This document shows, piece by piece, positions 1-64,000 of a stretch of 64,000 bases of DNA. Location: contig NZ_CP017634.1 of the NCBI RefSeq assembly GCF_002777255.1, positions 2,306,903 through 2,370,902 on the forward strand. The letters are read 5' to 3'. Origin of the DNA: Candidatus Formimonas warabiya (GTDB taxonomy: Bacteria > Bacillota > Dehalobacteriia > Dehalobacteriales > Dehalobacteriaceae). Each line of letters starts with the position of its first letter. Within the stretch, counting starts at the first letter, position 1. The notes under the pieces are model-generated. The model was not told where the DNA came from and made no database searches. It saw only the letters and a list, made by a program, of their open reading frames with translations. A program made the position numbers and the translations under genes.

Positions 1-1
1 A

Positions 2-907
2 ATCGTCATCGGCGCTATCGGAGACCGCAAACTGATTCCTTCTATGGGACTGGAGCTGATGGACGGTGTGGAAAACATTGTTCCGATCATGAAGCCTTAT
101 AAGCTGGTCAGCCGGGAAATGAAATCCGAGGACTCCCTCATTGACATCGATGGGGTGAAAATCGGCGCAGGCAATTTTACTGTGATCGCCGGCCCCTGCG
201 CCGTAGAGAGCCGGGAACAGCTTTTGACCACGGCGGCGGCAGTTCAGTCCGGAGGAGGGACCATCTTAAGGGGCGGCGCTTTCAAGCCCAGAACCTCTCC
301 CTACAGTTTCCAGGGCCTGGAGCAAAAAGGGCTGGAAATTTTAGCGGAAGCCAAAGCGAAAACCGGATTGAAAGTGATCACCGAAGTGATTGACTCATAC
401 AGCCTGGATATGGCCCTGGATTATGTGGATATTCTGCAGATCGGGGCCCGCAACATGCAGAATTTCCAGTTATTGCGCCAGGCAGGCAAAGCAGGCAAAC
501 CGGTGATGCTGAAAAGAGGCCTTTCGGCAACCATTGAGGAGTGGTTAATGGCGGCGGAATATATTATGTCCGAAGGAAATTATGCGGTGATTCTTTGCGA
601 ACGAGGGATCCGCACTTACGAAACCGCAACGAGAAACACCTTAGACATCAGCGCTGTGCCCCTGATCAAAAGACTCAGCCACCTGCCTGTGGTCGTTGAC
701 CCCAGTCATGCCACGGGAGATTGGCAGCTGGTCACCCCCTTGGCAAAAGCCAGTTTAGCGGCAGGAGCCGACGGCATCATGGTGGAAGTCCACCCCAATC
801 CCATGCAGGCCATGTGCGACGGGCCCCAATCCTTATCCCTGAAAAAATACCAGTGCATGATGCAGGGCCTGAAACCCTTAGCGGAGGTTTTAGGCCGGGC
901 TATGTAA
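2..907 (+). CDS. aroF: 3-deoxy-7-phosphoheptulonate synthase, 5'-truncated by window edge
   Basis: First step of the shikimate pathway: condenses phosphoenolpyruvate and erythrose 4-phosphate to DAHP. The reading frame is open back to base 2, and the residues before the first ATG (IGDRK, then [18 protein letters not shown]) match the N-terminal ferredoxin-like domain of this AroA(beta)/KDO8P-synthase-like type. The gene therefore begins outside the window, with roughly 35-40 residues missing. Visible barrel motifs are [24 protein letters not shown], the KRG loop and VDPSHATG, with metal and substrate residues intact. pheA follows 37 bases later, so this is an aromatic amino-acid operon. Confidence 0.93.
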
Positions 908-944
908 GCTTCTTACAATGCGATCGGGAAGGATGAATGTGAAC

Positions 945-1769
945 ATGCCAAACCAGACCATCGGTTTTTTAGGCCCATCGGGCACCTTCTGTGAAATGGC
1001 TGCGGAAACCCTTTTTCCTGCCGGTCATCTCACAGCTTGTGTCAATTTGATCTCTGTAATTGAAGGTGTTGCCAGCGGCAATCTGACGACGGGAGTATTG
1101 CCCATGGAAAATCTTCTGGAAGGGACGGTCACGCCGGTGTTGGACGGTTTGACCAGTTACCAGGATGTGAAAATATCCGGCGAACTGGTCCTGCCCGTGC
1201 AACACCACCTGCTCGTCAACCAGGGCGTGAAAAAAGACGAGATCACCGCCGTTTTTTCCCACTCCCATGCTTTAGCCCAATGCCAGGACTACCTAAGAAA
1301 GAGGCTCCCCGCCATCCCCTGTCATGCCGTTTCCAGCACGGCCGAAGCAGCCAGAAGGGTCGCCTTGGAGCTGCATTCCTGTGCCGCCATTGGGAACAAA
1401 CGGGCGGCAAAAATCTACGGGCTGCACATCTTAGAAGAAAGCATCAGTGATGGGGCAGAAAATTTTACCCGTTTTGTAATCTTAAAAAAAGAAATTACCG
1501 GCCCCACGGGGCATGACAAGACCTCTATCGCCTTTTCTCTGGAGCATCAGCCGGGAACTTTGGCTTCCATGCTGGTCCTATTTGCCCAGGCCGGCATCAA
1601 CTTAACCAAAATCGAGTCCCGTCCTTCCAGGAAAGTACTGGGGGAATATATTTTTTATGTAGACTTTGAAGGTCATCAGGAAGACGAAGAGGTTCAGCGT
1701 GTGTTGCACCAGGCAAAACAACATACCACATTTTTGTCTGTGATGGGATCCTATCCTAGGAATTCCTAA
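945..1769 (+). CDS. pheA: Prephenate dehydratase
   Basis: Converts prephenate to phenylpyruvate in phenylalanine synthesis. The 274 residues carry the substrate-binding fold from IGFLGPSGTF at the start, the catalytic TRF signature inside NFTRFVIL near residue 180, and a C-terminal ACT domain from about residue 195 (GTLASML, then the ESRPS element) that normally binds phenylalanine for feedback inhibition. In-frame ATGs also exist at 918 and 933. The start at 945 is preferred because the GGGAAGGA Shine-Dalgarno lies upstream of it but runs into the ATG at 933. It is probably cotranscribed with aroF. Confidence 0.92.
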   Translation: MPNQTIGFLGPSGTFCEMAAETLFPAGHLTACVNLISVIEGVASGNLTTGVLPMENLLEGTVTPVLDGLTSYQDVKISGELVLPVQHHLLVNQGVKKDEITAVFSHSHALAQCQDYLRKRLPAIPCHAVSSTAEAARRVALELHSCAAIGNKRAAKIYGLHILEESISDGAENFTRFVILKKEITGPTGHDKTSIAFSLEHQPGTLASMLVLFAQAGINLTKIESRPSRKVLGEYIFYVDFEGHQEDEEVQRVLHQAKQHTTFLSVMGSYPRNS

Positions 1770-1848
1770 AATAGGTCCGAACAAATGTTTGCATGCAAAT
1801 CCATTTTGTGATAAAATCTACCCAGAAATACTTTTCAGGGTGATCAAG

Positions 1849-3153
1849 ATGGAGTTGGCAGACAAAATCCGCATCCTGGCCGATTCGGCCAAGTATGATG
1901 TATCCTGTTCCTCCAGCGGCAGTTCCAGAAAGAACGTGCCGGGAGGCATTGGCAACGGCCATGTGTCCGGCATCTGCCACAGCTGGTCCAGTGACGGCAG
2001 GTGCATTTCTCTGCTCAAAATACTTCTTTCCAATGAATGCATTTACAACTGTACATACTGTGTAAACCGGGTTTCCAACGATATTCCCAGAGCTTCTTTT
2101 ACCACGGACGAACTGGTCGATCTGACCATCGGCTTCTACCGGCGCAATTATATCGAAGGCCTTTTTTTAAGCTCGGCCATTTTAAAGAGTCCCGATCATA
2201 CCATGGAAATCATGCTCCAGGTGGTGCAAAAATTACGGCTGGACTACCGGTTCAACGGCTACATCCACCTAAAGGCCATTCCGGGGGCAGATTTTCGTTT
2301 GATGGAAGAAGCAGGCAAATTTGCGGACCGCATGAGTGTAAATATTGAGCTTCCCAGCGATCAAGGCCTAAAGCTTCTCGCCCCGCAGAAAAACCAAAAA
2401 GCTCTCTTACAGCCCATGGGGTTTATTCACTCCCAGATTCTAGACGCCCGCTCGGAAAAAACGTACCGGAAAAAAAGCCGCTTGTTTGTTCCTGCCGGCC
2501 AGACGACCCAACTGATTGTAGGCGCTACCCCGGATCCGGACCTGAAGATCCTCAACCTGTCCCAGAGCCTGTATAAAAGTTTTTTCTTAAAAAGGGTTTA
2601 TTATTCCGCTTACGTTCCCGTGCGGGTCCATCCCAATCTGCCCGCGATTTCTTCCCCGCCCCTGCTCCGGGAACACCGCCTGTACCAGGCGGACTGGCTG
2701 CTCAGGTTTTACGGGTTTGACGCCCGCGAGCTGCTCAATGAAGCAAATCCCAACTTTGACCCGGACCTGGATCCGAAAAGCAGTTGGGCTCTGAAAAATC
2801 TGCACCTGTTCCCGGTGGAGATCAACCGGGCCGGCTATGAAATGCTGCTCCGGGTGCCCGGGATTGGGGTGCGCTCCGCCCAGCGCATTATCACCGCCCG
2901 GAAAGTTCATGCCCTGAATTTTGATGGTTTGAGCAAACTGGGCATTGTGATGAAACGGGCCCGTTATTTCATCACCTGTCAAGGCAAATTCTGCGGCGAC
3001 CGGGACATGAAAGAAAATACCATTAAACAAGGACTGCTCACAAAACCGCCCCGGACCTTACCGAACAAGCCTCCTTGGGAACAGCTTTCTTTGTTTTCCT
3101 TTCCCGCCCATAGCGGCGAGGATTTCCAAAATACCGTCCTGGGAGAATTATGA
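1849..3153 (+). CDS. Putative DNA modification/repair radical SAM protein (rSAM_link_UDG type)
   Basis: A 434-residue radical SAM enzyme. The cluster motif CIYNCTYC (CxxxCxxC) is near residue 65, followed by a TIM-barrel-like region. A helix-hairpin-helix (VPGIGVRSAQRI) near residue 345 is of the sort that binds DNA. The family is known for constant linkage to a DUF4130/uracil-DNA-glycosylase-type partner, which is exactly what follows with a 4-base overlap. The substrate is not known. The ATG at 1849 starts the conserved sequence (MELADKIRILADSAKYD); the longer frame from 1789 has no homology-like features. Confidence 0.85.
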   Translation: MELADKIRILADSAKYDVSCSSSGSSRKNVPGGIGNGHVSGICHSWSSDGRCISLLKILLSNECIYNCTYCVNRVSNDIPRASFTTDELVDLTIGFYRRNYIEGLFLSSAILKSPDHTMEIMLQVVQKLRLDYRFNGYIHLKAIPGADFRLMEEAGKFADRMSVNIELPSDQGLKLLAPQKNQKALLQPMGFIHSQILDARSEKTYRKKSRLFVPAGQTTQLIVGATPDPDLKILNLSQSLYKSFFLKRVYYSAYVPVRVHPNLPAISSPPLLREHRLYQADWLLRFYGFDARELLNEANPNFDPDLDPKSSWALKNLHLFPVEINRAGYEMLLRVPGIGVRSAQRIITARKVHALNFDGLSKLGIVMKRARYFITCQGKFCGDRDMKENTIKQGLLTKPPRTLPNKPPWEQLSLFSFPAHSGEDFQNTVLGEL

Positions 3154-3917
3154 TGGTGATATTTATTTTCGACGGCACTTTTGAAGGCATGCTCACAGCC
3201 ATTTACCAGGCTTATTATTTCAAAAAACCGGACCGGATTTTATTCCGGCCGGATTTACAGGAAAGGCTCTTTGAAGAGAAATACTTTTTCCGGACAGACG
3301 CCGCCAAGTCCGATCAGGTCTATGCCGCCATCGAAAAAAAGATCTCCCGGCGCGCCCTGGAGCATATTATGTATGCCTTCCTGAGCGAAGATGCAAACAC
3401 AGGCACCTGGGTCCTGAATTATCTGGATTTCGGTTGGCAGGCAGGAAAAAAACTGGACATGTTTCTGGATGACGACCGGGTGAAAAAAATCCATGATCTC
3501 AGCTACCGGGTGGCAGGGGAAAGGCACCGGTTGCTGGGCCTGATCCGGTTTCGCCAGTTAAGCCTGAATACCCCTGTTTACTATGCCCCTTATGAACCGG
3601 ACAATAACGTGACCATGCTGCTGGCCCCCCACTTTGCCCGGCGCCTCCCGGATCAGAACTGGATCATCCACGACGTGAAAAGAAACCTGGCCGCCGTCCA
3701 TCATCCCCATGAGTGGGTCATCACGGATTTGACCAGGCAACAAATTCCCCCTTTAGCCGATCAGGAAGCAGCCTACCAGGATCTCTGGCGCCAATACTAT
3801 CGAAGCATTGCTATTGGGGAAAGAAGAAACCCCGCCCTCCAAAAACAACTGATGCCGATGAAATATTGGAAATATCTCGTAGAAAAAGAGGAAACCCTTC
3901 AGCACACCACTACTTGA
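3150..3917 (+). CDS. DUF4130 / putative DNA metabolism protein (partner of rSAM)
   Basis: A 255-residue protein of the family known as a probable DNA metabolism partner of the preceding radical SAM enzyme. It starts inside the stop of that gene (ATGATGG overlap), so translation is coupled. It begins with the FIFDGTFEGMLTAIY signature and keeps the YAPYEPDNNV and VHHPHEW segments. Some relatives carry a C-terminal uracil-DNA glycosylase domain; this one ends at the length of the short form and lacks it. Its last 19 bases overlap the 3' end of the opposite-strand amidohydrolase. Confidence 0.82.
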   Translation: MMVIFIFDGTFEGMLTAIYQAYYFKKPDRILFRPDLQERLFEEKYFFRTDAAKSDQVYAAIEKKISRRALEHIMYAFLSEDANTGTWVLNYLDFGWQAGKKLDMFLDDDRVKKIHDLSYRVAGERHRLLGLIRFRQLSLNTPVYYAPYEPDNNVTMLLAPHFARRLPDQNWIIHDVKRNLAAVHHPHEWVITDLTRQQIPPLADQEAAYQDLWRQYYRSIAIGERRNPALQKQLMPMKYWKYLVEKEETLQHTTT

Positions 3918-5095
3918 ACCTCTTCCAGGGCGGAAAGCCGGCTGAGGGGATTGCCCTTGATCCCAAGGAGGCAGGCCATTTTACCCGGTTCCACCGCCCC
4001 CAGCCGGTCTTCCAGGCCAATTATTTTGGCCCCATGGGCGATCGCCATGTGCAGGATCACCCCATTAGATAAACCCGCCTCTTGAAAGAGCTGCACTTCC
4101 TCAAAGTAGGATGAACCATGCCGGACGCCGATGGCCCCGGCATCCGTGCCGATGCCAAGGAGCACCCCCAGAGAAACCGCTTTTTGGATTTTTTCCATCT
4201 GGAGCCGGAAAGTTCTTTCCAGAACACAAACCCCTTCCGGGGAATGGGTATCCGCATAGGGTTTTCTCGCCTGCACTGCGATGGGGATCAAGGTGGGAAC
4301 CCAGGCCGTCCCCTTCTGCACCATGGCCTCTAAAGAAGCATCACTCAGGAAATAACCATGTTCCACAGAATCTACCCCTGCCTCTACCGCTGTTCTTACC
4401 CCCGCCTCGGAACTGGCATGAGCCATCACGGGTAGGCCGGTTTCATGACAGGCACGAACAATCTCTTTCAGTTCCGGAACAGAAAACTGAATGGGCCCCA
4501 CCTGACCATATTGGGAAAAACTGACAAGACCTGAAACCACAACCTTGATCTGGTCGACCCCCTGACGGGCCAATTGGGCAATCTGCCTTTTGGCTTCCGC
4601 CGTGTCTCTTACGCCCGGCCCCAAAAAAGTTCCATAACGGCCTTGCCGCCGGATGGCAAACCCGGTGGTCCGGACCACCAGGCTGCCTGCGGCGGAACTT
4701 TTTGTCCGGAAACCAATCCCTTGGATATCGCTGCCGTCCCGGACCGCCAAAACACCATGTTCTACAAAGCCTGCCACGGCACTTTTTACATGTGCTTCCA
4801 TCTGCGCAGGGTCCTTCCAGCGCTCCAAAGCCTGGTTAAAGTCAACGCCGTCCAGGGCAAAGTGGACATGACAGTCAATCAATCCGGGCAGAAGGGTCAG
4901 TCCGGTGAGATCAACCGTTTGGGCCCGTTCCCGCTCTACCCATGCCGCCCTCTCCTGGGAAGATAACAGACCGGCAATATCCCCGTTTTTCAGGGCCACT
5001 GATTTTCCTCTGATCAACCGGCCTTCCGCAACATCTAGAATACTGTCCGGAACCAGAACAGCCGGATCATGGCGACAAATCATCTTTTTTACCAT
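3899..5095 (-). CDS. Amidohydrolase family protein (imidazolonepropionase-like)
   Basis: A metal-dependent hydrolase of the amidohydrolase superfamily, 398 residues. The N-terminal beta-sandwich leads to GLIDCHVHF (HxH metal ligands, about residue 75). The later metal-site elements are a histidine in VMAHASSEAG, one in VEHGYFLSD, and the aspartate in GTDAGAIGVRHG near residue 320. No signal peptide is seen. It resembles Xaa-Pro dipeptidase/imidazolonepropionase-like members; the substrate cannot be told. A single gene on the minus strand, convergent with the DUF4130 gene. Confidence 0.82.
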   Translation of the reverse strand: MVKKMICRHDPAVLVPDSILDVAEGRLIRGKSVALKNGDIAGLLSSQERAAWVERERAQTVDLTGLTLLPGLIDCHVHFALDGVDFNQALERWKDPAQMEAHVKSAVAGFVEHGVLAVRDGSDIQGIGFRTKSSAAGSLVVRTTGFAIRRQGRYGTFLGPGVRDTAEAKRQIAQLARQGVDQIKVVVSGLVSFSQYGQVGPIQFSVPELKEIVRACHETGLPVMAHASSEAGVRTAVEAGVDSVEHGYFLSDASLEAMVQKGTAWVPTLIPIAVQARKPYADTHSPEGVCVLERTFRLQMEKIQKAVSLGVLLGIGTDAGAIGVRHGSSYFEEVQLFQEAGLSNGVILHMAIAHGAKIIGLEDRLGAVEPGKMACLLGIKGNPLSRLSALEEVQVVVC

Positions 5096-5108
5096 ATTTT
5101 CCTCCTGT

Positions 5109-5162
5109 TAGGGGACACACCTCTATATTAGGCATTCCTATCCCGTCGGAGGAATGTCCCCA
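5109..5162. repeat. REP-like fold-back element (copy 1)
   Basis: An inverted repeat with GGGGACA-xx-CCTC at the left and GAGG-xx-TGTCCCC at the right, enclosing about 26 bases. The same left arm recurs at 23664 and a related GGGGACATTCCT occurs at 15235. It lies in the intergenic space between the divergently oriented amidohydrolase and SOD-like genes. It looks like the extragenic palindromes mobilised by TnpA-REP-type transposases, which is an inference. Confidence 0.5.
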
Positions 5163-5267
5163 ATTTACTAAAATACTGATTTCTTTTCCCTTTCCCATCC
5201 TGAAGGGTCTAAATCATCCGCCTCACTCATAGGCTTTAGTAGAAAATTAATTCAGGAGTTGACGCGG

Positions 5268-5765
5268 ATGAACAGTCAATACCCGTGTATGATGGCAGTT
5301 GCTCAAATTAGAGGGGGCCCATTGGCCCCTAATCTGAGAGGAATCGTTTATTTTCGAGCTGTTGCCGGCGGCACGGAGGTATATGCCAACGTGACCGGAC
5401 TACCCCCATACCGGCCCGCGCAAAACGGCCAGCCTCCCATTGGCCCCCATGGATTTCATCTCCACCAGAACGGCGACTGTTCGGTGGGCGACGTAAACAA
5501 CCCCTTCCAGGGCGCAGGCGAACATTGGAATCCTACCAATCAGCCTCATGGCAACCATGCAGGAGATTTTCCCGTACTCTTTTCCAATAACGGCAATGCC
5601 TGGATGATATTTTTTACAGATAAATTCACCGTAGGGGACATTATTGGCAAATCTGTTGTCATTCATCAAAACCCCGACGACTACCGGACTCAGCCGGCGG
5701 GCAATTCCGGAAAGCGCCTGGCCTGCGGAGTAATCAGATGCGTCTATAATTGGATGAACTACTAA
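5268..5765 (+). CDS. Cu/Zn superoxide dismutase-like protein
   Basis: A 165-residue protein of the SOD_CuZn family, which disproportionates superoxide. The metal-site pattern is visible: FHLH plus GDC (two copper histidines and the disulfide cysteine), the bridging histidine in GEHWNP, zinc ligands in PHGNHAGD, a copper histidine in VIHQNPDDY, and the conserved RLACGV end. The start at 5268 follows AGGAG at 5254-5258; an in-frame TTG at 5259 lacks a site. There is no signal peptide, which is unusual because most bacterial members are exported. Cu/Zn-SODs in clostridia often lack full activity; activity here is unproven. Confidence 0.8.
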   Translation: MNSQYPCMMAVAQIRGGPLAPNLRGIVYFRAVAGGTEVYANVTGLPPYRPAQNGQPPIGPHGFHLHQNGDCSVGDVNNPFQGAGEHWNPTNQPHGNHAGDFPVLFSNNGNAWMIFFTDKFTVGDIIGKSVVIHQNPDDYRTQPAGNSGKRLACGVIRCVYNWMNY

Positions 5766-5844
5766 CAGCCCGGGACCTGTCTACAATAAAAAAAGCGGTG
5801 AAAATTCTCAAAATGGGATTTTGCATAACTCAATTATACAGCAT

Positions 5845-5876
5845 CTGCGGGCTCTTCGGGGCCCGCAGTTTGTTTT
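5845..5876 (+). terminator. Rho-independent terminator after the SOD-like gene
   Basis: Stem CTGCGGGC / GCCCGCAG with loop TCTTCGGG, followed by TTTGTTTTTG. Confidence 0.8.
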
Positions 5877-5885
5877 TGTGTGTAG

Positions 5886-5940
5886 AAAAAGGGGCTGATG
5901 CATTACGAACATTTTAGATCGTCTTGCAACAGCCCCTTAA
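5886..5940 (-). terminator. Probable terminator of the chemoreceptor gene
   Basis: On the minus strand AAGGGGCTG pairs with CAGCCCCTT across a 32-base loop and runs into TTTTTC. The loop is long, so efficiency is uncertain. Confidence 0.5.
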
Positions 5941-6005
5941 TAAGTGGCTTTATGCTGTTAAAATTTTCATCTTTAAGCTTCTGAAAAAGAATCGTCTACC
6001 TTCCA

Positions 6006-7967
6006 TTATTGCTGCAATCGAAACTTAGCAGACAAATTTTCCATCTCTGAAGCCAGTACGGCCAATGTTTGGCTGGTCGCGGAAACCTCTTCCATGGTTG
6101 CGGTCTGCTCTTCCGCCGCGGCAGCCACATTTTCCATGGCCGAAGATATTTGTCCCGTTGCTGTAGCGACGGATTGGATTTCATTGGCTAAATCCTCGAC
6201 GGAATTATTTATTTTGTGGAATATCTCCCCGAGCGTTTCCACCACCCGATTTCCTTTCTGCACCTGTACCGCACCTTGCTCCATGGATTGCACGGCTTGC
6301 TGGATTTCCTGCTGAACGGAGGAAATCAGGCCGTGAATTTCTTTCGCTGCTGCCGCAGATTGTTCCGCAAGACGCCTTACTTCTTCCGCAACCACAGCAA
6401 ATCCCCGTCCTTGCTCCCCCGCTCGTGCCGCTTCTATGGCCGCATTTAAAGCCAATAAATTGGTCTGGTCCGTGATTTCCGCAATCATTTCTACAATTTG
6501 GGAAATCTTTGCCGCGGAATGAGAAAGGTCCTGAATCACATTTCCCACAGCGATAGAAGCCTGTTCGATGCTGCTCATCTGCCGGGTCACATTTTCAATT
6601 CCTACGCTGCCTTCGGCAGCAAAGCCTGCCGCCTGAACGGACAAATCGGCAATACGCTGGGTATTGACGGAAACCTGATCCACTGTGACAGCAACCTGAG
6701 AGATGGTTGAAGTGGTCTCGGTGGTACCGGCGACGATATTTTCCGCACTGGCCGATAACTCGGTGGATGAATTTGCCACAGCGAGAGATTTCTCCTGCAA
6801 TTGGTTGATCATCGTTCTCAGATTTTGGAGCATGGTATTAAACGCCAGGGCCAAATGACCGATTTCATCCTTGGCCTGTGAGGTAATTCCTTCTACCGTT
6901 AAATCCCCGGCGGCAATCTTTTCCGCATTTTGCATCAAGGAGTTTAATGGTTTCGCCACCTTACGGGAAAGCAGCAGGTATAAGAACAAGGCTAACAGGA
7001 TCATGGAAATACCAAACACTACCATACTATCCGTGACATACTTGTCCACCGCGCCCAACACTTCACTCCGGGGCATCACGGTAACCAGCTTCATCCCTGT
7101 TTCACCAATGGGGGCATAGCCGATAAAGCAATCATTGTTATTCAAGGAAGTTTCCTGAATCTCCACGGTATCTTTTGATAAAATCGTCTTCCCTAAGGCC
7201 ACGGTTTGGGCATCTTTTTCCTCCGTTATTCTCATGGTCATATCCTTGCTCTTTGTCTTGTTTCCCAGATAATAGCCCTGGCCGGTAAGAATAAAGGCGT
7301 AGCCCTTTTCCCCTACTTGAATGCTTCTCACATAATCGGAAAGCTCGTTAATACCCAGGTCCAAAGTAGCAACCCCAATTTGTTTCCCATCCTTTTTGAT
7401 GGGGCTGTTCACAGTCATCATCGCTACATTTGTCACCGTATCCAAGAAAGGTTCGGAGCACACATACTCCTTATCCGTATCAAAGCCTATTTTATACCAG
7501 TCATATTGAAAATAATCATATTCCTGGTTGCTGTAGTCCCAGGTCAACTGCACAGAGCCGTTGTCTTTATAAAGATAAGGGCCGTAATATTTTTCCTTGG
7601 GGTTAAGAATAAAAGGTTCCGACCAGATGCCGCCCCCAAATATTAAGCTATTGGACGCAATGTATGGTTTCATTAAAGAGAGCACAATATCCTCATCGTA
7701 TTCGGGCATGGCTTGAACATTATTGGCAAAGGTAAAGCTAATTTCACCCATTTCATCGATGCGGTCCGCCACATTTTCCGCTTCATCCGCCGTCTGCTGC
7801 TTTAACATGGTGTCAATGTCCTGCCTGACGATGTTATTAAACCTGAATAAACCTACGCCAGTTTGGACGGCGAATACGCAAAAAATTACCAATAACGACA
7901 GCCCGATCACCAAGGTTTTAATACTTTTTGTTCTTTTTGCACCCAATTTGCCCCCTCCCCCTTTCAT
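6006..7967 (-). CDS. Methyl-accepting chemotaxis protein, Cache sensor type
   Basis: A 653-residue chemoreceptor. One membrane segment lies near residues 15-37, then an extracellular double-Cache-like sensor region (YFQYDWY and [13 protein letters not shown] are typical). A second membrane segment is around residues 305-328, followed by a HAMP domain and a long signalling coiled coil. Its hairpin tip contains [23 protein letters not shown]-type sequence that contacts CheA/CheW. The ligand is unknown; dCache domains often bind amino acids or carboxylates. The gene lies behind a c-di-GMP-I riboswitch (7981-8122), linking taxis to the motile/sessile switch. RBS AGGAG is 5 bases before the ATG. 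Confidence 0.93.
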
Positions 7968-7980
7968 CTTCTCCTAAATA

Positions 7981-8122
7981 CAAAAACATCTATCGTCGCA
8001 CCCTCCTCGGATAGATGTTTTCCCCCGTAATTCTCCCTATCCTTTGGCAGCCCGGCAATCATCACAAAAGTTTTAGACCCGTTAGCTTTGCGTCTCCGGC
8101 TTTCGCCGGATTTGCTCTTTTC
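7981..8122 (-). promoter_or_regulatory. c-di-GMP-I (GEMM) riboswitch with terminator, upstream of chemoreceptor
   Basis: The minus strand between 8122 and 8040 shows the GEMM-I pattern: GAGCAAATCCGGCGAAAGCC (P2 with GAAA tetraloop), then GACGCAAAGC, the CUAA segment, a second helix around GGGTCTAAAAC, and the GGGCTGCC closing element. Downstream, ACATCTATC pairs with GATAGATGT (arms at 8010-8018 and 7986-7994) before TTTTTG, a rho-independent terminator just ahead of the MCP ribosome site. It fills the 380-base gap between the MCP and the PHP gene. The sign of control (on or off) is not evident. Confidence 0.87.
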
Positions 8123-8348
8123 TAAGTCTCCGAAATCGACATTATTTCTATTATTTCGGCAATTTTTTCTATTTCCCTTTCATTGATCTAGTCCCACAGT
8201 AAAAAACAATATGTATTCCTAACGCTATGCCATGAAAGCATGAGATCTTGCTAATGGGCTATTTTGTAACACAACAATTATCCAGGCTTAACACAACCTT
8301 AATAAATCAAATTTACAATATGAGTAAAAGAAGAAAGGGGGTGAGACA

Positions 8349-9185
8349 ATGTTATTCTCAGACAATCATGTACACACGAACTTTTCCCCGGACAGCAATG
8401 CCCCCATGGAAAGCGTCATAAAAGGAGCGATCACTAAAGGATTGAAAGAACTTGTCCTTACGGACCATGTTGACTTTGACTATCCCAGTGACCCCAATCC
8501 CTTCCTCGTTGACTATGATAAGTATTTGGTCTCTTTCAACCAATTAAAAGCCAAATACCAAGAGGAGATTGCGCTACGCTTAGGGGTGGAAATCGGCGCC
8601 CAGCCCCATGTTTTAGACCAGGTCACCCATTTGCTGAAAAAATATCCTTTTGACTTTGTGATTCTCTCTACGCATTCGGTGGCCGGAATTAACTGCAGTG
8701 ACCCGGAATTTTTTGCCCAATCCGTGCCGAAAGCCGCTTATATCAAATACCTGGAAGGCCTGCTGTCCAACGTCCGGCATTTTTCCGACTATGATGTATG
8801 CGGACACTTGGATTTTGTGGCCAGATACAATCCGCACAGCCCCAAAAAATTAGCTTACCAGGAGTACGCGGATATTGTGGATGCTATTTTAAAAACCATC
8901 ATCCAGTCAGGACATGGCATTGAACTAAATACGGCCGGTTATCGCTACGGATTAAACCAGACCCACCCTTCGTTGGAAATATTGACGAGATACCGGGAAT
9001 TGGGCGGGGAAATCATTACCGTAGGGTCCGATGCCCACAAACCGGAAGATATTGGCGCTCAATTTGCTTTAGCCTATGACATGTTAAGAACAGCCGGATT
9101 TAACCATATCACCCAATTTAATCAACGCCGGCCCTTCTTCATCAAGCTGGATCACTTTCAAAGAAATTTCCCCGTTACCGCTTAG
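8349..9185 (+). CDS. hisK: Histidinol-phosphatase, PHP family
   Basis: A 278-residue PHP-domain phosphoesterase. The metal-binding HVHTNFSPDS motif is at residues 7-16, followed by LTDHVDF, HSV, CGHLDFVARY and the C-terminal GSDAHKPEDIG, all typical of the trinuclear site of HisK-type histidinol-phosphate phosphatases (penultimate step of histidine synthesis). A strong AAAGGGGGTGAG ribosome site precedes the ATG. It stands alone, not in a his operon, so a related phosphoesterase role is possible. Confidence 0.82.
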   Translation: MLFSDNHVHTNFSPDSNAPMESVIKGAITKGLKELVLTDHVDFDYPSDPNPFLVDYDKYLVSFNQLKAKYQEEIALRLGVEIGAQPHVLDQVTHLLKKYPFDFVILSTHSVAGINCSDPEFFAQSVPKAAYIKYLEGLLSNVRHFSDYDVCGHLDFVARYNPHSPKKLAYQEYADIVDAILKTIIQSGHGIELNTAGYRYGLNQTHPSLEILTRYRELGGEIITVGSDAHKPEDIGAQFALAYDMLRTAGFNHITQFNQRRPFFIKLDHFQRNFPVTA

Positions 9186-9234
9186 AACCTGCCCGGTATC
9201 CTTGCTACGGATACGATCCGGCAGGTTATTTTAT
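9186..9234 (+). terminator. Terminator after the PHP phosphatase
   Basis: AACCTGCC pairs with GGCAGGTT around a branched loop (GGTATCC / GGATACG), followed by ATTTTATTT. Confidence 0.7.
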
Positions 9235-9244
9235 TTCCCCTCCT

Positions 9245-10123
9245 CTATCCTTCCTGAAAAATCTCCTTTTGCCATTTCCGGCCTGTCGGCGTGGCTGCTA
9301 ATCCCCCTTCCGCCGTTTCTCTCAGCGCACAGGGAATCATTCTGCCCACCTGATACATGGCCTGAACCACTTCATCAAAAGGGACCACGCTTTCGATACC
9401 GGCCAGAGCCATTTCTGCGGCCACCAAGGCATTTGCCGTGCCCATCCCATTCCGTTTGGAACAGGGCGCTTCCACCAGTCCCGCAATAGGGTCGCACACG
9501 AGGCCCAAAAGGTTTTTCAGGGCGATGGCCGCTCCATGAAGGGACTGCTCCACCGACCCGCCCATCATGTCCACCGCCGCCCCCGCCGCCATGGCAGAGG
9601 CAGAACCGATTTCCGCCTGGCATCCGCCTTCCGCCCCGGACAGGGAAGCATTTTTCGCGATCACCAGCCCAATGGCGCCTGCCGATAAAAGTCCCTGGAC
9701 CAATTGCTCTTCCGGTACTTGGTGGGTATGCTCCAGACTAAAAAACACGCCCGGAATCACCCCGCAGGATCCTGCTGTCGGCGCGGCCACAATCCGCCCC
9801 ATGGCGGCATTGACTTCTGTAACGCTTAAGGCAAAGCTTACCGCCCGGGCCATGGTGTGTCCGCATAGAGGCACTGCTGTTTCTAAGCGGCGATGTAGTT
9901 TTTTGGCTTGTCCGCCAATCATTTTGCCGCGAAAATCCAATTGCTCGTTTAACCCCTGATAAGCACTTTCCCGCATCACATGGAGCTGAAACTTCATACT
10001 TTCCGTGATCTCCTGTACGGATTTGCCTGATTTTGTTTTCTCGTATTCAAGCATCACCTGATGCAAGCGCATCTTCTCCTGGCGGCAAATCCGGATCAGA
10101 TCGGCACCGTTTTTGATCTGCAC
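9245..10123 (-). CDS. sdaAA: L-serine dehydratase, iron-sulfur-dependent, alpha subunit
   Basis: Deaminates L-serine to pyruvate and ammonia with an oxygen-sensitive [4Fe-4S] cluster. The 292 residues hold the cluster cysteines in GSCGVIPGVFF, LVCDPIAGLVE and APCSKRNGMG, plus the conserved GAEGGCQAEIG loop. It is encoded 29 bases downstream of the beta subunit; the split alpha/beta architecture is standard in Firmicutes. Confidence 0.95.
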   Translation of the reverse strand: MQIKNGADLIRICRQEKMRLHQVMLEYEKTKSGKSVQEITESMKFQLHVMRESAYQGLNEQLDFRGKMIGGQAKKLHRRLETAVPLCGHTMARAVSFALSVTEVNAAMGRIVAAPTAGSCGVIPGVFFSLEHTHQVPEEQLVQGLLSAGAIGLVIAKNASLSGAEGGCQAEIGSASAMAAGAAVDMMGGSVEQSLHGAAIALKNLLGLVCDPIAGLVEAPCSKRNGMGTANALVAAEMALAGIESVVPFDEVVQAMYQVGRMIPCALRETAEGGLAATPTGRKWQKEIFQEG

Positions 10124-10152
10124 CGGGCAACCCTCCCTTTCTTCGTAAGCAG

Positions 10153-10845
10153 TTAAATAGGCTGCAGAACTTTTACTTTTAGAATATAAGAATTTTTTTC
10201 CAATTCTTCCACTGCCGCATGGGGAATATTTTCGTCCGTCTCCGCAATTAAGACGGCATGGGCCGCCTTATTCTCCCGGAATAATTTCATAAAAGCAATA
10301 TTGATCTTAAACTTGGCCAGAACGGCACTGATGGCCGCCACAACCCCGGGAAAGTCCTGATGACAGGTGATCAGAGTAGGATACTCGCCCTCAAATTCCA
10401 CATCCATCTCATTGATCCGGATGATTTTTATCTTTCCCCCGCCGATGGAGGAGCCGGTAACGGCCCATTCTTCTCCTGACACGGTTTTCATGACGATCTT
10501 CACGGTATTCGGATGGACCTCGCCCAAATCGGCCGTCTCAAAACGATAGCGGATCTGTTTTTCCCGGGCCAGATCAAAAGCATCCTTGATGCGGGCATCA
10601 TCCGGCAACAGGCCCAGCACCCCGGCTAAAAGGGCCTTATCCGTGCCATGGCCCTTATGGGTTTTGGCAAAAGACCCGTGCAGGATAAATACAACCTCCT
10701 GAATTTCGTCTCCCGCAATCTTCCTGGCCAGATAACCAAGTCTTGCCGCGCCGGCGGTGTGTGAACTGGACGGCCCAATCATCACCGGACCGATGATGTC
10801 AAAAACGCCATATTCATTCAATCCCATCCCCTCCTTGATACTCAC
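10153..10845 (-). CDS. sdaAB: L-serine dehydratase, iron-sulfur-dependent, beta subunit
   Basis: Partner of the alpha subunit. The 230 residues begin with the GPVMIGPSSSHTAGAARLGY signature that forms part of the active site, and end in an ACT domain (from about residue 155: TLITCHQDFPGVVAAIS) likely to sense amino acids. First gene of the sdaAB-sdaAA pair. Its start is 6 bases downstream of the stop of the CorC-type gene, so the three genes may be cotranscribed. Confidence 0.95.
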   Translation of the reverse strand: MSIKEGMGLNEYGVFDIIGPVMIGPSSSHTAGAARLGYLARKIAGDEIQEVVFILHGSFAKTHKGHGTDKALLAGVLGLLPDDARIKDAFDLAREKQIRYRFETADLGEVHPNTVKIVMKTVSGEEWAVTGSSIGGGKIKIIRINEMDVEFEGEYPTLITCHQDFPGVVAAISAVLAKFKINIAFMKLFRENKAAHAVLIAETDENIPHAAVEELEKNSYILKVKVLQPI

Positions 10846-10851
10846 GATCTC

Positions 10852-12183
10852 CTATCTGTCTTCCGTCCCCCCATGTGGGGCCGCATGCTTCATGGCGCGA
10901 ATTTTCGTAATCCTTAGGCCCATCATCTCCGCCACCCTAAAAACGTACTCCTTGTAGACAACTTCATCCCCCACGGCCGGTCTTCGGCCTAAGCGGGAAA
11001 AAACAAAGCCCCCAAGGGTGGAAATGGAATCATCCTCAATTTTTTCCTGGAGCAGTTCAGAAACCTCATCCAAAAGAACCCGGCCGTTGATTTCATAATC
11101 CTCGTCGTTTACTTTCGTGATCAAGGGTTGTTCCTGGTTGAATTCATCATAAATTTCTCCTACCAATTCCTCCACCAGGTCTTCCATGGTAACCAATCCC
11201 GCCGTGCCGCCGAATTCGTCGGCCACAACCGCCATGTGGGTTCGGGCGCTGCGCATTTTTTGAACCAGATGAGAAATAGGCATATTTTCCGGTACAATCA
11301 GGATATCCCGCTTCCCCTGGGCCAGGTCATAATGCTCCAGCTCTTCCTTACATTTGAATAAATCCCGGATATGGAGCAGCCCTAAGACGTTATCCTTATC
11401 ATCATCACAAAGAGGATAGCGGGTGTGCCCATATTTATGGATCACCTGAAGCACTTCATCCGCCGTATCCTGCACGTATAGGCAGACCATATCCTGCCGG
11501 GGAATCATCACTTCGCTCACCACCCGGTCGGAAAACTCAAATACATTATCCAAAAGCTTTCCTTCCATTTTATCCAGGTGTCCATGTTTTTGGCTGGCTT
11601 CCACCAGCATTCTTAATTCTTCCTCCGTATGAGACAAATCTGCTTCATTGGCCGGCTGGATGCGCCAAACCTTCAAAAATGAATTGGCCAAACTGTTTAA
11701 AGCCCAAATAGCCGGATAGAAGACCCGGAAAAAAAGCCTTAAAGGTCCTGCCGTACGGAGTGCTAAAGCTTCTGCCCTTTGAATGGCCAGAGATTTGGGC
11801 ACAAGCTCTCCCAAAACAATATGAAAAAATGTAATCAGCACAAAAGCAATGATAATAGAAATGGTATGGGTATAAAGAGGTGTCCATGCCGTGATATGGA
11901 CAAATAAGGGGTCCAAAAGGGAAGCAATGGCAGGTTCCCCCAGCCAGCCCAGGCCTAAAGAAGCTAAAGTAATCCCCAGCTGGCAGGCAGAAAGATAGGC
12001 ATCCAACTGGCTCGTCACACCCAATGCCACTTGGGCCCGGCCGGAACCATCCTCCGCCAGCTCAGCCAGCCGGGTTTTACGCACTTTGACCAGGGAAAAC
12101 TCGGCCGCAACAAAAAAACCATTCAGCACCACCAACAAGAAAGCGGTGATAATTTTAAAAAAACTCCAAGCAATCCCGTCCAT
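10852..12183 (-). CDS. Hemolysin/CorC (CNNM) family membrane protein
   Basis: A 443-residue protein with the DUF21/CNNM transmembrane domain at residues 1-190 (three to four hydrophobic segments; FFVAAEFSLVKVRKTRL), a pair of CBS domains at about 205-330 (VMIPRQDMVCL, GLLHIRDLF, HMAVVADEFGGTAGLVTMED) and a C-terminal CorC_HlyC domain. The family is linked to Mg2+/Co2+ efflux or homeostasis; the older hemolysin name should not be read as a toxin. It precedes sdaAB with 6 bases between. Confidence 0.9.
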   Translation of the reverse strand: MDGIAWSFFKIITAFLLVVLNGFFVAAEFSLVKVRKTRLAELAEDGSGRAQVALGVTSQLDAYLSACQLGITLASLGLGWLGEPAIASLLDPLFVHITAWTPLYTHTISIIIAFVLITFFHIVLGELVPKSLAIQRAEALALRTAGPLRLFFRVFYPAIWALNSLANSFLKVWRIQPANEADLSHTEEELRMLVEASQKHGHLDKMEGKLLDNVFEFSDRVVSEVMIPRQDMVCLYVQDTADEVLQVIHKYGHTRYPLCDDDKDNVLGLLHIRDLFKCKEELEHYDLAQGKRDILIVPENMPISHLVQKMRSARTHMAVVADEFGGTAGLVTMEDLVEELVGEIYDEFNQEQPLITKVNDEDYEINGRVLLDEVSELLQEKIEDDSISTLGGFVFSRLGRRPAVGDEVVYKEYVFRVAEMMGLRITKIRAMKHAAPHGGTEDR

Positions 12184-12439
12184 CGTTTAATGCTTTCCCC
12201 TCCTCCTGATTATTGTTTGACCAAACAAAAATAATGATACCCTTTTGAAATAAAAAACCTGGATGACTGGAAAAATTTTATCATTTAACTATTATTCGCT
12301 TGTTCTTCCAGGGAACCCTTCTCAAGAGCAAAGAAAAATGCTTTCCCGGAACAAAAACTCCCCCACCGCCTTGTCTCTCTGACACCTTAGAATTAAGCAC
12401 CGAATAAAATACAGCAAAAAAGGATGGGAGTGAAAATTG

Positions 12440-13021
12440 ATGTTACCCTGCAATTGGTATGGTATGTGTCCCTTTGGTCCGTCCCCAAACCCTTTCATGA
12501 GAGCCCTGGAAGATGAGGTGGTAGACGATGAGCAGGCTCTGCGCCAGGATCCGCCCCCCATTTTAAGCAACCCCACCCCCTCGCGTGTACTTTTTATGCG
12601 CAAAGAGCTGAGCGGTTATCCCAATTACGGTAATCCCAGCGGCAACGCAGACATCTTATACACAAACACCCAGGGAACCTGGACCTTCAACCTCCCCGCG
12701 GTCCTGGCTTTGGTGCTCAACAATGCCCGGAGAGTGGAACTGGTGATCCGGGGGGCCCTGGATGACCACTACAACGTACCCGAAAGCCGGTATAGTATGA
12801 GCGTTCTGTTCAACGGCGTACGGCAAAATGTTCCCGCCAGGCTGCCTTTCGTCCACGGCCGCCCCTCCGGCCAAAGGTTCGACAACTGGAATGAATTGGT
12901 TTTGACGGTTACCTCCGGCACCGCACGGATGAACAATCGGGTCACCATTAGAAACACCTCAAATACAGGGGATGGCGATTGGATTGCCTTCGACTGGATC
13001 GAATTAAGATTTTTCTTATAA
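12440..13021 (+). CDS. Hypothetical protein with a C-terminal beta-sandwich-like region
   Basis: Not recognised. The 193 residues start with a Cys/Pro-rich head (LPCNWYGMCPFGPSPNPF), then an acidic linker, then about 130 residues rich in beta strands ending in DGDWIAFDWIELRFFL. That ending resembles carbohydrate-binding or lyase-associated sandwich domains. There is no signal peptide. The ATG at 12440 follows GGGAG; a TTG one codon earlier is also possible. A spore-coat or surface-associated role would fit the head sequence but is a guess. Confidence 0.6.
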   Translation: MLPCNWYGMCPFGPSPNPFMRALEDEVVDDEQALRQDPPPILSNPTPSRVLFMRKELSGYPNYGNPSGNADILYTNTQGTWTFNLPAVLALVLNNARRVELVIRGALDDHYNVPESRYSMSVLFNGVRQNVPARLPFVHGRPSGQRFDNWNELVLTVTSGTARMNNRVTIRNTSNTGDGDWIAFDWIELRFFL

Positions 13022-13085
13022 AATCACGAACCTGGTTCAAGGAAAGGATGGTAAGGGAAAATCAAAAATCAAGGAGACGAAAGAC

Positions 13086-13703
13086 GTGAACAATCTGACG
13101 AAACTTCCTGTCCAGGTTAATACAGTCCATCTGGTTAATCCGAGATTAGATTCATTCTATCCTGTGATAAGAGGGATTACCGACAAAGAGGTGGAAAAAA
13201 AAATCAATGACACCATCTTGAGAATGGTGTACGACTTAATGCGGCAGCAAGGCTATTTTGAAGACAAAAACACCACCATCACCGCCTCCTATGAAATCAA
13301 AAACAACCAGAGAGGTATTTTAAGCCTGTCCTTGCTCAACTATGCTTTTTCCGGGGGAGCCCACGGCTTAACCATCATCAAGTCGCCCACCTTTTCTGTG
13401 GAAACAGGCAAACTTTATACCCTCAAGGATTTGTTTAAACCCGGGGCCGACTATGTGGCCCGCCTCTCCCAACTGGTCAAGGCACAAATCATCGCCCGGG
13501 ATGTCCCGGTATTTGAAGAATTTACCCAAATTAAACCCGACCAGGATTATTATATCGCCGACAAAGCATTGGTAATCTATTTCCAGCTCTACGACATCAC
13601 CCCCTATGCCTATGGATTCCCTTACTTCCCCATTTCCGTTTACGATATCCAGGACATCATTGATGAAGAGGGACCTTTGGGCGCGATGCTGGGATCATTC
13701 TAA
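13086..13703 (+). CDS. DUF3298/DUF4163 domain protein (RsiV/PdaC-like)
   Basis: A 205-residue protein matching the combined DUF4163-DUF3298 fold found at the C-terminus of the anti-sigma factor RsiV and in deacetylase PdaC: NPRLDSFYPVIRGITDKEVEKKIN at the start, YAFSGGAHGLT in the middle, and the LYDITPYAYGFPYFPIS ending. It lacks the membrane segment those proteins carry, so it is a free-standing domain. GTG start with AAGGAGACG 7-8 bases upstream. Role unknown. Confidence 0.75.
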   Translation: MNNLTKLPVQVNTVHLVNPRLDSFYPVIRGITDKEVEKKINDTILRMVYDLMRQQGYFEDKNTTITASYEIKNNQRGILSLSLLNYAFSGGAHGLTIIKSPTFSVETGKLYTLKDLFKPGADYVARLSQLVKAQIIARDVPVFEEFTQIKPDQDYYIADKALVIYFQLYDITPYAYGFPYFPISVYDIQDIIDEEGPLGAMLGSF

Positions 13704-13740
13704 GAAAAAAGAGGGACGAAATTTTTCGTCCCTCTTTTTA
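13704..13740. terminator. Bidirectional terminator between convergent genes
   Basis: GAGGGACGAAA pairs with TTTCGTCCCTC, with A-run before and T-run after, so it can serve both the DUF3298 gene and the phosphohexomutase. Confidence 0.85.
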
Positions 13741-15111
13741 GTGCTGGTCCGCTAAGCTGAGGGGAAATATGGAGCAGGCTATTTCCCCTTTAATTTTTTC
13801 CAATTTCTCCGGTGTATCCGCCTCACACCTGACGATCAGTTCCGGGCCCGTGTTGGATGCCCGCACCAGTCCCCACCCTCCCGGAAACTTTACCCGCACC
13901 CCGTCAATCTCGATCATGGGCAGATCTTTTTTCCGAAAATATTCCTTTGCCTGGGCGACATAATAAGGTTTTTTCTCTTCGGTGCAGGCAATGCGCAATT
14001 CCGGGGTGGAAAAAGTCTTGGGTATGCCGGATAACAAATCGCTCAAAGATTGATCGTTTTGGGAAAGAATTCTCAGCAGCCGGGCCGCGGCATAAATAGC
14101 GTCGTCAAAGCCGAAATACTCGTCGGCAAAAAACAGATGGCCGGACATTTCTCCGGTAAAAACAGCCTTTAGCTCCTGCATTTTGGCTTTGATCAAGGAA
14201 TGCCCTGTTTTATAAAAAACAGGCTTTCCCCCCAAGCGTTCAATCTCTTGAACCAGGAGATCAGAGCATTTTACCTCCACAATCCCCGGGGTACCGGGAT
14301 ATTTGGGCAGGATTTCTCTCCAGAAAAGGACCATCAGCATATCGCCCCAAATAATGTTTCCTTGATCATCCACAACCCCCAGGCGGTCCCCATCGCCGTC
14401 AAATCCCAGCCCCAGATCCGCTCTGTTTTCCTTTACGGCCTGAATCAAATCATGGAGATTTTCCGGCCGCACCGGATCGGGAAAATGGTGGGGAAATTCC
14501 GGATCCGAATCACAATAGAGGGGGATCACCTCACAGCCCAGGGCCTCGACGATCTCAGGAGCAAAATAAGCCGCGGTGCCGTTTCCGCAGTCTACCACCA
14601 CCTTCAGTTTTTTGGCACCCAGTTTAACTTTATCTTGAATCATGGAAAAATAATCACTGACCGGTGAGTGATACCCCAATGTTCCCCTCCCCCGGGCAAA
14701 ATCGCTTTGACGAATGATCTGTCTCAATTCCTGCAGCTCTTCCCCAAAAAGGGTCCGCCCCCCGTACTGTACCTTAAAACCGTTGTACTTAGCCGGGTTG
14801 TGGCTGGCGGTAATCATGATCCCTGATTTTATCCCATAATGGTAGGTGGCAAAATAAAAGATGGGGGAAACGACCACACCGATATTTCGCACATGCACGC
14901 CCGTGGAAAGCAATCCTAGCACCAGATGCTGAAAAATCACCGGAGAAGATTTCCGGTTGTCCTGACCCACAATCACCGTGGTCTCTCCTTTTTTTTTCAC
15001 AAATGTGCCGAATGCTTTACCGATTAATTCGGCATCATACTCGGTAAAGTCTTCTCCAAATATGCCCCGAATATCATACTGCCGAAAAATACACTCCTTA
15101 ACCCCGCTCAT
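13738..15111 (-). CDS. manB: Phosphomannomutase/phosphoglucomutase
   Basis: Interconverts hexose 1- and 6-phosphates for cell-surface sugar synthesis. In the 457 residues the alpha-D-phosphohexomutase signatures are the active-serine loop TASHNPAKYNGFK, the metal-binding DGDGDRLG loop, the substrate GEMSGH loop and the phosphate-binding SNTGPELIVR near the C-terminus. The start at 15111 has AAGGAGG 8 bases upstream. The frame stays open for 66 codons further upstream, but that sequence shows no family features. Confidence 0.92.
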   Translation of the reverse strand: MSGVKECIFRQYDIRGIFGEDFTEYDAELIGKAFGTFVKKKGETTVIVGQDNRKSSPVIFQHLVLGLLSTGVHVRNIGVVVSPIFYFATYHYGIKSGIMITASHNPAKYNGFKVQYGGRTLFGEELQELRQIIRQSDFARGRGTLGYHSPVSDYFSMIQDKVKLGAKKLKVVVDCGNGTAAYFAPEIVEALGCEVIPLYCDSDPEFPHHFPDPVRPENLHDLIQAVKENRADLGLGFDGDGDRLGVVDDQGNIIWGDMLMVLFWREILPKYPGTPGIVEVKCSDLLVQEIERLGGKPVFYKTGHSLIKAKMQELKAVFTGEMSGHLFFADEYFGFDDAIYAAARLLRILSQNDQSLSDLLSGIPKTFSTPELRIACTEEKKPYYVAQAKEYFRKKDLPMIEIDGVRVKFPGGWGLVRASNTGPELIVRCEADTPEKLEKIKGEIACSIFPLSLADQH

Positions 15112-15268
15112 CGCCCATCCTCCTTGAAGCTTAAATCCTGCATCCACCATCAAGCGCTGTTTTGATGCAGGATCATCTGCTTCAATATATGCAGGCGCAC
15201 CCCAACCTGCTTTTCTTCGGTCTGGCCATGTTTTGGGGACATTCCTATCTTTAAGTGTCGGTTTTCCC

Positions 15269-15931
15269 TCAGAACTCTCTGCCTTGATAAAATTTGATGG
15301 AAAGCCCATAAGAAACCACCATCAGAACAACCACTAAAACAAACAAAAGGAATAAAATCATGCTCTCGGACTGTCCGGCCATAAACCGGATAAACCCCTG
15401 GGCCAAGACACCCTCCCGGTTTTTCACAAAATCCCCTAACAGGGACAGGCCGAAAAAGCCGCCGAAAAACAAGACAAAATTAAGCATGCGGGACTTGACG
15501 TAGCCGACTTTGAAAAACACAGGTAAATAGATGCCATTCACAAAAACCACGCCGGCCATCGCACTGATCAAGCCTTCCCAGCTCACGGGATAGGCCTGGA
15601 TCGGCAGCCCCAAAAGATGCACAATTCCGGCGACCGCCAGGTAACACAACAGCCCCATGGTAAAAAAAACCAGCACAGAAAGATACTTGGACCTGACCAC
15701 CTGAGCCCTGGTGATGGGCAGGCTGTTAATGAAAACATCCGATTTATTTTTTTCATCATAGGTGCAGGAGGTCAGTACCACCAAATAATTAAACGCCACA
15801 ATAGCCGCGGGAAACATAGCGTTGCCCATATGTTGAAAGGCGATGATCACAAAAAGGATATAGGCAAAACTGAACAATACGGTTTTCTTCTGGACCAGAA
15901 TATCTTTCAGCACCAGACTAAGCATGAGCAC
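15269..15931 (-). CDS. ABC-2 type transporter permease
   Basis: A 220-residue membrane subunit with about six hydrophobic segments (e.g. AYILFVIIAFQHMG, SMILFLLFVLVVVLMVV), of the ABC2_membrane_5 type found with YtrA-regulated exporters. It overlaps the 3' end of the ATPase gene by 14 bases. Substrate unknown; the family includes lantibiotic and cell-wall-stress exporters. Confidence 0.85.
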   Translation of the reverse strand: MLMLSLVLKDILVQKKTVLFSFAYILFVIIAFQHMGNAMFPAAIVAFNYLVVLTSCTYDEKNKSDVFINSLPITRAQVVRSKYLSVLVFFTMGLLCYLAVAGIVHLLGLPIQAYPVSWEGLISAMAGVVFVNGIYLPVFFKVGYVKSRMLNFVLFFGGFFGLSLLGDFVKNREGVLAQGFIRFMAGQSESMILFLLFVLVVVLMVVSYGLSIKFYQGREF

Positions 15932-16784
15932 CCCTCCTTGTGTAATAAAGCATTACATCCTCTAAGGTCGGCTTTTCTATCAATACCCGATCGCCCAACA
16001 GCTGCCTGACCCTTTGTTTATCCTGGACCAAGCCTTGGAAGCCAAACTGGTTTTCCTTGATGCCGATAAAATGCGTCCGCACATCACCGGTCAAAAGTTC
16101 TTTTCCCCCCCGCACCAGGCCATACTTTTCTAAAAGATCATCTTTCCCCGTACTTAACACGATCTCTCCTTGATCGATCAAGGTCACATAATCAGCAATC
16201 TTTTCCAGGTCGGAGGTGATGTGGGTGGAGAAGAAGACCGCCTTCTTCTCATCCTGCCTGATCCATGACAATATTTCCAGCAGCTCATTTCTGATCACCG
16301 GGTCCAAGCCGGAAGTAGGCTCATCCATGAGGAAAAAATCCGCTTGATGGGAAAGGGCCACCGCTAAGGAAAATTTCATTTTTGTCCCTTTCGATAAGCT
16401 TTTGATTTTCTGGTGCGGAGGCAGGTCAAAATCTTTGAGATACTGGGAAAATACTTTTTCATCCCAGTTCCGGTAAAAAGGGGATAAAATTCTTTTCATT
16501 TCCCGGACCGTTAATTCTTCATAAAAATAATTTTCATCCAGGACAAAACCGATGCGGTTCTTGATTTCTATTTCGTTCTTCAGATGATCCCGGCCGAAGA
16601 TTTTTATTTCTCCCCTGTCTTTCTTCAGTAAATTGAGGATCAGTTTCATGGTGGTACTTTTTCCCGCCCCGTTGGGACCGATAAAACCCATAATATATCC
16701 CTGGTCCAGGGACAGATTGATATCCTTTAAGGTAAAACCGGAAAATTTCTTTTGTAACCCTTTAATTTCTAAAACCGGCGCCAT
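15918..16784 (-). CDS. ABC transporter ATP-binding protein
   Basis: A 288-residue ATPase. Walker A GPNGAGKST is at about residue 37, signature LSKGTKMKFSLA at about 135, Walker B FFLMDEPTSGLDP at about 155, and the H-loop in STHIT. It drives the downstream permease. Three bases separate it from the GntR gene, forming a three-gene operon. Confidence 0.92.
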   Translation of the reverse strand: MAPVLEIKGLQKKFSGFTLKDINLSLDQGYIMGFIGPNGAGKSTTMKLILNLLKKDRGEIKIFGRDHLKNEIEIKNRIGFVLDENYFYEELTVREMKRILSPFYRNWDEKVFSQYLKDFDLPPHQKIKSLSKGTKMKFSLAVALSHQADFFLMDEPTSGLDPVIRNELLEILSWIRQDEKKAVFFSTHITSDLEKIADYVTLIDQGEIVLSTGKDDLLEKYGLVRGGKELLTGDVRTHFIGIKENQFGFQGLVQDKQRVRQLLGDRVLIEKPTLEDVMLYYTRRGAHA

Positions 16785-16787
16785 TCT

Positions 16788-17162
16788 TTACACCTCCTCA
16801 TAAAGTAAACGCAGCATGTCCTGAATCTCCTCCAGGGTCAAGCCAATGGTCTTAGCTGCGGCAACCGCTTCCCCCAGCTTCTCTTCCACCAGGCGCAGCC
16901 GGGTTTCTCTTAAAAGCTCTTTATTCTGGGCCGCCACATAAGAGCCTTTTCCGGGAACAGACACCAGAAACCCGTCTCTTTCTAATTCATCATAGGCCCT
17001 TTTGGTCGTGATCACGCTGATCTGCAGTTCTCTGGCCAAAGTCCTGATGGAAGGAAGCAGCTCCCCCTCGGCTAATTCCCCTTTGATCATTAAATCCTTC
17101 ATCTGAAGCATGATTTGTTCATAGATGGGTTTATCCGAGGAATTTGAAATCATGATGTTCAC
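16788..17162 (-). CDS. GntR family transcriptional regulator, YtrA subfamily
   Basis: A 124-residue repressor: winged helix-turn-helix (IYEQIMLQMKDLMIKG, then LPSIRTLARELQISVITTKRAYDELE) and a short dimerisation tail of about 45 residues, the YtrA hallmark. YtrA proteins regulate the ABC exporter next to them and their own gene. A perfect inverted repeat upstream (17193-17213) is the likely operator. Confidence 0.9.
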   Translation of the reverse strand: MNIMISNSSDKPIYEQIMLQMKDLMIKGELAEGELLPSIRTLARELQISVITTKRAYDELERDGFLVSVPGKGSYVAAQNKELLRETRLRLVEEKLGEAVAAAKTIGLTLEEIQDMLRLLYEEV

Positions 17163-17192
17163 TGCCGGATCACCTCACAGATGTGTAATTAT

Positions 17193-17229
17193 TGTATATA
17201 CTGTCTATATACATTATATATACAGTATG
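17193..17229 (-). promoter_or_regulatory. Operator of the YtrA-type regulator
   Basis: TGTATATA-CTGTC-TATATACA is a perfect 8-5-8 inverted repeat. An overlapping second repeat has arms ATACTGT (17199-17205) and ACAGTAT (17223-17229). Both sit 30-67 bases upstream of the GntR start, where a promoter is expected. Confidence 0.7.
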
Positions 17230-17249
17230 CACACCTGTCAAGAAGCCAA

Positions 17250-17285
17250 AAAAAATTGCCCGGGTATTTTAATCCCGGGACAATT
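17250..17285 (-). terminator. Terminator of the hexosaminidase gene
   Basis: On the minus strand, TTGTCCCGGG pairs with CCCGGGCAA around a short A/T loop and is followed by eight T. Confidence 0.85.
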
Positions 17286-17326
17286 CTTCAGGTTTCAAGA
17301 TAGGCTTTCCGGCCTCAAACAGCACT

Positions 17327-18604
17327 TTATTGCCTTCCTTTTAAAGAGGGAAACTGCTCAAAAAGCCCTTTGATCTGATCATTTATTTTTTGGGCGTCCC
17401 ATATTTGTACAAGCTGATCGGAGAGGGCATACTTTTGTTTCAGTTTGAGGATTCTGTAAACACTCTGGTCGATTCTGTCCGGGGAAATCAGTCCCGTTTC
17501 AGCGGCCTGTTGGAGCGCCTTTATCACGGCCTCTTCCTTTGCATAGTCATGGCACACCAGGATCATGTCACTGCCGGCGTTTATTGATTTTACCGCCGCT
17601 TCGCCGATCTCATAGCTGTTTAAAATAGCCCCCATGGTCATATCATCCGTGATCACCACCCCATCAAACCCCATCTTCTCCCTTAAGAGATCCGTAATGA
17701 CAATTTGGGACAAGGAGGCAGGGTTATCCGGGTCAATTTTCGACAGCAGGATGTGGGCGATCATGATGGCGTCCACTTTATTCTTGATCGCCGCAGAAAA
17801 AGGCAGGAGTTCAAAACTGTTGAGCCTTTCCATGTCGTTGTTAACCGTGGGCAGCCCCAGATGAGAATCTGTGGCAGTATCACCGTGACCGGGAAAATGC
17901 TTGACCACGGAGATAATATTTTGCCCGTGCAGCCCTTTCATCGTTTGGATCCCCAGCTTACTGACAATACCGGCATCAGAGCCGAAAGCCCGGTCCCCGA
18001 TCACAGGGTTCTGAGGATTGCTGTTAATATCCAGCACAGGCGCAAAATCCATATTCAGACCAAAAGAGTGCAATTCTTCCCCGATGATGCTGCCGATTTG
18101 ATAGGACAAGCTGCTGTTATTCATTTCCCCAATTTTTTTACTGGTGGGAATTTTGATAAGCTCATCCGGTACCCGGGAAATCTGTCCCCCCTCTTCGTCG
18201 ATGGATAAAAACAAGGGGATTTTGTTCACCCTATTGGTCTCTTTCAAGGCGTTGATCAGGGACAGCATTTGCTTGGCATCCCTGATATTCTGCTTTAAAA
18301 GGACAAAACCGCCCACGTGATAGTTCCCGATCATTTGTTGGACATGATCATCCTTTTCATAGCCGTCAATCCCGGCCATCACCATCTGTCCGATTTTTTC
18401 GCTCAGATTCATGGTTTTCATCTGTTCTCTAATGGGGTCAACTGTATTTTGTTCCGTATTGCTCCCATGCGCCGGGCCAGGTGACGACACAGGGTCGTCA
18501 CCCGAATTGTTATAATATTCCCGGGCAGCACCATAGCCAAAAGCCAAAGATACTGCAAAAGCAATGATCAATATCAGGTATTTGGTGCGCATCATCTCTT
18601 CCAC
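17327..18604 (-). CDS. nagZ: Beta-N-acetylhexosaminidase, glycoside hydrolase family 3
   Basis: Cleaves terminal N-acetylglucosamine from muropeptides during wall recycling. The 425 residues begin with a signal anchor (YLILIIAFAVSLAFGYG, residues 8-24) and a low-complexity linker, so the enzyme is extracytoplasmic. The catalytic domain shows the NagZ loop with the acid/base histidine in KHFPGHGDTATDSHLGLP and the nucleophile aspartate in VITDDMTMGAI. As in other Gram-positives it acts outside the membrane. Confidence 0.9.
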   Translation of the reverse strand: MEEMMRTKYLILIIAFAVSLAFGYGAAREYYNNSGDDPVSSPGPAHGSNTEQNTVDPIREQMKTMNLSEKIGQMVMAGIDGYEKDDHVQQMIGNYHVGGFVLLKQNIRDAKQMLSLINALKETNRVNKIPLFLSIDEEGGQISRVPDELIKIPTSKKIGEMNNSSLSYQIGSIIGEELHSFGLNMDFAPVLDINSNPQNPVIGDRAFGSDAGIVSKLGIQTMKGLHGQNIISVVKHFPGHGDTATDSHLGLPTVNNDMERLNSFELLPFSAAIKNKVDAIMIAHILLSKIDPDNPASLSQIVITDLLREKMGFDGVVITDDMTMGAILNSYEIGEAAVKSINAGSDMILVCHDYAKEEAVIKALQQAAETGLISPDRIDQSVYRILKLKQKYALSDQLVQIWDAQKINDQIKGLFEQFPSLKGRQ

Positions 18605-18693
18605 TGCCTTCCCACGTTGTCCGTACCCGCGACCACACTTTACCTGCCCTTAAGGCATTCCGTAATCCTATTGTATCATATCTGATCCCTTAT

Positions 18694-20685
18694 TTACTCA
18701 CTGAAACTGATTATCTGGCCTTGGTCCGGCTGATAAGCAAAATTCACTTCCTGGCCCTGACGGCTAATCGTGAACACCAGGTTATTTTCTTGCCAGAATT
18801 TGGCATGCATGGTTTCAACTACCGTATTCTTTAACAGATGGGTCAGGTCTGTTTTTTCACCGGTATGCAAATTGTAAAGATAGGTGTATCCTTTGAAATC
18901 GGGATCATCATCGGAAAACAGGTCCAGGGCCAGATATTTTCCCTGGTTATCCAAGATCAGGTTTCCCACGCCCACATTGGCATTTCCTCCTACCTGCGTA
19001 ATGGTGTCAATCAGTTTTAATTCCTTCGTATCAATATTGTAGCTGAATAGTTTCACATAGGCTTGCTGACCCTTTTCCTGGTCCTGCATGGCCTGCACGG
19101 TAAAGACCAACGTCTGGTCAGGTTCGTGGTAAGCCAGGCAGGAAATCCGGTAATCTCCCTTGGGTTGATCTTGCATGGGAATATGGGCGGCATCAAATAA
19201 AATCTCCTTCTCATTGCCTTTATTCAGAGAAATGGCTGTGTGATCGGCCGAGGTGATTTCCCAGTTTCCCTGCTCCTTGATGCTGTCGATGATAAACCCG
19301 TCGGCACCGGGGGACAGGTAAAACCTGGATTTCATCATCCGGAAATAAGCATCGGCGGTGGATGCCCAGTAAATTTCCGCATCTACGTAAACTTTGCCGG
19401 CTTCTTCTCCCGATCCGGTAATCTGGTATCCTACCTGACGGGGGTTGGATACCGTCAGTATTTCCGGGGGTTCTTTCATCAGGCTTTTGGCATAATCGTC
19501 ATCCCGGACAATCAGCGCTTGAAGAAACCTTTTCACGGTTTCTTCCCCAGACAGCTTTTCCGTGGAAAAGTCAACCCGCATCACGCGCATCAAAGCCTGA
19601 ACATTGTTGTTTTTCAGGACATAAAGACTTTCCCCGTCACTGCTCCACACCGGATCATAATAACTGTATATGCCGGAGTATGCCAACACCTGGGGAATGC
19701 CGGGTTTCAACCCTTGCACCCAGTCCTTTTCATCGATATAACGATGGGGATAATTGGCGGTCACCTGTTTACTCGTTTTGAGACTGATATCGGCAATCCA
19801 GACATTATCCACCGACTCCGTCACGCGCGCATTTTCCCCGATCTGACGGGATGTTTGGCTCACCTTCACATAGGCCGCGTAATTTCCGTCCGGCGATACG
19901 GCGGGAAATCTTCCCGCATCAATCACCTGCTCCGTACCGTCTTTCAAGTTCTTTAAGATAATTTGGTTTTCCTTTTCGAAGACAATGGCTTCCCTTCCCT
20001 TTACATAGGCCGGATAAGCGCCATCCGCCAGTTTCCGGGATATTTTCCTGCTCTTCACGTCCATCTCATAGATCCCTGATTCCTTTACCGTAAAACCGTG
20101 GGTTTCGCCGGGTTGGTAGATTCTTTTCACAAAAATGATCCGTTCCCCGTCGGGGGACCAGGACGGTTCCTCATAGTACAGAACAGCACCGTCTCCCTTT
20201 AAAACTTCCTGTACTGTTTGGGAAGCCAAATCGTAGATTTTAATATTGCCGTCCGCAAGGAGCAGCTTTTTCCCATCCGGGGAAACCTGCACCTGAGCAT
20301 CCTGATCATAAACCTGGCGAAAACCCTGCTGATCATATGCAAATACTCCTTTTCCGGCGATGGGCATATAAACGGTCCCTTGATGCTCGGATACTTTCAG
20401 GCTGGCGCCCTGCCCGATATCAAGAAAGGACACCTGATTGGATATTTTTAAAGAAGCCGCATAAACCTTTTCCCCAAAATTCTCCGGAGAAACAATATTA
20501 AAGAAAAAAGCCAAACAGGCGGCGGCAGCAATCAGACCGAATAGCGCCAGCCTTTTTCTCCCCTTCTTATTTATGACCAGAAAAGATGCCCGCAGGCGGT
20601 GCTTTAAATCCTCATTCACCGGTATCTCCTGTTTCAATTTTCTCAATGAATCTTCAATTTGATGCTCGTCATGATGTTCGTCCAT
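18694..20685 (-). CDS. Membrane-anchored PD40/TolB-type beta-propeller protein, putative anti-sigma partner
   Basis: 663 residues. An N-terminal cytoplasmic segment of about 40 residues (MDEHHDEHQIEDSLRKLKQE) precedes one membrane helix (LALFGLIAAAACLAFFF), and an extracellular region has repeated propeller blades with PD40 motifs (SPDGKKLLLADG, SWSPDGERIIFV, SPDGNYAAYV, WSSDGESLYVL). The ATG at 20685 overlaps the stop of the sigma gene as TAATG, so the two are translationally coupled. The layout suggests it senses envelope state and holds the sigma factor. Upstream in-frame residues belong to the sigma gene region and are not part of the protein. Confidence 0.78.
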   Translation of the reverse strand: MDEHHDEHQIEDSLRKLKQEIPVNEDLKHRLRASFLVINKKGRKRLALFGLIAAAACLAFFFNIVSPENFGEKVYAASLKISNQVSFLDIGQGASLKVSEHQGTVYMPIAGKGVFAYDQQGFRQVYDQDAQVQVSPDGKKLLLADGNIKIYDLASQTVQEVLKGDGAVLYYEEPSWSPDGERIIFVKRIYQPGETHGFTVKESGIYEMDVKSRKISRKLADGAYPAYVKGREAIVFEKENQIILKNLKDGTEQVIDAGRFPAVSPDGNYAAYVKVSQTSRQIGENARVTESVDNVWIADISLKTSKQVTANYPHRYIDEKDWVQGLKPGIPQVLAYSGIYSYYDPVWSSDGESLYVLKNNNVQALMRVMRVDFSTEKLSGEETVKRFLQALIVRDDDYAKSLMKEPPEILTVSNPRQVGYQITGSGEEAGKVYVDAEIYWASTADAYFRMMKSRFYLSPGADGFIIDSIKEQGNWEITSADHTAISLNKGNEKEILFDAAHIPMQDQPKGDYRISCLAYHEPDQTLVFTVQAMQDQEKGQQAYVKLFSYNIDTKELKLIDTITQVGGNANVGVGNLILDNQGKYLALDLFSDDDPDFKGYTYLYNLHTGEKTDLTHLLKNTVVETMHAKFWQENNLVFTISRQGQEVNFAYQPDQGQIISFSE

Positions 20686-21179
20686 TATTTTCCCTCCATA
20701 CACCTTTTTACCGCTTCTCCCAGCTGTCGCACAATGCGCAGGGTCTTCATCTTGATCGCATCCCCGGTTTTTCCCATGATGGTGCCGATTTCTTGATGGG
20801 TCAGGTCGGCAAAGTACTTGAGATTGATCAGCTCCAGATCTTCTTTGGCAAGGTTTTTTAATCCCTTTTTCAGACACCTTAATTCATCCTGTTTCTCCAA
20901 TGCCTCCTCAAAGGAAAAGGTATAGGTATGCTTTTCCAACTCTGTGTCCTCCACCACCAGATCCCTCTTTTTCCGGTAAAAATCAATCACCGTATTCCTG
21001 GCAATGGTCATGAGCCAGGCCTTAGGGTTGTCTCTTAAGGAAGTGAATTTTTCAAAAGCCTTGCGGAACACTTCACTGACTAAATCATCGGCATCCCATT
21101 TGTTTCCGGTTTTGAACAGGGTATACCGGTAGACATCGTCAAAAAATTGATCATAGAGCATTAAAAATTCATTCTGCAC
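20685..21179 (-). CDS. ECF-type RNA polymerase sigma factor
   Basis: A 164-residue sigma-70 family protein. Region 2 runs from YDQFFDDVYRYTLFKTG to WLMTIARNTVIDFYRKK. Region 4 is near the end (LKNLAKEDLELINLKYFADLTHQEIGTIMGKTGDAIKMKTLR). The GTG at 21179 has AAGGAGG 8 bases upstream; the frame extends further but without a ribosome site. Cotranscribed and coupled with the downstream propeller protein. Its regulon is unknown. Confidence 0.88.
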   Translation of the reverse strand: MQNEFLMLYDQFFDDVYRYTLFKTGNKWDADDLVSEVFRKAFEKFTSLRDNPKAWLMTIARNTVIDFYRKKRDLVVEDTELEKHTYTFSFEEALEKQDELRCLKKGLKNLAKEDLELINLKYFADLTHQEIGTIMGKTGDAIKMKTLRIVRQLGEAVKRCMEGK

Positions 21180-21248
21180 GGGCGGCGCCTCCTTATCTAC
21201 CCATATAGACGTAAAAAAGGACTGCCGGTAACACGGAAAAACAAAACT

Positions 21249-21288
21249 TTTTCGAGATCCGGCTACCGGTAACCGGAATCCGGGAACA
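21249..21288. repeat. Short dispersed repeat A
   Basis: TTTTTCGAGATCC followed by a CCGG-rich palindromic stretch (CTACCGGTAACCGG) and CCGGGAACAC. A close relative is at 50294-50336 and a shorter CCGGTAAC-containing piece at 61314-61334. Nature unknown. Confidence 0.4.
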
Positions 21289-21340
21289 CCCAATAAGATA
21301 AATCCTCGCAGCATAAGAGTTGAAGCACGCGGGATGGAAT

Positions 21341-21374
21341 AAAAAAGCCGGGAATTATTCTTCCCGGTTTTTTG
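21341..21374. terminator. Terminator downstream of the alkyltransferase-like gene
   Basis: AAAAAGCCGGGAA pairs with TTCCCGGTTTTTT. It is symmetric; on the minus strand it ends the MGMT-like gene. Confidence 0.8.
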
Positions 21375-21375
21375 C

Positions 21376-21846
21376 TTAAACCAAATTTTGTTGATAATTT
21401 TCCACCAAATATTTTTTCCCCTTCTGGATCACCCGGTGTCCTTCCTGCTCCAGCAATTGCTTTTGGTATTCAATACCGCCGGGATACTTTTCGTTCAGGA
21501 TCCCCCCTGTTTTCAGGGTCCGCCAGTAAGGAGTGGTGCCATCTTTCCCTTCACCCCTGGCCTCCTCGGCGGCATGGGAGGCGATCCAGGCAAAAATACC
21601 CGTCGTCATGGGACAGCCGATGGTCGCTTGGTGCTTCTCCGCCAGCTTTTGACGGATCTCGTTGATGGTGGTGAGCTTTCCAAAGGGCACACTTTTCATG
21701 AGTCCGTCAACTTCCCGGGGCGCCGGAATCACCACGGTACCCGTTCCCCACTTTTTACTCATTCTCTCCGTAATCGGTTCTACTTTTGGCAATCCCTGGC
21801 CCTCGTTCAATTTTTCCTGCCAGGATTTTTTCGTGTTTTTACCCAT
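21376..21846 (-). CDS. MGMT-family (alkyltransferase-like) protein
   Basis: 156 residues with the methylguanine-DNA methyltransferase DNA-binding fold (VPFGKLTTINEIRQKLAEKH). At the active site the usual PCHR is replaced by the GCPMTTGI segment, so the active-site environment is not that of a true methyltransferase. It may flag alkylated bases for repair as other alkyltransferase-like proteins do. The C-terminal part carries lysine-rich DNA-contact-like sequence. ATG at 21846 preferred over the TTG two codons upstream. Confidence 0.75.
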   Translation of the reverse strand: MGKNTKKSWQEKLNEGQGLPKVEPITERMSKKWGTGTVVIPAPREVDGLMKSVPFGKLTTINEIRQKLAEKHQATIGCPMTTGIFAWIASHAAEEARGEGKDGTTPYWRTLKTGGILNEKYPGGIEYQKQLLEQEGHRVIQKGKKYLVENYQQNLV

Positions 21847-21882
21847 CGCCAACCTTCTTTCCTTTCCCCATATGAAGCAACC

Positions 21883-22278
21883 CTACTTCACTCGATAGAA
21901 CAACCCTCACAGGCAGCTTCCTTCCTTGTTTACGTAGCCTTGGCGGGTCTCCAGACAGGGACAGATATTCTCCGGAATATTGTCAAAACGGCAAGGACAA
22001 TAAAAATCGCCAAACCGCTCATTCTTTTCCAATAGACCCCTCACGATCTCCTGTTTATTCTCATCAAAAACGTAACCCCTTAGTCTGGCATAATTCTCTA
22101 CCCGTTCCAGTATTTCCTCTTCCGGTTTTTGAGGAGATCGCACCGCTTCTAAGGGATGTTCCTGGGCGATGGTCAATTTGGCCCCGCACACCGGGCAAAT
22201 GAGGGTCTCACCGGTGTGGGGAGGTTCTTTTACCAAAAAGCTGACCCGGCATACCGGACAGTATACTTTATCCCTCAC
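21883..22278 (-). CDS. Ferredoxin:thioredoxin reductase catalytic-domain selenoprotein (in-frame TGA)
   Basis: Reads as a 131-residue protein if the TGA at 21907-21909 is decoded as Sec124. A zinc ribbon (CPVC at 7-10, CPVC at 28-31) is followed by a helical linker and an FTR-type catalytic segment with three paired motifs: CPC at 94-96, CPC at 106-108, and C122-L-[TGA124] followed by GLFYRVK and a TAG stop. Family members end in CxCGLF, so the TGA falls exactly on the last redox cysteine. A possible SECIS hairpin follows (stem GTGAAG / CTTCAT, 8-base loop TAGGGTTG, loop about 21 bases after TGA). It overlaps the glutaredoxin gene by 11 bases. The alternative is a nonsense-truncated protein. 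Confidence 0.72.
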
Positions 22279-22516
22279 TTTTCAGGGCCTCCTTAATCTC
22301 TTCCGGTTTAAACCCTTGAATCACCAGGTTATTGACGACGGTAATAGGAAAGGACCTTTTTCCCGTCAGTTTATCAACCTCTTCCAGGGCCTGCTCCTGT
22401 TCTTTGCCTGCAATCAGATCCACATCAACAACTTCAAAATCTATCCTTTCATCCCTAAGAAACTGTTTCACCTTTTTGCACCACGGACATGTAGATAAGG
22501 CATAGACTTTAACCAT
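22268..22516 (-). CDS. Glutaredoxin/NrdH-like thioredoxin-fold protein
   Basis: 82 residues: KVYALSTCPWCKKVKQFL with the redox CPWC at 10-13, and the cis-proline region SFPITVVNN followed by GF near the C-terminus. A small thiol carrier. It overlaps the FTR-like gene by 11 bases, so reductase and carrier are made together. This suggests a ferredoxin-driven electron chain to this glutaredoxin, which is inferred from context. RBS AAAGGAGG upstream of the ATG. Confidence 0.88.
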   Translation of the reverse strand: MVKVYALSTCPWCKKVKQFLRDERIDFEVVDVDLIAGKEQEQALEEVDKLTGKRSFPITVVNNLVIQGFKPEEIKEALKSEG

Positions 22517-22631
22517 TTCTTGGCCTCCTTTAAATGAGATTATTCCATCAGGTTATTGATCATGAAGATATAATTCGACGATAGTCTTCCAGTTCCTTTC
22601 GCAAATAAGCTTCCTTTGGGGCAAAAATCAC

Positions 22632-23609
22632 CTACAGCATGCCTTTTTTCAGCAAAAACAAGGCCCCTAAAGCGGAGACAAAAATAGAAATCACGATCAC
22701 GGCAAAAAAACCGTAGGCGGTATTTTGGAAAGGGATGCCCACATTCATGCCGAAGAAGCTTGCCACCATCGTAGGCAAACTGATAATAATCGTAACTGCA
22801 GCCAAGAACTTCATCACTATGTTTAGATTGTTGGAAATGATGGAGGCAAAGGCATCCATGGTCCCATTTAAAATATTGGTAAAAATGTGGGCCATGTCAA
22901 GGGCCTGCTGATTTTCAATAATGACATCTTCAATCAGGTCCTCGTCTTCACTGAACTTTTCTAAAAAGCTGGTATGCACCAGTTTTTCTGCGGCCACCCG
23001 GTTGGAACGCAGAGAAGTCGTAAAATAAACAAGGCTTTTTTGCAGATTGAGCAGACGGATCAATTCTTTGTTTTTTAATGATTTATGAAGTTCCAGCTCG
23101 ATTTCTTCCGACTTCTTGTTGATTTCACGCAAATATTTCAAGTACAGGGTGGCTGTTTTGTATAAGATCAAAAATAAAAAGCGGGTTTTTTTGTAGGTGG
23201 CGCTTCCTTTGTGATTGCCCGTACAAAAATCGTCCAGAACGCTCACCTGGTCCAGGCAAATGGTGACAAAGAAGCCTCCCGTGACGATGATGCCTAAGGG
23301 AATGGTATCATAATAGGAGTCATGTTGGATAAACCGGGGTACATCAAAAATGGCCAACATTTGGTCGTCGTCAAATTCTACCCGGGGACGTTCTTCCTCA
23401 TCTAAGGGATACCGTAAAAAATCATAACTGATCCCTGTTTCCTGTTCCACTTTGTTAATTTCTGCCTCTGTGGGATCAACCAGGTTGATCCAAACCCCCT
23501 TTTCAATTTTGTCCCACAAAAGAGTCGTGCCGTCATCTAAAGTTTTCCTAATAATTAACATTTTCCCCTCCAGAAAAGGCAGATAATTCTCCATGCGTAT
23601 GGATTCCAC
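22632..23609 (-). CDS. corA: CorA family divalent cation transporter
   Basis: A 325-residue Mg2+ (or Co2+) channel. A large cytoplasmic N-terminal domain is followed by two C-terminal membrane helices. The signature GMN is at the end of the first (SFFGMNVGIPF, about residue 288), and the second is AVIVISIFVSALGALFLL. The acidic inter-helix loop typical of E. coli CorA is replaced by VGIPFQNTAYG, as in CorA-2-type proteins. Confidence 0.92.
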   Translation of the reverse strand: MESIRMENYLPFLEGKMLIIRKTLDDGTTLLWDKIEKGVWINLVDPTEAEINKVEQETGISYDFLRYPLDEEERPRVEFDDDQMLAIFDVPRFIQHDSYYDTIPLGIIVTGGFFVTICLDQVSVLDDFCTGNHKGSATYKKTRFLFLILYKTATLYLKYLREINKKSEEIELELHKSLKNKELIRLLNLQKSLVYFTTSLRSNRVAAEKLVHTSFLEKFSEDEDLIEDVIIENQQALDMAHIFTNILNGTMDAFASIISNNLNIVMKFLAAVTIIISLPTMVASFFGMNVGIPFQNTAYGFFAVIVISIFVSALGALFLLKKGML

Positions 23610-23661
23610 TCTTATGTTACCTTACCGGATTATCATCTATGCGTAGAATATAGTATAATGT

Positions 23662-23718
23662 CAGGGGACACACCTCATTCAGGAAGCAAGAAAAGGAAAG
23701 TAGTGCAGAATGTCCCCC
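23662..23718. repeat. REP-like element (copy 2)
   Basis: Begins AGGGGACACACCTC and ends GAATGTCCCCC, the same arms as the element at 5109-5162, with a different interior. It sits just upstream of the VTT-domain gene. Confidence 0.45.
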
Positions 23719-23754
23719 ATCAGCACCACATTCCCACAAAAGGAAGGAAAGATC

Positions 23755-24327
23755 ATGCTTCAACCTGAAACCATTGCTTCTTTTCTGGATGCTTTAGGCT
23801 CCTATGCCCTTCCGGTCAGCTTACTCATCAGTATCATCATTGCCGTGCTGGGACTTGTGCCTTCTATTTTTGTCACCGGGGCTAATATCCTGTTATTCGG
23901 TCCTCTTTATGGATTTCTCATTTCCTGGCTGGGTGAGATGCTGGGGGCGGTTGTTTCCTTTTATCTTTACAGGACCGGATTCAGAAGACCTTTTACCAAC
24001 CTGGCGCAAAAACACCCCCTGCTTGGCGGCATTACGGAAAGCACCGGTTGGCAGGCCGGCCTGTTCATATTTCAAGCAAGACTCTTTCCTTTTTTACCTT
24101 CCGGCATCGTCACCTTTGCCGGTGCGGTAAGCAAGATCAATCCGGTCCTGTTTTTGTTGGCCACCGCTTTGGGGAAAATCCCTTCCCTCATCCTGGAAGC
24201 CCTTGTCAGCTATGATTTCATCAATATGGACCGGAACTGGATCCGGCTGGTGTTTACACTGGTATCCCTGACCGGGCTATACTTGCTCTGGAAGAAAAAT
24301 AAACGGGCCTCCAAAAAGTGTTCCTAA
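23755..24327 (+). CDS. VTT-domain (TVP38/TMEM64, DedA-like) membrane protein
   Basis: A 190-residue polytopic membrane protein with the SNARE-associated/VTT domain: reentrant-loop region GANILLFGPLYGFLISWLGE, then YRTGFRRPF and RLFPFLPSGIVTFAGA. The family is implicated in membrane lipid translocation and stress tolerance. The ATG at 23755 follows AAGGAAGGAAA; the longer frame from 23710 lies partly in the repeat. Confidence 0.85.
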   Translation: MLQPETIASFLDALGSYALPVSLLISIIIAVLGLVPSIFVTGANILLFGPLYGFLISWLGEMLGAVVSFYLYRTGFRRPFTNLAQKHPLLGGITESTGWQAGLFIFQARLFPFLPSGIVTFAGAVSKINPVLFLLATALGKIPSLILEALVSYDFINMDRNWIRLVFTLVSLTGLYLLWKKNKRASKKCS

Positions 24328-24391
24328 AATGTTGTGCGGCTTATTTTTCGTGATAAAATTGTCTTAACAACAATAAAAATCGGGTGAAAGA

Positions 24392-25117
24392 ATGATGAAA
24401 AGCAAATATTATTACGGCCCCATCCGGTCCAGAAGATTAGGGAGATCCCTGGGAGTTGACGTGATTCCTTTTAAAACCTGCAGCCTGGACTGCATCTATT
24501 GTGAATGCGGGCCGACAAACTGTTCTACCTTAGAAAGAAAGGAATACTTCCCCACGGCAGAGATCATCCGCTCTTTAGACAGCTGTCTCAAGAGCAAGCC
24601 CGCCTTAGATTTTATTACCTTTGCCGGTTCCGGAGAACCCACTTTGCACAGCGGCTTAGGGAAAATAATCAGCTTTTTGAAAGAAAGCTATCCTCAGTAT
24701 CAGGTGGCCGTGATCACAAATGCCACCTTACTCCAGGATGATCAAGTGATCCGGGACCTGCAAAAAGCGGATTTAATCATTCCTTCTCTGGACGCCGTTT
24801 CCCGGGAAGCATTTGAAAAGATCAACCGGCCCATGACCGGTTTGAGCCCTGAGACCATTATTTCCGGCATCCAAAACCTGAAAGAAAATTTTTCTGGCGA
24901 CATCTGGCTGGAAATTTTCCTTGTCCCCGGAATCAACGATACGCAGGAAGAACTGGCTTTGTTTAAAGAAGTTTTAGAAAAACTAGGGATTCGCAAAGTC
25001 CAGTTAAATACCCTGGACCGGCCGGGAGTTGTGGACTGGATTCAGCCCATCTCAAAAGAAGAAATGGAAAGGATTGCCTCCAGCTTGGGGAATGTGGAAA
25101 TAGTAAGGAAGCTCTGA
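24392..25117 (+). CDS. Radical SAM protein (COG0731 type)
   Basis: 241 residues with the CxxxCxxC cluster motif in CSLDCIYC, near residue 31, preceded by the RSRRLGRSLGVDVIPFKT head typical of the COG0731 Fe-S oxidoreductases related to TYW1. GSGEPTLHSGLG is the SAM-binding GGE-like loop. It lacks flavodoxin or extra cluster domains, so the product is unknown. GGGTGAAAG ribosome site; an adjacent ATG at 24395 is an alternative start. Confidence 0.85.
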   Translation: MMKSKYYYGPIRSRRLGRSLGVDVIPFKTCSLDCIYCECGPTNCSTLERKEYFPTAEIIRSLDSCLKSKPALDFITFAGSGEPTLHSGLGKIISFLKESYPQYQVAVITNATLLQDDQVIRDLQKADLIIPSLDAVSREAFEKINRPMTGLSPETIISGIQNLKENFSGDIWLEIFLVPGINDTQEELALFKEVLEKLGIRKVQLNTLDRPGVVDWIQPISKEEMERIASSLGNVEIVRKL

Positions 25118-25239
25118 CAGATTTCCTGCCCACTTTTAACCATTATGTTCTAGTATGTTGATCATGAAAACTACACAAGTTAATGAAAGAAGAAATTAAC
25201 AGACTGGTTCAAAAATTTTGATGTGGAGGGATTTATTTC

Positions 25240-25533
25240 ATGCATCAACAACAGAATCAACTTCAAGAGGCTCTCAATGCTGCTCAGCAGGCTCAGCAAA
25301 TACTAAAACAAGCAAATAACAGTCCGGATCCCCAGTTGATTCAAAAAGCCCAGCAGCAGGTCCAGAAAGGACAGCAGGCCCTTCAACAAGCCCAAAGCCA
25401 GCCGGGAGCCCAATCAAACGCCCAGTTTCAGCAAATTCAACAGCAATTAAACCAGACCCAGCAAACCATCACCCAAACCCAGCGGGTCCTGAATCCGCAA
25501 CAATCACAGACCCAAAGGCCGGATGTTCACTAA
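25240..25533 (+). CDS. Glutamine-rich small protein of unknown function
   Basis: 97 residues with about one third glutamine (MHQQQNQLQEALNAAQQAQQ at the start), predicted all-helical with heptad-like repeats of Gln/Ala/Leu. No signal peptide or membrane segment. A good ribosome site (GGAGGG) and a strong terminator bracket it, so it is a real single-gene unit. It resembles small coat- or spore-associated Q-rich proteins only in composition. Confidence 0.65.
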   Translation: MHQQQNQLQEALNAAQQAQQILKQANNSPDPQLIQKAQQQVQKGQQALQQAQSQPGAQSNAQFQQIQQQLNQTQQTITQTQRVLNPQQSQTQRPDVH

Positions 25534-25553
25534 GAAAACCTTCTTTTTTAAGC

Positions 25554-25583
25554 GCCGCAGTAATGATTACTGCGGCTTTTTAT
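25554..25583 (+). terminator. Terminator after the Gln-rich gene
   Basis: Near-perfect palindrome GCCGCAGTAAT / ATTACTGCGGC followed by TTTTTAT. Confidence 0.9.
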
Positions 25584-26341
25584 GGAGTACTCTCCTCCTT
25601 GATCCAGGCAGTTTCCAGGAGGCAGACGGTTTGGCCTTGTTCATTTTCAATCTGATGGAGCCCCGTTATTTCTCCCTTTGTGCCATGAATTATTTCCGTG
25701 CAGACCCGCACCTTTTCTCCAAACAAAGTGGACCTTTTATAATTGATCCTGATGCGGTGCAAAACACATTTCACAACTGTTTCTATGGGCATGGTTTCCA
25801 TAGCCCATTCTAAATACTTGACATTGTTGACGTGCCGATTGGTATCGATATCACTGTACCGGACCCCGAATTCCTTTTCCACGTCTACCCGGGAAAGCTC
25901 CCTGGGCTTGCTCATCTCCCTTTGCGGCACATCTTCCGCCGCTACCCCATATTTTTCAAACATAAAGAAAGGAATTTTCGCAATCCTGTTTTTTGCCGTG
26001 TCTTTTAAAATCCATAAGGAATAGGCCTCTGCCAGACCTGTGCCGTCCGGTCCTTCTACGAAAAATTCCCGGTAGGCATAGAATTTGTCGAAAGCCATAG
26101 GCCTGGTGGAAACTTTTATTTCTTCGTCGAATACGGGATACTTTGCGATCCGAATATCCCACTGGATCAAGGGCCAGGCCAAATGATTTTCCGCCAGAAA
26201 ATCGATGCCCACACCCAGTTCTTCGCTCTGGGCGGTGGCAACATCCTGCAGGTAATTGATCAGCGCTGCCGGCAGGATTCTTTTTTTATAGTCGATTTCA
26301 TAGTAATGAACACGATAGTGACGTTCCTTTAAAAAACCCAT
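25580..26341 (-). CDS. Acyl-ACP thioesterase (FatA/FatB-like)
   Basis: Releases fatty acids from acyl carrier protein. The 253 residues form two hotdog repeats: N-terminal YEIDYKKRILPAALINYLQDVA, and the C-terminal repeat with the catalytic region RYSDIDTNRHVNNVKYLEW, which includes the conserved D and the N-H pair. Bacterial FatA-like enzymes tune membrane fatty-acid pools. Single gene. Confidence 0.9.
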   Translation of the reverse strand: MGFLKERHYRVHYYEIDYKKRILPAALINYLQDVATAQSEELGVGIDFLAENHLAWPLIQWDIRIAKYPVFDEEIKVSTRPMAFDKFYAYREFFVEGPDGTGLAEAYSLWILKDTAKNRIAKIPFFMFEKYGVAAEDVPQREMSKPRELSRVDVEKEFGVRYSDIDTNRHVNNVKYLEWAMETMPIETVVKCVLHRIRINYKRSTLFGEKVRVCTEIIHGTKGEITGLHQIENEQGQTVCLLETAWIKEESTP

Positions 26342-26363
26342 GATTTAACCACCTTATCCTGAA

Positions 26364-26412
26364 AGTAAAAAAACAAATCCTGGCACCCTTGTTAATTCTG
26401 TGCCAGGATTTC
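26364..26412 (-). terminator. Terminator of the alpha/beta hydrolase gene
   Basis: AAATCCTGGCAC pairs with GTGCCAGGATTT; T-rich run (TTTGTTTTTTTAC) follows on the minus strand. Confidence 0.85.
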
Positions 26413-26460
26413 ATTTCCTTCCCATTCCCGATAAAATACCTTTTTTAGAGCATCAACAAT

Positions 26461-27258
26461 TTACTTTTCTTGATAAAAGCCGATGATCTTCTCCCACACG
26501 GTGGGGTCAAAGTACCAGCCTCCGTGTCCGGATTCTGCAAATTCGCAGCGGGCACCCGGAATTTGACCGGCTAGCCTGCGGATTTCCTCCGGCGGGTTGC
26601 TGCCGTCGTAAAGCCCCCCATAGACAAGGGTCGGGCATGTGATCCGGGGCAGCCGGTCGAAGGTATCATGTTGCAGCACAGCCTTCATCTGGTTGGCATA
26701 ACCTTGGGCACGTACCGGATCGGCCTGCATTGCTCGCTTTTTTGCCTGATATTGCTCTTCAAAATGTTTCACCTTTTCCGGATTTGCCGCCGCCCATGCT
26801 TCATCCTGCCGGATGTCCGACAGCTTTAATGTTTCAAGGGTAGACATTTGATCCAGTTTATCTATGACGACAGGTGCGGCACTATTCGCTCCACCCGCGT
26901 TCGTGACACATAATACCAGCCTCTCTACCGCAGAAGGATATCGAATCGCCAGCTCCTGTGCGATCATCCCCCCCATGGAAGCACCAAATACATGGTAGTG
27001 CTCCCAGCCTAAGGCTTTCGCCAGGCCGGCGGCCTCCTCGGCTAAATCGGCAATACGATAGGGTTCGCCGGAACTGCCCGACTCTCCGATGCCACGGGGA
27101 TCATAGGCGAGTACGGCAAAATGTTTCGGCAGGGGCGAATTGGCGGCTCCCACCGGATTCTTCAGGTCCGCCCCAATCCCGTGAAGGAAAAGCAGCCGGG
27201 GCCCTGAACCATAAATCTCATAATTAATCTTGATGCCGTTTACATCTACGAAAGGCAT
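26461..27258 (-). CDS. Alpha/beta-fold hydrolase
   Basis: A 265-residue esterase/peroxidase-like hydrolase. The oxyanion motif LFLHGIGAD is near residue 28, the nucleophile elbow GASMGGM near residue 95, an acid in YGGLYDGSNPPEE, and the catalytic histidine in ESGHGGWYFDP. No secretion signal. A TetR gene lies 43 bases upstream on the same strand and may control it. Substrate unknown. Confidence 0.85.
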   Translation of the reverse strand: MPFVDVNGIKINYEIYGSGPRLLFLHGIGADLKNPVGAANSPLPKHFAVLAYDPRGIGESGSSGEPYRIADLAEEAAGLAKALGWEHYHVFGASMGGMIAQELAIRYPSAVERLVLCVTNAGGANSAAPVVIDKLDQMSTLETLKLSDIRQDEAWAAANPEKVKHFEEQYQAKKRAMQADPVRAQGYANQMKAVLQHDTFDRLPRITCPTLVYGGLYDGSNPPEEIRRLAGQIPGARCEFAESGHGGWYFDPTVWEKIIGFYQEK

Positions 27259-27301
27259 GGTAAATCACTCCTCTTATCAAAATCATAAACACCCGAAATA
27301 T

Positions 27302-27943
27302 TTACTCCTTTAAAAATATATTGATCAGGATCCTGGGATCCGGTGACTTGAATCTTTCGCCATGAGCGGCTTTGTTTAAGCCAAGCCCTTTGATCGTGGT
27401 CCAGAAAACAACAGCCAAATCCCGCGCATCATAAGCTCTCACAGAACCCTCCTTTTGCCCTTCGATCAGAATCCGTTCCATTACTTCATAAGGGAAATCA
27501 CTTTGATTCCGAATGATATCTTTCACCTCCTGAGGAACAGCCTCCGATACGGTTGCTTGCAGGATGAGCAAATAATAGTAGGAAGTATTCTCATAGACAT
27601 CAAACCCTTCCAGTAGTTTCTCAATGGCCAATATGATTTTTTCTCTTGGTGGTAAAGGTAGTTTCTCTAATTCCCTGCAGGCAGTATTCATTTTCTCAAA
27701 GGCGGAGCTGATCAGTTCACGAAAAATTTCTTCTTTCGATTGAAAATAATGATATATTAATCCCTGAGAAATGCCGGAAGCTGCGGAAATATCCGTAATT
27801 TTCGTGGCGGACAGACCCTTTGCCGCAAAAAGAATCAAAGCATTGGACAATATCTGCTCCCTTCTCTCATCCCGCATCTTTTGATTCAGTTCCCTATTTC
27901 TCGCCAAAAACAACATCCTTTCATTGATTGAAATTTCATTCAA
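27302..27943 (-). CDS. TetR/AcrR family regulator
   Basis: A TetR-type repressor of up to 213 residues with a clear HTH (ATKITDISAASGISQGLIYHYFQSKEEIF) at about residues 43-72 and a C-terminal ligand domain with a DUF-like tail. The start is uncertain: the ATG at 27943 lies only 8 bases from a TATAAT box and inside a palindrome. A start further in (TTG 27907, 9 bases after AAAGG, or ATG 27916) may be real. It is probably cotranscribed with the hydrolase. Confidence 0.83.
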   Translation of the reverse strand: MNEISINERMLFLARNRELNQKMRDERREQILSNALILFAAKGLSATKITDISAASGISQGLIYHYFQSKEEIFRELISSAFEKMNTACRELEKLPLPPREKIILAIEKLLEGFDVYENTSYYYLLILQATVSEAVPQEVKDIIRNQSDFPYEVMERILIEGQKEGSVRAYDARDLAVVFWTTIKGLGLNKAAHGERFKSPDPRILINIFLKE

Positions 27944-27956
27944 TGTAATTATTATA
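27923..27956 (-). promoter_or_regulatory. Promoter -10 and palindromic operator of the TetR gene
   Basis: ATTGATTGAAATTTCATTCA plus AT is a 22-base palindrome with one mismatched pair, centred on AAATTT. TATAAT (minus strand) lies at 27951-27956. The arrangement fits autorepression. Confidence 0.55.
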
Positions 27957-28118
27957 ACAGATCCTCTGAAATTTACAATAGTCTTCTTTAGTATTTTGTG
28001 ATACCTGGGCTTATTTATCCCCCCAAACCTCTTTGCTCACTCATGGTGCAACAAGCCGGATTCCCTGATATAGACCATGGGGAGCTGGTTAACCCTTAGC
28101 TCCCCACGATCTATATTT

Positions 28119-29705
28119 CTAATGTGACGTGATATCTCTTTTGCCGAATGCCCACAAGCCAAGTAGCGCAAATGCAGCGGCTGCCAACGACAAACCTATT
28201 ACCGGCAATGCGGTAATTTGGTTTGTCGGGTAGACATGAGCAAAAGGAGAGAGGGCAAACACCGCGTCTGATACCGCCTGCTGCTCCCAAAAAAACTCGA
28301 TTAAGATGAATACGCCCAGGATCGCGTAGCTAATCCCGGCCATTGCCCGGGGAACAAGTCCGAACAGAAATGCCGTGATCCCGGCAATTACCCATACCGC
28401 GGGAATTTTTACCGCTGTTTCGCCAAAGAGGCGGGCGAATTCTCCTGAATCTCCCGCAGCTAATGCCGCGCCAATCCCTACCGCTAATCCCATGAGGATG
28501 ATCATGGCCGCTACCCCGGCAAAGGACAGGAGCAGGTGGCTCCGGATGAATCTGAATCTGGAAACCGGTAAGGCCAGCATGATCTCGGCACGCAGGGCTG
28601 CTTCCTCTGAGCGCAAACGCTGAATGACCAGAATAGGGTATATGCTCAGTATCATGCAAATAACATAGATCATCAGCGACATAAAGGCCCGATCGGCACC
28701 TCCGAGCCGCTCTACAAACTCCGCAAAGCCCGGAGCAGTAGAAGTGATGTCGGCCAGGATGGGGGAGACGCTCCCTAAGGCAAAACCAATGATGCAGAAG
28801 AAACTGCTCCAGGAAATAAATAAACCTTTTTGAAGGCGCCAGGAGAGGGCAAGGGGTGTTTTAAATCCTGGTCTTGCCGTTGTTCGTCCCGTCCGCTCGG
28901 GAATAAAACCTGCCCCCACATCCCGCAGCGATGATAACTGAAATGAAATCAAAACAAGCAAGGCAATGAGGATGGCGGCAACAGGCAAAACCATAAAACG
29001 TTCTCCGGCAAAGGAACGGATTAGCTGGGGCCATTCCAGCGGCGAGAGGTACATGAGCCCGCCCATGCTGCCCTTCATGTTCCATCCCACGTGAAATACC
29101 ATCAGAAGTGCCAGCAAAGCGACGGATAAATTCGTCACGGAACGGGCACCTGTAAAAATTTGTGCGAAAACTCCGGCTCCGGCAGCGAAAAAGAAACCGC
29201 AAGAGCCTATTGCTAAAGCATGGGCCAGAGAGCCCGTGAAACCTAAGCCCACCGATCGCATGCCCAAGAGAATGAACGCAGCCATCACCGAATTAATCCC
29301 AAAAGCAGTGACGAGGGCAGCCGTGAGCGGGGCATGCCTTCCTACACAAACTGAGCCAAGCAGTTCCCGCCTGCCATCCTCCTCTTCACGGCGCGTGTGA
29401 CGCATCACCATGATAAAGCTAAATATGGCGGCAAGAAGGGAGCACATCACCTTTGTGCGCCATGCGGTATACCCGGCAACACTGATATTGAGCACTTTTC
29501 CATGCATGGCGACAACGATGGGGTCATTCAAAGTGGCTCCGATCTCCCTAAGTGACTGCTCCGTAGGAAACATGGCAATGGTTGTCAAAGCTGTAGCCAG
29601 TACCATCAGCGGGGGAAAAAGAAGCCAGACCGCCAAGAACACTCGATTTTGCCGTAGATGAAGTTTAATCAGCCTTCCTGTTGCATAAAAATCATGGATC
29701 ATCAT
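28119..29705 (-). CDS. ABC transporter permease, polyketide-exporter type (COG3559-like)
   Basis: A 528-residue permease with about twelve hydrophobic segments arranged as two six-helix halves (e.g. VFLAVWLLFPPLMVLATAL; IILMGLAVGIGAALAAG). The RREEEDGRRELLGS segment after the second or third helix is characteristic of the large ABC-2 exporters that pair with a single ATPase. Partner ATPase and TetR regulator are immediately upstream (gap 12 bases). Substrate unknown, probably a hydrophobic toxic compound. Confidence 0.85.
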   Translation of the reverse strand: MMIHDFYATGRLIKLHLRQNRVFLAVWLLFPPLMVLATALTTIAMFPTEQSLREIGATLNDPIVVAMHGKVLNISVAGYTAWRTKVMCSLLAAIFSFIMVMRHTRREEEDGRRELLGSVCVGRHAPLTAALVTAFGINSVMAAFILLGMRSVGLGFTGSLAHALAIGSCGFFFAAGAGVFAQIFTGARSVTNLSVALLALLMVFHVGWNMKGSMGGLMYLSPLEWPQLIRSFAGERFMVLPVAAILIALLVLISFQLSSLRDVGAGFIPERTGRTTARPGFKTPLALSWRLQKGLFISWSSFFCIIGFALGSVSPILADITSTAPGFAEFVERLGGADRAFMSLMIYVICMILSIYPILVIQRLRSEEAALRAEIMLALPVSRFRFIRSHLLLSFAGVAAMIILMGLAVGIGAALAAGDSGEFARLFGETAVKIPAVWVIAGITAFLFGLVPRAMAGISYAILGVFILIEFFWEQQAVSDAVFALSPFAHVYPTNQITALPVIGLSLAAAAFALLGLWAFGKRDITSH

Positions 29706-29717
29706 GGGTGTCCCTCC

Positions 29718-30599
29718 TTACTTGTTGGCATAGTAACGCATGAAGAGTTCTTCAAGGGTAGGAGGCGCGCTGTGCAGTGCTGTGACCCCATATTGGGCCA
29801 GATGTGCCATCACTGTACTTAACTGGGCATTGTCCACGCTCAAGCGGACACGTTTTCCCTCGGCCTCCAGGCTATGAACCCCTGGAAGCGCTGCCAAACC
29901 TTCGGCAGGAACAGCCGTTTCAGCGGCTATCGTCGTACTGGCGATATGCCGAAGCTCAGATAGTGTGCCCTGCTCCACAATCTTGCCTTCTTTGATGATG
30001 CTGATGCGGTCGCACAGTTTTTCTACCTCGGCCAATATATGGCTGGACAGAAAGACCGTCTTGCCCATTCTTTTGGCTTCACGGATACACTCCTGGAAGA
30101 CCCCTTCCATGAGGGGATCAAGTCCGGATGTGGGTTCGTCAAGGATAAGCAGTTCCACATCTGAGACAAAAGCGGAAATAAGCATCACCTTTTGGCGGTT
30201 TCCCTTAGAATACGTCCGGCATTTCTTGGCCGGGTCCAGGTTAAACAGCTCCAGCAGTTCTCTGCGCCGTTTCATGCTAAAGCTGCCCCGCAAGCGGCCG
30301 AGTAGGTCGATCACTTCACCCCCGGTTAGATTCGGCCATAAGTTTACATCGCTGGGCACGTAAGCCAGTCGTTTGTGCAGCGCCACTGCATCCTGCCAGG
30401 GATCTCCCCCCAGCAGTGTTACATCGCCGCTGTTTTTGCGCAGGAGCCCGAGAAGGATCCGGATCGTGGTGGATTTGCCCGCACCGTTGGGCCCGATAAA
30501 ACCAAACACTTCGCCCGGAGGTACTTCTAAATCAATACCGTCCAGAGCACGAAACTTGCCGTAATATTTTACAAGTTTACTGATCTTGATCACAGACAT
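29718..30599 (-). CDS. ABC transporter ATP-binding protein
   Basis: A 293-residue ATPase with Walker A GPNGAGKST, Q-loop, a YSKGNRQKVMLI signature, Walker B LLILDEPTSGLDP and an H-loop in SSHILAEVE. It also has a C-terminal extension of about 80 residues typical of drug/antibiotic exporters. ATG at 30599 preferred (GGGGG, 7-base spacing); ATG 30605 is close. It overlaps no coding sequence of the upstream TetR gene if this start is used. Confidence 0.92.
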   Translation of the reverse strand: MSVIKISKLVKYYGKFRALDGIDLEVPPGEVFGFIGPNGAGKSTTIRILLGLLRKNSGDVTLLGGDPWQDAVALHKRLAYVPSDVNLWPNLTGGEVIDLLGRLRGSFSMKRRRELLELFNLDPAKKCRTYSKGNRQKVMLISAFVSDVELLILDEPTSGLDPLMEGVFQECIREAKRMGKTVFLSSHILAEVEKLCDRISIIKEGKIVEQGTLSELRHIASTTIAAETAVPAEGLAALPGVHSLEAEGKRVRLSVDNAQLSTVMAHLAQYGVTALHSAPPTLEELFMRYYANK

Positions 30600-30610
30600 A
30601 ATCATACCCC

Positions 30611-31255
30611 CTATTTGTATAAACATTTACGCAGCAAAGTGATATATGCATCGACCTCTTTAAGAAAACGCTCATATTCAGGCTCATAGTCGTCCAGTGT
30701 CTTTTCAGGGCTAACCTCCCTGTTAGCATATCCTTCCATGGTAAAGACTATGACGTCGATCGCCTTTTGGGGATCAATATCATCTCTCAAGAGAGAGATG
30801 TCTACATCGGAAAAAAGTTTTGGGTAAACAGCCTCCGAGAAGGCTGCCTTTCTCTTGTCAATGTCCCCGGCAACATCGCCGTTCTCGCCCAGATACACCG
30901 CAGTGATAAAGGCAAAAATTGCCGGGTACTTATGGACAAGATCGATTTTCAGCAGGATCACCTGGCGCCAACGCTCCAAAATATCCCGCTGTTCCAGGTT
31001 AATCAGGTTAAAAAACTCCCCTAAGATCATTTTTAAGGCATATTCATGCAAAAACAGGAAAAGATCTTTTTTGGTGCCGAAATAATGAAACAGCAATCCC
31101 TTTGATATGCCTGCCTCCCGGACGATGGCATCCGTTGAGGAATTTTTGTATCCCTTCGTGAACTCTTTCATGGCTGCATTTAGGATGCGATCACGTTTGT
31201 CCGCATCCACCGCCATGATTTTGTGCTCTTCTATCGCATTATCTTTTGTGTTCAA
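30611..31255 (-). CDS. TetR/AcrR family regulator
   Basis: About 214 residues. The HTH is SSTDAIVREAGISKGLLFHYFGTKKDLF, and the C-terminal domain is of the TetR_C type. It leads the operon with the ABC exporter, so it very likely represses that exporter in the absence of a drug. Start: TTG at 31255 with GGGGTGATT upstream, or ATG at 31216 at the start of the conserved part. Two inverted repeats lie upstream at 31281-31297 and 31313-31331. Confidence 0.85.
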   Translation of the reverse strand: MNTKDNAIEEHKIMAVDADKRDRILNAAMKEFTKGYKNSSTDAIVREAGISKGLLFHYFGTKKDLFLFLHEYALKMILGEFFNLINLEQRDILERWRQVILLKIDLVHKYPAIFAFITAVYLGENGDVAGDIDKRKAAFSEAVYPKLFSDVDISLLRDDIDPQKAIDVIVFTMEGYANREVSPEKTLDDYEPEYERFLKEVDAYITLLRKCLYK

Positions 31256-31280
31256 TGAGAAATCACCCCGCTTAAATATA

Positions 31281-31331
31281 TTGACCAGTATAGTCAATCA
31301 TATTATACGTCAATTGACTCAACGAGTCAAT
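31281..31331 (-). promoter_or_regulatory. Paired TetR-type operators
   Basis: TTGAC-CAGTATA-GTCAA at 31281-31297 and ATTGACT-CAACG-AGTCAAT at 31313-31331, centres 33 bases (three helical turns) apart, so two dimers could bind on one face. Confidence 0.6.
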
Positions 31332-31456
31332 AAATAGATGTAATTAAGATGTACGCCCATCCGGTGTACATCCTGGAATATTTTCTATGCCGTTATCCAT
31401 AAACTTTCGCCTAATCACGACTAAATTTCTTTTTGCCTGGCTAAATAGCGTATCGT

Positions 31457-32407
31457 TTACTTAACGAGCCAGGATAAATATCCGTAGCCTTCCCGCGCCA
31501 TATCTTCCTTGGGCACAAACCGCAAAGAGGCACTGTTGATGCAGTAGCGCAGCCCGCCGGACTCCTCCGGGCCGTCGGTAAACACATGCCCCAAATGGGC
31601 GTCTCCCACCCGGCTTCGGATCTCGGTTCGCCGCATGCCGTGGGAAGTATCGTTTTTTTCCCGTACCACATTGGGGGCGATCGGCTTGGAAAAGCTGGGC
31701 CAACCGCAGCCCGAGGCGAATTTATCCGTGGAGACAAACAGCGGCTCCCCTGTGGTAATATCCACATAAATACCCGGCCGGAAAGTATCCCAAAACTCAT
31801 TGCGAAACGGCGGCTCGGTCCCGTTATGCTGTGTCACTTCATACTGGGTTGGGTTCAGGGTTTGACGCAGCTTTTCAGCGTCCGGCACGTGATAATCAAC
31901 CGGGTTGATCACAGCTCCCGCCGCCTTCTCAAATTTGTCCTTGCCGATATGGCAATAGCCTCCCGGATTTTTATCCAGATAGTTTTGATGATATTCTTCC
32001 GCCGCCCAGAAATTCTCCAGAGCTTTTACCTCGATGACCACCGGCTTGGCAAAACGTTTCTGCACTTGGGCCAGGGAACGCTGAATCACGGGCAGGTCAT
32101 TTTCATCCACATAATAGATCCCGGTGCGGTACTGCACACCCCTGTCTCCGCCCTGCCGGTTGAGGGAAAGCGGATCCACCGCTTCATAATACAATTCTAA
32201 CAGAAATTCCAACGGCACAATTTGGGGATCATAGTCTACACGTACCGTTTCCGCATGTCCGGTATGCCGATAGCAGACATCTTCATAGCTAGGATGCTCA
32301 GTCTTGCCATTTGCATAGCCCACTTGCGTAGAGCGGACACCAGAAATGGAGGCCAAATACTTTTCCATCCCCCAAAAACAACCGCCGGCCAGATATATTT
32401 CCGCCAT
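31457..32407 (-). CDS. msrAB: Peptide methionine sulfoxide reductase MsrA/MsrB fusion
   Basis: Repairs both S- and R-methionine sulfoxide. The 316 residues comprise an MsrA domain at the N-terminus with catalytic GGCFWG (C near residue 9) and an MsrB domain from about residue 165 with the catalytic cysteine in [12 protein letters not shown]. The MsrB part has no CxxC zinc pairs. The active residue of MsrA is Cys, not Sec. Cytoplasmic, single gene. Confidence 0.95.
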
Positions 32408-32504
32408 TGGGGCATTCCCCTTTATTCCTTTATTTCCCCAGCTTTACGCTAGGAGGATTATCCATCATTATCTCCCGATTTATCGGCTTTATCCCTGTTT
32501 CCTC

Positions 32505-33686
32505 CTAATGTTCCTTGCTCACAAAACTTGTCGTCATCCTGATTACAGGCAGAACATTTTCATCTTCATGTTCCACTCTGTCCATAATATCCAGTTTCAG
32601 ATTCAGTCTTTGGTCTTCATCATAACCATGGGGCACCGCCAGATCGAAAACATAGTATATGCGGTATTTACCTGCCACAATGCGAAAATCGGCCAGTGAG
32701 ACACAGGGCTCCAGAGACAGGACGATCCGCTCAATCATATCACGCTTTTCACGTACCGCTTCATCATTTACGAATAAAGGATCCATGTGGGTGACCAGAT
32801 GGAGGTTGAATCTCTTTAAGGCTTCCTGTTCAATCTTGTCCGCAACTTCGTGGGCAGATTCAAAGCTCATCTCGCTGGGTATCTCCAGGTGAATTGTCCC
32901 CATATGATAGAGGGAGCCGTAATTATGCAGAACAAAATCATGGGTGCCCAGGACAGGTTCGAAAGATGTGGCAAGTCCATTGACCTTTTCATAGATTTCA
33001 TTCTCCGCCGCCTCTCCGATCACCGGAGCAACGGTTTCTTTCAGTAAAAGCACTGCCGAATAAACAACGTAGCATGCGACTGCCACACCGACATAGCCGT
33101 CAATCTGGAATCCCGTAAATCTCTCAACAAGTACCGACATCAGAGCTGTGGCAGTGACAACGGCATCCCCCCGGGCATCCTGAGCACTTGCTTTAAGGAT
33201 GGAGGAATTGATCAGTTTTGCCAAGCTTCTGTTGAATACAAACAGCCAGAGTTTCACCCCAAGGCACAGGAGGAGCAGGACAGCGGCCCACCAATAAAAT
33301 TGCAGTTCTTCCGGGGCAAAAATTTTTTTCACGGAAGAGTAGCCCAGGCTGCACCCGATGGTAAATATCACAAGGGCAATGACCATTGAGGTAAGATATT
33401 CCACACGGCCATATCCGAAGGGACGATTTTCATCTGCCGGTTTGCTCGATATCTTCGTCCCGAAAAAACCGATAATCGAGGAAGCGGAGTCGGACAAGCT
33501 GTTAAAGGCATCGCTTAGAACGGAAATACTGCCTGTGACCAGGCCGGCGGTAATTTTTACGCCGAAAAGCAAAAGATTTAAGATGATGCCCACAACACTG
33601 GCCATCAAACTACAGTCAGTACGTACTTTTTTGTCCTCCATATTGTTCATGTTTTTGATAAAAATTTTTAGTAAAAGCTGGGTCAT
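32505..33686 (-). CDS. Cation diffusion facilitator family transporter
   Basis: A divalent metal/H+ antiporter of about 393 residues. Six membrane segments; the metal-site pattern is in LSDAFNSLSDSASSIIG (helix II) and SAQDARGDAVVTA (helix V, HxxxD-like with S/D). The C-terminal domain is longer than usual and seems duplicated. Start at ATG 33686 with AAGGAG 11 bases upstream. Substrate could be Zn, Mn or Fe. Confidence 0.85.
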   Translation of the reverse strand: MTQLLLKIFIKNMNNMEDKKVRTDCSLMASVVGIILNLLLFGVKITAGLVTGSISVLSDAFNSLSDSASSIIGFFGTKISSKPADENRPFGYGRVEYLTSMVIALVIFTIGCSLGYSSVKKIFAPEELQFYWWAAVLLLLCLGVKLWLFVFNRSLAKLINSSILKASAQDARGDAVVTATALMSVLVERFTGFQIDGYVGVAVACYVVYSAVLLLKETVAPVIGEAAENEIYEKVNGLATSFEPVLGTHDFVLHNYGSLYHMGTIHLEIPSEMSFESAHEVADKIEQEALKRFNLHLVTHMDPLFVNDEAVREKRDMIERIVLSLEPCVSLADFRIVAGKYRIYYVFDLAVPHGYDEDQRLNLKLDIMDRVEHEDENVLPVIRMTTSFVSKEH

Positions 33687-33968
33687 AACGGTGTCCACTC
33701 CTTAAGCAACATAGGTATTATTCTAAATCTAAATTCGTCGAGTGCGGCCAAATTCCTTTTCATGATTTTGACAATCCTGAGTATAATAAAAAGCTTTGTG
33801 GGCACGGGGATGGATGTTCTATCTTATTTGTTAATCTCTGGTATATATAATAAAATAAGCCTGTCCTTTTGCCCTGCCGATAAAGATTACAAACAAAATG
33901 AAAATTGGAAACAAATGGACATGATTGGGCAATAAGTCTGTAACGAAACTAAATTATATTATTAATAA

Positions 33969-35539
33969 CTCAACTTTCCCACCGTCAATTTAGATTGATC
34001 TTTGAAAAATTCATATAGTAAACGCACATTAAAATAACAGAAAACCCCCTCGGAATGGTATAATTGAAGTCGACCAAAACCCAATAATACCAGCCGCTAG
34101 GAGGTTTCCCATGACCAGTATTATATCAGAAAAAACAAGTAGCGACCAGATGCTTAAGTCTCGTATTGATTGCTTTTTCACCCAGTTAAACCTTTCAAAA
34201 ATGCTGCTTAAATGCAATTTCTACAAAGAGTCGGGTATCCACTGTACTACAATGCTGAAAGAATTATTTTCGCTGGTCTTTTACGGTAAAAATCTCTATC
34301 GAACCTTATCCCTACAAAGCGAAAATATATCTTTTAAGAAAAATACTGCTTATCGATTCCTTAACAACAGCCGTTTCAACTGGGAAAAGCTACTTCAACT
34401 GATAATGACACACCTAATATTGCTCATTGATCGGCTAACCGAACAGAATCGTCAATCCGTACTTATTTTTGATGACTCACTTTTTAGCCGTAATCGTAGT
34501 AAAAAGGTTGAGTTGCTGGCAAAAGTGTTTGACCACACCAGCCATAAATTCTGTAAAGGGTTCAGAATGTTAACTTTGGGCTGGTCCGACGGGAACACCT
34601 TTCTTCCTATTTCCTTCAAATTGTTAAGTTCAACTAAGGACGAAAATGTGCTTTGTGAGGCCAAGTCCATGGACAAACGGACTCTTGCTTACAAACGTCG
34701 GGATCAAGCTAGGCAGTCAACTCTTGATGTCATGCTTACCCTTCTTCGTGACGCTAAGGACATACCAGCAAAATTTGTGCTGTTTGATAGCTGGTTCACC
34801 ATGCCCAAGACCGTGATCCGCGTAAAAAAAGAGCATCGTGATGTCATAGGCATGATCCGTATTACAGAAAAAGTCCATTATCAATACCAAGGTCAGTGGC
34901 AGAATGTCAAAGATATATACCAGAGGATTAAACTATCTGATTCTAAAAATATCATCGGTTCGGCTTGCATCAAACTTAGAGAAGATAAATCAGCACCTTC
35001 TGACGAATTTATTGATGCTAGAATTGTCTTTATAAAAGACCGCCGATCTGATAATTGGCTTGCCCTTCTTTGTACCGATCTTTCCGTTAGTGAGGAAGAA
35101 ATCGTTCGAATCTATGGAAAGCGTTGGGATATAGAAGTTTTCTTCAAGGTTTGCAAGTCATATCTTTCCTTGGCTAAAGAGTACCAAGGCCGCAGTTACG
35201 ACATGCAAGTGGCTACAACATCCATCGTATTCCTTAGATATGCCATGTTATCACAGGAAGCTAGAAACGCCACTGATGATAGAACGTTAGGTGATTTATT
35301 TTACTACCTTAGAGAAGAACTGGCAGACATAAAACTCTCGCAATCTCTAATGTTGCTGGTTAATACCCTTCGTCAAGTTCTAACTCAGTTACCTTTGCTC
35401 AGTCAGGAAATGGCTGACGAGATTATGAATACATTTTTGAATGCGATACCACATCCTTTAAAACAAAAATTATTGTTGTGTGCGTAACTATATAGATTTT
35501 TCAAAGATCAATCAGATATTAACAGCTGGGAAAGTTGTG
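33969..35539 (+). mobile_element. Complete IS4-family insertion sequence with 7-bp target duplication
   Basis: A 1571-base element. Terminal repeats begin CTCAACTTTCCCAC at the left and, read inward, CACAACTTTCCCAG at the right. A second shared inner stretch, GATTGATCTTTGAAAAAT, is near both ends. TTAATAA occurs directly at 33962-33968 and 35540-35546, a perfect target-site duplication. The ends and the transposase frame are intact, so it may be active. Confidence 0.92.
34111..35487 (+). CDS. IS4-family DDE transposase
   Basis: 458 residues with the IS4 catalytic pattern: first aspartate in LIFDDSLFSRNRSKKVE, second in FVLFDSWFTM, and the YREK box with exact spacing in YGKRWDIEVFFKVCK. Codons are more AT-rich than the neighbours, as expected of a mobile gene. 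AGGAGG is 7-8 bases before the ATG. Confidence 0.95.
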   Translation: MTSIISEKTSSDQMLKSRIDCFFTQLNLSKMLLKCNFYKESGIHCTTMLKELFSLVFYGKNLYRTLSLQSENISFKKNTAYRFLNNSRFNWEKLLQLIMTHLILLIDRLTEQNRQSVLIFDDSLFSRNRSKKVELLAKVFDHTSHKFCKGFRMLTLGWSDGNTFLPISFKLLSSTKDENVLCEAKSMDKRTLAYKRRDQARQSTLDVMLTLLRDAKDIPAKFVLFDSWFTMPKTVIRVKKEHRDVIGMIRITEKVHYQYQGQWQNVKDIYQRIKLSDSKNIIGSACIKLREDKSAPSDEFIDARIVFIKDRRSDNWLALLCTDLSVSEEEIVRIYGKRWDIEVFFKVCKSYLSLAKEYQGRSYDMQVATTSIVFLRYAMLSQEARNATDDRTLGDLFYYLREELADIKLSQSLMLLVNTLRQVLTQLPLLSQEMADEIMNTFLNAIPHPLKQKLLLCA

Positions 35540-35573
35540 TTAATAAAACTTATTTTTCAAAGGAGGATATTTT

Positions 35574-36407
35574 ATGAAAAGGCAAATCGGAAATAGTTTG
35601 TGGAGTTTGTTGATAGTATTTGTTTTGATGGCAGTCATGTGTTTGGGTGTTCCGACAGTTTTTGCTGATGGGGGGGAAAACATTGCAGAAGATCAAATTG
35701 TCAATGACCAAGAAGAAAATGCAGACATAGATGCAATTGACGATGAAAATGAAGATGTTGATGCTGATGAGGATGCTGATGTTAATGAAGATGTTGATGA
35801 AGATGAAAGTGTTAATGAAGATGTTTATGAAGATGAAAATGAAGATGTTGATATAGACGAAATTGATATATATGCAGAAGCAAGTGGGTGGGCTGTGGAA
35901 GAAATAAAAAAGGCAGCAGAATATAATCTACTTAGTGAAAAAGTCATCGGAAATTATACCAATTATATTACCAAAGAAGAGTTTTCTGAATTAGCAGTAA
36001 GGCTGTATGAAGAGTTATCCGGTAAAACAGCTGAACTTCCGGAAGTCAATCCCTTTGTTGATACTGAAAATCCGGAGATATTAAAAGCCAATCTTTTAGG
36101 AATTGTTACAGGTGTAACTGAGACTGAATTTGCTCCCAATAATTTAGTTACGAGAGAGCAAATTGCAACAATGTTTTATAGGACAATACAACTTGCTGAT
36201 CCTGATTTAATTGATGGACAATACGAAGTTACATTTGAAGATAAGGAAGAGCTTTCCGTATCTTCGCTGGAAGCAGTGGGTTTCATGAATAATAAAGGCA
36301 TATTGACTGGTGTAGGAAATAATGAAGTAGATCCAAAAGGAAACGCTACAAGAGAACAAGGGATTGTTTTGGTCAAGCGAGCATTTGAAACATTTAAACA
36401 ACAATAA
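35574..36407 (+). CDS. S-layer homology (SLH) domain protein with acidic repeat tract
   Basis: A 277-residue exported protein. The signal peptide spans residues 1-32 (hydrophobic core LLIVFVLMAVMCLGVPTVFA). A very acidic low-complexity tract of about 65 residues follows (units like DADEDADVNEDVDEDE), then three SLH-like repeats (SGWAVEEIKKAAEYNLL..., FVDTENPEILKANLLGI..., FEDKEELSVSSLEAVGF...). SLH domains bind pyruvylated wall polymers. No other functional domain is present. Base composition is AT-rich compared with neighbours. The IS4 element ends 34 bases upstream, so the native promoter has been displaced. Confidence 0.85.
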   Translation: MKRQIGNSLWSLLIVFVLMAVMCLGVPTVFADGGENIAEDQIVNDQEENADIDAIDDENEDVDADEDADVNEDVDEDESVNEDVYEDENEDVDIDEIDIYAEASGWAVEEIKKAAEYNLLSEKVIGNYTNYITKEEFSELAVRLYEELSGKTAELPEVNPFVDTENPEILKANLLGIVTGVTETEFAPNNLVTREQIATMFYRTIQLADPDLIDGQYEVTFEDKEELSVSSLEAVGFMNNKGILTGVGNNEVDPKGNATREQGIVLVKRAFETFKQQ

Positions 36408-36546
36408 TATTTTTTGAGTATCTCCATACTTGTTTGAAAAAAGGCCCAACATGGATCTTAGTGATAAGGCCGACATAAATACTTTGCTCCCGTGGCCGGA
36501 CTCCATTCCCGGCCACTGCCGGATGCGTAAATAATTGGCTACTAAA

Positions 36547-36573
36547 GAACCCACCTTATTTCAAGGTGGGTTC
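36547..36573 (+). terminator. Hairpin, possible terminator of the SLH gene
   Basis: GAACCCACCTT / AAGGTGGGTTC with a 5-base loop. The T-run is poor. Confidence 0.5.
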
Positions 36574-36626
36574 TGTTGGTAATTATGCCTGCGGAATAGT
36601 TCGGCTCAATAGATTTCAAATTAATC

Positions 36627-36669
36627 GGAAACCCTGCGTGCAATAGTTGCTGCAGGGTTTCCGGTTTTA
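36627..36669 (+). terminator. Hairpin, possible terminator or leader element before the DMT gene
   Basis: GGAAACCCTGC / GCAGGGTTTCC followed by GGTTTTAT, 50 bases before the DMT start. It could be the distal terminator of the preceding unit. Confidence 0.55.
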
Positions 36670-36715
36670 TGCTAAAGTTATACATGAATTATGAGTAAAT
36701 ATGAGGAGAATATTT

Positions 36716-37651
36716 ATGGAAAAAATAAATTTGGCGTCAGAAAGACTTCCTATCCTTGCTTATCTGACAGTCTGCGTTATCTGGGGATCAACATACCTTG
36801 CCATCCGCATTGCCGTTTTTGATTTGCCCCCTTTCCTATCTGCCGGGGTCCGTTTTGTGATCGCGGGATTGATTATGTTGGCCTATGCCCGGCTCAAAGG
36901 GCTGCCTTTCACCAACCGGGTCCAAATCGGCCGGCAATCAGTGGTTGGTCTCTTCCTGCTCTTGGGCGGTAATGGATTGGTGATGCTGGGCTCCCAATGG
37001 ATCAGTTCCAGCGTGGCCGCCTTGCTCTTTGCCACGGTTCCTTTATTTATGGCTGCTTTCGGACTAATTCTCCCGGGGGGAGAAAAGCTGAACTGGTCCG
37101 GATGGCTAGGGTTGTGCATCGGATTTGTCGGAGTGGCTTTATTGGTGTTTACGAGTCTGGAAAACCTGAAATTGCCCTTAAAAGGTTTAATCATTATCCT
37201 TGCCGGAGCCTTCTTCTGGGCTTCCGGTTCGGTCTACTCCAACAGAATCGGCAGCACCGGATCCGTTGAAATCAATCTCAGTATACAAATGCTGGCTGGC
37301 GGTGCAGGCTTGCTGCTGACCGGATTTTTGTTCGGTGAAGCCGGACACCTTTCCCTTACGTCGCAAGGTGTTCTGGCCATACTTTACCTGATATTTTTCG
37401 GCTCTCTTCTGGGGTACAGTGCTTATATTTACCTCCTTAATGTCTGGCCGGCAGCACGGGTAGGCACCTATGCATACATAAACCCGGCGGTGGCCATGTT
37501 TTTAGGCAGCCTGATCCTCCACGAGCCGATTACAGCCTTTGTTGTCCTCGGCACCTTCGTCATTTTGGCAGGTGTTTTTCTCGTGCAGTATTCCGCTAGA
37601 AAGAGAAATACGGCTCCGGTTTCACAAATTCCCTCTCAAACCTCCCATTAG
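36716..37651 (+). CDS. EamA/DMT-superfamily transporter (YedA-like)
   Basis: A 311-residue exporter-type membrane protein with ten helices in two EamA repeats (YLTVCVIWGSTYLAIRIAV ... ; GLIIILAGAFFWASGSVYSN ...). Such proteins export amino acids or metabolites. The ATG at 36716 follows AGGAGA at proper spacing; the ATG at 36701 overlaps that site. Confidence 0.88.
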   Translation: MEKINLASERLPILAYLTVCVIWGSTYLAIRIAVFDLPPFLSAGVRFVIAGLIMLAYARLKGLPFTNRVQIGRQSVVGLFLLLGGNGLVMLGSQWISSSVAALLFATVPLFMAAFGLILPGGEKLNWSGWLGLCIGFVGVALLVFTSLENLKLPLKGLIIILAGAFFWASGSVYSNRIGSTGSVEINLSIQMLAGGAGLLLTGFLFGEAGHLSLTSQGVLAILYLIFFGSLLGYSAYIYLLNVWPAARVGTYAYINPAVAMFLGSLILHEPITAFVVLGTFVILAGVFLVQYSARKRNTAPVSQIPSQTSH

Positions 37652-37720
37652 TAAAGAAAATTTTGTTCAAAATTAATTTATTTCAAGAAGGAATTTGAGC
37701 CTGTTCCGCGAATTTCTTAT

Positions 37721-37735
37721 TAGTAATAATTACTA
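37721..37735 (+). promoter_or_regulatory. Perfect 7-1-7 palindrome (Fur-family-like box)
   Basis: TAGTAAT-A-ATTACTA, 24 bases upstream of the small zinc-ribbon gene. It shares the TnnTAAT-n-ATTAnnA frame of Fur/PerR/Zur boxes. The regulator is not shown. Confidence 0.45.
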
Positions 37736-37758
37736 TTATTATAAAGGAGCGATGTACG

Positions 37759-37905
37759 ATGCTAAATTGTGCCAAGTGCGGTCAAGAAATTGAAGATCAT
37801 GAAAGTTATGCGGTAAACGGAGAAAAATTATGTGAAGAATGCGCCATCGCCAAAGAAAGCCGGCAGAACCCCTCCAAACCTTGCGGGAACGGGTCCGGCC
37901 AATAG
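37759..37905 (+). CDS. Small zinc-ribbon protein
   Basis: A 48-residue protein, with CAKCGQEI at residues 4-11 and CEECA at 26-30, forming one four-cysteine zinc ribbon of the DUF2180 or LIM-like short kind. A further lone cysteine is near the end. AAAGGAG is 9 bases before the ATG, and a terminator follows at 37994. The palindrome upstream suggests metal- or peroxide-responsive control. Function unknown. Confidence 0.7.
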   Translation: MLNCAKCGQEIEDHESYAVNGEKLCEECAIAKESRQNPSKPCGNGSGQ

Positions 37906-37993
37906 TTGGCCTGCCCTCTGATCATGGAAGGGATTGCCCCGGTGCTCATCTTTTCTGATCGACGGTCTGTTCAATCCCATACCCCTCTTTCTG

Positions 37994-38026
37994 TGCCCTG
38001 CCGATCCCCTCGGCAGGGCATTTTTG
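37994..38026 (+). terminator. Terminator after the zinc-ribbon gene
   Basis: TGCCCTGCCG / CGGCAGGGCA around ATCCCCT, followed by TTTTTG. Confidence 0.9.
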
Positions 38027-38171
38027 CTGCTCAGGCTGCACCCGGCACACTATTTTGATTGTTAATATGGGGTTATTTTTGAGTTAAATTATGCTGCGGC
38101 TTATTGTTTCCAAACAATTTACCATGCTACAATGATCCCGTGAAAAATTTACGTAATGGAGTTGTGAAAAA

Positions 38172-38900
38172 ATGAAGACAAACACAAATGTGCTGAAAGA
38201 AAAAGTCAGCGCAGACCTGAACATGAGAAAAATCCTTTTTGAGACCTGCCTGACCAAAAAAGAGGCCTGGAATTCAAAAATCCAGGTAGAAATCGCCCTG
38301 GATAAGTCCGGCTCTATGCCCTCCCTGTATAAAAACGGCACGATGCAAACCATCGTGGAAATGCTGCTGCCCTTTGCCCTGATCTTTAACGAAAACAAGA
38401 CCTTGCCTGTAAGTACATTTTCCGACGGCATCCAAAGCCAAGCCCCGGTTTCGGAAAGCAATTTATACAATTACATCATTGACGAAATCATCACGAAACA
38501 CCCCTTCCCTTTATGCGGCGGTCGGAATTTCTTCCCCGTGATGAATCGCATTCTTGCCAACCACCTGGAAGAAAACAAGGCCAATGGTTCCCGGTTGGTC
38601 TTTCTTATCACCAACGGCGATGGCTATGACCCGGAAAAATACCGCCCGTTACTTCAAGAAAGCGCCAAGTTCAATCTATATTGGCAGTTTATTGCTTTAG
38701 AATGCAGCCTGCAGCGGGATTTTCTCCCTCAAAACCCCTTTTCCCAGCAGTGCGCCGACAATACCGGTTTCTTAGGCATTTCTCTCAATAGTTCTCTTTT
38801 TCATGAAAGATTGTACGATCTTTTGCTGAATAAATACCTGCTCTGGGAAAAAGAAGCAAAAATAAAAGGGATTATTCCCCGGACCTCCTGTGTCGCATAA
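38172..38900 (+). CDS. von Willebrand A domain protein (TerF/TerY-like)
   Basis: 242 residues with a vWA fold of the kind seen in tellurite/stress-resistance TerF-like proteins. The MIDAS motif is DKSGSM (DxSxS), with a later threonine/aspartate pair in FLITNGDGYDP. No Ter partners are nearby. No signal peptide. It may be a metal-dependent protein-interaction module; function not known. Confidence 0.8.
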   Translation: MKTNTNVLKEKVSADLNMRKILFETCLTKKEAWNSKIQVEIALDKSGSMPSLYKNGTMQTIVEMLLPFALIFNENKTLPVSTFSDGIQSQAPVSESNLYNYIIDEIITKHPFPLCGGRNFFPVMNRILANHLEENKANGSRLVFLITNGDGYDPEKYRPLLQESAKFNLYWQFIALECSLQRDFLPQNPFSQQCADNTGFLGISLNSSLFHERLYDLLLNKYLLWEKEAKIKGIIPRTSCVA

Positions 38901-38946
38901 TAAGAAAGTCAAATCAGGCGGTAATTTTCCCATGCTTGCCAAGGAG

Positions 38947-39840
38947 CTACACCTTTTTCACAATGGCGATGATACAGGAAAGCACAATCAGCCCGCCCCC
39001 GATCAACCCGGAAAAAAGGATTGTCTCGTGCAGAAAAACAGCTGCCAAAACCAAGGTGCAAATGGGATCTGCCAGAAGAATGATGCCCACACTCTCCGGG
39101 CTGGCGGTTTTCTGGGCTTTTGTCTGAAACAAGGTTGCTGCCCCGGTCCCAAATACACCCATGACCAGCAGGGGCAGTAAATTGGCCTGAACAGCGCCCA
39201 GATGGAAACCCTCCAGGAAAAAAGCCCCGCAAAACGCGGCAACCGCGAGTACGGCAACCTGAATAAACGAAAGAACATAATCATCTTTATCCCGGCCAAA
39301 CCGATCCAGACAAATGGTATAGACGCTGTAAGCCACGGCACAGAAAAAAGCAAGCAAATCACCGAAATTAAAGCTTCCCCCGTTGATTCCGGAAATAAAT
39401 TTCAAACCCACCAGGGAAATAAGCACGCTGGTCACCACCCACTTGGACGGCAGCCTCTTTTTCAGTACCGCTTCGGCGGCAGGAACGAATAACACATTCA
39501 GTGCCATGAGAAATCCTGCTTTGGACGCACTGGTATATTTCAAAGAAGCAATCCCCAGATAATAAGCGAAAAAAACAATCAGCCCCAGTAATAGACCTGT
39601 CTTTAAATCTTCCCGTCCCATTTTTAAAATTTTGCGCGGGGAAGCCAGAAACAAAATCAACGTAGCGATGGCCGCCCGCACCATTAAAATATGGCCCGGA
39701 GGCAGGGCGCTGATACATACTTTGCTCAAAACCGTACTAAGCCCCCAGCTAAAAGCGGTCAGAAAAAGGAGCGTATAGGCCAGGGCCTGGCCGCTGTCCA
39801 CCTTATTTGGTTGTTGCAGTACTGTCAATTCTTCGTTCAT
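38947..39840 (-). CDS. EamA/DMT-superfamily transporter
   Basis: A 297-residue, ten-helix membrane protein with two EamA repeats (AYTLLFLTAFSWGLSTVLSK ... ; GDLLAFFCAVAYSVYTICLD ...). The substrate is unknown. It is not closely similar to the DMT gene at 36716, so this is not a local duplication. Convergent with the vWA gene. Confidence 0.87.
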   Translation of the reverse strand: MNEELTVLQQPNKVDSGQALAYTLLFLTAFSWGLSTVLSKVCISALPPGHILMVRAAIATLILFLASPRKILKMGREDLKTGLLLGLIVFFAYYLGIASLKYTSASKAGFLMALNVLFVPAAEAVLKKRLPSKWVVTSVLISLVGLKFISGINGGSFNFGDLLAFFCAVAYSVYTICLDRFGRDKDDYVLSFIQVAVLAVAAFCGAFFLEGFHLGAVQANLLPLLVMGVFGTGAATLFQTKAQKTASPESVGIILLADPICTLVLAAVFLHETILFSGLIGGGLIVLSCIIAIVKKV

Positions 39841-40005
39841 ATTTCACCCCAAAAAAGACTTCCCCTTCAGTATATTCCTTTTCCTTCCTCTGAATCAAGG
39901 CTTAATTCCCGGCATAGTTCTCTCCCGGTTTTTATGATATAATAAAAGGGTATAAGAAAAAATAACCGGGAATAATCCCGGTTATAAAATTGTAAGGAGT
40001 TACCT

Positions 40006-40386
40006 GTGAATCGATACGCTGCCGTTAAACACTATCTTTTTGCTTTTATGCTGATTATGGCTGCCGTTTACGAAGCAGGGGGAATTATTGACCCTGTTGA
40101 GCGCCTGGCATTGTTGAAAAATCCCGGTTTGCTTTCCCAGCACCCAGGGATTCAGCTCATGAATATCTTTTACCTGATTGGCTTGTTCTTCATGTTATTC
40201 AGGCATCGGCCCATTGCTTTCGCCCTTTTTTTCCTCAGTCTGGTACAGGGTCTGGGACCTCAGACATCCCAGCGCATATTTATTGATGCCGCCCTTTGTT
40301 TTCTCCTCTTAATTACCGTTCTCTCCCATGAAGTAATCGGGTACCAAAAGAATATCAGGCATGCCTCGTCGGAATCAGAAGACTGA
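40006..40386 (+). CDS. Small membrane protein of unknown function
   Basis: 126 residues with four predicted membrane segments (YLFAFMLIMAAVYEAGGI, LMNIFYLIGLFFMLF, PIAFALFFLSLVQGL, AALCFLLLITVL). GTG start with AAGGAG 6 bases upstream; TATAAT at 39936-39941 could be its -10. No family recognised. Confidence 0.65.
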   Translation: MNRYAAVKHYLFAFMLIMAAVYEAGGIIDPVERLALLKNPGLLSQHPGIQLMNIFYLIGLFFMLFRHRPIAFALFFLSLVQGLGPQTSQRIFIDAALCFLLLITVLSHEVIGYQKNIRHASSESED

Positions 40387-40394
40387 ATATGAAA

Positions 40395-40432
40395 AAGGAA
40401 TTATCGATGGAGATAATTCCTAAATTTTTTTA
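40395..40432. terminator. Bidirectional terminator at the end of the SpoVA operon
   Basis: GGAATTATC / GATAATTCC followed by TAAATTTTTTTATT. It lies between the convergent membrane-protein gene and the second DUF1657 gene. Confidence 0.8.
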
Positions 40433-40642
40433 TTGCCTGTACTGGGGTTCCTGTTGCTCGATATATTTCTGACGTTGCTGCAAGGTGCCTACGGCAGTAT
40501 CCAGGGTTTTTGCCAATTGCTCAAAAGTTTGTTTGGCCTGAACATCCTGAGTTTCCAAGGCAAAGGTCTTCATACTGGCGGCTGCGCTCTGGACACTGGC
40601 GATGGCCTGCTGCATTTGGGTTCCTACGGTCATGAACCTCAC
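40430..40642 (-). CDS. DUF1657 domain protein (last gene of spoVA2mob-like operon)
   Basis: A 70-residue helical protein (TVGTQMQQAIASVQSAAASM ... QTFEQLAKTLDTAVGTLQQR). DUF1657 proteins bracket mobile-type spoVA operons in Bacillus and Clostridia, where the operon raises spore heat resistance. Their exact job in the spore is unknown. A homologue sits at the head of this operon (43408-43614). Confidence 0.85.
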   Translation of the reverse strand: MRFMTVGTQMQQAIASVQSAAASMKTFALETQDVQAKQTFEQLAKTLDTAVGTLQQRQKYIEQQEPQYRQ

Positions 40643-40663
40643 CCCCTTTCCTAAAAATAAGAA

Positions 40664-41020
40664 TTAGCCTTTAGGGCGGAAAATTAAGGCCCCCATAAAA
40701 CCGAAAATGATCGCCGCAGAAATTCCCGCGCTGGTTACTTCGAAGATTCCGGTAAGCACCCCGATAATCCCCGTGTTTTGAGCTTCCAAGAGAGCCCCTT
40801 TGACCAGAGAATTGCCAAAGCTGACAATGGGTACGGAGGCGCCCGCCCCGGCGAACTTTACCAGGGGATCGTAGAGGCCTAACCCGCCCAAAATACTGCC
40901 GATCACGACCAAAGTGCTCATGGTATGGGCGGGGGTAAGCCGGAAAACATCCATCATAATTTGTCCTACGACACAAATACCTCCGCCGATGATAAAAGCC
41001 CAAATAAATTTCTCCATCAA
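40664..41020 (-). CDS. spoVAE: Stage V sporulation protein AE (SpoVAEb)
   Basis: A 118-residue, four-helix membrane protein (FIWAFIIGGGICVVGQIMMD ... VVIGSILGGLGLYDPLVKFA). Member of the inner-spore-membrane channel that moves Ca-dipicolinate during sporulation and germination. It lies 12 bases after the spoVAD stop. Expression is expected in the forespore (sigma-G), which cannot be confirmed from a promoter here. Confidence 0.93.
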   Translation of the reverse strand: MMEKFIWAFIIGGGICVVGQIMMDVFRLTPAHTMSTLVVIGSILGGLGLYDPLVKFAGAGASVPIVSFGNSLVKGALLEAQNTGIIGVLTGIFEVTSAGISAAIIFGFMGALIFRPKG

Positions 41021-41032
41021 GAGGCCTTCCTC

Positions 41033-42049
41033 CTACTCACTTTCTATGGATACCGCATGGGCAATACAGGGAATGCTTTCCTTCTGCTGGTAAGACAGGG
41101 GAGAGAGCAGCGCCCCGGTGGCAATGACTAAAATTCTTTTTAATTCTCCCCGGCCCATCCGTTTCAAAAAGTGCCCGTAGGTCACGGTGGCGGAACAGGC
41201 GCAACCGCTGCCTCCGGCCATGACCGGTTGATCGTTTTTATAAATCAGAATCCCGCAATCCGTAAATATCTCCGGGGGAATGTCAAGGCCGTGTTTGCTT
41301 AACAAATCTCCCGCGATGCGATGGCCAACTCTACCCAAGTCACCGGTGGCAATCAGGTCATAATAGTCAGGGGAAAGATGCCGGTCCCGGAAATGGGCTT
41401 CTATGGTGTCAACTGCTGCCGGCGCCATGGCGACGCCCATATTAAAGGGGTCGGAAATTCCCATATCCACCACCCGGCCAATGGTGGCCGAGGTGACCCT
41501 GGGACCGATACCCTTTTGGCCCAGTAGCGCTGCTCCCGCCCCGGTAACCGTCCACTGTGCGGTAGGCGGCTTTTGAGCCCCATATTCTGTGGGGTAGCGG
41601 TACTGCTTCTCTGCCGCTGCATTATGGCTGGAAGTCCCCACGAGCACATGATCGCCGCACCGGCTGTCCACAATCAAAGAGGCCAGGGACAATCCTTCCA
41701 TGGCGCTGGAACAGGCTCCGTAGACACCTAAAAAAGGGACGGCCAGGGTCCGGGCCACAAAACTGCTGGAAATGATTTGATTCATCAAATCGCCGGCCAG
41801 AAAAAACTGGATATCCTCTTTTTTTAATGCCGCTTTATGGATGGTCTGTTCGCAGGCTTGCTCCAAGAGGGTTTTCTCCGCTTTTTCGAAACTGGTCTGA
41901 CCTAACCAAATATCATCATGGAGGATATCAAAATCGTCGGCCAGACTTCCTTGGGCTTCAAAGGGTCCGCCCACCGCCGCTGAGGCGAGAATCACCGGTC
42001 TGGATTTAAATACCCACGTACAATGTCCCTGAATCATGTCACATGCCAC
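41033..42049 (-). CDS. spoVAD: Stage V sporulation protein AD
   Basis: 338 residues with a thiolase-like fold that binds dipicolinic acid at the SpoVA channel. Landmarks are FLGVYGACSSAMEGLSLA (cysteine at the thiolase site), VLVGTSSHNAAAEKQYRYPTE and GSGCACSATVTYG. It overlaps the end of spoVAC by 11 bases. Confidence 0.95.
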   Translation of the reverse strand: MACDMIQGHCTWVFKSRPVILASAAVGGPFEAQGSLADDFDILHDDIWLGQTSFEKAEKTLLEQACEQTIHKAALKKEDIQFFLAGDLMNQIISSSFVARTLAVPFLGVYGACSSAMEGLSLASLIVDSRCGDHVLVGTSSHNAAAEKQYRYPTEYGAQKPPTAQWTVTGAGAALLGQKGIGPRVTSATIGRVVDMGISDPFNMGVAMAPAAVDTIEAHFRDRHLSPDYYDLIATGDLGRVGHRIAGDLLSKHGLDIPPEIFTDCGILIYKNDQPVMAGGSGCACSATVTYGHFLKRMGRGELKRILVIATGALLSPLSYQQKESIPCIAHAVSIESE

Positions 42050-42518
42050 CTAGCGCTTGAATTGTTAGTTTGATGATGGCCACCACGAAGGCGGAAAAAA
42101 CACCATAGGCAATAACCGGCCCGGCAATTTTAAACATATTTCCTCCTACCCCCAGGACATATCCTTCGCTCCGGTGCTCGATGGCCGCGGAGGCGATGGT
42201 ATTGGCAAATCCGGTCACAGGTACCGCGCTTCCGGCCCCGCCCCATTGGGCGATATGATCAAAAACGCCTAGTCCGGTCAATAAAACAGACAGCATGATG
42301 ATTCCGGCCGTAGCAGGATTCCCTGCCGTTTCCCCGGTAAAATCAAAATAAGTAATAAAAAACCATTGTAAACCTTGACCGATGGTACAGATCAAGCCGC
42401 CGAGCAAAAAGGCCTTTACGCAGTTTACCAGGACAGGCCGCTTCGGCTCCCGGGCTTTGGCAAAAGCCTGGTATTCCTGCTGGGTGGGCGCTAACCTTTT
42501 CTTTTTTTTGTTGGACAA
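42039..42518 (-). CDS. spoVAC: Stage V sporulation protein AC
   Basis: A 159-residue membrane protein with a Lys-rich N-terminus and four to five helices (VNCVKAFLLGGLICTIGQGL ...). SpoVAC is the mechanosensitive channel part of the SpoVA complex. Placed between the YetF-type gene and spoVAD. Confidence 0.94.
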   Translation of the reverse strand: MSNKKKKRLAPTQQEYQAFAKAREPKRPVLVNCVKAFLLGGLICTIGQGLQWFFITYFDFTGETAGNPATAGIIMLSVLLTGLGVFDHIAQWGGAGSAVPVTGFANTIASAAIEHRSEGYVLGVGGNMFKIAGPVIAYGVFSAFVVAIIKLTIQALGGM

Positions 42519-42529
42519 GACATCACCTT

Positions 42530-43399
42530 CTAGCGAAGCAGATAGGGTTCCAGCTTATCTTTAATTTCTTTTACCTTCCGGCTGTTCTTTAAGTACATTT
42601 CTTTGGCCGTGCTATTTTCTGTTTCCAAAGCAAAAGACATCAGATCCGACTGGCATTTTTCCAGGTTGGCATAGAGCAAATCCCGCACCTTGGGCTGGGC
42701 AAGCTGAATGGTATCATCAAACAGGTCCAGGTATAATTCCCCGAAGGTGTCTACCTGTCCGATAAATACGTTTTCCAAGGAGACTCCAACTTTTTTTAAT
42801 TCTGTTTTCAGCCATTCCTGGTTTAAGCCGATCCGGGTTAAAGGTTCATGGAGCATGTTGCCGTCAAGGATTACGGTTTGAGGTGCTGTCCCCGGGGGAA
42901 TTTTTCTGCCAAAATCTTTGGGAACAAGAGGCCTCTGATCAGATTTCAGTAAAACATTGATTTCACCTGTGTTTTCCATGAGGGCAAATTCCACATCACT
43001 GAGGCTAAACACATTTTTTGTGCGCAGAGACCTTAACAGTTCTTCTCCCGTAATACGCACTTTGGTTAAGTTTTCCTCCAAAACTTTTCCATGGCTGATT
43101 AATACCGTTTCCCTTCCATAAACCCAGTCGTGTACCCACTTACTTTTCATCGCGGCATAATCCATGAGAATGAAGAGGGACACCCAGATCCCCAGCGTAA
43201 TCAGACCTAAAAACAGGTTGGGGATGATCCCCGAAGCGATGAGAGCCGTAGTGACTCCAATCACCAAAAAGCTGATAAATTGAAAAGGAGGAATTTCTAC
43301 CATATTCCTCTTTCCCTTTAATCTGACCAAGAGCCAAACAATAAAAAACAGCAAACCAGTGCGCAATGCTGTCTCTATCCAATCTGCCATAAGCATCAC
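42530..43399 (-). CDS. DUF421/YetF domain membrane protein
   Basis: 289 residues: three N-terminal membrane helices, then the YetF cytoplasmic domain (LISHGKVLEENLTKVRITGEELLRSLRTKNVFSLSDVEFALMEN), and a C-terminal DUF1657-like tail (YANLEKCQSDLMSFALETENSTAKEMYL). The fusion of DUF421 with a DUF1657-like tail is the form found in spoVA2mob operons. A role in spore heat resistance is inferred from that. Confidence 0.88.
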   Translation of the reverse strand: MMLMADWIETALRTGLLFFIVWLLVRLKGKRNMVEIPPFQFISFLVIGVTTALIASGIIPNLFLGLITLGIWVSLFILMDYAAMKSKWVHDWVYGRETVLISHGKVLEENLTKVRITGEELLRSLRTKNVFSLSDVEFALMENTGEINVLLKSDQRPLVPKDFGRKIPPGTAPQTVILDGNMLHEPLTRIGLNQEWLKTELKKVGVSLENVFIGQVDTFGELYLDLFDDTIQLAQPKVRDLLYANLEKCQSDLMSFALETENSTAKEMYLKNSRKVKEIKDKLEPYLLR

Positions 43400-43407
43400 C
43401 CAAAAAG

Positions 43408-43614
43408 TTATTGCCCCTTGTATTGGGGTTCTTCAAATTCCAGAATTCTTTTTCTTCCTTCCAGGTCCTCCACCACTTCATGCAGAGATCTTGCCGCATC
43501 GGCAAACACGTCTTTTATTTCTTGCCGGCTTGTTTGCACGGCATATATTTTCAAGGTGTTGGCAACTCCCTGGAGGGTATATAAGGTATCGTTTAATTTG
43601 GCATATGTCGTCAT
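43408..43614 (-). CDS. DUF1657 domain protein (first gene of spoVA2mob-like operon)
   Basis: 68 residues (TYAKLNDTLYTLQGVANTLKIY ... RSLHEVVEDLEGRKRILEFEEPQYKGQ). It ends with EPQY, as does the copy at 40430 (QEPQYRQ), so they are paralogues. Good GGAGGTC ribosome site. Confidence 0.85.
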   Translation of the reverse strand: MTTYAKLNDTLYTLQGVANTLKIYAVQTSRQEIKDVFADAARSLHEVVEDLEGRKRILEFEEPQYKGQ

Positions 43615-43747
43615 GCTTTGACCTCCCGGATGTTAATTTACACGAATTCTGAGATAATATACTTCCCAATTATTTCCCACAGAAAAGGTCAAAAGACTTT
43701 TGGGGATCCGGACAGACAGCATCCTGACCGCACCGGGTTGAAAGGAC

Positions 43748-43776
43748 AAAAAATCCTCCCCGCAGGGAGGATCTGG
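43748..43776 (-). terminator. Terminator of the corrinoid/methyltransferase operon
   Basis: On the minus strand ATCCTCCC / GGGAGGAT with loop TGCG, followed by TTTTTTG. Confidence 0.85.
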
Positions 43777-43792
43777 AAAAAAATATACGCTT

Positions 43793-44167
43793 TTAATCAT
43801 ATCCAATCAGATAGGAATCCAGTTTGCGGAGCATCTCTTCCAGGCAACTGTTTACGATCTCATGAACCTTTTCTAGGGGAATCTCCACCAAAACGACATT
43901 TAGATAGAGACGGGGGTGAAAGAACAAAAAATCATGCCACCCCGGTGAGACCCTGTCTGTTATTTTACCCGGCATGGTACAACTGTACGCGGCAAAAACA
44001 TCATTCTCTACAACCAAAACTTTCAGATGGCCGGGAATAATCCCCCGGATATTTAATCTCTGCCCTAATTCTTGCAATAAACCGGCAATGATCTGATAAA
44101 AGTCTTGTGCCGCTAAGGGTTGGTTCAGGTTAAGGGTCAGTTCTTTTGCCACAGCCTGATGAGGCAC
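43793..44167 (-). CDS. Unknown protein at the end of the methyltransferase operon
   Basis: 124 residues, not recognised. A compact alpha/beta pattern (PHQAVAKELTLNLNQPLAAQ; KVLVVENDVFAAYSC; FHPRLYLNVVLVEIPLEKVH). The GTG at 44167 has GGGAGG 9 bases upstream and overlaps the end of the CobW-type gene by 38 bases. A longer TTG frame from 44200 exists. Position suggests a role with the corrinoid system. A GTPase-partner function is only a guess. Confidence 0.65.
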   Translation of the reverse strand: MPHQAVAKELTLNLNQPLAAQDFYQIIAGLLQELGQRLNIRGIIPGHLKVLVVENDVFAAYSCTMPGKITDRVSPGWHDFLFFHPRLYLNVVLVEIPLEKVHEIVNSCLEEMLRKLDSYLIGYD

Positions 44168-44756
44168 GATTAAACACCTCCCTGAGAAGAGGCTCTTCAA
44201 TTTTTTTCAAGGCACACATCTTTAGAACCAGTGCTTTCCCGTTTATTTGTTTCACCCCTGTTAGAACCAGGCCTGCCTCCCTTTGATCAACCTCGTCAAT
44301 TTTGTTGATCACCACCATGTCTGCTGCTCCAATCTGAGCAGCAATCAGTTCCGGGGTAATTTCACTAAGTTCCTGCCAGCGGGAAGCGTCCGCCAGAATG
44401 ATGGTATAAGTGTGTTCAATTCCTTTCCCGTACTTGTTTAAGGTATCCAGAATGGCCCCCGGTTTGGCAATTCCTGTGGTTTCTATGATAATCCAGGCGG
44501 GATGAAACTCTTCTTCTATCCGGTTCACCGCTAAGGTCAATTCTCCTGTAAGCTGGCAGCAAATACACCCTCCAAACAATTCCCGTACCAAAAAACCTTC
44601 CAGGGAAAGGAATTTATCATCGATGCCCACCTCTCCCACTTCATTTTCAATTATGACCACCTGCTGCTGATCATGTTCCACCAGGTATTTGGCAAACTGC
44701 CTGATCAAAGAAGTCTTACCCGCGCCGAGAAATCCTCCTATGAGTAGAATCTTCAT
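44130..44756 (-). CDS. CobW/COG0523-type GTPase (metallochaperone-like)
   Basis: A 208-residue G3E-family GTPase. Walker A GGFLGAGKTS is at residues 7-16, the zinc/cobalt-binding GGCICC (CxCC) near residue 65, ETTG switch, and NKID. It lacks the usual CobW C-terminal domain. In this operon it may insert or supply cobalt/corrinoid or activate the methyltransferase; this is inferred from neighbours. ATG at 44756 with AGGTGA 6 bases upstream. Confidence 0.85.
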   Translation of the reverse strand: MKILLIGGFLGAGKTSLIRQFAKYLVEHDQQQVVIIENEVGEVGIDDKFLSLEGFLVRELFGGCICCQLTGELTLAVNRIEEEFHPAWIIIETTGIAKPGAILDTLNKYGKGIEHTYTIILADASRWQELSEITPELIAAQIGAADMVVINKIDEVDQREAGLVLTGVKQINGKALVLKMCALKKIEEPLLREVFNRASSGCGKRTDP

Positions 44757-44761
44757 TCTTT

Positions 44762-45469
44762 TCACCTGCCAAATCCAAACATGGTCTGATTAAAGCCCGG
44801 TTTACTCATGTCTCTTCGAAAATACTCCATGGATAATACCTCTCCCGGTTTTAGAACCAAGAACTCCTCATCCCAGGGGCCGGTAAAGAGTTTCTTCAAC
44901 AAGCGCAGGGAACCGGTTACCACCTGGTGCTGTAAGCCCATGCGCTGGGAAAAATCACAGGATTTTTTCAGGCATCCGTCCACCGCGTAAGCACCCGTGT
45001 CGATGAGAACCAGGCGCCGGTAATGTTCCATCATCACCTTCATCACCCGTTCCGCCTGAACCTGGCCATACCGGTCCAAACACCGTTCGTACTCCTTAAT
45101 AATATTATTTTCATTTTCCAGCCAGCCCCGGGTCAAAAAGTAAGTGCCCATTTCCTGGGAAAGGCGCTCTCTGCTTTGATAGGATCCGAGCAGCAGGGAA
45201 ATACAGTCATCTACCCGGGGAATGACCAGGGTAGCGTGATCGGAATAGAGGCCCAAAAGGGAATTTCCGCAATAACCATAAGCCAGGATGATTTTTTCTA
45301 CATGGGAAATGCGATTGATCTGTTCCTGCAGCTTTGTCCGCAAAGTATCGGGAAAATTGTGCAGTCCTGATTCCACCCATAAAACAGGATGGCTCACACC
45401 GGTTTCCGCGATGGCTAAGTCTACTTCGTCACAAATGGTTTGACAGGCAACAATTACTATGCTCATCAT
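44762..45469 (-). CDS. DUF1638 domain protein
   Basis: A 235-residue protein of a family repeatedly found beside corrinoid methyltransferases in methanogens and acetogens. Landmarks are ILAYGYCGNSLLGL, IPRVDDCISLLLGS and a C-terminal half with YRRLVLIDTGAY. Several conserved cysteines could bind a metal or cofactor. Biochemical role unknown; a methyltransferase accessory function is inferred. Confidence 0.82.
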   Translation of the reverse strand: MMSIVIVACQTICDEVDLAIAETGVSHPVLWVESGLHNFPDTLRTKLQEQINRISHVEKIILAYGYCGNSLLGLYSDHATLVIPRVDDCISLLLGSYQSRERLSQEMGTYFLTRGWLENENNIIKEYERCLDRYGQVQAERVMKVMMEHYRRLVLIDTGAYAVDGCLKKSCDFSQRMGLQHQVVTGSLRLLKKLFTGPWDEEFLVLKPGEVLSMEYFRRDMSKPGFNQTMFGFGR

Positions 45470-45481
45470 TCACCTCAATCA

Positions 45482-46153
45482 TCAGCTGCCTGATTTTGAC
45501 AGGGCTGCTTTCTCATGAAAAATTTTCAGACATAATTCCGTGCCGGCAGAGCAATTCTTGACCCAGTAATGGGCTCCGGTATAACTGCATACCTGCTCAT
45601 TGACCAGACCCCCGATAATCACTTTGGTCTTAGGGAAGAGAGAGCTTTTCTTCAACAAAAGGACCGTTTTCTTCATGGAATCATAGGCATCGGAAATTAA
45701 ACCGGACATACAGAGAATGGGCGCCCCGGTTTCCTCCATTTTTTGCACAAACAACCTGGGGGGAATATTGACACCCAGATCCAGTACCCTTAACCCGAAA
45801 TGCCGCATGGTGGCGATGGCGATGTTTTTGCCGATATCATGGATATCTTTTTCCACCGTGCCAAAAACCACTTGGGGATGGTCGGAAGGGATCCCCCCCT
45901 CCCGGTCGCCCAAAACAATTTCCTGAACATGCTTATAGATTTCCGCAGCCATAATTAAATCGGCCAAAAAGTATTTTCCTTGGTTATACATGGTGCCGAC
46001 AAGTTCCAGACCCGTTCTCACATCCTCCAAAAGAACAAAGGGATCAATTCCTTTGGTAAAACCGTGCTGGACCAGGGAAAGCGTCTTCTCCTCATCAATT
46101 CCGGTCACAGCAGAGACAATCATTTTTTGAACCGTCCGCACAAAACCCACCAA
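45482..46153 (-). CDS. Corrinoid (B12-binding) protein, MtbC/MtaC-like
   Basis: A 223-residue methyl carrier. A helical cap domain (residues 1-90) precedes a B12-binding Rossmann domain with the cobalt-ligand motif DIHDIGKNI near residue 115, then SGLIS and GGLV. Second corrinoid protein of the operon. Divergence from the MtbC-like protein at 48096 suggests a different methyl donor or a regulatory version. Confidence 0.88.
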   Translation of the reverse strand: MVGFVRTVQKMIVSAVTGIDEEKTLSLVQHGFTKGIDPFVLLEDVRTGLELVGTMYNQGKYFLADLIMAAEIYKHVQEIVLGDREGGIPSDHPQVVFGTVEKDIHDIGKNIAIATMRHFGLRVLDLGVNIPPRLFVQKMEETGAPILCMSGLISDAYDSMKKTVLLLKKSSLFPKTKVIIGGLVNEQVCSYTGAHYWVKNCSAGTELCLKIFHEKAALSKSGS

Positions 46154-46157
46154 CTTT

Positions 46158-46883
46158 CTAAAAAGGATGAGATACTGCCGTCAGCGTAAAACGGTCCCCC
46201 CGGCAGATCATTTTTGACCAGCCGATGGGTTGATCGTTGGACGCATATATGATTTGTTCGACGCAGAGGGCGGGTAATCCTACTTTAGCTTCCAGCAGTT
46301 CCGCTTCTTCTTTCAACAAAATACTGGCAGAAACCTTAAAATTATTGCGCGCCGAGACCAGGTTTGTGTTTCGGGCGACCAAATCCGGGAAAGCGGCGTA
46401 TTCCATTTCCCGTTCCAAAAGAGGCACTCCTTTTACATAAGGAAGAAAACGGGAATCAACAGCCACAGGACCTTCGTCGGCAAGCAAAAGACGTTTCATC
46501 TTTAAGATCCTGGTTCCCGGGGACACCGCCAATTTTGCGGAGATTTTCCGGTCCGCCGCAATCACGCCCACGTCCAGCAGCTTCACCTGCAAGGTTTTGC
46601 TTTCGCCCAAAAGATTGTTTTCTGAGAAGCGCAGCACCAGGGTATCCATGCGCGGGACGGTGACAAAACTGCCTTTGCCCTGAATCGATTCAATAAACCC
46701 TTCTTTCGCGAGCAAAGCCACGCCCTGGCGCACCGTCATCCGGCTCACCTGGTACTGCTTGGCAAGCTGGGATTCCGAAGGAATCACATCTCCTGGTTTC
46801 AGTTCACCTGATTCAATTTTTTGTTTCAGATCTTCCGCCAGCCGGTAATAGGCCGGAATAAACGAAGAAACGGATTTCATCAA
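46158..46883 (-). CDS. GntR family regulator, HutC subfamily
   Basis: 241 residues: an N-terminal winged helix (LKPGDVIPSESQLAKQYQVSRMTVRQGVALLAKEGF) and a C-terminal UTRA ligand domain (residues 90-240). It is the fourth-last regulatory piece in the same operon it most likely controls; the GT-x-TA-x-AC operator typical of this family lies on the operon promoter at 48820-48845. The effector is unknown. Confidence 0.9.
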   Translation of the reverse strand: MMKSVSSFIPAYYRLAEDLKQKIESGELKPGDVIPSESQLAKQYQVSRMTVRQGVALLAKEGFIESIQGKGSFVTVPRMDTLVLRFSENNLLGESKTLQVKLLDVGVIAADRKISAKLAVSPGTRILKMKRLLLADEGPVAVDSRFLPYVKGVPLLEREMEYAAFPDLVARNTNLVSARNNFKVSASILLKEEAELLEAKVGLPALCVEQIIYASNDQPIGWSKMICRGDRFTLTAVSHPF

Positions 46884-46911
46884 TCATAACACTCCTACCA
46901 TAGAGATTTTT

Positions 46912-46982
46912 GAGACAGGGGACGGTTCTCTCTGTCGCAAAAGAACCGTACGCCAAGTGACGGAGAATCGTTCCCTGTCACA
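46912..46982. repeat. Fold-back element inside the methyltransferase operon
   Basis: GACAGGGGACGGTTCTC at the left pairs with GAGAATCGTTCCCTGTC at the right with two mismatches, around about 30 bases. It lies between the GntR and the methyltransferase gene and resembles the clostridial extragenic palindromes. Confidence 0.5.
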
Positions 46983-46985
46983 GTT

Positions 46986-48092
46986 TCAATCTTTTACCGC
47001 ATCGATCATCGCTTTGACATTTTCCGGCTTTGCATTGGGAGGAGTATCACAACCTTGGGCCAGAATAAACCCGGTCGGGCCAATTTCCCTGATCAAGCGC
47101 CGGCAATAGGCATGGACTTCTTCAGGGGTGCCCAAAGTAAGCATGGAGGCATGAACGTCGCCCATAATACACATGTGATCCCCCAATATTTCCTTGGCTT
47201 TAAAAATATCGGTGGTACCGTCCGGTGAAAATACGCATTTGGCCTTAGGGAGCTGGAGCAAGAAGGACAGGTCTCTGGTCCAGTTGGAATCAAAGTGCAG
47301 CACCGGGATCACTCCTTCTGCCGCTACCGCTTCCACCAGCTGCTGATAATAAGGGAAGACAAAGCGCTGCCACAACTTGGGAGACAAGAATTCACTGGCT
47401 GCCCGCCAGCCGCCTACCCACAGGGCAATCGGTTTCATGGTCCGGCACAGCTGCCGGGCATTTTCCAGGATCCAGGGCATGGAAGCATCCATGGCGGCCT
47501 GCACTTTATCAGGAATGCGGAACAAATCTTTCAGAAAAACCACCATGGACCGGGCCCCGCATAGCATTTCATAGGGAATGGTGACAATCACAGGGGAGAA
47601 GGGAACAATGCCCAGGTCGGCCGTGGCCTTAAAAGCCCCAGGAAAAGCGGCGTAAAAAGGCTGCAGTCGCTCCCCTAAATTATCCAGCCGATTCAGATAA
47701 AAATCATTTAAAAAATAATCAAAGCCCTTATCAATAATCACGTCATAGTCTTCTATTTTCATCAACTCAGCTTCTTCAACCTGCCACAGCTCATCATCCT
47801 CCAGCTCTTTGCCGGGAAACTTTACTTTGGACAGCCAAATGGTACTGAGAAGATTAGGGTTAAAAGCAATATGCTGGATGCCGTCTACCTGGCCCAGGCT
47901 GGTAAAGGATTTGAGCATTGTTTCGTTGGACAGCTCCGGGTGGGCACAAAATTCAGACAGCTTAATCCCCAGGTGCCGGGCACAAAAGGAATCCCCCAGG
48001 GGAACAATGGGAACCCGGTCCGGCTTTTCCAAAGCTACGGCCTTTTTGATCCTGTTCAACCTTTCATTATAGAGCTCCGCAACAGTTGCCAT
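46986..48092 (-). CDS. Uroporphyrinogen decarboxylase-family methyltransferase (MtaA/CmuA type)
   Basis: A 368-residue TIM-barrel protein of the MtaA/CmuA branch that moves methyl groups between a corrinoid protein and an acceptor. Zinc-site elements are HFDSNW, KCVFSPDGTTDI and AQGCDTPPNAKPENVKAM. The company of two corrinoid proteins and DUF1638, and the absence of heme genes, argue against true HemE. Methyl donor not identifiable. Confidence 0.87.
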   Translation of the reverse strand: MATVAELYNERLNRIKKAVALEKPDRVPIVPLGDSFCARHLGIKLSEFCAHPELSNETMLKSFTSLGQVDGIQHIAFNPNLLSTIWLSKVKFPGKELEDDELWQVEEAELMKIEDYDVIIDKGFDYFLNDFYLNRLDNLGERLQPFYAAFPGAFKATADLGIVPFSPVIVTIPYEMLCGARSMVVFLKDLFRIPDKVQAAMDASMPWILENARQLCRTMKPIALWVGGWRAASEFLSPKLWQRFVFPYYQQLVEAVAAEGVIPVLHFDSNWTRDLSFLLQLPKAKCVFSPDGTTDIFKAKEILGDHMCIMGDVHASMLTLGTPEEVHAYCRRLIREIGPTGFILAQGCDTPPNAKPENVKAMIDAVKD

Positions 48093-48095
48093 CTT

Positions 48096-48725
48096 TTATT
48101 CCACCCCCAGAACCTGTTTCGCTATTTTAACTCCGCTTGGCGCATCTTTACATAAGGCATCGGCCTTCACATAATCACAGGTCGCTTGTTCTACCGGACC
48201 GCCGCCGATCAGTACCTTGACGCTGCTTCTCAGTCCTTCTTCTTCTAAAGCAGCGATTGTTGCTCTCATTTTATCAAAGCAGGTGGTTAAGAGACAAGAA
48301 ATTCCTACAAAATCCGGCTGATGTGTCCGCACTGCTTCCACAAAGCGGGGAATGGGCACATCCACACCAAGATCAATCACCTGAAACCCATTACTGGCAA
48401 AAACCAGTGAGACAATATCTTTGCCGATATCGTGAATATCTCCGGCAACCGTTCCCAGCACAATGGTGCCGATGGTTTCCTTACTGACCGTCTGAAGCTT
48501 TTCCTGCAGCAAAGCAGTGGCATTTTTAAAAATATCCGCTGCCATAATCAGCTCTGAAAGATAATAGTCCTGGGACTGGTAGCGTTCTCCCACAATCGTC
48601 ATTCCGGCTTGTAATTCGTTAAAGATGCTTTCGGGAGAAACACCTTCTTGTAACTGCTGCTTGACTTGTTCAAACACGAGATCTTCTTGCAGATCCCCCA
48701 TGAAGCTTGCTAAAGAACTACTCAT
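48096..48725 (-). CDS. Corrinoid (B12-binding) protein, MtbC-like
   Basis: A 209-residue methyl carrier and first gene of the operon. The cap domain runs to about residue 85. The B12 domain has the DIHDIGKDI cobalt-ligand loop, ISCLL and the IGGGPVEQATCDYV glycine-rich base-binding region. Three bases separate it from the methyltransferase gene, which fits a MtbC/MtaA-like pair. Confidence 0.9.
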   Translation of the reverse strand: MSSSLASFMGDLQEDLVFEQVKQQLQEGVSPESIFNELQAGMTIVGERYQSQDYYLSELIMAADIFKNATALLQEKLQTVSKETIGTIVLGTVAGDIHDIGKDIVSLVFASNGFQVIDLGVDVPIPRFVEAVRTHQPDFVGISCLLTTCFDKMRATIAALEEEGLRSSVKVLIGGGPVEQATCDYVKADALCKDAPSGVKIAKQVLGVE

Positions 48726-48819
48726 TACGCGTCCCCTCTTTCTTTCTCTCTTTTGTCCCCATCTTTAAAGCCGGTCTTTTTTTCTTTCCTTTCTCTGATC
48801 CCACCTTCTTTCATCTTAA

Positions 48820-48868
48820 CTACTTGTCTAGACAACTAGATTTTATAATAAGATGGGCTACCTGTCAA
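48820..48868 (-). promoter_or_regulatory. Promoter and GntR operator of the corrinoid operon
   Basis: On the minus strand TTGACA (48863-48868) is followed by 17 bases and TAAAAT (48840-48845). Immediately downstream, TTGTCTAGACAA (48824-48835) is a perfect palindrome inside a 20-base near-palindrome, with the GT-x-TA-x-AC core of HutC/FadR-type sites. Binding would cover the start site, so the GntR gene of the operon is a likely repressor. Confidence 0.82.
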
Positions 48869-48924
48869 TCAATGAAGATTTTCATCACCCGGCAACCCGG
48901 TTGGGTACAGGATAAAAGACGAAA

Positions 48925-48965
48925 AATAAAAATAAGCTCCAGTAAGAAATTACTGAAGCTTTTTC
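48925..48965 (-). terminator. Terminator of the YhcN lipoprotein gene
   Basis: AGCTTCAGTAA / TTACTGGAGCT on the minus strand, then TATTTTTATTTTTC. Confidence 0.8.
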
Positions 48966-48977
48966 GCAGCAAGTGCT

Positions 48978-49511
48978 TTAGGGAGTCGTTTTTCTTGTTT
49001 TGGTACTTGTGGCTATCTCGTTCAAATCTTTTTGATAATCTTGAACCGGTTTTCCTTTAGCTATGCCGTCAGATATTTTACTCAAGCGCTGAAACAGATC
49101 CGGATCTGAGGTTACGTATACCGTGTTGATCAAAGGATCCATCGCGGCCACCTGTGAAAAAACCTTGATTTCAGTTGCTTCCTTTTTTGTCCGGTCTTCT
49201 AAATCCACCCCTACGTAAACCGTGTTTCCCGAAACAACTGCTGCACATTTTTTCACTCCGGAAACAGCATCCACTTTTTGGGTGATCTTGTTCGCCCGGG
49301 CAACGTCCTTTGATTTTTCTGTGGGGGTCTTTTTCGTTGCAGGCCCCAAAGGAGCTGCAGGGGTAGGAGCAGGTGCCTTCCTAGCCGGAGTAGGCACAAA
49401 ATAATTGGTTTGGTTGGGGGTAGGTTTTTTGGCCGGAGCACAACCAATAAAAATAGCGGAAACAAGTAAAAAAATCCCTGTCAAGATGCAGATTAGTTTT
49501 TTCGCATGCAC
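48978..49511 (-). CDS. YhcN/YlaJ family sporulation lipoprotein
   Basis: A 177-residue lipoprotein: signal sequence with lipobox FIGC near residue 23, a Pro/Ala/Lys-rich linker, then the YhcN/YlaJ domain (VARANKITQKVDAVSGVKKCAAVVSGNTVYVGVDL). Made in sporulating cells and placed in spore membranes. GTG at 49511 has AGGAGTGA at 6 bases. Single gene with its own terminator. Confidence 0.88.
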   Translation of the reverse strand: MHAKKLICILTGIFLLVSAIFIGCAPAKKPTPNQTNYFVPTPARKAPAPTPAAPLGPATKKTPTEKSKDVARANKITQKVDAVSGVKKCAAVVSGNTVYVGVDLEDRTKKEATEIKVFSQVAAMDPLINTVYVTSDPDLFQRLSKISDGIAKGKPVQDYQKDLNEIATSTKTRKTTP

Positions 49512-49644
49512 GCCAATCACTCCTAAAAAAGTTTTTTATTAGTACTATGGAGTGATGCCTGAAAAAATCCTGGTGTTTTATTGGCGCTTTTTACATTGTA
49601 ACTAATCATTTCCACCTTCTGCCATGACGGAAAAAAGGTCCGGG

Positions 49645-49686
49645 CAAAAAAACTCCTGCCCGAGAATCAAAGGCAGGAGTTTTTCT
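49645..49686 (-). terminator. Terminator of the tandem-peptide unit
   Basis: AAAACTCCTGCC / GGCAGGAGTTTTT around an 11-base loop. T-runs on both sides; on the minus strand it ends the peptide transcript. Confidence 0.8.
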
Positions 49687-49715
49687 ATGATCAGGTCGTT
49701 AAGCGTCGCCATAAT

Positions 49716-49793
49716 CTATTTCACCAGCAAATTGTTGCGCACCCCGTAATTGTGTTCCAGCATGTAAATATTATATTCAAAGCCTTCTGCCAT
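49716..49793 (-). CDS. 25-residue peptide, tandem copy 2
   Basis: Peptide MAEGFEYNIYMLEHNYGVRN followed by NLLVK. A good GAGGGAGGTG ribosome site is 6-8 bases before ATG. It is 22/25 identical to the copy at 49844. Six codon differences between the copies are synonymous and three are not, which is what selection on the protein sequence would leave. No cysteine, no signal-peptide core, no modifying enzyme within several kb. Function unknown; signalling or short structural peptide possible. Confidence 0.65.
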   Translation of the reverse strand: MAEGFEYNIYMLEHNYGVRNNLLVK

Positions 49794-49843
49794 TTTGTTC
49801 ACCTCCCTCACTTTTCTTACCAAGGATTTCGAGCAGGTTCCTA

Positions 49844-49921
49844 CTATTTAACCAACAAATTATTGCGCACCCCGTAATTGTGTTGCAACATGTAGATGTC
49901 ATATGCAAAACCTTCTGCCAT
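49844..49921 (-). CDS. 25-residue peptide, tandem copy 1
   Basis: Peptide MAEGFAYDIYMLQHNYGVRN followed by NLLVK. Preceded by AAGGGGGGTGAA, a very strong ribosome site, so heavy translation is likely. A plausible promoter -10 (TATAGAAT) lies at about 49974-49981 on the minus strand. Both peptides and the terminator at 49645 make one small transcription unit. Not recognised in any known family. Confidence 0.65.
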   Translation of the reverse strand: MAEGFAYDIYMLQHNYGVRNNLLVK

Positions 49922-50032
49922 TTGTATTCACCCCCCTTAGTCCTTGTGAGAGTTTTCACTTACCTTTGTCATCATTCTATAGCAAGAACCATGCCAACAA
50001 TCCAAAAAGGCCAAAACCCCGAATTTGCGCCA

Positions 50033-50225
50033 ATATACGAACAGAATAATTGTAGTATCGCCGGCAAATGTTCGTCATATCGAACGTAAAAAGAAGAATC
50101 TGTTCGCGCACAAGGAGTATTCGAAGGGGCATGTGTCCCAATTATTGAACGTGTTCGTTAGTTTGAACATATTTGGCATGATTCTGTAGCGCCTGGCGAA
50201 CTATCCTGCTCCAATTCCCTAACGA
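50033..50225. promoter_or_regulatory. Cluster of CGAAC/GTTCG motifs upstream of the peptide pair
   Basis: At least seven CGAAC- or GTTCG-type pentamers in 190 bases, including the inverted repeat GTTCG-TCATAT-CGAAC at 50070-50085 and GAACGTGTTC at 50148-50157. Spacing differs from the Gram-positive LexA box (CGAAC-4-GTTCG). It may be a multi-site operator. Otherwise nothing is seen in the 49922-50276 gap. Confidence 0.35.
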
Positions 50226-50273
50226 AAAAAAGGAACCTACCTGGTCCCCAAGCTTACCAATTCTCGTCTTGAA

Positions 50274-50300
50274 ATAAAAAAAGCGCACTGCGCTTTTTTC
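50274..50300 (-). terminator. Terminator of the HesB-like gene
   Basis: AAAAAAAGCGCA-CT-GCGCTTTTTT, short GC stem with A/T runs on both sides, 79 bases after the stop. Confidence 0.7.
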
Positions 50301-50336
50301 GAGATCCTGGTACAGGTTACCGGTACCGGGAAACAC
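50294..50336. repeat. Short dispersed repeat B
   Basis: TTTTTCGAGATCC, then GGTTACCGGTACCGGGAAACAC. Aligns with the element at 21249-21288 with a few gaps. Confidence 0.4.
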
Positions 50337-50378
50337 ATTACTATGACTTACTTGCTAATCCTTAAGAACCCTACAGAC

Positions 50379-50693
50379 CTAGTTTCTCTTACCGGATGCT
50401 ACCAATCTCTTCACAAACAGGAATTTTTCCATTGTTACCGTAATGGTCTTGTACATTTGGGGTAACCGGTCGTTATAGTACACCTCAATCTCATCGATAC
50501 AGTCCATATGGAAACTATCCATGTTAAACGATTCAACTTTACCTAGTCCCACGGACAGGTAGTGGGCATCCACCACGCAGCCGCACCCTCAACTTGTTCC
50601 TTGCCGCTTCTTCAGATGAATAACAATGGCATGATCCGCTCTTTTTTGATGTAAAATATACTCCCGTGCCGCCGGTTCAATATACAAATTCAC
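50379..50693 (-). CDS. HesB-like small selenoprotein (CC/Se-motif type) with in-frame TGA
   Basis: 104 residues from GTG 50693 to TAG, with TGA at codon 35 (50589-50591). Start is supported by AGGAGGTGA 8 bases upstream. N-terminal part: NLYIEPAAREYILHQKRADH; after the TGA the frame continues GCGCVVDAHYLSVGLG and ends TITVTMEKFLFVKRLVASG, the ending usual in HesB/IscA-like CC/Se proteins. The motif is Sec-x-Cys-x-Cys. A SECIS-type hairpin follows: stem GTGGTG / CACTAC, loop GATGCC beginning 19 bases after TGA, with a G at the loop start. An annotation that ignores Sec would only report the part after the TGA. Probable redox or metal carrier. Confidence 0.72.
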
Positions 50694-50870
50694 CAAAGTC
50701 ACCTCCTGTGTGAAATATATTTTATTATTTATCCCTAACAGACTTCTCACCATGCTTCACCTGGTCTTCTACCCATCATTATATCAGCAAAAAGGGGTTC
50801 CATCCATCCCGCTTCCCGTTTTACCTTCCGGATCAAATCAATCATCTTTGCAAAAAAAATATTTCTTGAA

Positions 50871-50922
50871 TTGACAAATACAAGTCCTTGATCATATAAT
50901 ACATATATACCCCCAGGGGGTA
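50871..50922 (+). promoter_or_regulatory. Consensus promoter with CsoR/CstR-type operator
   Basis: TTGACA at 50871-50876, 18-base spacer, TATAAT at 50895-50900, then the perfect palindrome TACCCCC-A-GGGGGTA at 50908-50922 covering the start site. G-tract palindromes of this kind bind CsoR-family repressors that sense Cu(I), sulfane sulfur or other metals. No csoR gene is in the window. Confidence 0.75.
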
Positions 50923-50944
50923 CTAAAAATAAGAGGTGCTCAAG

Positions 50945-51601
50945 ATGATCAAAACAAAAGACCGCTTTCATCAGTATGCTTGGGTGTTGTTAATCGCTTT
51001 TTGTAGCATTGGTTTAATCTATCCCGCCATCGGAGCCGTTGCTCTGGTTTGCATGCTCGCTCCGGTGCTATGGGGATTTTTTCAAGGCAGAATGTGGTGC
51101 GGAAATTTTTGTCCCAGAGGAAGTTTTAGCGATGTGATCTTAAAAAAATTCAGTCAAAAAAAACCGGTGCCGAAGTTTATCAAAAGCGGCTGGTTTCGAA
51201 ACTTGTTTTTGTTTCTTTTAATGAGTGCTTTTGCCCTCCAATTGGTTCTGTCCTGGGGTAACGCCTTCGCAACAGGAGCAGTATTCGTAAGAATGATTAT
51301 TATTACTACCATGCTGACAATTGTGTTAGATATCACCTTTTCTCACCGCACCTGGTGCAGAATCTGCCCCATGGGCAATCTGGCCCATTATGCCGCGAAA
51401 ACGAAAACACTGAAATCGAATTTGAGACAGATTACTTTTGATGCAGATAAATGTATCGGTTGTAAGGTTTGCTCCAAAAACTGCCCCATGGGTATTGACC
51501 TTTTAAGCCACAAAAGTCAGGGAAAAGTATTAGATGCTAATTGTTTAAAATGCAAGGTCTGCGTAGAAAAATGCCCCAGAAATTCCCTCTATGTCTCTTA
51601 A
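50945..51601 (+). CDS. Membrane 4Fe-4S binding protein (NapH/CcoG-like)
   Basis: 218 residues. Two N-terminal helices are followed by RMWCGNFCPRG, helices around FLFLLMSAFALQLVLSW and MIIITTMLTIVLDITF, then TWCRICPMG. Two ferredoxin clusters lie at the C-terminus (CIGCKVCSKNCPMG and CLKCKVCVEKCPRN). An electron-transfer module of the NapH type, carrying electrons at the membrane. ATG at 50945 with GAGGTG spacing 6-7. The CsoR-type operator ties it to copper or sulfur stress. Convergent with the dynamin-like gene (4-base overlap). Confidence 0.85.
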   Translation: MIKTKDRFHQYAWVLLIAFCSIGLIYPAIGAVALVCMLAPVLWGFFQGRMWCGNFCPRGSFSDVILKKFSQKKPVPKFIKSGWFRNLFLFLLMSAFALQLVLSWGNAFATGAVFVRMIIITTMLTIVLDITFSHRTWCRICPMGNLAHYAAKTKTLKSNLRQITFDADKCIGCKVCSKNCPMGIDLLSHKSQGKVLDANCLKCKVCVEKCPRNSLYVS

Positions 51602-53259
51602 ATCATCAAGTTATGGTATCTATTTTTAATATGGTCCATCCGTTTTAAAATAGAGGTGCTGTCCCCTTTATTTTTTGACAGCAGCATTTCCATTGTTTTC
51701 AATTCCCCGTTGATATAGGTCAATGCTTGCAACATTAAATGATCGATCTCCTGATTGATTTTTTCGTTCATATCTGAAGTGAGGCGGTGCAGATTCTTTT
51801 CAATTTCATACGGGATCCGGCTTAAGAAAAAACGCCGGAACACTCTCCGGTATAAGAACATGGGAAAAAAAAACCAAAACAGCTCCAAATGAAAGTCAAA
51901 AGACCTGCTCAGGGAAATGTCCGGTTTCTTTAACTCTCCCACGCTTATTTCCCACGCTTCCGGTTTCATTTGCACACCTAAAGCCCGGTCCAGGTTCTCG
52001 CTTAATCTTTCTCTAAATGATTTCAGGTAATAGGACAAGTGCTTTTTGACAGCATGGAGCAACTCAAAGGATTTTTCTTCTTCCAGCAAAAGTCCTTTGA
52101 ATTCAGTGTCCAGGGACTGGTTCAACCATTTCTCAAACTGTCTGGTTACCCTGTCAAGATTGCCCTTCCAGCCGGGAAAAGCAGTCTCATATTCTTTCGT
52201 AATTCTCTTTTCAATATCCTTACGAAAGGAATCCAGATAAATTTTTACACTCTCCCGTGTCTTTTCCTTATAGCTTCCCATAATCGCTAGAAGCTCTTGC
52301 CGGATGAAGTGAGCGTTCAAGTGCTCATCAAAAATTATCTCCTTCAGTTTGTTTTTTTCGGCTTCTTTTTTTAAAGAAGCCTGATAGGATATATTTAAAT
52401 AAGAAAGGCAGCTATGAACCACTGTCTCTATTTTATGATGCAGTATTTTCAGATAAGTTTCCCTCCGGTTCCGGGCTAGGGGCAGGAAAATATCCTTTTC
52501 CACCTGTTTATTATACGCACTGGTATTGATATAAGCCGAATACCTTAGAATTGTCACATCGCGAGCAAAAACCTCTTTGAGCGCTTTTCTGGTAAAGGAT
52601 GCAATTTCCTCTACTTGTTCTTCCTGGAACAGATCGGTTTTCGTAATCACAAGGGCTATTTCCGGCGAATATAAAGAAATTTCTTTAAAAAGGTTCAATT
52701 CATGCTCCGATATCGGCTTTTCGGCACTCAGAACAAACAGGACCGCTCCTGTTTCCGGGAACCAGTTCGACGTCGTTTCTGTATTATGCTTCCATACGCT
52801 GCCGATACCCGGGGTATCCACCAGCCTAATTTCCTTCATCTTATTTAAAGAAGGCACTTCAATATCTACCCGCATCACATTTTCCTTGTTTTCCGGGTTT
52901 TTGGATTCGGAAACATATTTCTCAATTTCATCGGTTGGGATGATCTTGCTTGTGCCATCCCGAAAAGTTACGGTTGCTTTTTCCCGCGGGCCAAATCCGA
53001 TTCTGGTGATGACGGAAGTTACAGGAATACTGCCTACCGGCAGTAAAGCTTGCTGCAGATAACCGTTTAAAAATGAGCTTTTCCCCGCCTTAAATTGTCC
53101 TAACACCGCGATATCCAGATATTGACGCTGATCGGTGAAATTATGGACACTCTGTACAACCTTTTTTAGAGAATCCAAGCGAAAATCTTCACACACTGCG
53201 TGAATTTCCTTCAGGATTTCTTTTGCCTGAAAAAGGGTTTGTTCATTCATCTCTCTCAC
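51598..53259 (-). CDS. Bacterial dynamin-like GTPase under fluoride riboswitch control
   Basis: A 553-residue dynamin-family GTPase. G1 GQFKAGKSSF is at about residue 55, G2 threonine in PVTSVIT, G3 DTPG near residue 148, G4 TKTD near 205. A long helical stalk follows, and a hydrophobic paddle (FHLELFWFFFPMFLYRRVF) near residue 470 can touch membrane. Bacterial members remodel or protect membranes. It stands alone behind a fluoride riboswitch (53298-53382) nearly identical to that of crcB, which makes it part of the fluoride response. Confidence 0.88.
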   Translation of the reverse strand: MREMNEQTLFQAKEILKEIHAVCEDFRLDSLKKVVQSVHNFTDQRQYLDIAVLGQFKAGKSSFLNGYLQQALLPVGSIPVTSVITRIGFGPREKATVTFRDGTSKIIPTDEIEKYVSESKNPENKENVMRVDIEVPSLNKMKEIRLVDTPGIGSVWKHNTETTSNWFPETGAVLFVLSAEKPISEHELNLFKEISLYSPEIALVITKTDLFQEEQVEEIASFTRKALKEVFARDVTILRYSAYINTSAYNKQVEKDIFLPLARNRRETYLKILHHKIETVVHSCLSYLNISYQASLKKEAEKNKLKEIIFDEHLNAHFIRQELLAIMGSYKEKTRESVKIYLDSFRKDIEKRITKEYETAFPGWKGNLDRVTRQFEKWLNQSLDTEFKGLLLEEEKSFELLHAVKKHLSYYLKSFRERLSENLDRALGVQMKPEAWEISVGELKKPDISLSRSFDFHLELFWFFFPMFLYRRVFRRFFLSRIPYEIEKNLHRLTSDMNEKINQEIDHLMLQALTYINGELKTMEMLLSKNKGDSTSILKRMDHIKNRYHNLMI

Positions 53260-53297
53260 TCCAGATCATCAAAGATTCTCTGAACAGCATGAAGCGA

Positions 53298-53382
53298 AAA
53301 ACAAAAATGACCCCTACCAAGTAGGGGCCATCAGCATGAGCGCATTTCAGTCAAATGACTGGGCGGGCACCATCACCAACCG
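53298..53382 (-). promoter_or_regulatory. Fluoride riboswitch 1 (dynamin-like gene)
   Basis: Minus strand: aptamer loop GGTGATGGTGCCCGCC (53362-53377), extra hairpin CAGTCATTTGACTG, then GCTGATGGCCCCTAC. The loop GGTGCC pairs with GGCCCC as the pseudoknot. GGCCCCTAC also pairs with GTAGGGGTC to form a terminator ending in TTTTTG, giving the usual fluoride-dependent antitermination. It lies just after the DUF190 stop. Confidence 0.93.
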
Positions 53383-53422
53383 GATGTTTTGGTTAAAATG
53401 TACCATATTTTTGTTCCTTCGT

Positions 53423-53797
53423 CTATATTTTGACCTTCAGCGTATTGCCATTGGCATATTTAATAATATTGACATCTTCCATGATCACCAATCCCTCTTT
53501 TACCACTTCATCCAGGAAAGGAAGCAACATTTGAATATATTCTGTACTATCAATGATGTCAATGGAAATAGGTAAATCGGAGGATATGTCCAAAATTCTC
53601 GCACTGTGTATTCTGCTGTGGGCCCCAAACCCTTCAATACCCCGGCATACAGTTGCTCCGGCGAGCCCTAATTCTCTCGCTTTTAATACGATGGCATGAT
53701 ACAAGGGAACTCCTTTATACCTGTCACTTTCCCCAATATAGATTTTAAGACGTACCGCCTGACCGGTAGCTTTTGTCACTCTCTTCACCCCTCTCAC
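53423..53797 (-). CDS. DUF190 protein paired with CrcB
   Basis: A 124-residue protein with a PII-like fold (RLKIYIGESDRYKGVPLYHAIV ... ATVCRGIEGFGAHSRIH). DUF190 genes are regular partners of crcB and may modulate the channel. GTG starts are possible at 53797, 53788 and 53779; the last has GAGGGG at 6 bases. It overlaps crcB at the end, so translation is coupled. Confidence 0.88.
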   Translation of the reverse strand: MRGVKRVTKATGQAVRLKIYIGESDRYKGVPLYHAIVLKARELGLAGATVCRGIEGFGAHSRIHSARILDISSDLPISIDIIDSTEYIQMLLPFLDEVVKEGLVIMEDVNIIKYANGNTLKVKI

Positions 53798-54191
53798 CTA
53801 TTTGGTTAAAAAAATTGGCTGCCCCTATGCCTAACCAGACAGAAAAAAGGCCTAAAATTACACTTGAGCCAACATAGAGGAGGGCCGTTCCCATACTTCC
53901 TTCTTTGATGAGATTAATTGTTTCCAGGCTAAATGTAGAGAATGTGGTATAAGCCCCAATAAATCCTACCGTAATCATCGTTCTAAACTGCGCATTGATC
54001 ACCGACTTTTCCAGGGACAAGGTATAGAATAATCCCAGCAAAAAACATCCTGTCAGATTCACCACAAAGGTACCATACGGGAAAACCTGCTCACTTTTAT
54101 TGTAGATCCAGGTGGAAATCAAGTATCTTGTTACCGCCCCAAAAGCTCCTCCCGCCGCAATGTAAAGATAAATGCTGTTAAAAAAAGACAA
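53745..54191 (-). CDS. crcB: Fluoride channel Fluc/CrcB
   Basis: Exports fluoride as a dual-topology dimer. 148 residues, four helices, with GGAFGAVTRY, the GTFVVNLTGCFLLG helix and the pore GFIGAYTTFSTFS phenylalanine-box region. Controlled by its own fluoride riboswitch 145 bases upstream. It overlaps DUF190 and heads the crcB-DUF190 unit. Confidence 0.95.
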   Translation of the reverse strand: MSFFNSIYLYIAAGGAFGAVTRYLISTWIYNKSEQVFPYGTFVVNLTGCFLLGLFYTLSLEKSVINAQFRTMITVGFIGAYTTFSTFSLETINLIKEGSMGTALLYVGSSVILGLFSVWLGIGAANFFNQIGERGEESDKSYRSGGTS

Positions 54192-54335
54192 CTAGCTCAC
54201 CCTTTCAAAAAAATGCTAAATATAAGCTTGATCAACTGGCATCATGGGCTTTCACAAAAGCAAGACAACTAATTTTTTCTACATAGAGATTCCCCCTGTT
54301 CCCTATTTTTTATGTACCCTGCTTTGATTACAGAT

Positions 54336-54440
54336 ACAAAATGGCCCCTACCAAGTAGGGGCCATCAGCATGATCGCATTTCAGTCAAATGACTGTGGCG
54401 GGCACCATCACCAACCGTGTTATGGTGAAATCATTATAAC
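54336..54440 (-). promoter_or_regulatory. Fluoride riboswitch 2 and promoter (crcB)
   Basis: Minus strand: GGTGATGGTGCCCGCC (54397-54412), hairpin CAGTCATTTGACTG, then GCTGATGGCCCCTAC and a terminator GGCCCCTAC / GTAGGGGCC with TTTTG at 54337-54363. TATAAT on the minus strand at 54433-54438 serves as the -10. The sequence is nearly identical to riboswitch 1 along about 75 bases. Confidence 0.95.
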
Positions 54441-54451
54441 ATACTTCCCCG

Positions 54452-55984
54452 TCATGTTGAATAAATTTCATGATCCGTTTCATTTAAATTATCCCTTCCG
54501 AATACCCTGTGATACAAATCCTCACCATAGCTTGTTTGCAGTGGTTCACCGACGATTAGTTTAAAAGTCCGTCCTCCGTCGGTCTGCCTTTCAGCCCACA
54601 GGAAAATGGCGTTTTCCATTTTTTTCTCATAAAAACCATGGGCCAATTGAGATAAATGGGTCACAAAGAAAACCTTGATGCGTTTTTCCAATAATGCGCC
54701 AACGATCTGTCTTGCAATCTCCGAGCCTTCCCTTTCGTTTGTCGCGGCAAATGACTCATTGAACAGGATGAGAGAATTCGGCGTGATATTATCTACGATC
54801 CCGCTCATTCTGCTCAGTTCTTCATCAAGTTTTCCGCTTTTCATCGTCGCGTCTTCTTCCCTTTTATAGTGCGTGAAAAGACCGGCACAGATGTTGGCAC
54901 AAAAAGATTGGGCAGGTACGAACATGCCGCATTGCATCATTAATTGGGCCAGGCCGATACTGCGCAAAAAAGTCGATTTGCCCCCCTGGTTGGCGCCTGT
55001 GATCATCACTAGATCCTTACTGTGCGCATTCACATCATTCCCCACAACTTTTTCTTTCATGGTTAAGGCCAGACAAACATCATATAAACCTGTAAAAGAA
55101 TGTTTACGTTCATGGGAAGCCACTGGCAGGGGAAAAGATATGGGTTCCCCTATTTGGGCCAGATACTCGGATAAATTTAAACAACCGACGTAAAAGGCCA
55201 ATTCGGTGCGCAACGCATCAAAAAAACTGCGCATATGATCGGCGGACTGGGCAAGAGCATTGGCCACAAGGTTGATCCCCCTGTTTTTTAATTCCGTCAG
55301 GGCTCTGGCGCCGCTTTCATCCCGGTCACTGATAGAAAAGGCATAAACAGGCGGTTTTTTGGCAAAAATCCGCTCTAGCCAGCTCTGTTTTTTGTCATGC
55401 GGTTTACGCAGGATGTAATGGGTACCTTCATTGCCTTTGCCCAATTCCGCGCTGATCAAAAGTCCGTCCCGGAATTTCAGTTCCCGGAGATGATTTTGGA
55501 TGCGGGCGAAATATTCCGCATCCAGTTCTTTCTCTACCATGGCAAAAAACCTGGTGAAACCTTCAGACTCAAATTTACCGGCATGTTCATCAGCGATATT
55601 TTTTATTCTTTTCAGCATGCCCGCTAATATCTGCATTATTTCTACCGCGTTATACAGGATCGAACTGGGATAGTAGCTGAAAAAGCCATAATAATGCTTT
55701 TTCTGTTCTTCCATTGCTTCAACCGCGATATTGTAAATGTCCCTGGTAAGGGAAGGGTTTTTCAGGCAATCCTGAAGAATTTTTTGGCGGTATAAGATGG
55801 CGTCCGGATCATTTAACCCGGACAAAAGGGCTTTCTTTGCCACTTCAAATAAAAATTCGTTACCCCGGGCCATGGCGTTGAAAAGCGTATTTAATTCCAG
55901 GTCCTGGGTCAGTGCCTTTTCATGTGACGGTAATTGCTGCTGGAGGTCAAAATCACAATCTTGGTACATGAGAAAAACCTTCAT
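54452..55984 (-). CDS. MutS-ATPase-domain protein, copy B
   Basis: 510 residues. A helical lever/clamp-like region (residues 1-340) is followed by a MutS domain V ATPase: Walker A GANQGGKSTFLRSIG, Walker B LILFNESFAATNEREG, and the H-loop FFVTHLSQL. It has no mismatch-recognition N-terminal domain. It starts at an ATGA overlap with copy A and has an AAAGGAG ribosome site, so the two are coupled and probably form a heterodimer. Lies in the fluoride riboswitch unit. Confidence 0.85.
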   Translation of the reverse strand: MKVFLMYQDCDFDLQQQLPSHEKALTQDLELNTLFNAMARGNEFLFEVAKKALLSGLNDPDAILYRQKILQDCLKNPSLTRDIYNIAVEAMEEQKKHYYGFFSYYPSSILYNAVEIMQILAGMLKRIKNIADEHAGKFESEGFTRFFAMVEKELDAEYFARIQNHLRELKFRDGLLISAELGKGNEGTHYILRKPHDKKQSWLERIFAKKPPVYAFSISDRDESGARALTELKNRGINLVANALAQSADHMRSFFDALRTELAFYVGCLNLSEYLAQIGEPISFPLPVASHERKHSFTGLYDVCLALTMKEKVVGNDVNAHSKDLVMITGANQGGKSTFLRSIGLAQLMMQCGMFVPAQSFCANICAGLFTHYKREEDATMKSGKLDEELSRMSGIVDNITPNSLILFNESFAATNEREGSEIARQIVGALLEKRIKVFFVTHLSQLAHGFYEKKMENAIFLWAERQTDGGRTFKLIVGEPLQTSYGEDLYHRVFGRDNLNETDHEIYST

Positions 55985-57516
55985 AATGTGATGCGCTCCT
56001 TTAAACACTCATAAGTAAGGCGGTACTTTTCCGCAATTGATATCGCGTAGGAAAGTCCGTCCGCAGGCCTTCTGACAATTTTATATGCTCTGAGGGCCGG
56101 ATTCTCGGGAACGATCGTGCTGACCATGCTTACGGTTTTCTCGCTCAAAGAAGCCAATTCATCCAGGAACGTAACGCAAACGCAGAGCAAATCCAATTGG
56201 CTTATTTTGTTCATGATCCTTTTACCTAAAAGAATAGCGTCTTTTAAGGTGGTAGAAGTAAAAATTTCATTCATGATGATGATGCTGTTTGATGTCGCCT
56301 GGCTTAGAATATCATAAACCCTGATCAGGTCATCCTGCAGTTTGCCGCTGAGATTTTTGATATCTTCTTCTTTTTCAAAATGGGTAAAGAGCCTGTCGCA
56401 AAGAAAAAGCTGCGCTTCCCTGCCCGGAACGGGACAGCCGATACCGGCCAGGTAATGCAATTGGCCGAAGGTGCGGGCAAAGGTTGTTTTCCCGCCCTGG
56501 TTGGGCCCGGATACTACCAATATACGCTCCTTGTCTTTCAGGTAAAAATCATTGCAGACAACAGGCAAATTTTGGCTCATGAGCTTATGGGCCAAGGCTA
56601 AATCAAATCCTTCAATATTATAGACTTCCTTGCTGGCATGGGACATGTGGGGATAACAAAATTCTAATCCCGTCCGTTTGAATTTGGCTAAATAGTCCAG
56701 ATAAGCGATATAGAATTGTACTTCCCGGTCAAAAATGTCTATCGTTTCATCCAGATAAGGGCCGTTTTTCAAGTAATAATGATTGAGATTAAAAAATATG
56801 TCGGGATACAGTTGGGCTACTAACTCCAGCACGCCCGCTTCCACATGGTTCATGCCCAACCCGGTGGGAAGCTTCGCCCTGTAATCTTTCACCGCGCCCT
56901 GCTTGAATTTCTCGAATGTTTCCTCCACATCTGCGCTGTAATCAATTTCTGATTCATATTTGCGCACTTTGATGCAGTTGCCCTTGATGAGCAGGCAATA
57001 TTGCACAGTAGACAAATCCGCTTTCAGCTTTTTCGTTTCCGCCATCAGTGCGGTAAAACCGGCAGATGCGGTATAGTCCATGATATATGCGCGGAAGGCG
57101 ATCAAGCCGGGGGATTTTAAATCAACAAGGGATAAATCATGGGCCAAACAAAGAAGGGCCTCGCCATAAAGGTCTACCGCCTCCAAAAACCATCCTTCTT
57201 TGTGATATTTGTAGTAAAGCCGGTCTACTAAGCTAAGATATCTGTGCATGGCGCGCATTTTTTGGGCAAATGATTTTATCTGCTCAAACAGGGTTTGATT
57301 TTCCAGATCCTGCATGATTTCCTGGCGGTACTTGATTGTTTCGATATCAGGCAAAGAAGTGTAGAAAAAGGGTTTTAAATCATATTCCTGTTTACCGGCC
57401 GTAATGGCGTCTATAATCTGATCAAGATTCAGATCAGCAAAGAAGGCGGGCGGTTCAAGCGTTTCTTTTTTGATGTCGTCTCCAGCTCTTTCAAATAGTA
57501 TGCTCTGGAAAGTCAC
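55981..57516 (-). CDS. MutS-ATPase-domain protein, copy A
   Basis: 511 residues, same layout as copy B: helical N-terminal region, then Walker A GPNQGGKTTFARTFG, Walker B SIIIMNEIFTSTTLKD, VTFLDELASL. The two share only partial identity, so the duplication is old. GTG start with AGGAGGAATA upstream. Preceded by fluoride riboswitch 3. MutS-like genes are among those reported with crcB-motif RNAs, yet why fluoride should induce them is unknown. Confidence 0.85.
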   Translation of the reverse strand: MTFQSILFERAGDDIKKETLEPPAFFADLNLDQIIDAITAGKQEYDLKPFFYTSLPDIETIKYRQEIMQDLENQTLFEQIKSFAQKMRAMHRYLSLVDRLYYKYHKEGWFLEAVDLYGEALLCLAHDLSLVDLKSPGLIAFRAYIMDYTASAGFTALMAETKKLKADLSTVQYCLLIKGNCIKVRKYESEIDYSADVEETFEKFKQGAVKDYRAKLPTGLGMNHVEAGVLELVAQLYPDIFFNLNHYYLKNGPYLDETIDIFDREVQFYIAYLDYLAKFKRTGLEFCYPHMSHASKEVYNIEGFDLALAHKLMSQNLPVVCNDFYLKDKERILVVSGPNQGGKTTFARTFGQLHYLAGIGCPVPGREAQLFLCDRLFTHFEKEEDIKNLSGKLQDDLIRVYDILSQATSNSIIIMNEIFTSTTLKDAILLGKRIMNKISQLDLLCVCVTFLDELASLSEKTVSMVSTIVPENPALRAYKIVRRPADGLSYAISIAEKYRLTYECLKERITL

Positions 57517-57635
57517 GGATCGTATTCCTCCTTTCTATTAGAAAACTTGGCTTGCGCCAAGCCTCTGGCGACGGCGGAAGCCCTAGTTGCACTTATACTT
57601 TCAACCTTTTGAAGCTAATAAATTCTGAAAGTAAA

Positions 57636-57712
57636 AAATAACTCCTACTCAAAGAACTGAGTAGGAGCTATTAGCTTGCGCATTTAAGGCGGGCTCCATC
57701 GCCATGATTATA
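57636..57712 (-). promoter_or_regulatory. Fluoride riboswitch 3 and -10 (MutS-like pair)
   Basis: Minus strand: TATAAT at 57707-57712, aptamer GGCGATGGAGCCCGCC (57688-57703), then AGCTAATAGCTCCTAC. Pseudoknot GGAGCC with AGCTCC. Terminator AGCTCCTACTC / GAGTAGGAGTT follows. TAATAG replaces the more common TGATGG, a mild deviation. Confidence 0.9.
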
Positions 57713-57748
57713 AGAGCTTACGGCGAAATCCAGCGTCTCCCCTTTCGC

Positions 57749-58171
57749 TTATTTAATCACCATCACCGGGACTTTGGAATAACTGACTACTTTTTGGGCA
57801 ATACTCCCCAGGATCATGCTTTTAAACCCGCCCACACCTCTGGTGCCCATAATAATGAGATCGGCTTTTTTATCAAAGGCATATTTCACGATGCTCCCTG
57901 CCGGATGGCCCCGTAATACAACGGAATTAATTTCTATTTTATTTTGCTCGCCAAATCCCTTGATTTCATCAAGCAGCGGTTTAATCATTTTTTCCGCATC
58001 CTTATATCCTTCATCGATCTCATCCAGAGAAGGGCTAAATTCCGGAGCCTGAATCACAGTGAGTGTAGTAACGGATGCTTCTAGTGCTTTTGCCAGGTAT
58101 ATAGCTGCTTCCAAGGCTCTTTTACTATAACCGGACCCGTCATAACCGACCACAATTTTACGGATTAACAT
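57749..58171 (-). CDS. Universal stress protein, UspA family
   Basis: A 140-residue nucleotide-binding stress protein: KIVVGYDGSGYSKRALEAA at the start, and the ATP-binding GTRGVGGFKSMILGSIAQKVV tail (G-2x-G-9x-G-S). It overlaps the antiporter gene by 14 bases and may regulate it, as Usp domains often do for transporters. Third kind of gene in the fluoride island. Confidence 0.93.
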   Translation of the reverse strand: MLIRKIVVGYDGSGYSKRALEAAIYLAKALEASVTTLTVIQAPEFSPSLDEIDEGYKDAEKMIKPLLDEIKGFGEQNKIEINSVVLRGHPAGSIVKYAFDKKADLIIMGTRGVGGFKSMILGSIAQKVVSYSKVPVMVIK

Positions 58172-59339
58172 GCTCCACGACCTCCTTAAATTCTCCTATG
58201 GGGGAAATAATATCGATCTCCTCATCCGGCACCGGATAAAAGAATTTCTGCGCGATAAGAGTGGGGACAATCGCGCTTAATATGACTGTTGCGACTAGGA
58301 CGCTGTATTGAGCCGTCGAAATATAATGATGGGTTAATCCATACAAAGAAGATATCGTGCCAAAGGTTAATCCTGTACTCATCAGCAGCGTGGTATAAAT
58401 ACCGTTTCGTTTCCCATAGCGAAAAAATTTTGTAGCGGGTAATACCCCTAAAAATTTTGCCAACGTTTTAAACAACAAGTAAATCAAGATGGCTCCAAGC
58501 ATTGTCACCAAGGCATGAAACGAAACAAGGACACCCGCTTTGATAAAGTAGAATGGCGTAAACGCTGTAAAAATAATCGCCCTGATCTTATACAGGGTCT
58601 CCTTATATTGGGTAAAAAAACCGGCCATCGCCATACCGATGATATAAGCGGGAAGCACTGCTTCACTGCCCCCGTATTGAGCTACAAAAGCCAGGAAAGC
58701 CAACATCAAAAAGACAAGTTTTATTTCCGGTTCACTGACCTTGCCGCTGTATTTTTGAAAGATCCTGGAGGCCAGAGGAGTACTGATGAACACGACCACG
58801 ATCAATATAGCCGCAAATATCCCCAGCTTCACCGTAAACCCCGTAAACAGCAATCCCAATGCCAACACGGTGCCCAGGTCATTCACAAAACAGGCGGCTA
58901 GAATCGCCTGACCTAATGAAGTAGAAGACAGTCCGCTTTCAATCATCACCGCATAAACTACTGCTACTGAAGTAGTTGACAATGCAATACCAGCAATCTT
59001 TGAGGCATTGAGATCCCAGTGAAATACATAATATGCTCCTGCCATACAGACTAAAAAAGGAAGTAAAAAAGCCAGTATGCCAATAACCATGCTCTCCCAG
59101 AAGTGTTCTTTAATCGTCCTCGGCTCAATTTCCGCCCCCGCCATAAATGTCAGAATAACGGCTCCAAATCCCGCCAGAAAATTGACCCAATCGGTAATTT
59201 CCAGGTGTATGATGTTCCCTGCTACTATTCCCACCATAATCTCGATCAAAGCTACAGAAATACCTACCCGAATAGAAATAAGGCTCGCAGTCAAAGCGCA
59301 AAACAGCCAGAGTGCGGCTACTAAATAACTATGCTCCAT
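58158..59339 (-). CDS. Cation:proton antiporter (Kef/CPA2 type)
   Basis: A 393-residue antiporter with about twelve helices (VEIMVGIVAGNI, FLAGFGAVILTFMAGAEIE, LAACFVNDLGTVLALGLLF, the last carrying the ND pair of the ion site). No C-terminal TrkA-N domain. Behind fluoride riboswitch 4. Na+/H+ antiporters are known members of fluoride regulons, where they help handle the acid load of HF entry. Confidence 0.9.
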   Translation of the reverse strand: MEHSYLVAALWLFCALTASLISIRVGISVALIEIMVGIVAGNIIHLEITDWVNFLAGFGAVILTFMAGAEIEPRTIKEHFWESMVIGILAFLLPFLVCMAGAYYVFHWDLNASKIAGIALSTTSVAVVYAVMIESGLSSTSLGQAILAACFVNDLGTVLALGLLFTGFTVKLGIFAAILIVVVFISTPLASRIFQKYSGKVSEPEIKLVFLMLAFLAFVAQYGGSEAVLPAYIIGMAMAGFFTQYKETLYKIRAIIFTAFTPFYFIKAGVLVSFHALVTMLGAILIYLLFKTLAKFLGVLPATKFFRYGKRNGIYTTLLMSTGLTFGTISSLYGLTHHYISTAQYSVLVATVILSAIVPTLIAQKFFYPVPDEEIDIISPIGEFKEVVEHVNP

Positions 59340-59399
59340 TTCTTATCCCTCCATTTTGATGATGATCACACAGTCTTGTAAAACCCCTTCTTTCTCCTT

Positions 59400-59462
59400 T
59401 CTTCATGAATTAGGAGTTATCAACTGCGAGCGCAGTGTTTCCAGGTGAACCCCATCGCCTTG
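59400..59462 (-). promoter_or_regulatory. Fluoride riboswitch 4 (antiporter-UspA)
   Basis: Minus strand: GGCGATGGGGTTCACC (59444-59459), P3 region ACTGCGCTCGCAGT, then TTGATAACTCCTAATT. Pseudoknot GGGGTT with AACTCC. Unlike the others, no strong terminator with T-run follows; a CTCC / GGAG hairpin is the only visible partner. The mechanism may be different. Confidence 0.85.
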
Positions 59463-59559
59463 GTCAATATTTCATGTTATCTAATTCCTGGTGCCGATGA
59501 GAAAAATACAGCATTCTATGACATTTACATAGTGATCCCCCCTTCTGACCTAATATCGT

Positions 59560-60237
59560 TTAAAAGCTATACGGTCTACCGTTAAGGAGTTCCATAGCGC
59601 GCACCCAAGCGGTTTGCTCTTTTCCTTTGGGCTCATGGTCGAACCTGTAATCCTGCTTGCGAAAGAATTCTCTAAATTCGCGATTCAAATCCTCCAGTCT
59701 TTGCAAGTGGTCTTCCAAGAGAAAAAGTCCAATTTCCGGCGGTGCAATTAAGAGCGTATTCGCACAGTGTTCCCAGCATAAGCCCGCGCTTTCACGGTAA
59801 AGTTCACGGTTTATAGGATCTTCAAATTTTCTGGCTATCATAGCGCTTCCATAAGTACCGGTCTTTTGAATCAAATCACAGACAGGACATGGCTCACTGG
59901 AGATAATTCTGTTGAGTTCTCTATGGGGGTCGTTCTTCTCTCTATAAGGAAAGATCTTTTTCTGTATTAAAGCGGTCTCCTGGAGAAACTGCTTTATTTC
60001 TTTCTGCCTGGTCCTGATAATAAATGCATACGTGTAATTCAAATCGGATTTAACAGATGCAGCAACCTGCTGGGCATGGTCACGGCAGAACCCTCCGCGA
60101 GACAGAGAAATCAGCAGCTCCAAAAGGTGATCGCTTTCATTTTCAAACCATCTGAAATAGCTGTCCATGCTCTTTTTTATCATGGTGCAAATGGGGCAGC
60201 CGGGCTGTTTAAATGCAGACTCTAAATCATATTCCAT
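59560..60237 (-). CDS. DUF6062 family protein
   Basis: 225 residues. Two matching halves with metal-type clusters: GCPICTMI and GGFCRDH in the first, PCPVCDLI and GLCWEHC in the second, so each half has a CxxC plus C-x-x-H set. This fits two zinc sites. The rest is helical. Start at ATG 60237, after GGGGAG. Behind the divergent riboswitch 5. Function unknown. Confidence 0.78.
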   Translation of the reverse strand: MEYDLESAFKQPGCPICTMIKKSMDSYFRWFENESDHLLELLISLSRGGFCRDHAQQVAASVKSDLNYTYAFIIRTRQKEIKQFLQETALIQKKIFPYREKNDPHRELNRIISSEPCPVCDLIQKTGTYGSAMIARKFEDPINRELYRESAGLCWEHCANTLLIAPPEIGLFLLEDHLQRLEDLNREFREFFRKQDYRFDHEPKGKEQTAWVRAMELLNGRPYSF

Positions 60238-60281
60238 CAAGATTTACTCCCCTTGTCCTTAAGAAATAAATGTCAAATTAA

Positions 60282-60374
60282 AAAAAGAAAAACTCCTGCC
60301 TGTATGTTACAGACAGGAGTCATCAGCGCCATTGCTACGCAATTTTGATTGTTCAAGGTCGACTCCTTGACCTA
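60282..60374 (-). promoter_or_regulatory. Fluoride riboswitch 5, divergent aptamer (DUF6062 gene)
   Basis: Minus strand: GGTCAAGGAGTCGACC (60357-60372), later GCGCTGATGACTCCTG. GGAGTC pairs perfectly with GACTCC, so the pseudoknot is kept. The terminator ACTCCTGTCTGT / ACAGGCAGGAGT with TTTTTC is present. But GATGG, invariant in the other six, is replaced by CAAGG. That touches a residue of the fluoride site. Confidence 0.72.
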
Positions 60375-60462
60375 TTCAATTTTTACGAATTCTGTTATTC
60401 TCGGTATTTGATATTATTATATTACATGATCATTAATTATGGTAGTAGAAAATAGGATATGG

Positions 60463-60572
60463 TATAATTGTTTTAGCTGAATGAGTATCTACCGGTGATG
60501 GTGCCCACCGCAGTCAAAGAGACTGAAACGCTAAGCTGATGGCTCCTACATGATATGTGGGAGCCATTTTTA
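60463..60572 (+). promoter_or_regulatory. Fluoride riboswitch 6 and -10 (interrupted unit)
   Basis: TATAAT at 60463-60468, aptamer GGTGATGGTGCCCACC (60494-60509), hairpin AGTCAAAGAGACT, AGCTGATGGCTCCTAC. Terminator GGCTCCTACA / TGTGGGAGCC with TTTTTATTG. The IS200 element begins about 8 bases after it. Confidence 0.93.
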
Positions 60573-60579
60573 TTGTATA

Positions 60580-61310
60580 ACGAAAACCACCTGCTATGCA
60601 GGTGGTTCCAAAAGGCTTTAGCTATGAGCAGAAAAAACTACCCCCATTTGATAAAATAGTGTAGGTTTCGCCAACCGCACTAACACAAAGGAGGTAGTTA
60701 TCCAAATGGATACCGAAAGTTTATCACATACGCAATGGAATTGTAAATATCACATCGTATTTGCACCAAAATATAGGAGACAGATAATATATGGAAAAAT
60801 TAAAGACGATATAGGAAAAATACTAAGGACACTATGTGACTACAAGAAAGTAGAAATATTAGAAGCAAACGCCTGCCCAGATCACATACACATGTTGGTA
60901 TCGATACCGCCGAAAATAAGCGTATCAAGTTTCATGGGATATCTTAAAGGGAAAAGCTCATTAATGATATTTGATAGGCACGCAAATTTGAAGTATAAAT
61001 ATGGCAACAGGCACTTCTGGTGCAGAGGCTATTATGTGGATACGGTGGGACGCAACAAAAAAGTAATAGAACAGTATATAAGAAAGCAACTACAAGAGGA
61101 TATAGCATCAGACCAGATGACACTAAAGGAGTATATAGACCCGTTTACGGGTGAGCCCGTAGACAAAAACAGTAAAAAATAACCCCTTTAGGGGTTGTTT
61201 GAAAAAAAGTGCAGTTGGTGGAACTTTTCAGTGAGCCTTTAGGCTCAGCCTGGTATCATGCCCTTATAGGGCTAGAGCAAACCACCCGCTGAGCGGGTGG
61301 TCATGATTTT
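60580..61310 (+). mobile_element. IS200-type insertion sequence
   Basis: About 730 bases. Subterminal hairpins ACCACCTGC-TAT-GCAGGTGGT (60587-60607) and ACCACCCGC-TGA-GCGGGTGGT (61281-61301) at the two ends, as in the IS200/IS605 family. Single transposase gene, no TnpB. Exact ends are not certain. Confidence 0.88.
60706..61182 (+). CDS. tnpA: IS200-type TnpA transposase
   Basis: A 158-residue Y1 HUH single-strand transposase. HUH is HIH in PDHIHML near residue 66, the catalytic tyrosine is in GYYVDTVGRN near residue 123. AAGGAGG ribosome site 10 bases before ATG. Full length and without frameshifts, so it may be active. It could be read through from fluoride riboswitch 6. Confidence 0.95.
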   Translation: MDTESLSHTQWNCKYHIVFAPKYRRQIIYGKIKDDIGKILRTLCDYKKVEILEANACPDHIHMLVSIPPKISVSSFMGYLKGKSSLMIFDRHANLKYKYGNRHFWCRGYYVDTVGRNKKVIEQYIRKQLQEDIASDQMTLKEYIDPFTGEPVDKNSKK

Positions 61311-61449
61311 ACGCGAGCCGGAATACCGGTAACAATGTTTTTATGGGAGGGCTGATAGGCTTCCCCCGGAGCTTGCCGATGGCCTGAAGACGGACTCAGG
61401 GACATCATGATTGTACGGATCTTTTTTATGGATAGGGGTGATTAATTCA

Positions 61450-61878
61450 ATGGAAAATAAAGAGCGTCGTCCAAAAACAGAAGTACAAGGTTTAAATGAA
61501 AACCATCTCAGAGTGATTTCCGGTACTCTCCGTTTAATCGAGAAAGATATGGATGAGATGGAAAGGTATCTCAGGAATGCCCCGCAAGGAAGAATGTATG
61601 AAACAAGAGACGATTTAACGGAGAGCCAAAAAGAAAAAGTATTAAAGATCATTAAAACTGTGAAAGAATGTATCAACGAATTTGCAAACATGCTCCATTT
61701 TGAGCCTAATCAAGAAAGTCTAAGTGGAATTATTCGGGGTACCTTATCGATCCATTGGGTCAATGCTTGCGATATTGAACCGAAAAAATTAAAAGCCTAC
61801 GGCATGGTTGATCCGGATAACATAGAGAGATTAAGTTTCTATACCCAAAAAATAATGGATCTTTTGCATGGCTTTTAA
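61450..61878 (+). CDS. Unknown helical protein originally downstream of fluoride riboswitch 6
   Basis: 142 residues, not recognised. Charged, mainly helical (NENHLRVISGTLRLIEKDMD ... TESQKEKVLKIIKTVKECIN). It contains a probable coiled-coil-like stretch and a C-terminal GMVDPDNIERLSFYTQKIM segment. ATG at 61450 has GGGGTGAT upstream. Only the IS200 element separates it from riboswitch 6, so it was probably a fluoride-induced gene before the insertion. Confidence 0.7.
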   Translation: MENKERRPKTEVQGLNENHLRVISGTLRLIEKDMDEMERYLRNAPQGRMYETRDDLTESQKEKVLKIIKTVKECINEFANMLHFEPNQESLSGIIRGTLSIHWVNACDIEPKKLKAYGMVDPDNIERLSFYTQKIMDLLHGF

Positions 61879-61979
61879 AAGAAGGTTTTGCATAATTCCG
61901 AAGGTAATCAAGCAGCAAAAGCTTCTTTGGTTTATATCTGCCGGCACCGGTTCTGTTATGATATCGAAGTAAAAGATCA

Positions 61980-62013
61980 GCCTCTCTCCCGGCATTCGCG
62001 GGAGAGAGGCTGC
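61980..62013. other. Stable hairpin between convergent genes
   Basis: CAGCCTCTCTCCC / GGGAGAGAGGCTG with an 8-base loop. No T-run on either side, so terminator function is unproven, although the place (3' end of two convergent genes) suits one. Confidence 0.6.
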
Positions 62014-62093
62014 CGCGAAACCAGCTTGTAATAGGGATAGACGTCTATTTTTTTGCTTGCTCCGGTTAAGATGCCAATTAGCGACTTTCCCAA

Positions 62094-63371
62094 TTATTTG
62101 ATAAGTGGGTTAACAAAATCGGCGCATTCTCCTAATTCCGCTTCAATCTCCAGCAAACGGTTATATTTGGCGATCCTTTCGCTCCGGCATGCAGAACCGG
62201 TCTTGATTTGCCCTCCTCCCACGGCCACTGAAAAGTCGGCAATAAAGGTATCTTCCGTTTCGCCGCTGCGATGGGAAATGACAAATCCCCATCCTGCTCT
62301 CCGGCATAAATTTATCGCCTCCATTGTTTCCGTGACAGTGCCAATCTGGTTTAATTTGATTAAAACCGCATTGGTGCTTTTTTCCTTGATTCCCCGGGTA
62401 ATGAAACGGGTATTGGTAACATATATATCGTCACCCACGATCTGAATTTTATCTCCCAGCAGTGCGGTATGCTGCCGGAACCCTTCCCAATCGTTTTCTG
62501 CTAATCCATCCTCAATGGAAACAATGGGATATTTATTCACCCATTCCTGATAAAGATTGTTCATTTGGCTGCTGCTCTTTTGTCCCTGCCCTGATTTTGC
62601 CAAGTGGTAGGAGCCCCTTTCATAGAAGGAACTTGCTGCAGGATCAAGAGCAATGGCAATCTCTTGCCCAGGTTTGTAACCTGCTTTTTCAATGGCCTCG
62701 GTAATGAGTTCGCAGGCTTCATCATTGCTTTTCAGATTGGGGGCAAATCCTCCCTCATCACCCACTGAAGTGTTATAACCCTTTTTACTTAGGATTTTCT
62801 TCAGGGCATGAAAGGTTTCACTCCCATACCTTAAAGCTTCAGCGAATGAGGGTGCGCCAACGGGCATCACCATAAATTCCTGAAAGTCCACACTGTTTTC
62901 GGCATGCTTCCCTCCGTTCAAAATATTCATCATCGGCACGGGAATCCGGCCGGCGCTGGGCCCACCGAGATACGCATATAAGGGCAGCCCCGCACTTGCC
63001 GCAGCAGCACGGGCTGCACACATGGAAATGCCAAGGATCGCATTAGCTCCCAGTTTTTCTTTGTTTTTTGTGCCATCCATTTCAATTAATAGTCGGTCAA
63101 TTTCTCTTTGTTTGGACGGGTCAAACCCCGTTATTTCTGGACCAATGATCTCGTTAACATTTGAGACAGCTTTTCGGACGCCTTTTCCCCCATACCGGTT
63201 TTTATCATGATCTCTGAGTTCAACCGCTTCATTTTCACCCGTTGAAGCTCCGGAGGGCACGGAAGCCGATACCATGATGCCATTATCCAAACCCATGAAT
63301 ACTCTTATCGTGGGATTTCCCCGAGAATCGAGGATTTCCATGGCCCGTACAGATTTAATCTTGTTACTCAT
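62094..63371 (-). CDS. eno: Enolase under fluoride riboswitch control
   Basis: Converts 2-phosphoglycerate to phosphoenolpyruvate; this reaction is the classic target of fluoride (with Mg and phosphate). 425 residues. All signatures are present: [11 protein letters not shown]-type start ([14 protein letters not shown]), [67 protein letters not shown]. Standing apart from glycolytic genes and behind riboswitch 7, it is presumably made to offset inhibition. It may be a second copy in the genome. Confidence 0.95.
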
Positions 63372-63404
63372 TTTCTCATCTCCAATTATTTATTTTATTT
63401 AAAT

Positions 63405-63441
63405 AAAAATACTCCACCCAGGTATTGTTCCCGGCAGGAGT
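63405..63441 (-). terminator. Second hairpin after riboswitch 7
   Basis: ACTCCTGCC / GGGTGGAGT with two mismatches, followed by ATTTTTATTT, between the riboswitch terminator and the enolase start. Tandem attenuation may be possible. Confidence 0.5.
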
Positions 63442-63447
63442 GAAAAG

Positions 63448-63531
63448 GAAAATAAAAAACTCCTGCCAAAAATTTGATGGGCAGGAGTTATCAACCCGTA
63501 AGGGTGGTTATCGGTGAACTCCATCACCTAT
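63448..63531 (-). promoter_or_regulatory. Fluoride riboswitch 7 (enolase)
   Basis: Minus strand: GGTGATGGAGTTCACC (63513-63528), hairpin AACCACCCTTACGGGTT, TGATAACTCCTGCC. Pseudoknot GGAGTT with AACTCC. Terminator AACTCCTGCCC / GGCAGGAGTT followed by TTTTTATTTTCC. It fills most of the 353-base gap between enolase and the small protein gene. Confidence 0.94.
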
Positions 63532-63656
63532 TGCTTATAGTACAATTTTTCCTTATTATCCCCAAAAAGTCAAGAAAAAATGATTTTAAAATAAATAAGG
63601 CTTTGCGGTGCTATCAGCTGTTTTTCGTAAGACACCGGAGATACTCTCTGGCATGA

Positions 63657-63706
63657 GTACAAAAGGGACGGAATGATCCATTCATGGTATTCCGCCCCCT
63701 TTTATT
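63657..63706 (-). terminator. Terminator of the small C-terminal gene
   Basis: On the minus strand AAAAGGGGGCGGAAT pairs with ATTCCGTCCCTTTT over a 14-base loop, followed by a T-rich run. Confidence 0.75.
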
Positions 63707-63723
63707 CTCTTATTGTCTTTGCA

Positions 63724-63903
63724 TCAACAAGAGAATACGGATTTATCGTCTTTGCAGATCTCGCACTCTTGATCTTTCACCCGCACTTTCACTTCGAAAC
63801 AGTCATTGTAAATTCTGATTTTTTTCTTGCTCCCATCATCAGATTGCCTGACTCTGACTTTTAATTTATCTTGGCCTAAAGTCTTTTTATGTTTTTTGGA
63901 CAT
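63724..63903 (-). CDS. Small basic protein of unknown function
   Basis: 59 residues, starting MSKKHKKTLGQDKLKVRVRQ and ending in VRVKDQECEICKDDKSVFSC. Three cysteines lie near the C-terminus, one of which is the last residue (CEIC, then C). Very strong GGGGGG-type ribosome site 6 bases before the ATG, and a terminator follows. Small basic beta-strand protein; could bind nucleic acid or metal. Not recognised. Confidence 0.6.
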   Translation of the reverse strand: MSKKHKKTLGQDKLKVRVRQSDDGSKKKIRIYNDCFEVKVRVKDQECEICKDDKSVFSC

Positions 63904-64000
63904 GAATAACCCCCCCTTAATTTTTTTATTGTACCAAATATTATTAAGGGAGATTATTTTTTGCTACATCGAGACAAGATTTTTTAAAAACTTAAAAAAC

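Follow-up and report, generated by a model that had tools for sequence, protein, structure and literature searches.

The closest described relatives of the protein considered here belong to the ferredoxin:thioredoxin reductase (FTR) family. In FTR, ferredoxin passes a first electron to the [4Fe-4S] cluster; of the two sulfurs of the active-site disulfide, one becomes available to attack thioredoxin and the other joins a cluster iron as a fifth ligand, and the product is then freed by a second electron (PMC3838966). FTR selenoproteins were first reported in 2008 from Global Ocean Sampling data as two sequences, one with both redox cysteines replaced; one of the two may have had a single selenocysteine (Sec) (PMC2398784). 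An FTR with a CxU motif has also been listed in a review (PMC9312934), and a 2026 review ties the FTR selenoprotein to NF041072, an FtrB family double-selenoprotein with two Sec residues (PMC13188914). No FTR entry is present in the main text of the deep-Sep paper. Since a Sec form of FTR has been published, the protein described below is not a first.

The gene lies within a window of 64,000 nucleotides (the whole stretch of DNA that was analysed) of the genome of the anaerobe 'Candidatus Formimonas warabiya'. It occupies positions 21883..22278 of the minus strand, a strand left unstated by the sequence-only reading that had drawn attention to it, and its frame runs for 131 codons from a GTG start (22278..22276) through a UGA at codon 124 (21909..21907, minus strand), read here as Sec124, to a TAG stop. 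Profile matches and the predicted structure describe the product as a LysW-like zinc ribbon fused to an FTR/FDR-type catalytic domain. The N-terminal ribbon (CPVC ... CPVC; 22141..22266, minus strand) resembles LysW structures and matches the Pfam profile PF21344 with 27 bits, right at the cut-off. The catalytic domain matches PF02943 with 34.8 bits (cut-off 22) and, according to a whole-genome profile search, is the only PF02943 protein of the organism. The family motif is CPC-x9-CPC-x13-CxC. Its first CPC (C94 and C96; 21991..21999, minus strand) would provide, by FTR homology, a cluster ligand and the first redox cysteine, roles that are well established for FTR. The second CPC (C106 and C108; 21955..21963, minus strand) holds putative [4Fe-4S] ligands, and C122, the first residue of CxU (21913..21915, minus strand), is the putative fourth ligand, likewise by homology. 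A leucine separates C122 from Sec124; in most other members the position is taken by His or Tyr, and the proton donor of the window protein may therefore be a different one. The earlier reading had placed the TGA at the site of the last redox cysteine of the family, which the PF02943 match and the family alignment bear out. It had also noted that GLF continues past the TGA and that a TAG stop comes eight codons on, and the frame does read GGG TTG TTC TAT CGA GTG AAG (GLFYRVK) before a TAG (21885..21883, minus strand), which is taken as the true stop, conservation falling off past it. Gene prediction that ends a frame at UGA would cut the last eight residues from members of this family, one of the two redox residues among them.

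The AlphaFold2 model of the selenoprotein (pLDDT 95.8) found as its top structural match 7pwe, a glutaredoxin/FDR fusion, followed by 4tpu, plant FTRs and LysW proteins, the last with TMt values of 0.75-0.87. No FtrA variable subunit (PF02941) was detected in the eight genomes searched, this one included, by a search that does find the FtrA of Synechococcus. The FTR-like domain, the resemblance to 4tpu and 7pwe in both sequence and fold and the missing FtrA place the protein with the ferredoxin:disulfide reductases (FDR), and a [4Fe-4S] cluster is predicted on the same grounds. The Methanosarcina acetivorans FDR has a rubredoxin centre; the additional domain of the window protein sits at the N-terminus and resembles LysW. 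The proposed FTR-like identity thus held for fold and motif, but the protein is nearer to a ferredoxin:disulfide reductase with a LysW-like zinc ribbon than to a plant-type FTR.

Further information on the function of the enzyme came from its gene neighbourhood. A glutaredoxin-like protein with a CPWC site is encoded at 22268..22516 of the minus strand (PF00462, 52.7 bits) and overlaps the start of the selenoprotein gene by 11 nt. A glutaredoxin gene was found directly upstream in 33 of the 34 zinc-ribbon family loci, in Bacteria as well as Archaea, the single locus without one (L030) being cut by a contig end. In these 33 loci the end of the glutaredoxin gene coincides with the reductase start or shortly precedes it, and all 33 neighbouring glutaredoxins have a CxxC-type site (CP[WYF]C in 32 and CFWC in one). 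The glutaredoxin context, the match to 7pwe, the sole PF02943 protein and the missing FtrA together point away from a plant-type FTR and towards a ferredoxin:glutaredoxin reductase. Most likely, the protein is a ferredoxin:glutaredoxin (disulfide) reductase with a selenol as the cluster-proximal thiol, and gene order suggests that the neighbouring glutaredoxin is most likely its substrate or partner. It is improbable that the Sec enzyme acts instead on thioredoxin, like plant FTR, or on some other substrate, with the glutaredoxin merely co-regulated. FTR-type enzymes do reduce thioredoxins, and trxA is reported to lie beside the grd genes in strain DCMF (PMC9768040), but a CxxC glutaredoxin precedes the reductase directly in 33 family loci from several phyla and the solved structure 7pwe joins a glutaredoxin to an FDR in one chain. 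The next gene downstream (21376..21852, minus strand) gave a weak match to PF01035 (alkyltransferase DNA-binding; 22.9 bits, below the cut-off) and, at the other loci searched, does not adjoin the reductase.

If the UGA were an ordinary stop, the protein would end at Leu123, would lack the second redox cysteine and could work as a mono-thiol or only as an Fe-S protein. UGA normally terminates many genes in this organism, which favours this explanation, but the comparison of homologues goes against it. Homologues were collected by a scan of genome contigs and by whole-genome searches, and came from Bacillota, Atribacterota and Thermoplasmatota/Euryarchaeota as well as from two single contigs, one labelled Desulfovibrio and the other Chloroflexi; a search of a plasmid collection found no relatives. 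In an alignment of 30 members, the codon at the UGA column is TGA in 10 and TGC or TGT in 20, with no third kind and no other stop. The cysteines of both CPC motifs and C122 are invariant in this alignment, and all 10 homologues with UGA continue with [GKNR][LF]F. The nearest relative, L011, from the same genome family, is a UGA form that is 67% identical and continues GLFYKAE-TAG. Among the aligned members none lacks both Cys and UGA at the column. Cysteine homologues therefore exist at the exact UGA column, as the sequence-only reading had asked, and no aligned homologue has a plain stop there without UGA relatives.

A maximum likelihood tree requires no fewer than 4 state changes to account for the ten UGA forms, as against 8.6 for shuffled labels. 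Few branches of this tree are well supported, and the starred ones force one change only. It is likely that Sec and Cys were exchanged repeatedly in the family, the number of switches being uncertain. The archaeal members, from Thermoplasmata and relatives (L023, L025-L036 and L039), are all Cys forms and keep the glutaredoxin-reductase gene pair; selA over the cut-off was absent from those of their genomes that were tested. Archaea would reach Sec by another route. A distant FTR-like protein from Chloroflexi that lacks the zinc ribbon (L038:2147-2488) displays CHU at the Sec position; its gene lies just downstream of NifS-like and NifU-like genes and has no glutaredoxin neighbour.

The sequence-only reading had also noticed a hairpin at SECIS distance, and this was substantiated, as was each of its other descriptive details that was checked. 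A bSECIS-type hairpin occupies 21872..21891 of the minus strand, with an 8-bp stem (GUGAAGUA/UGCUUCAU) and a GGGU loop. It starts 15 nt after the UGA and its loop 23 nt after it, so that the UAG overlaps both the upper end of the stem and the loop. According to published rules, the apical loop of a bSECIS falls 16-37 nt after the UGA, G is present in the first two loop positions and the minimum free energy is -7.5 or lower (PMC13188914). With a spacing of 23 nt, a GGGU loop, 8 bp and -9.6 kcal/mol for the 45-nt segment, the structure agrees with these rules, the helix by itself contributing -6.8 kcal/mol. The energy of the segment is, however, unexceptional (z = -1.35; 18 of 200 shuffles were as good), a point in favour of ordinary termination, and because the value is non-significant, the argument draws on position and comparative evidence and not on energy. 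Under a strict rule (a contiguous helix, a loop of 3-6 nt with G in the first two positions, a distance of 16-37 nt and an energy of -6.5 or lower), a hairpin was found in 10 of 10 UGA forms and in none of 40 Cys forms, distant FTR homologues counted in; these counts overstate the contrast somewhat, because the hairpins had already been seen when the limits on energy and loop size were set. The background for the same rule in the 64-kb window is 2 of 42 ORFs ending in TGA and 41 of all 2315 TGA triplets. When loops of up to 9 nt were allowed, a stable hairpin also appeared in three Cys forms (L013, L015 and L062). As a positive control, the UGA of SelD in this and three related genomes was followed 16-17 nt downstream by a hairpin of 5 bp, its loop CGGG or GGC and its energy -4.9 to -5.8 kcal/mol, hairpins that the -6.5 threshold would miss, which indicates that the threshold is strict.

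Across all 10 UGA forms the hairpin lies 20-24 nt downstream of the UGA, and three to five pair types occur at each of the five helix positions beside the loop, which indicates that the structure has been kept as the sequence changed. It is through its position, its G-starting loop and its conservation that the hairpin exceeds chance. For the majority of the UGA forms, the hairpin encloses the true stop, which is a UAG or a UGA. Four members (L020, L021, L064 and L065) end in a second UGA, eight codons past the Sec UGA and inside the SECIS hairpin, so one UGA would be Sec and the next a stop within 27 nt.

The machinery for Sec insertion, whose presence the earlier reading had left to be checked, is complete in the genome: selA (597 bits), selB, selD and a tRNA-Sec gene (selC, 65 bits) with a UCA anticodon were all found. 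The selD gene itself carries an in-frame TGA. At least some of the machinery was present in the genome of every UGA form. All these genomes have selA except those of L021, which shows a selB fragment at a contig edge, and L024, where a selA fragment at the end of a contig accompanies a full selB. Conversely, selA was under the cut-off or absent in 15 of the 21 Cys-form genomes scored, absences that are soft because some MAGs are incomplete. Fisher's test for this contrast gave p = 2.5e-4, uncorrected for kinship. In addition, the selenoprotein GrdA is listed in proteome tables of 'Candidatus Formimonas warabiya' strain DCMF (PMC9768040), which points to active Sec decoding in the organism. PylS (373 bits) is encoded outside the window, at G000:C1:6238555-6239277, and UGA and UAG may both be recoded in this organism.

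Set against a column divided 10 to 20 between UGA and Cys, with one or the other in every aligned homologue, the conserved [GKNR][LF]F continuation, a conserved and covarying hairpin and a full Sec machinery, ordinary termination at UGA is very improbable, and the column and the conserved hairpin led to its rejection. The UGA almost certainly specifies selenocysteine as the last active-site residue, as sequence comparison across the family indicates and as the earlier reading of an FTR-like protein had proposed. The least probable suggestion, extremely doubtful, is that the UAG is recoded too, as pyrrolysine, and that the protein thereby runs on into the next gene (21852..21376) as a longer fusion: PylS is present in all three UGA-form genomes tested (this one, G002 and G404), all of which end the selenoprotein gene in UAG, and the frame past the UAG is open into the next gene at the window locus, but the proteins of the window and L011 share the same residue at 57 of 78 codons before Sec, 4 of 7 from Sec to UAG and only 2 of 12 past it, two further UAG codons follow soon after in L011 and the Cys homologues end in the same region, so that this readthrough was rejected for lack of conservation beyond the UAG.

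Taken with the preferred Sec reading, these observations make it very probable that the Sec124 selenoprotein is an enzyme of the ferredoxin:disulfide reductase type, with a C96/Sec124 redox pair beside a [4Fe-4S] cluster and glutaredoxin as its substrate. The comparative evidence for this consists of the UGA/Cys equivalence, the SECIS hairpin, the Sec machinery and the conserved glutaredoxin neighbour; from homology and gene order we infer the cluster, the identity of the electron donor, the succession of steps and the substrate. SelB and Sec-tRNA-Sec would decode UGA 124 under the direction of the downstream hairpin that overlaps the UAG. The cluster would be held by C94, C106, C108 and C122, adjoining the redox pair, and ferredoxin would deliver electrons one by one. 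In spinach FTR, the attacking residue is Cys57, the second cysteine of the first CPC, and the cluster binder is Cys87, the second cysteine of CxC; by alignment, we take these to be equivalent to C96 and Sec124. As the equivalent of Cys87, Sec124 is predicted to lie on the cluster side. The first electron would open the C96-Sec124 selenosulfide, with Sec124 contacting the cluster, C96 would attack the disulfide of the neighbouring CPWC glutaredoxin and the second electron would release the reduced glutaredoxin. That Sec124 binds the cluster in the one-electron intermediate, forming a natural Fe-Se(selenocysteine) bond at a [4Fe-4S] cluster, and that selenium speeds the two one-electron steps by which ferredoxin electrons yield a dithiol, is a proposal to which we give an even chance. 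A Sec beside [4Fe-4S] would offer a 77Se spectroscopic handle on the FTR intermediate. If the ferredoxin:glutaredoxin assignment is true, ferredoxin-driven glutaredoxin reduction would be tied to selenium supply through the only FTR-type enzyme found in the genome. Closely related Cys and Sec enzymes that share one operon arrangement form a natural pair for testing the benefit of selenium in a cluster-based disulfide reductase.

In comparison with known systems, the window protein shares with NF041072 an FTR catalytic domain whose final redox residue is a Sec, in CxU. NF041072, however, has Sec at both redox positions, whereas the window protein has it at the second only, from a single UGA, and scores 23.8 bits against the NF041072 model, far below the cut-off of 160. 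It also differs in its LysW-like zinc ribbon, in its glutaredoxin operon and in that its UGA forms come mainly from anaerobic Bacillota. With plant and cyanobacterial FTR (1dj7, 2pu9 and 7c2b) it shares the fold of the catalytic subunit and the cluster/disulfide motif, but the genome has no FtrA, a Sec stands as the cluster-proximal residue and the motif is CLU in place of CHC. The FTR-like fold and the CPC-CPC-CxC arrangement are found again in 4tpu, the M. acetivorans FDR, and in 7pwe, the Desulfotalea psychrophila fusion, both of which have Cys where the window protein has Sec. The extra region of 4tpu is C-terminal and rubredoxin-like, in contrast to the N-terminal LysW-like ribbon of the window protein, whereas 7pwe shares the link to glutaredoxin, fused there and encoded by a separate gene at the window locus. 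In conclusion, Sec in FTR is already published, and the zinc-ribbon, glutaredoxin-linked Sec form is one that was not previously known.

Follow-up and report, generated by a model that had tools for sequence, protein, structure and literature searches.

Fluoride regulation of the gene for a dynamin-like GTPase in the window (the whole stretch of 64,000 nucleotides that was analysed) is strongly supported by the class of the RNA that precedes it, and the family to which this GTPase belongs looks like a widespread, so far unlisted part of bacterial fluoride survival. The known defences of bacteria against fluoride are export, pH balance and the replacement of enzymes that fluoride inhibits. A dynamin under riboswitch control would extend them to the remodelling of membranes, and bacterial dynamins, whose triggers are to our knowledge mostly unknown, would gain a chemically simple inducer together with a phenotype that can be tested. 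A first-pass annotation, which proposed the riboswitch control of the GTPase, did not know dynamins as established members of the fluoride regulon, and our literature search on dynamins or GTPases together with fluoride riboswitches agrees with it, having returned no paper that places either in that regulon: Weinberg 2010 (PMC2864571), the E. cloacae operon paper (PMC5533749) and a 2024 review (PMC11139923) all name fluoride genes without a GTPase or dynamin among them, and the Baker 2012 supplement may list one. The elements on which the regulatory claim rests are the following.

51598..53250, minus strand: dynamin-like GTPase, 550 aa (PF00350 Dynamin_N, E 1.3e-24; AF2 model; fold matches)
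53306..53332, minus strand: intrinsic terminator (12-bp stem, 3-nt loop, T-run; z -3.75)
53315..53386, minus strand: fluoride riboswitch aptamer 1 (RF01734), belonging to the GTPase (30.1 bits with cmscan; E 4.7e-5 when 13.4 kb were compared with all 4227 Rfam families, E 5.3e-6 for RF01734 against the whole 6.44-Mb genome)

The GTPase gene starts with the ATG at 53250, which has a GGAG ahead of it (the alternative start is the GTG at 53259), and aptamer 1 ends 64 nt before this ATG on the same strand. The 5' strand of the terminator is at the same time the 3' pseudoknot strand of the aptamer, an overlap that gives the pair the layout of an ON-switch acting on transcription, fluoride being the expected ligand by virtue of the RNA class. 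All seven RF01734 matches of the 6.44-Mb genome fall inside a single 10.2-kb island (53315-63537), whose remaining features are listed here.

53423..53797, minus strand: DUF190 protein (PF02641)
53748..54191, minus strand: CrcB/Fluc fluoride channel (PF02537, TIGR00494), the only copy in the genome
54349..54421, minus strand: fluoride riboswitch 2, ahead of crcB-DUF190 (32.2 bits), with a terminator at 54366-54340 and a promoter-like site at 54460-54433
57655..57712, minus strand: fluoride riboswitch 3, ahead of a MutS_V-type ATPase pair at 54452-57516 (default-threshold Rfam scan and Pfam)
59404..59468, minus strand: fluoride riboswitch 4, ahead of a CPA2 antiporter and a universal stress protein (USP) at 57749-59339 (default-threshold Rfam scan and Pfam)
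60307..60381, minus strand: fluoride riboswitch 5, ahead of DUF6062 at 59560-60240 (Rfam scan against all families and Pfam)
60485..60555, plus strand: fluoride riboswitch 6, then an IS200-type transposase gene (default-threshold Rfam scan)
63475..63537, minus strand: fluoride riboswitch 7, ahead of enolase at 62094-63371 (default-threshold Rfam scan), this enolase being a second copy beside another elsewhere in the genome

The score of riboswitch 1 lies slightly under the Rfam gathering score of 34, and its absence from the default-threshold scan is due to a long linker insert that lowers the score; riboswitch 1 is a near-copy of riboswitch 2, which has the same insert and for that reason also remains below the gathering score. 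The conserved RF01734 core is nevertheless complete in riboswitch 1, and the single U.C mismatch of its pseudoknot recurs in the crcB copy. We considered whether riboswitch 1 might be a weak-score artefact and rejected this, since the sister copy carries the identical insert and the aptamers of relatives reach 55 bits with Rfam. Read along the minus strand, riboswitch 2 is followed by crcB, DUF190, riboswitch 1 and the GTPase, with the end of DUF190 only 37 nt upstream of aptamer 1 and on the same strand, and the sole good promoter match near riboswitch 1 (53562-53534) lies inside DUF190. We count riboswitch 1 as transcribed into the GTPase gene; the earlier assertion that this gene stands alone and belongs to no other unit is not established, as the GTPase may be either a separate unit or a riboswitch-gated third gene of crcB-DUF190.

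The association extends well beyond the window. Relatives were gathered by protein similarity alone across 149 relatives' genomes, a GTDB-based contig collection and 398 genomes of the phylum (the window GTPase as a single query retrieved no relatives from the contig collection, whereas an alignment-based scan did), and a covariance model made from 12 riboswitches, partly GTPase-linked, was run over the loci. Among 114 non-identical relatives, a set that includes some near-duplicates, the aptamer lies directly upstream of the gene in 61, at a median distance of about 39 nt, and at the head of the same-strand gene run, an apparent operon, in 24; no aptamer was found in 27, and 2 have too little upstream sequence. 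In one of these 27 (L156) the start codon had been called too far upstream and RF01734 lies 83 nt before the match, making the linkage direct, so that the riboswitch-linked total is 85 of 114 by script and 86 after this correction; homologues elsewhere do, therefore, sit near fluoride riboswitches. The same covariance model found no riboswitch at the 20 loci (L161-L180, about 157 kb) that served as controls from other dynamin-like families. The control list of the 114-member count had also picked up two fragments of family members (L088_6 and L158_3), and L158_3 is its single operon entry.

The linkage does not depend on the custom RNA model, since the association is still seen with RF01734 alone: a same-strand riboswitch lies within 6 kb upstream of 28 of the 42 in-phylum genes and within 400 nt upstream of 16 of them, a count made up of the listed matches plus those of the window and of genome G076. 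At the level of whole genomes, RF01734 is present in 38/40 family carriers versus 118/358 non-carriers among the 398 genomes of the phylum (Fisher p 5.7e-15), and in only 5/22 genomes with other dynamins. The GTPase-linked RNAs also look functional: across 58 directly linked aptamers the first stem keeps full pairing while varying among U-A, C-G, U-G and G-C, compensatory changes are seen in P2 (U-A/C-G/G-C) and in the pseudoknot (U-A/C-G), and a terminator-like hairpin occurs in 20 of the 58, starting inside the aptamer in 18 of them, where shuffles lead one to expect 0.15. A FastTree tree displays two well supported clades of 60 and 51 rows, with the riboswitch in 48 and 38, respectively (long branches meet in this tree, where clades A and B may form one clade), and the riboswitch label is strongly clustered on it, requiring 15 changes versus 41 in shuffles. 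Members occur in Bacillota, in several lineages named Deltaproteobacteria, in Spirochaetota and Actinomycetota, and in further groups; the Bacteroidota members are mostly without the switch (L070-L074, L063, L069, L077 and L079), and some of them may thus have a different role. An alpha/beta-hydrolase-type gene precedes the GTPase in five Bacteroidota members (type checked in one).

The protein itself is, on the evidence of profile matches and a predicted structure, a member of the dynamin superfamily, as the first-pass annotation had it, with a modelled fold nearest to mitofusin/Fzo1, IniA and BDLP. Its Dynamin_N match reaches 87.5 bits against a cut-off of 27, and the G1, G3 and G4 motifs (GQFKAGKS, DTPG and TKTD) are intact and conserved. 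An AF2 model computed from 58 family members (pLDDT 84.8, pTM 0.74) aligns with Fzo1 at Z 28.4 over 310 residues and 2.9 A, with MFN1 at Z 27.2, with IniA at Z 24.4 over 486 residues and 11.5 A, a deviation that points to a different bend of the stalk, and with BDLP at Z 17.6; the closest PDB profile match is also BDLP (2j68, E 6e-39). In the predicted structure, as in the full-length fold matches, a helical neck and trunk are packed from N- and C-terminal helices, and a hydrophobic-basic motif is conserved at the trunk tip between two long C-terminal helices, reading FHLELFWFFFPMFLYRRVFRRFF in the window and DLLWFLxPMFxFR in the family, the latter being the clade A form of a motif that differs between the two clades; confidence of the model is low just before this motif (below 50 at residues 432-445). 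The paddle of BDLP is likewise located between two long C-terminal helices.

With BDLP of Nostoc (2j68) and IniA of Mycobacterium (6j72) the GTPase shares the GTPase head, the long helical stalk and the overall fold, but identity is about 14%, expression is under a fluoride riboswitch and switch II has a signature of its own, DTPGxGS..HNT, found as DTPG[ILV]GS..HNT in 69/114 family members versus 0/34 controls. DLP1/DLP2 of Campylobacter (5owv, E 9e-32) belong to the same superfamily, yet DLPs are usually paired in operons (PMC6104087), whereas the present family is mostly encoded by a single gene. B. subtilis DynA, which serves in membrane surveillance (PMC8844932), is again of the dynamin superfamily and suggests a plausible role of that kind; however, DynA consists of two fused dynamin units (model length 1187) and the GTPase of one, and at 42.9 bits versus the cut-off of 1600 the latter falls outside the DynA equivalog (NF052648, DynmDynABac). 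What the GTPase shares with genes already assigned to the fluoride regulon (crcB, clcF, eno, ppa, uspA, antiporter, mutS and formate hydrogen lyase) is the riboswitch class, the islands and the operons.

These features would fit a fluoride-induced, membrane-acting bacterial dynamin-like protein that keeps the membrane tight or mends it, a reading in which we place about even confidence. A rise in cytoplasmic fluoride would lead the riboswitch to bind its ligand; the pseudoknot would then deprive the overlapping terminator of one of its strands, which would allow transcription of the GTPase gene. The product, with its GTPase head, a helical stalk like those of BDLP, mitofusin and IniA, and the hydrophobic-basic tip, would bind the cytoplasmic face of the membrane through this tip and, by GTP-driven assembly, tighten or mend the membrane as HF passes through it, acidifying the cell. 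It would thereby act beside the other arms of the regulon, namely export (CrcB), pH (antiporter) and enzyme replacement (enolase). Action at the membrane is something we infer from the fold, the tip motif and the precedent of DynA, and repair or leak control is our best guess as to its purpose; we know of no indication that fluoride breaks membranes as such. The earlier proposal of membrane repair agrees with the BDLP/mitofusin-like fold and the conserved hydrophobic tip motif, and its membrane role stays at the level of a probable attribute.

Whether the GTPase instead serves its neighbours can be judged from the family loci. Among the 114, the neighbours are CPA2 antiporter in 25, enolase in 24, USP in 20, MutS-like genes in 16 and 14, DUF190 in 15, CrcB in 12 and DUF6062 in 9, and at other loci a membrane H+-pyrophosphatase, an MFS transporter, or MoxR with DUF58. 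Recurrent operons (CPA2-USP-GTPase, crcB-DUF190-GTPase and CPA2-GTPase-crcB) would suit an accessory factor that helps to insert, cluster or protect CrcB or the CPA2 antiporter, but none of these partners is constant and many GTPases are alone behind a riboswitch, which makes such a role unlikely; the want of a constant neighbour argues for a function of the GTPase's own in the fluoride response. The patchy spread across phyla, which suggests transfer, could also mean that a GTPase of unrelated role has hitch-hiked in fluoride islands through their shared transfer; this is improbable, however, given that a riboswitch of its own generally precedes the GTPase, in many cases without a further fluoride gene next to it (e.g. 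L046, L048, L054, L183 and L185), and that L109 and L122 repeat the arrangement crcB-DUF190-[riboswitch]-GTPase, again with a separate switch for the GTPase. A membrane H+-pyrophosphatase gene stands in one gene run with crcB, DUF190 and a riboswitch-linked GTPase in L109, L106 and L191.

Other explanations start from the chemistry of the enzyme, fluoride complexes with GDP being established transition-state mimics for GTPases. AlFx, BeFx or MgFx with GDP might lock the GTPase, and fluoride would then raise its amount in compensation, much as with a spare enolase; the presence of enolase, a fluoride-inhibited enzyme, as a second copy in the island speaks for this dosage effect, as do the transition-state mimicry and the appearance of two GDP-AlF4 structures, 7c1o and 2gja, among the fold matches. 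Against it, the genome encodes no second strong Dynamin_N protein that the GTPase could replace (other matches are weak, at 22-30 bits, or up to about 40 with adjacent same-frame stretches), the phylum scan gave just one match for most family carriers, and the other dynamins of related genomes have no riboswitch link. Compensation for locked GTPases, the second idea of the first-pass annotation, is hence disfavoured and in our judgement quite unlikely, for the genome has an additional enolase, whereas a housekeeping dynamin that the GTPase might replace is absent; the spare-copy reading is rejected for this genome, where a second strong dynamin is lacking.

The same chemistry could act as a sensor at the level of the protein, a metal-fluoride complex with bound GDP locking the GTPase in its assembled state and turning on a membrane coat on top of the RNA switch. 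Dynamin-superfamily GTPases do dimerise in GDP-AlFx states and the switch II signature sets the family apart from the controls; nonetheless, cellular Al is scarce and the signature may mark common descent only, and we regard such sensing as very improbable. Slimmer still are the prospects of its elaborated form, a dual-layer actuator whose synthesis would depend on the RNA switch and which a GDP-metal-fluoride complex in the distinct switch II would afterwards lock into a membrane coat, confining membrane protection to the time when fluoride is inside the cell. We retain the fluoride-induced, membrane-acting dynamin as the preferred reading.

Several further observations concern the surroundings of the gene. 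In the two adjacent minus-strand proteins at 54452-57516 no Pfam domain other than the MutS ATPase exceeds its cut-off; they bear a weak likeness to KamC reactivase, and this MutS-type pair is recurrent in fluoride islands of other phyla. DUF6062 (59560-60240, minus strand), a Cys-pair protein of unknown function behind its own fluoride riboswitch, occurs in operons with the GTPase at L014, L034, L188-L190 and L192. At 60485-61182 on the plus strand, riboswitch 6 and an IS200-type Y1 transposase gene directly behind it lie together, with an STnc490-like hairpin under the gathering score at 60585-60708; insertion of the transposase probably severed the riboswitch from its gene, and the open reading frame at 61411-61878 gave no Pfam match. 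Outside the island, a c-di-GMP-I riboswitch lies at 8043-8126 on the minus strand (73.8 bits).
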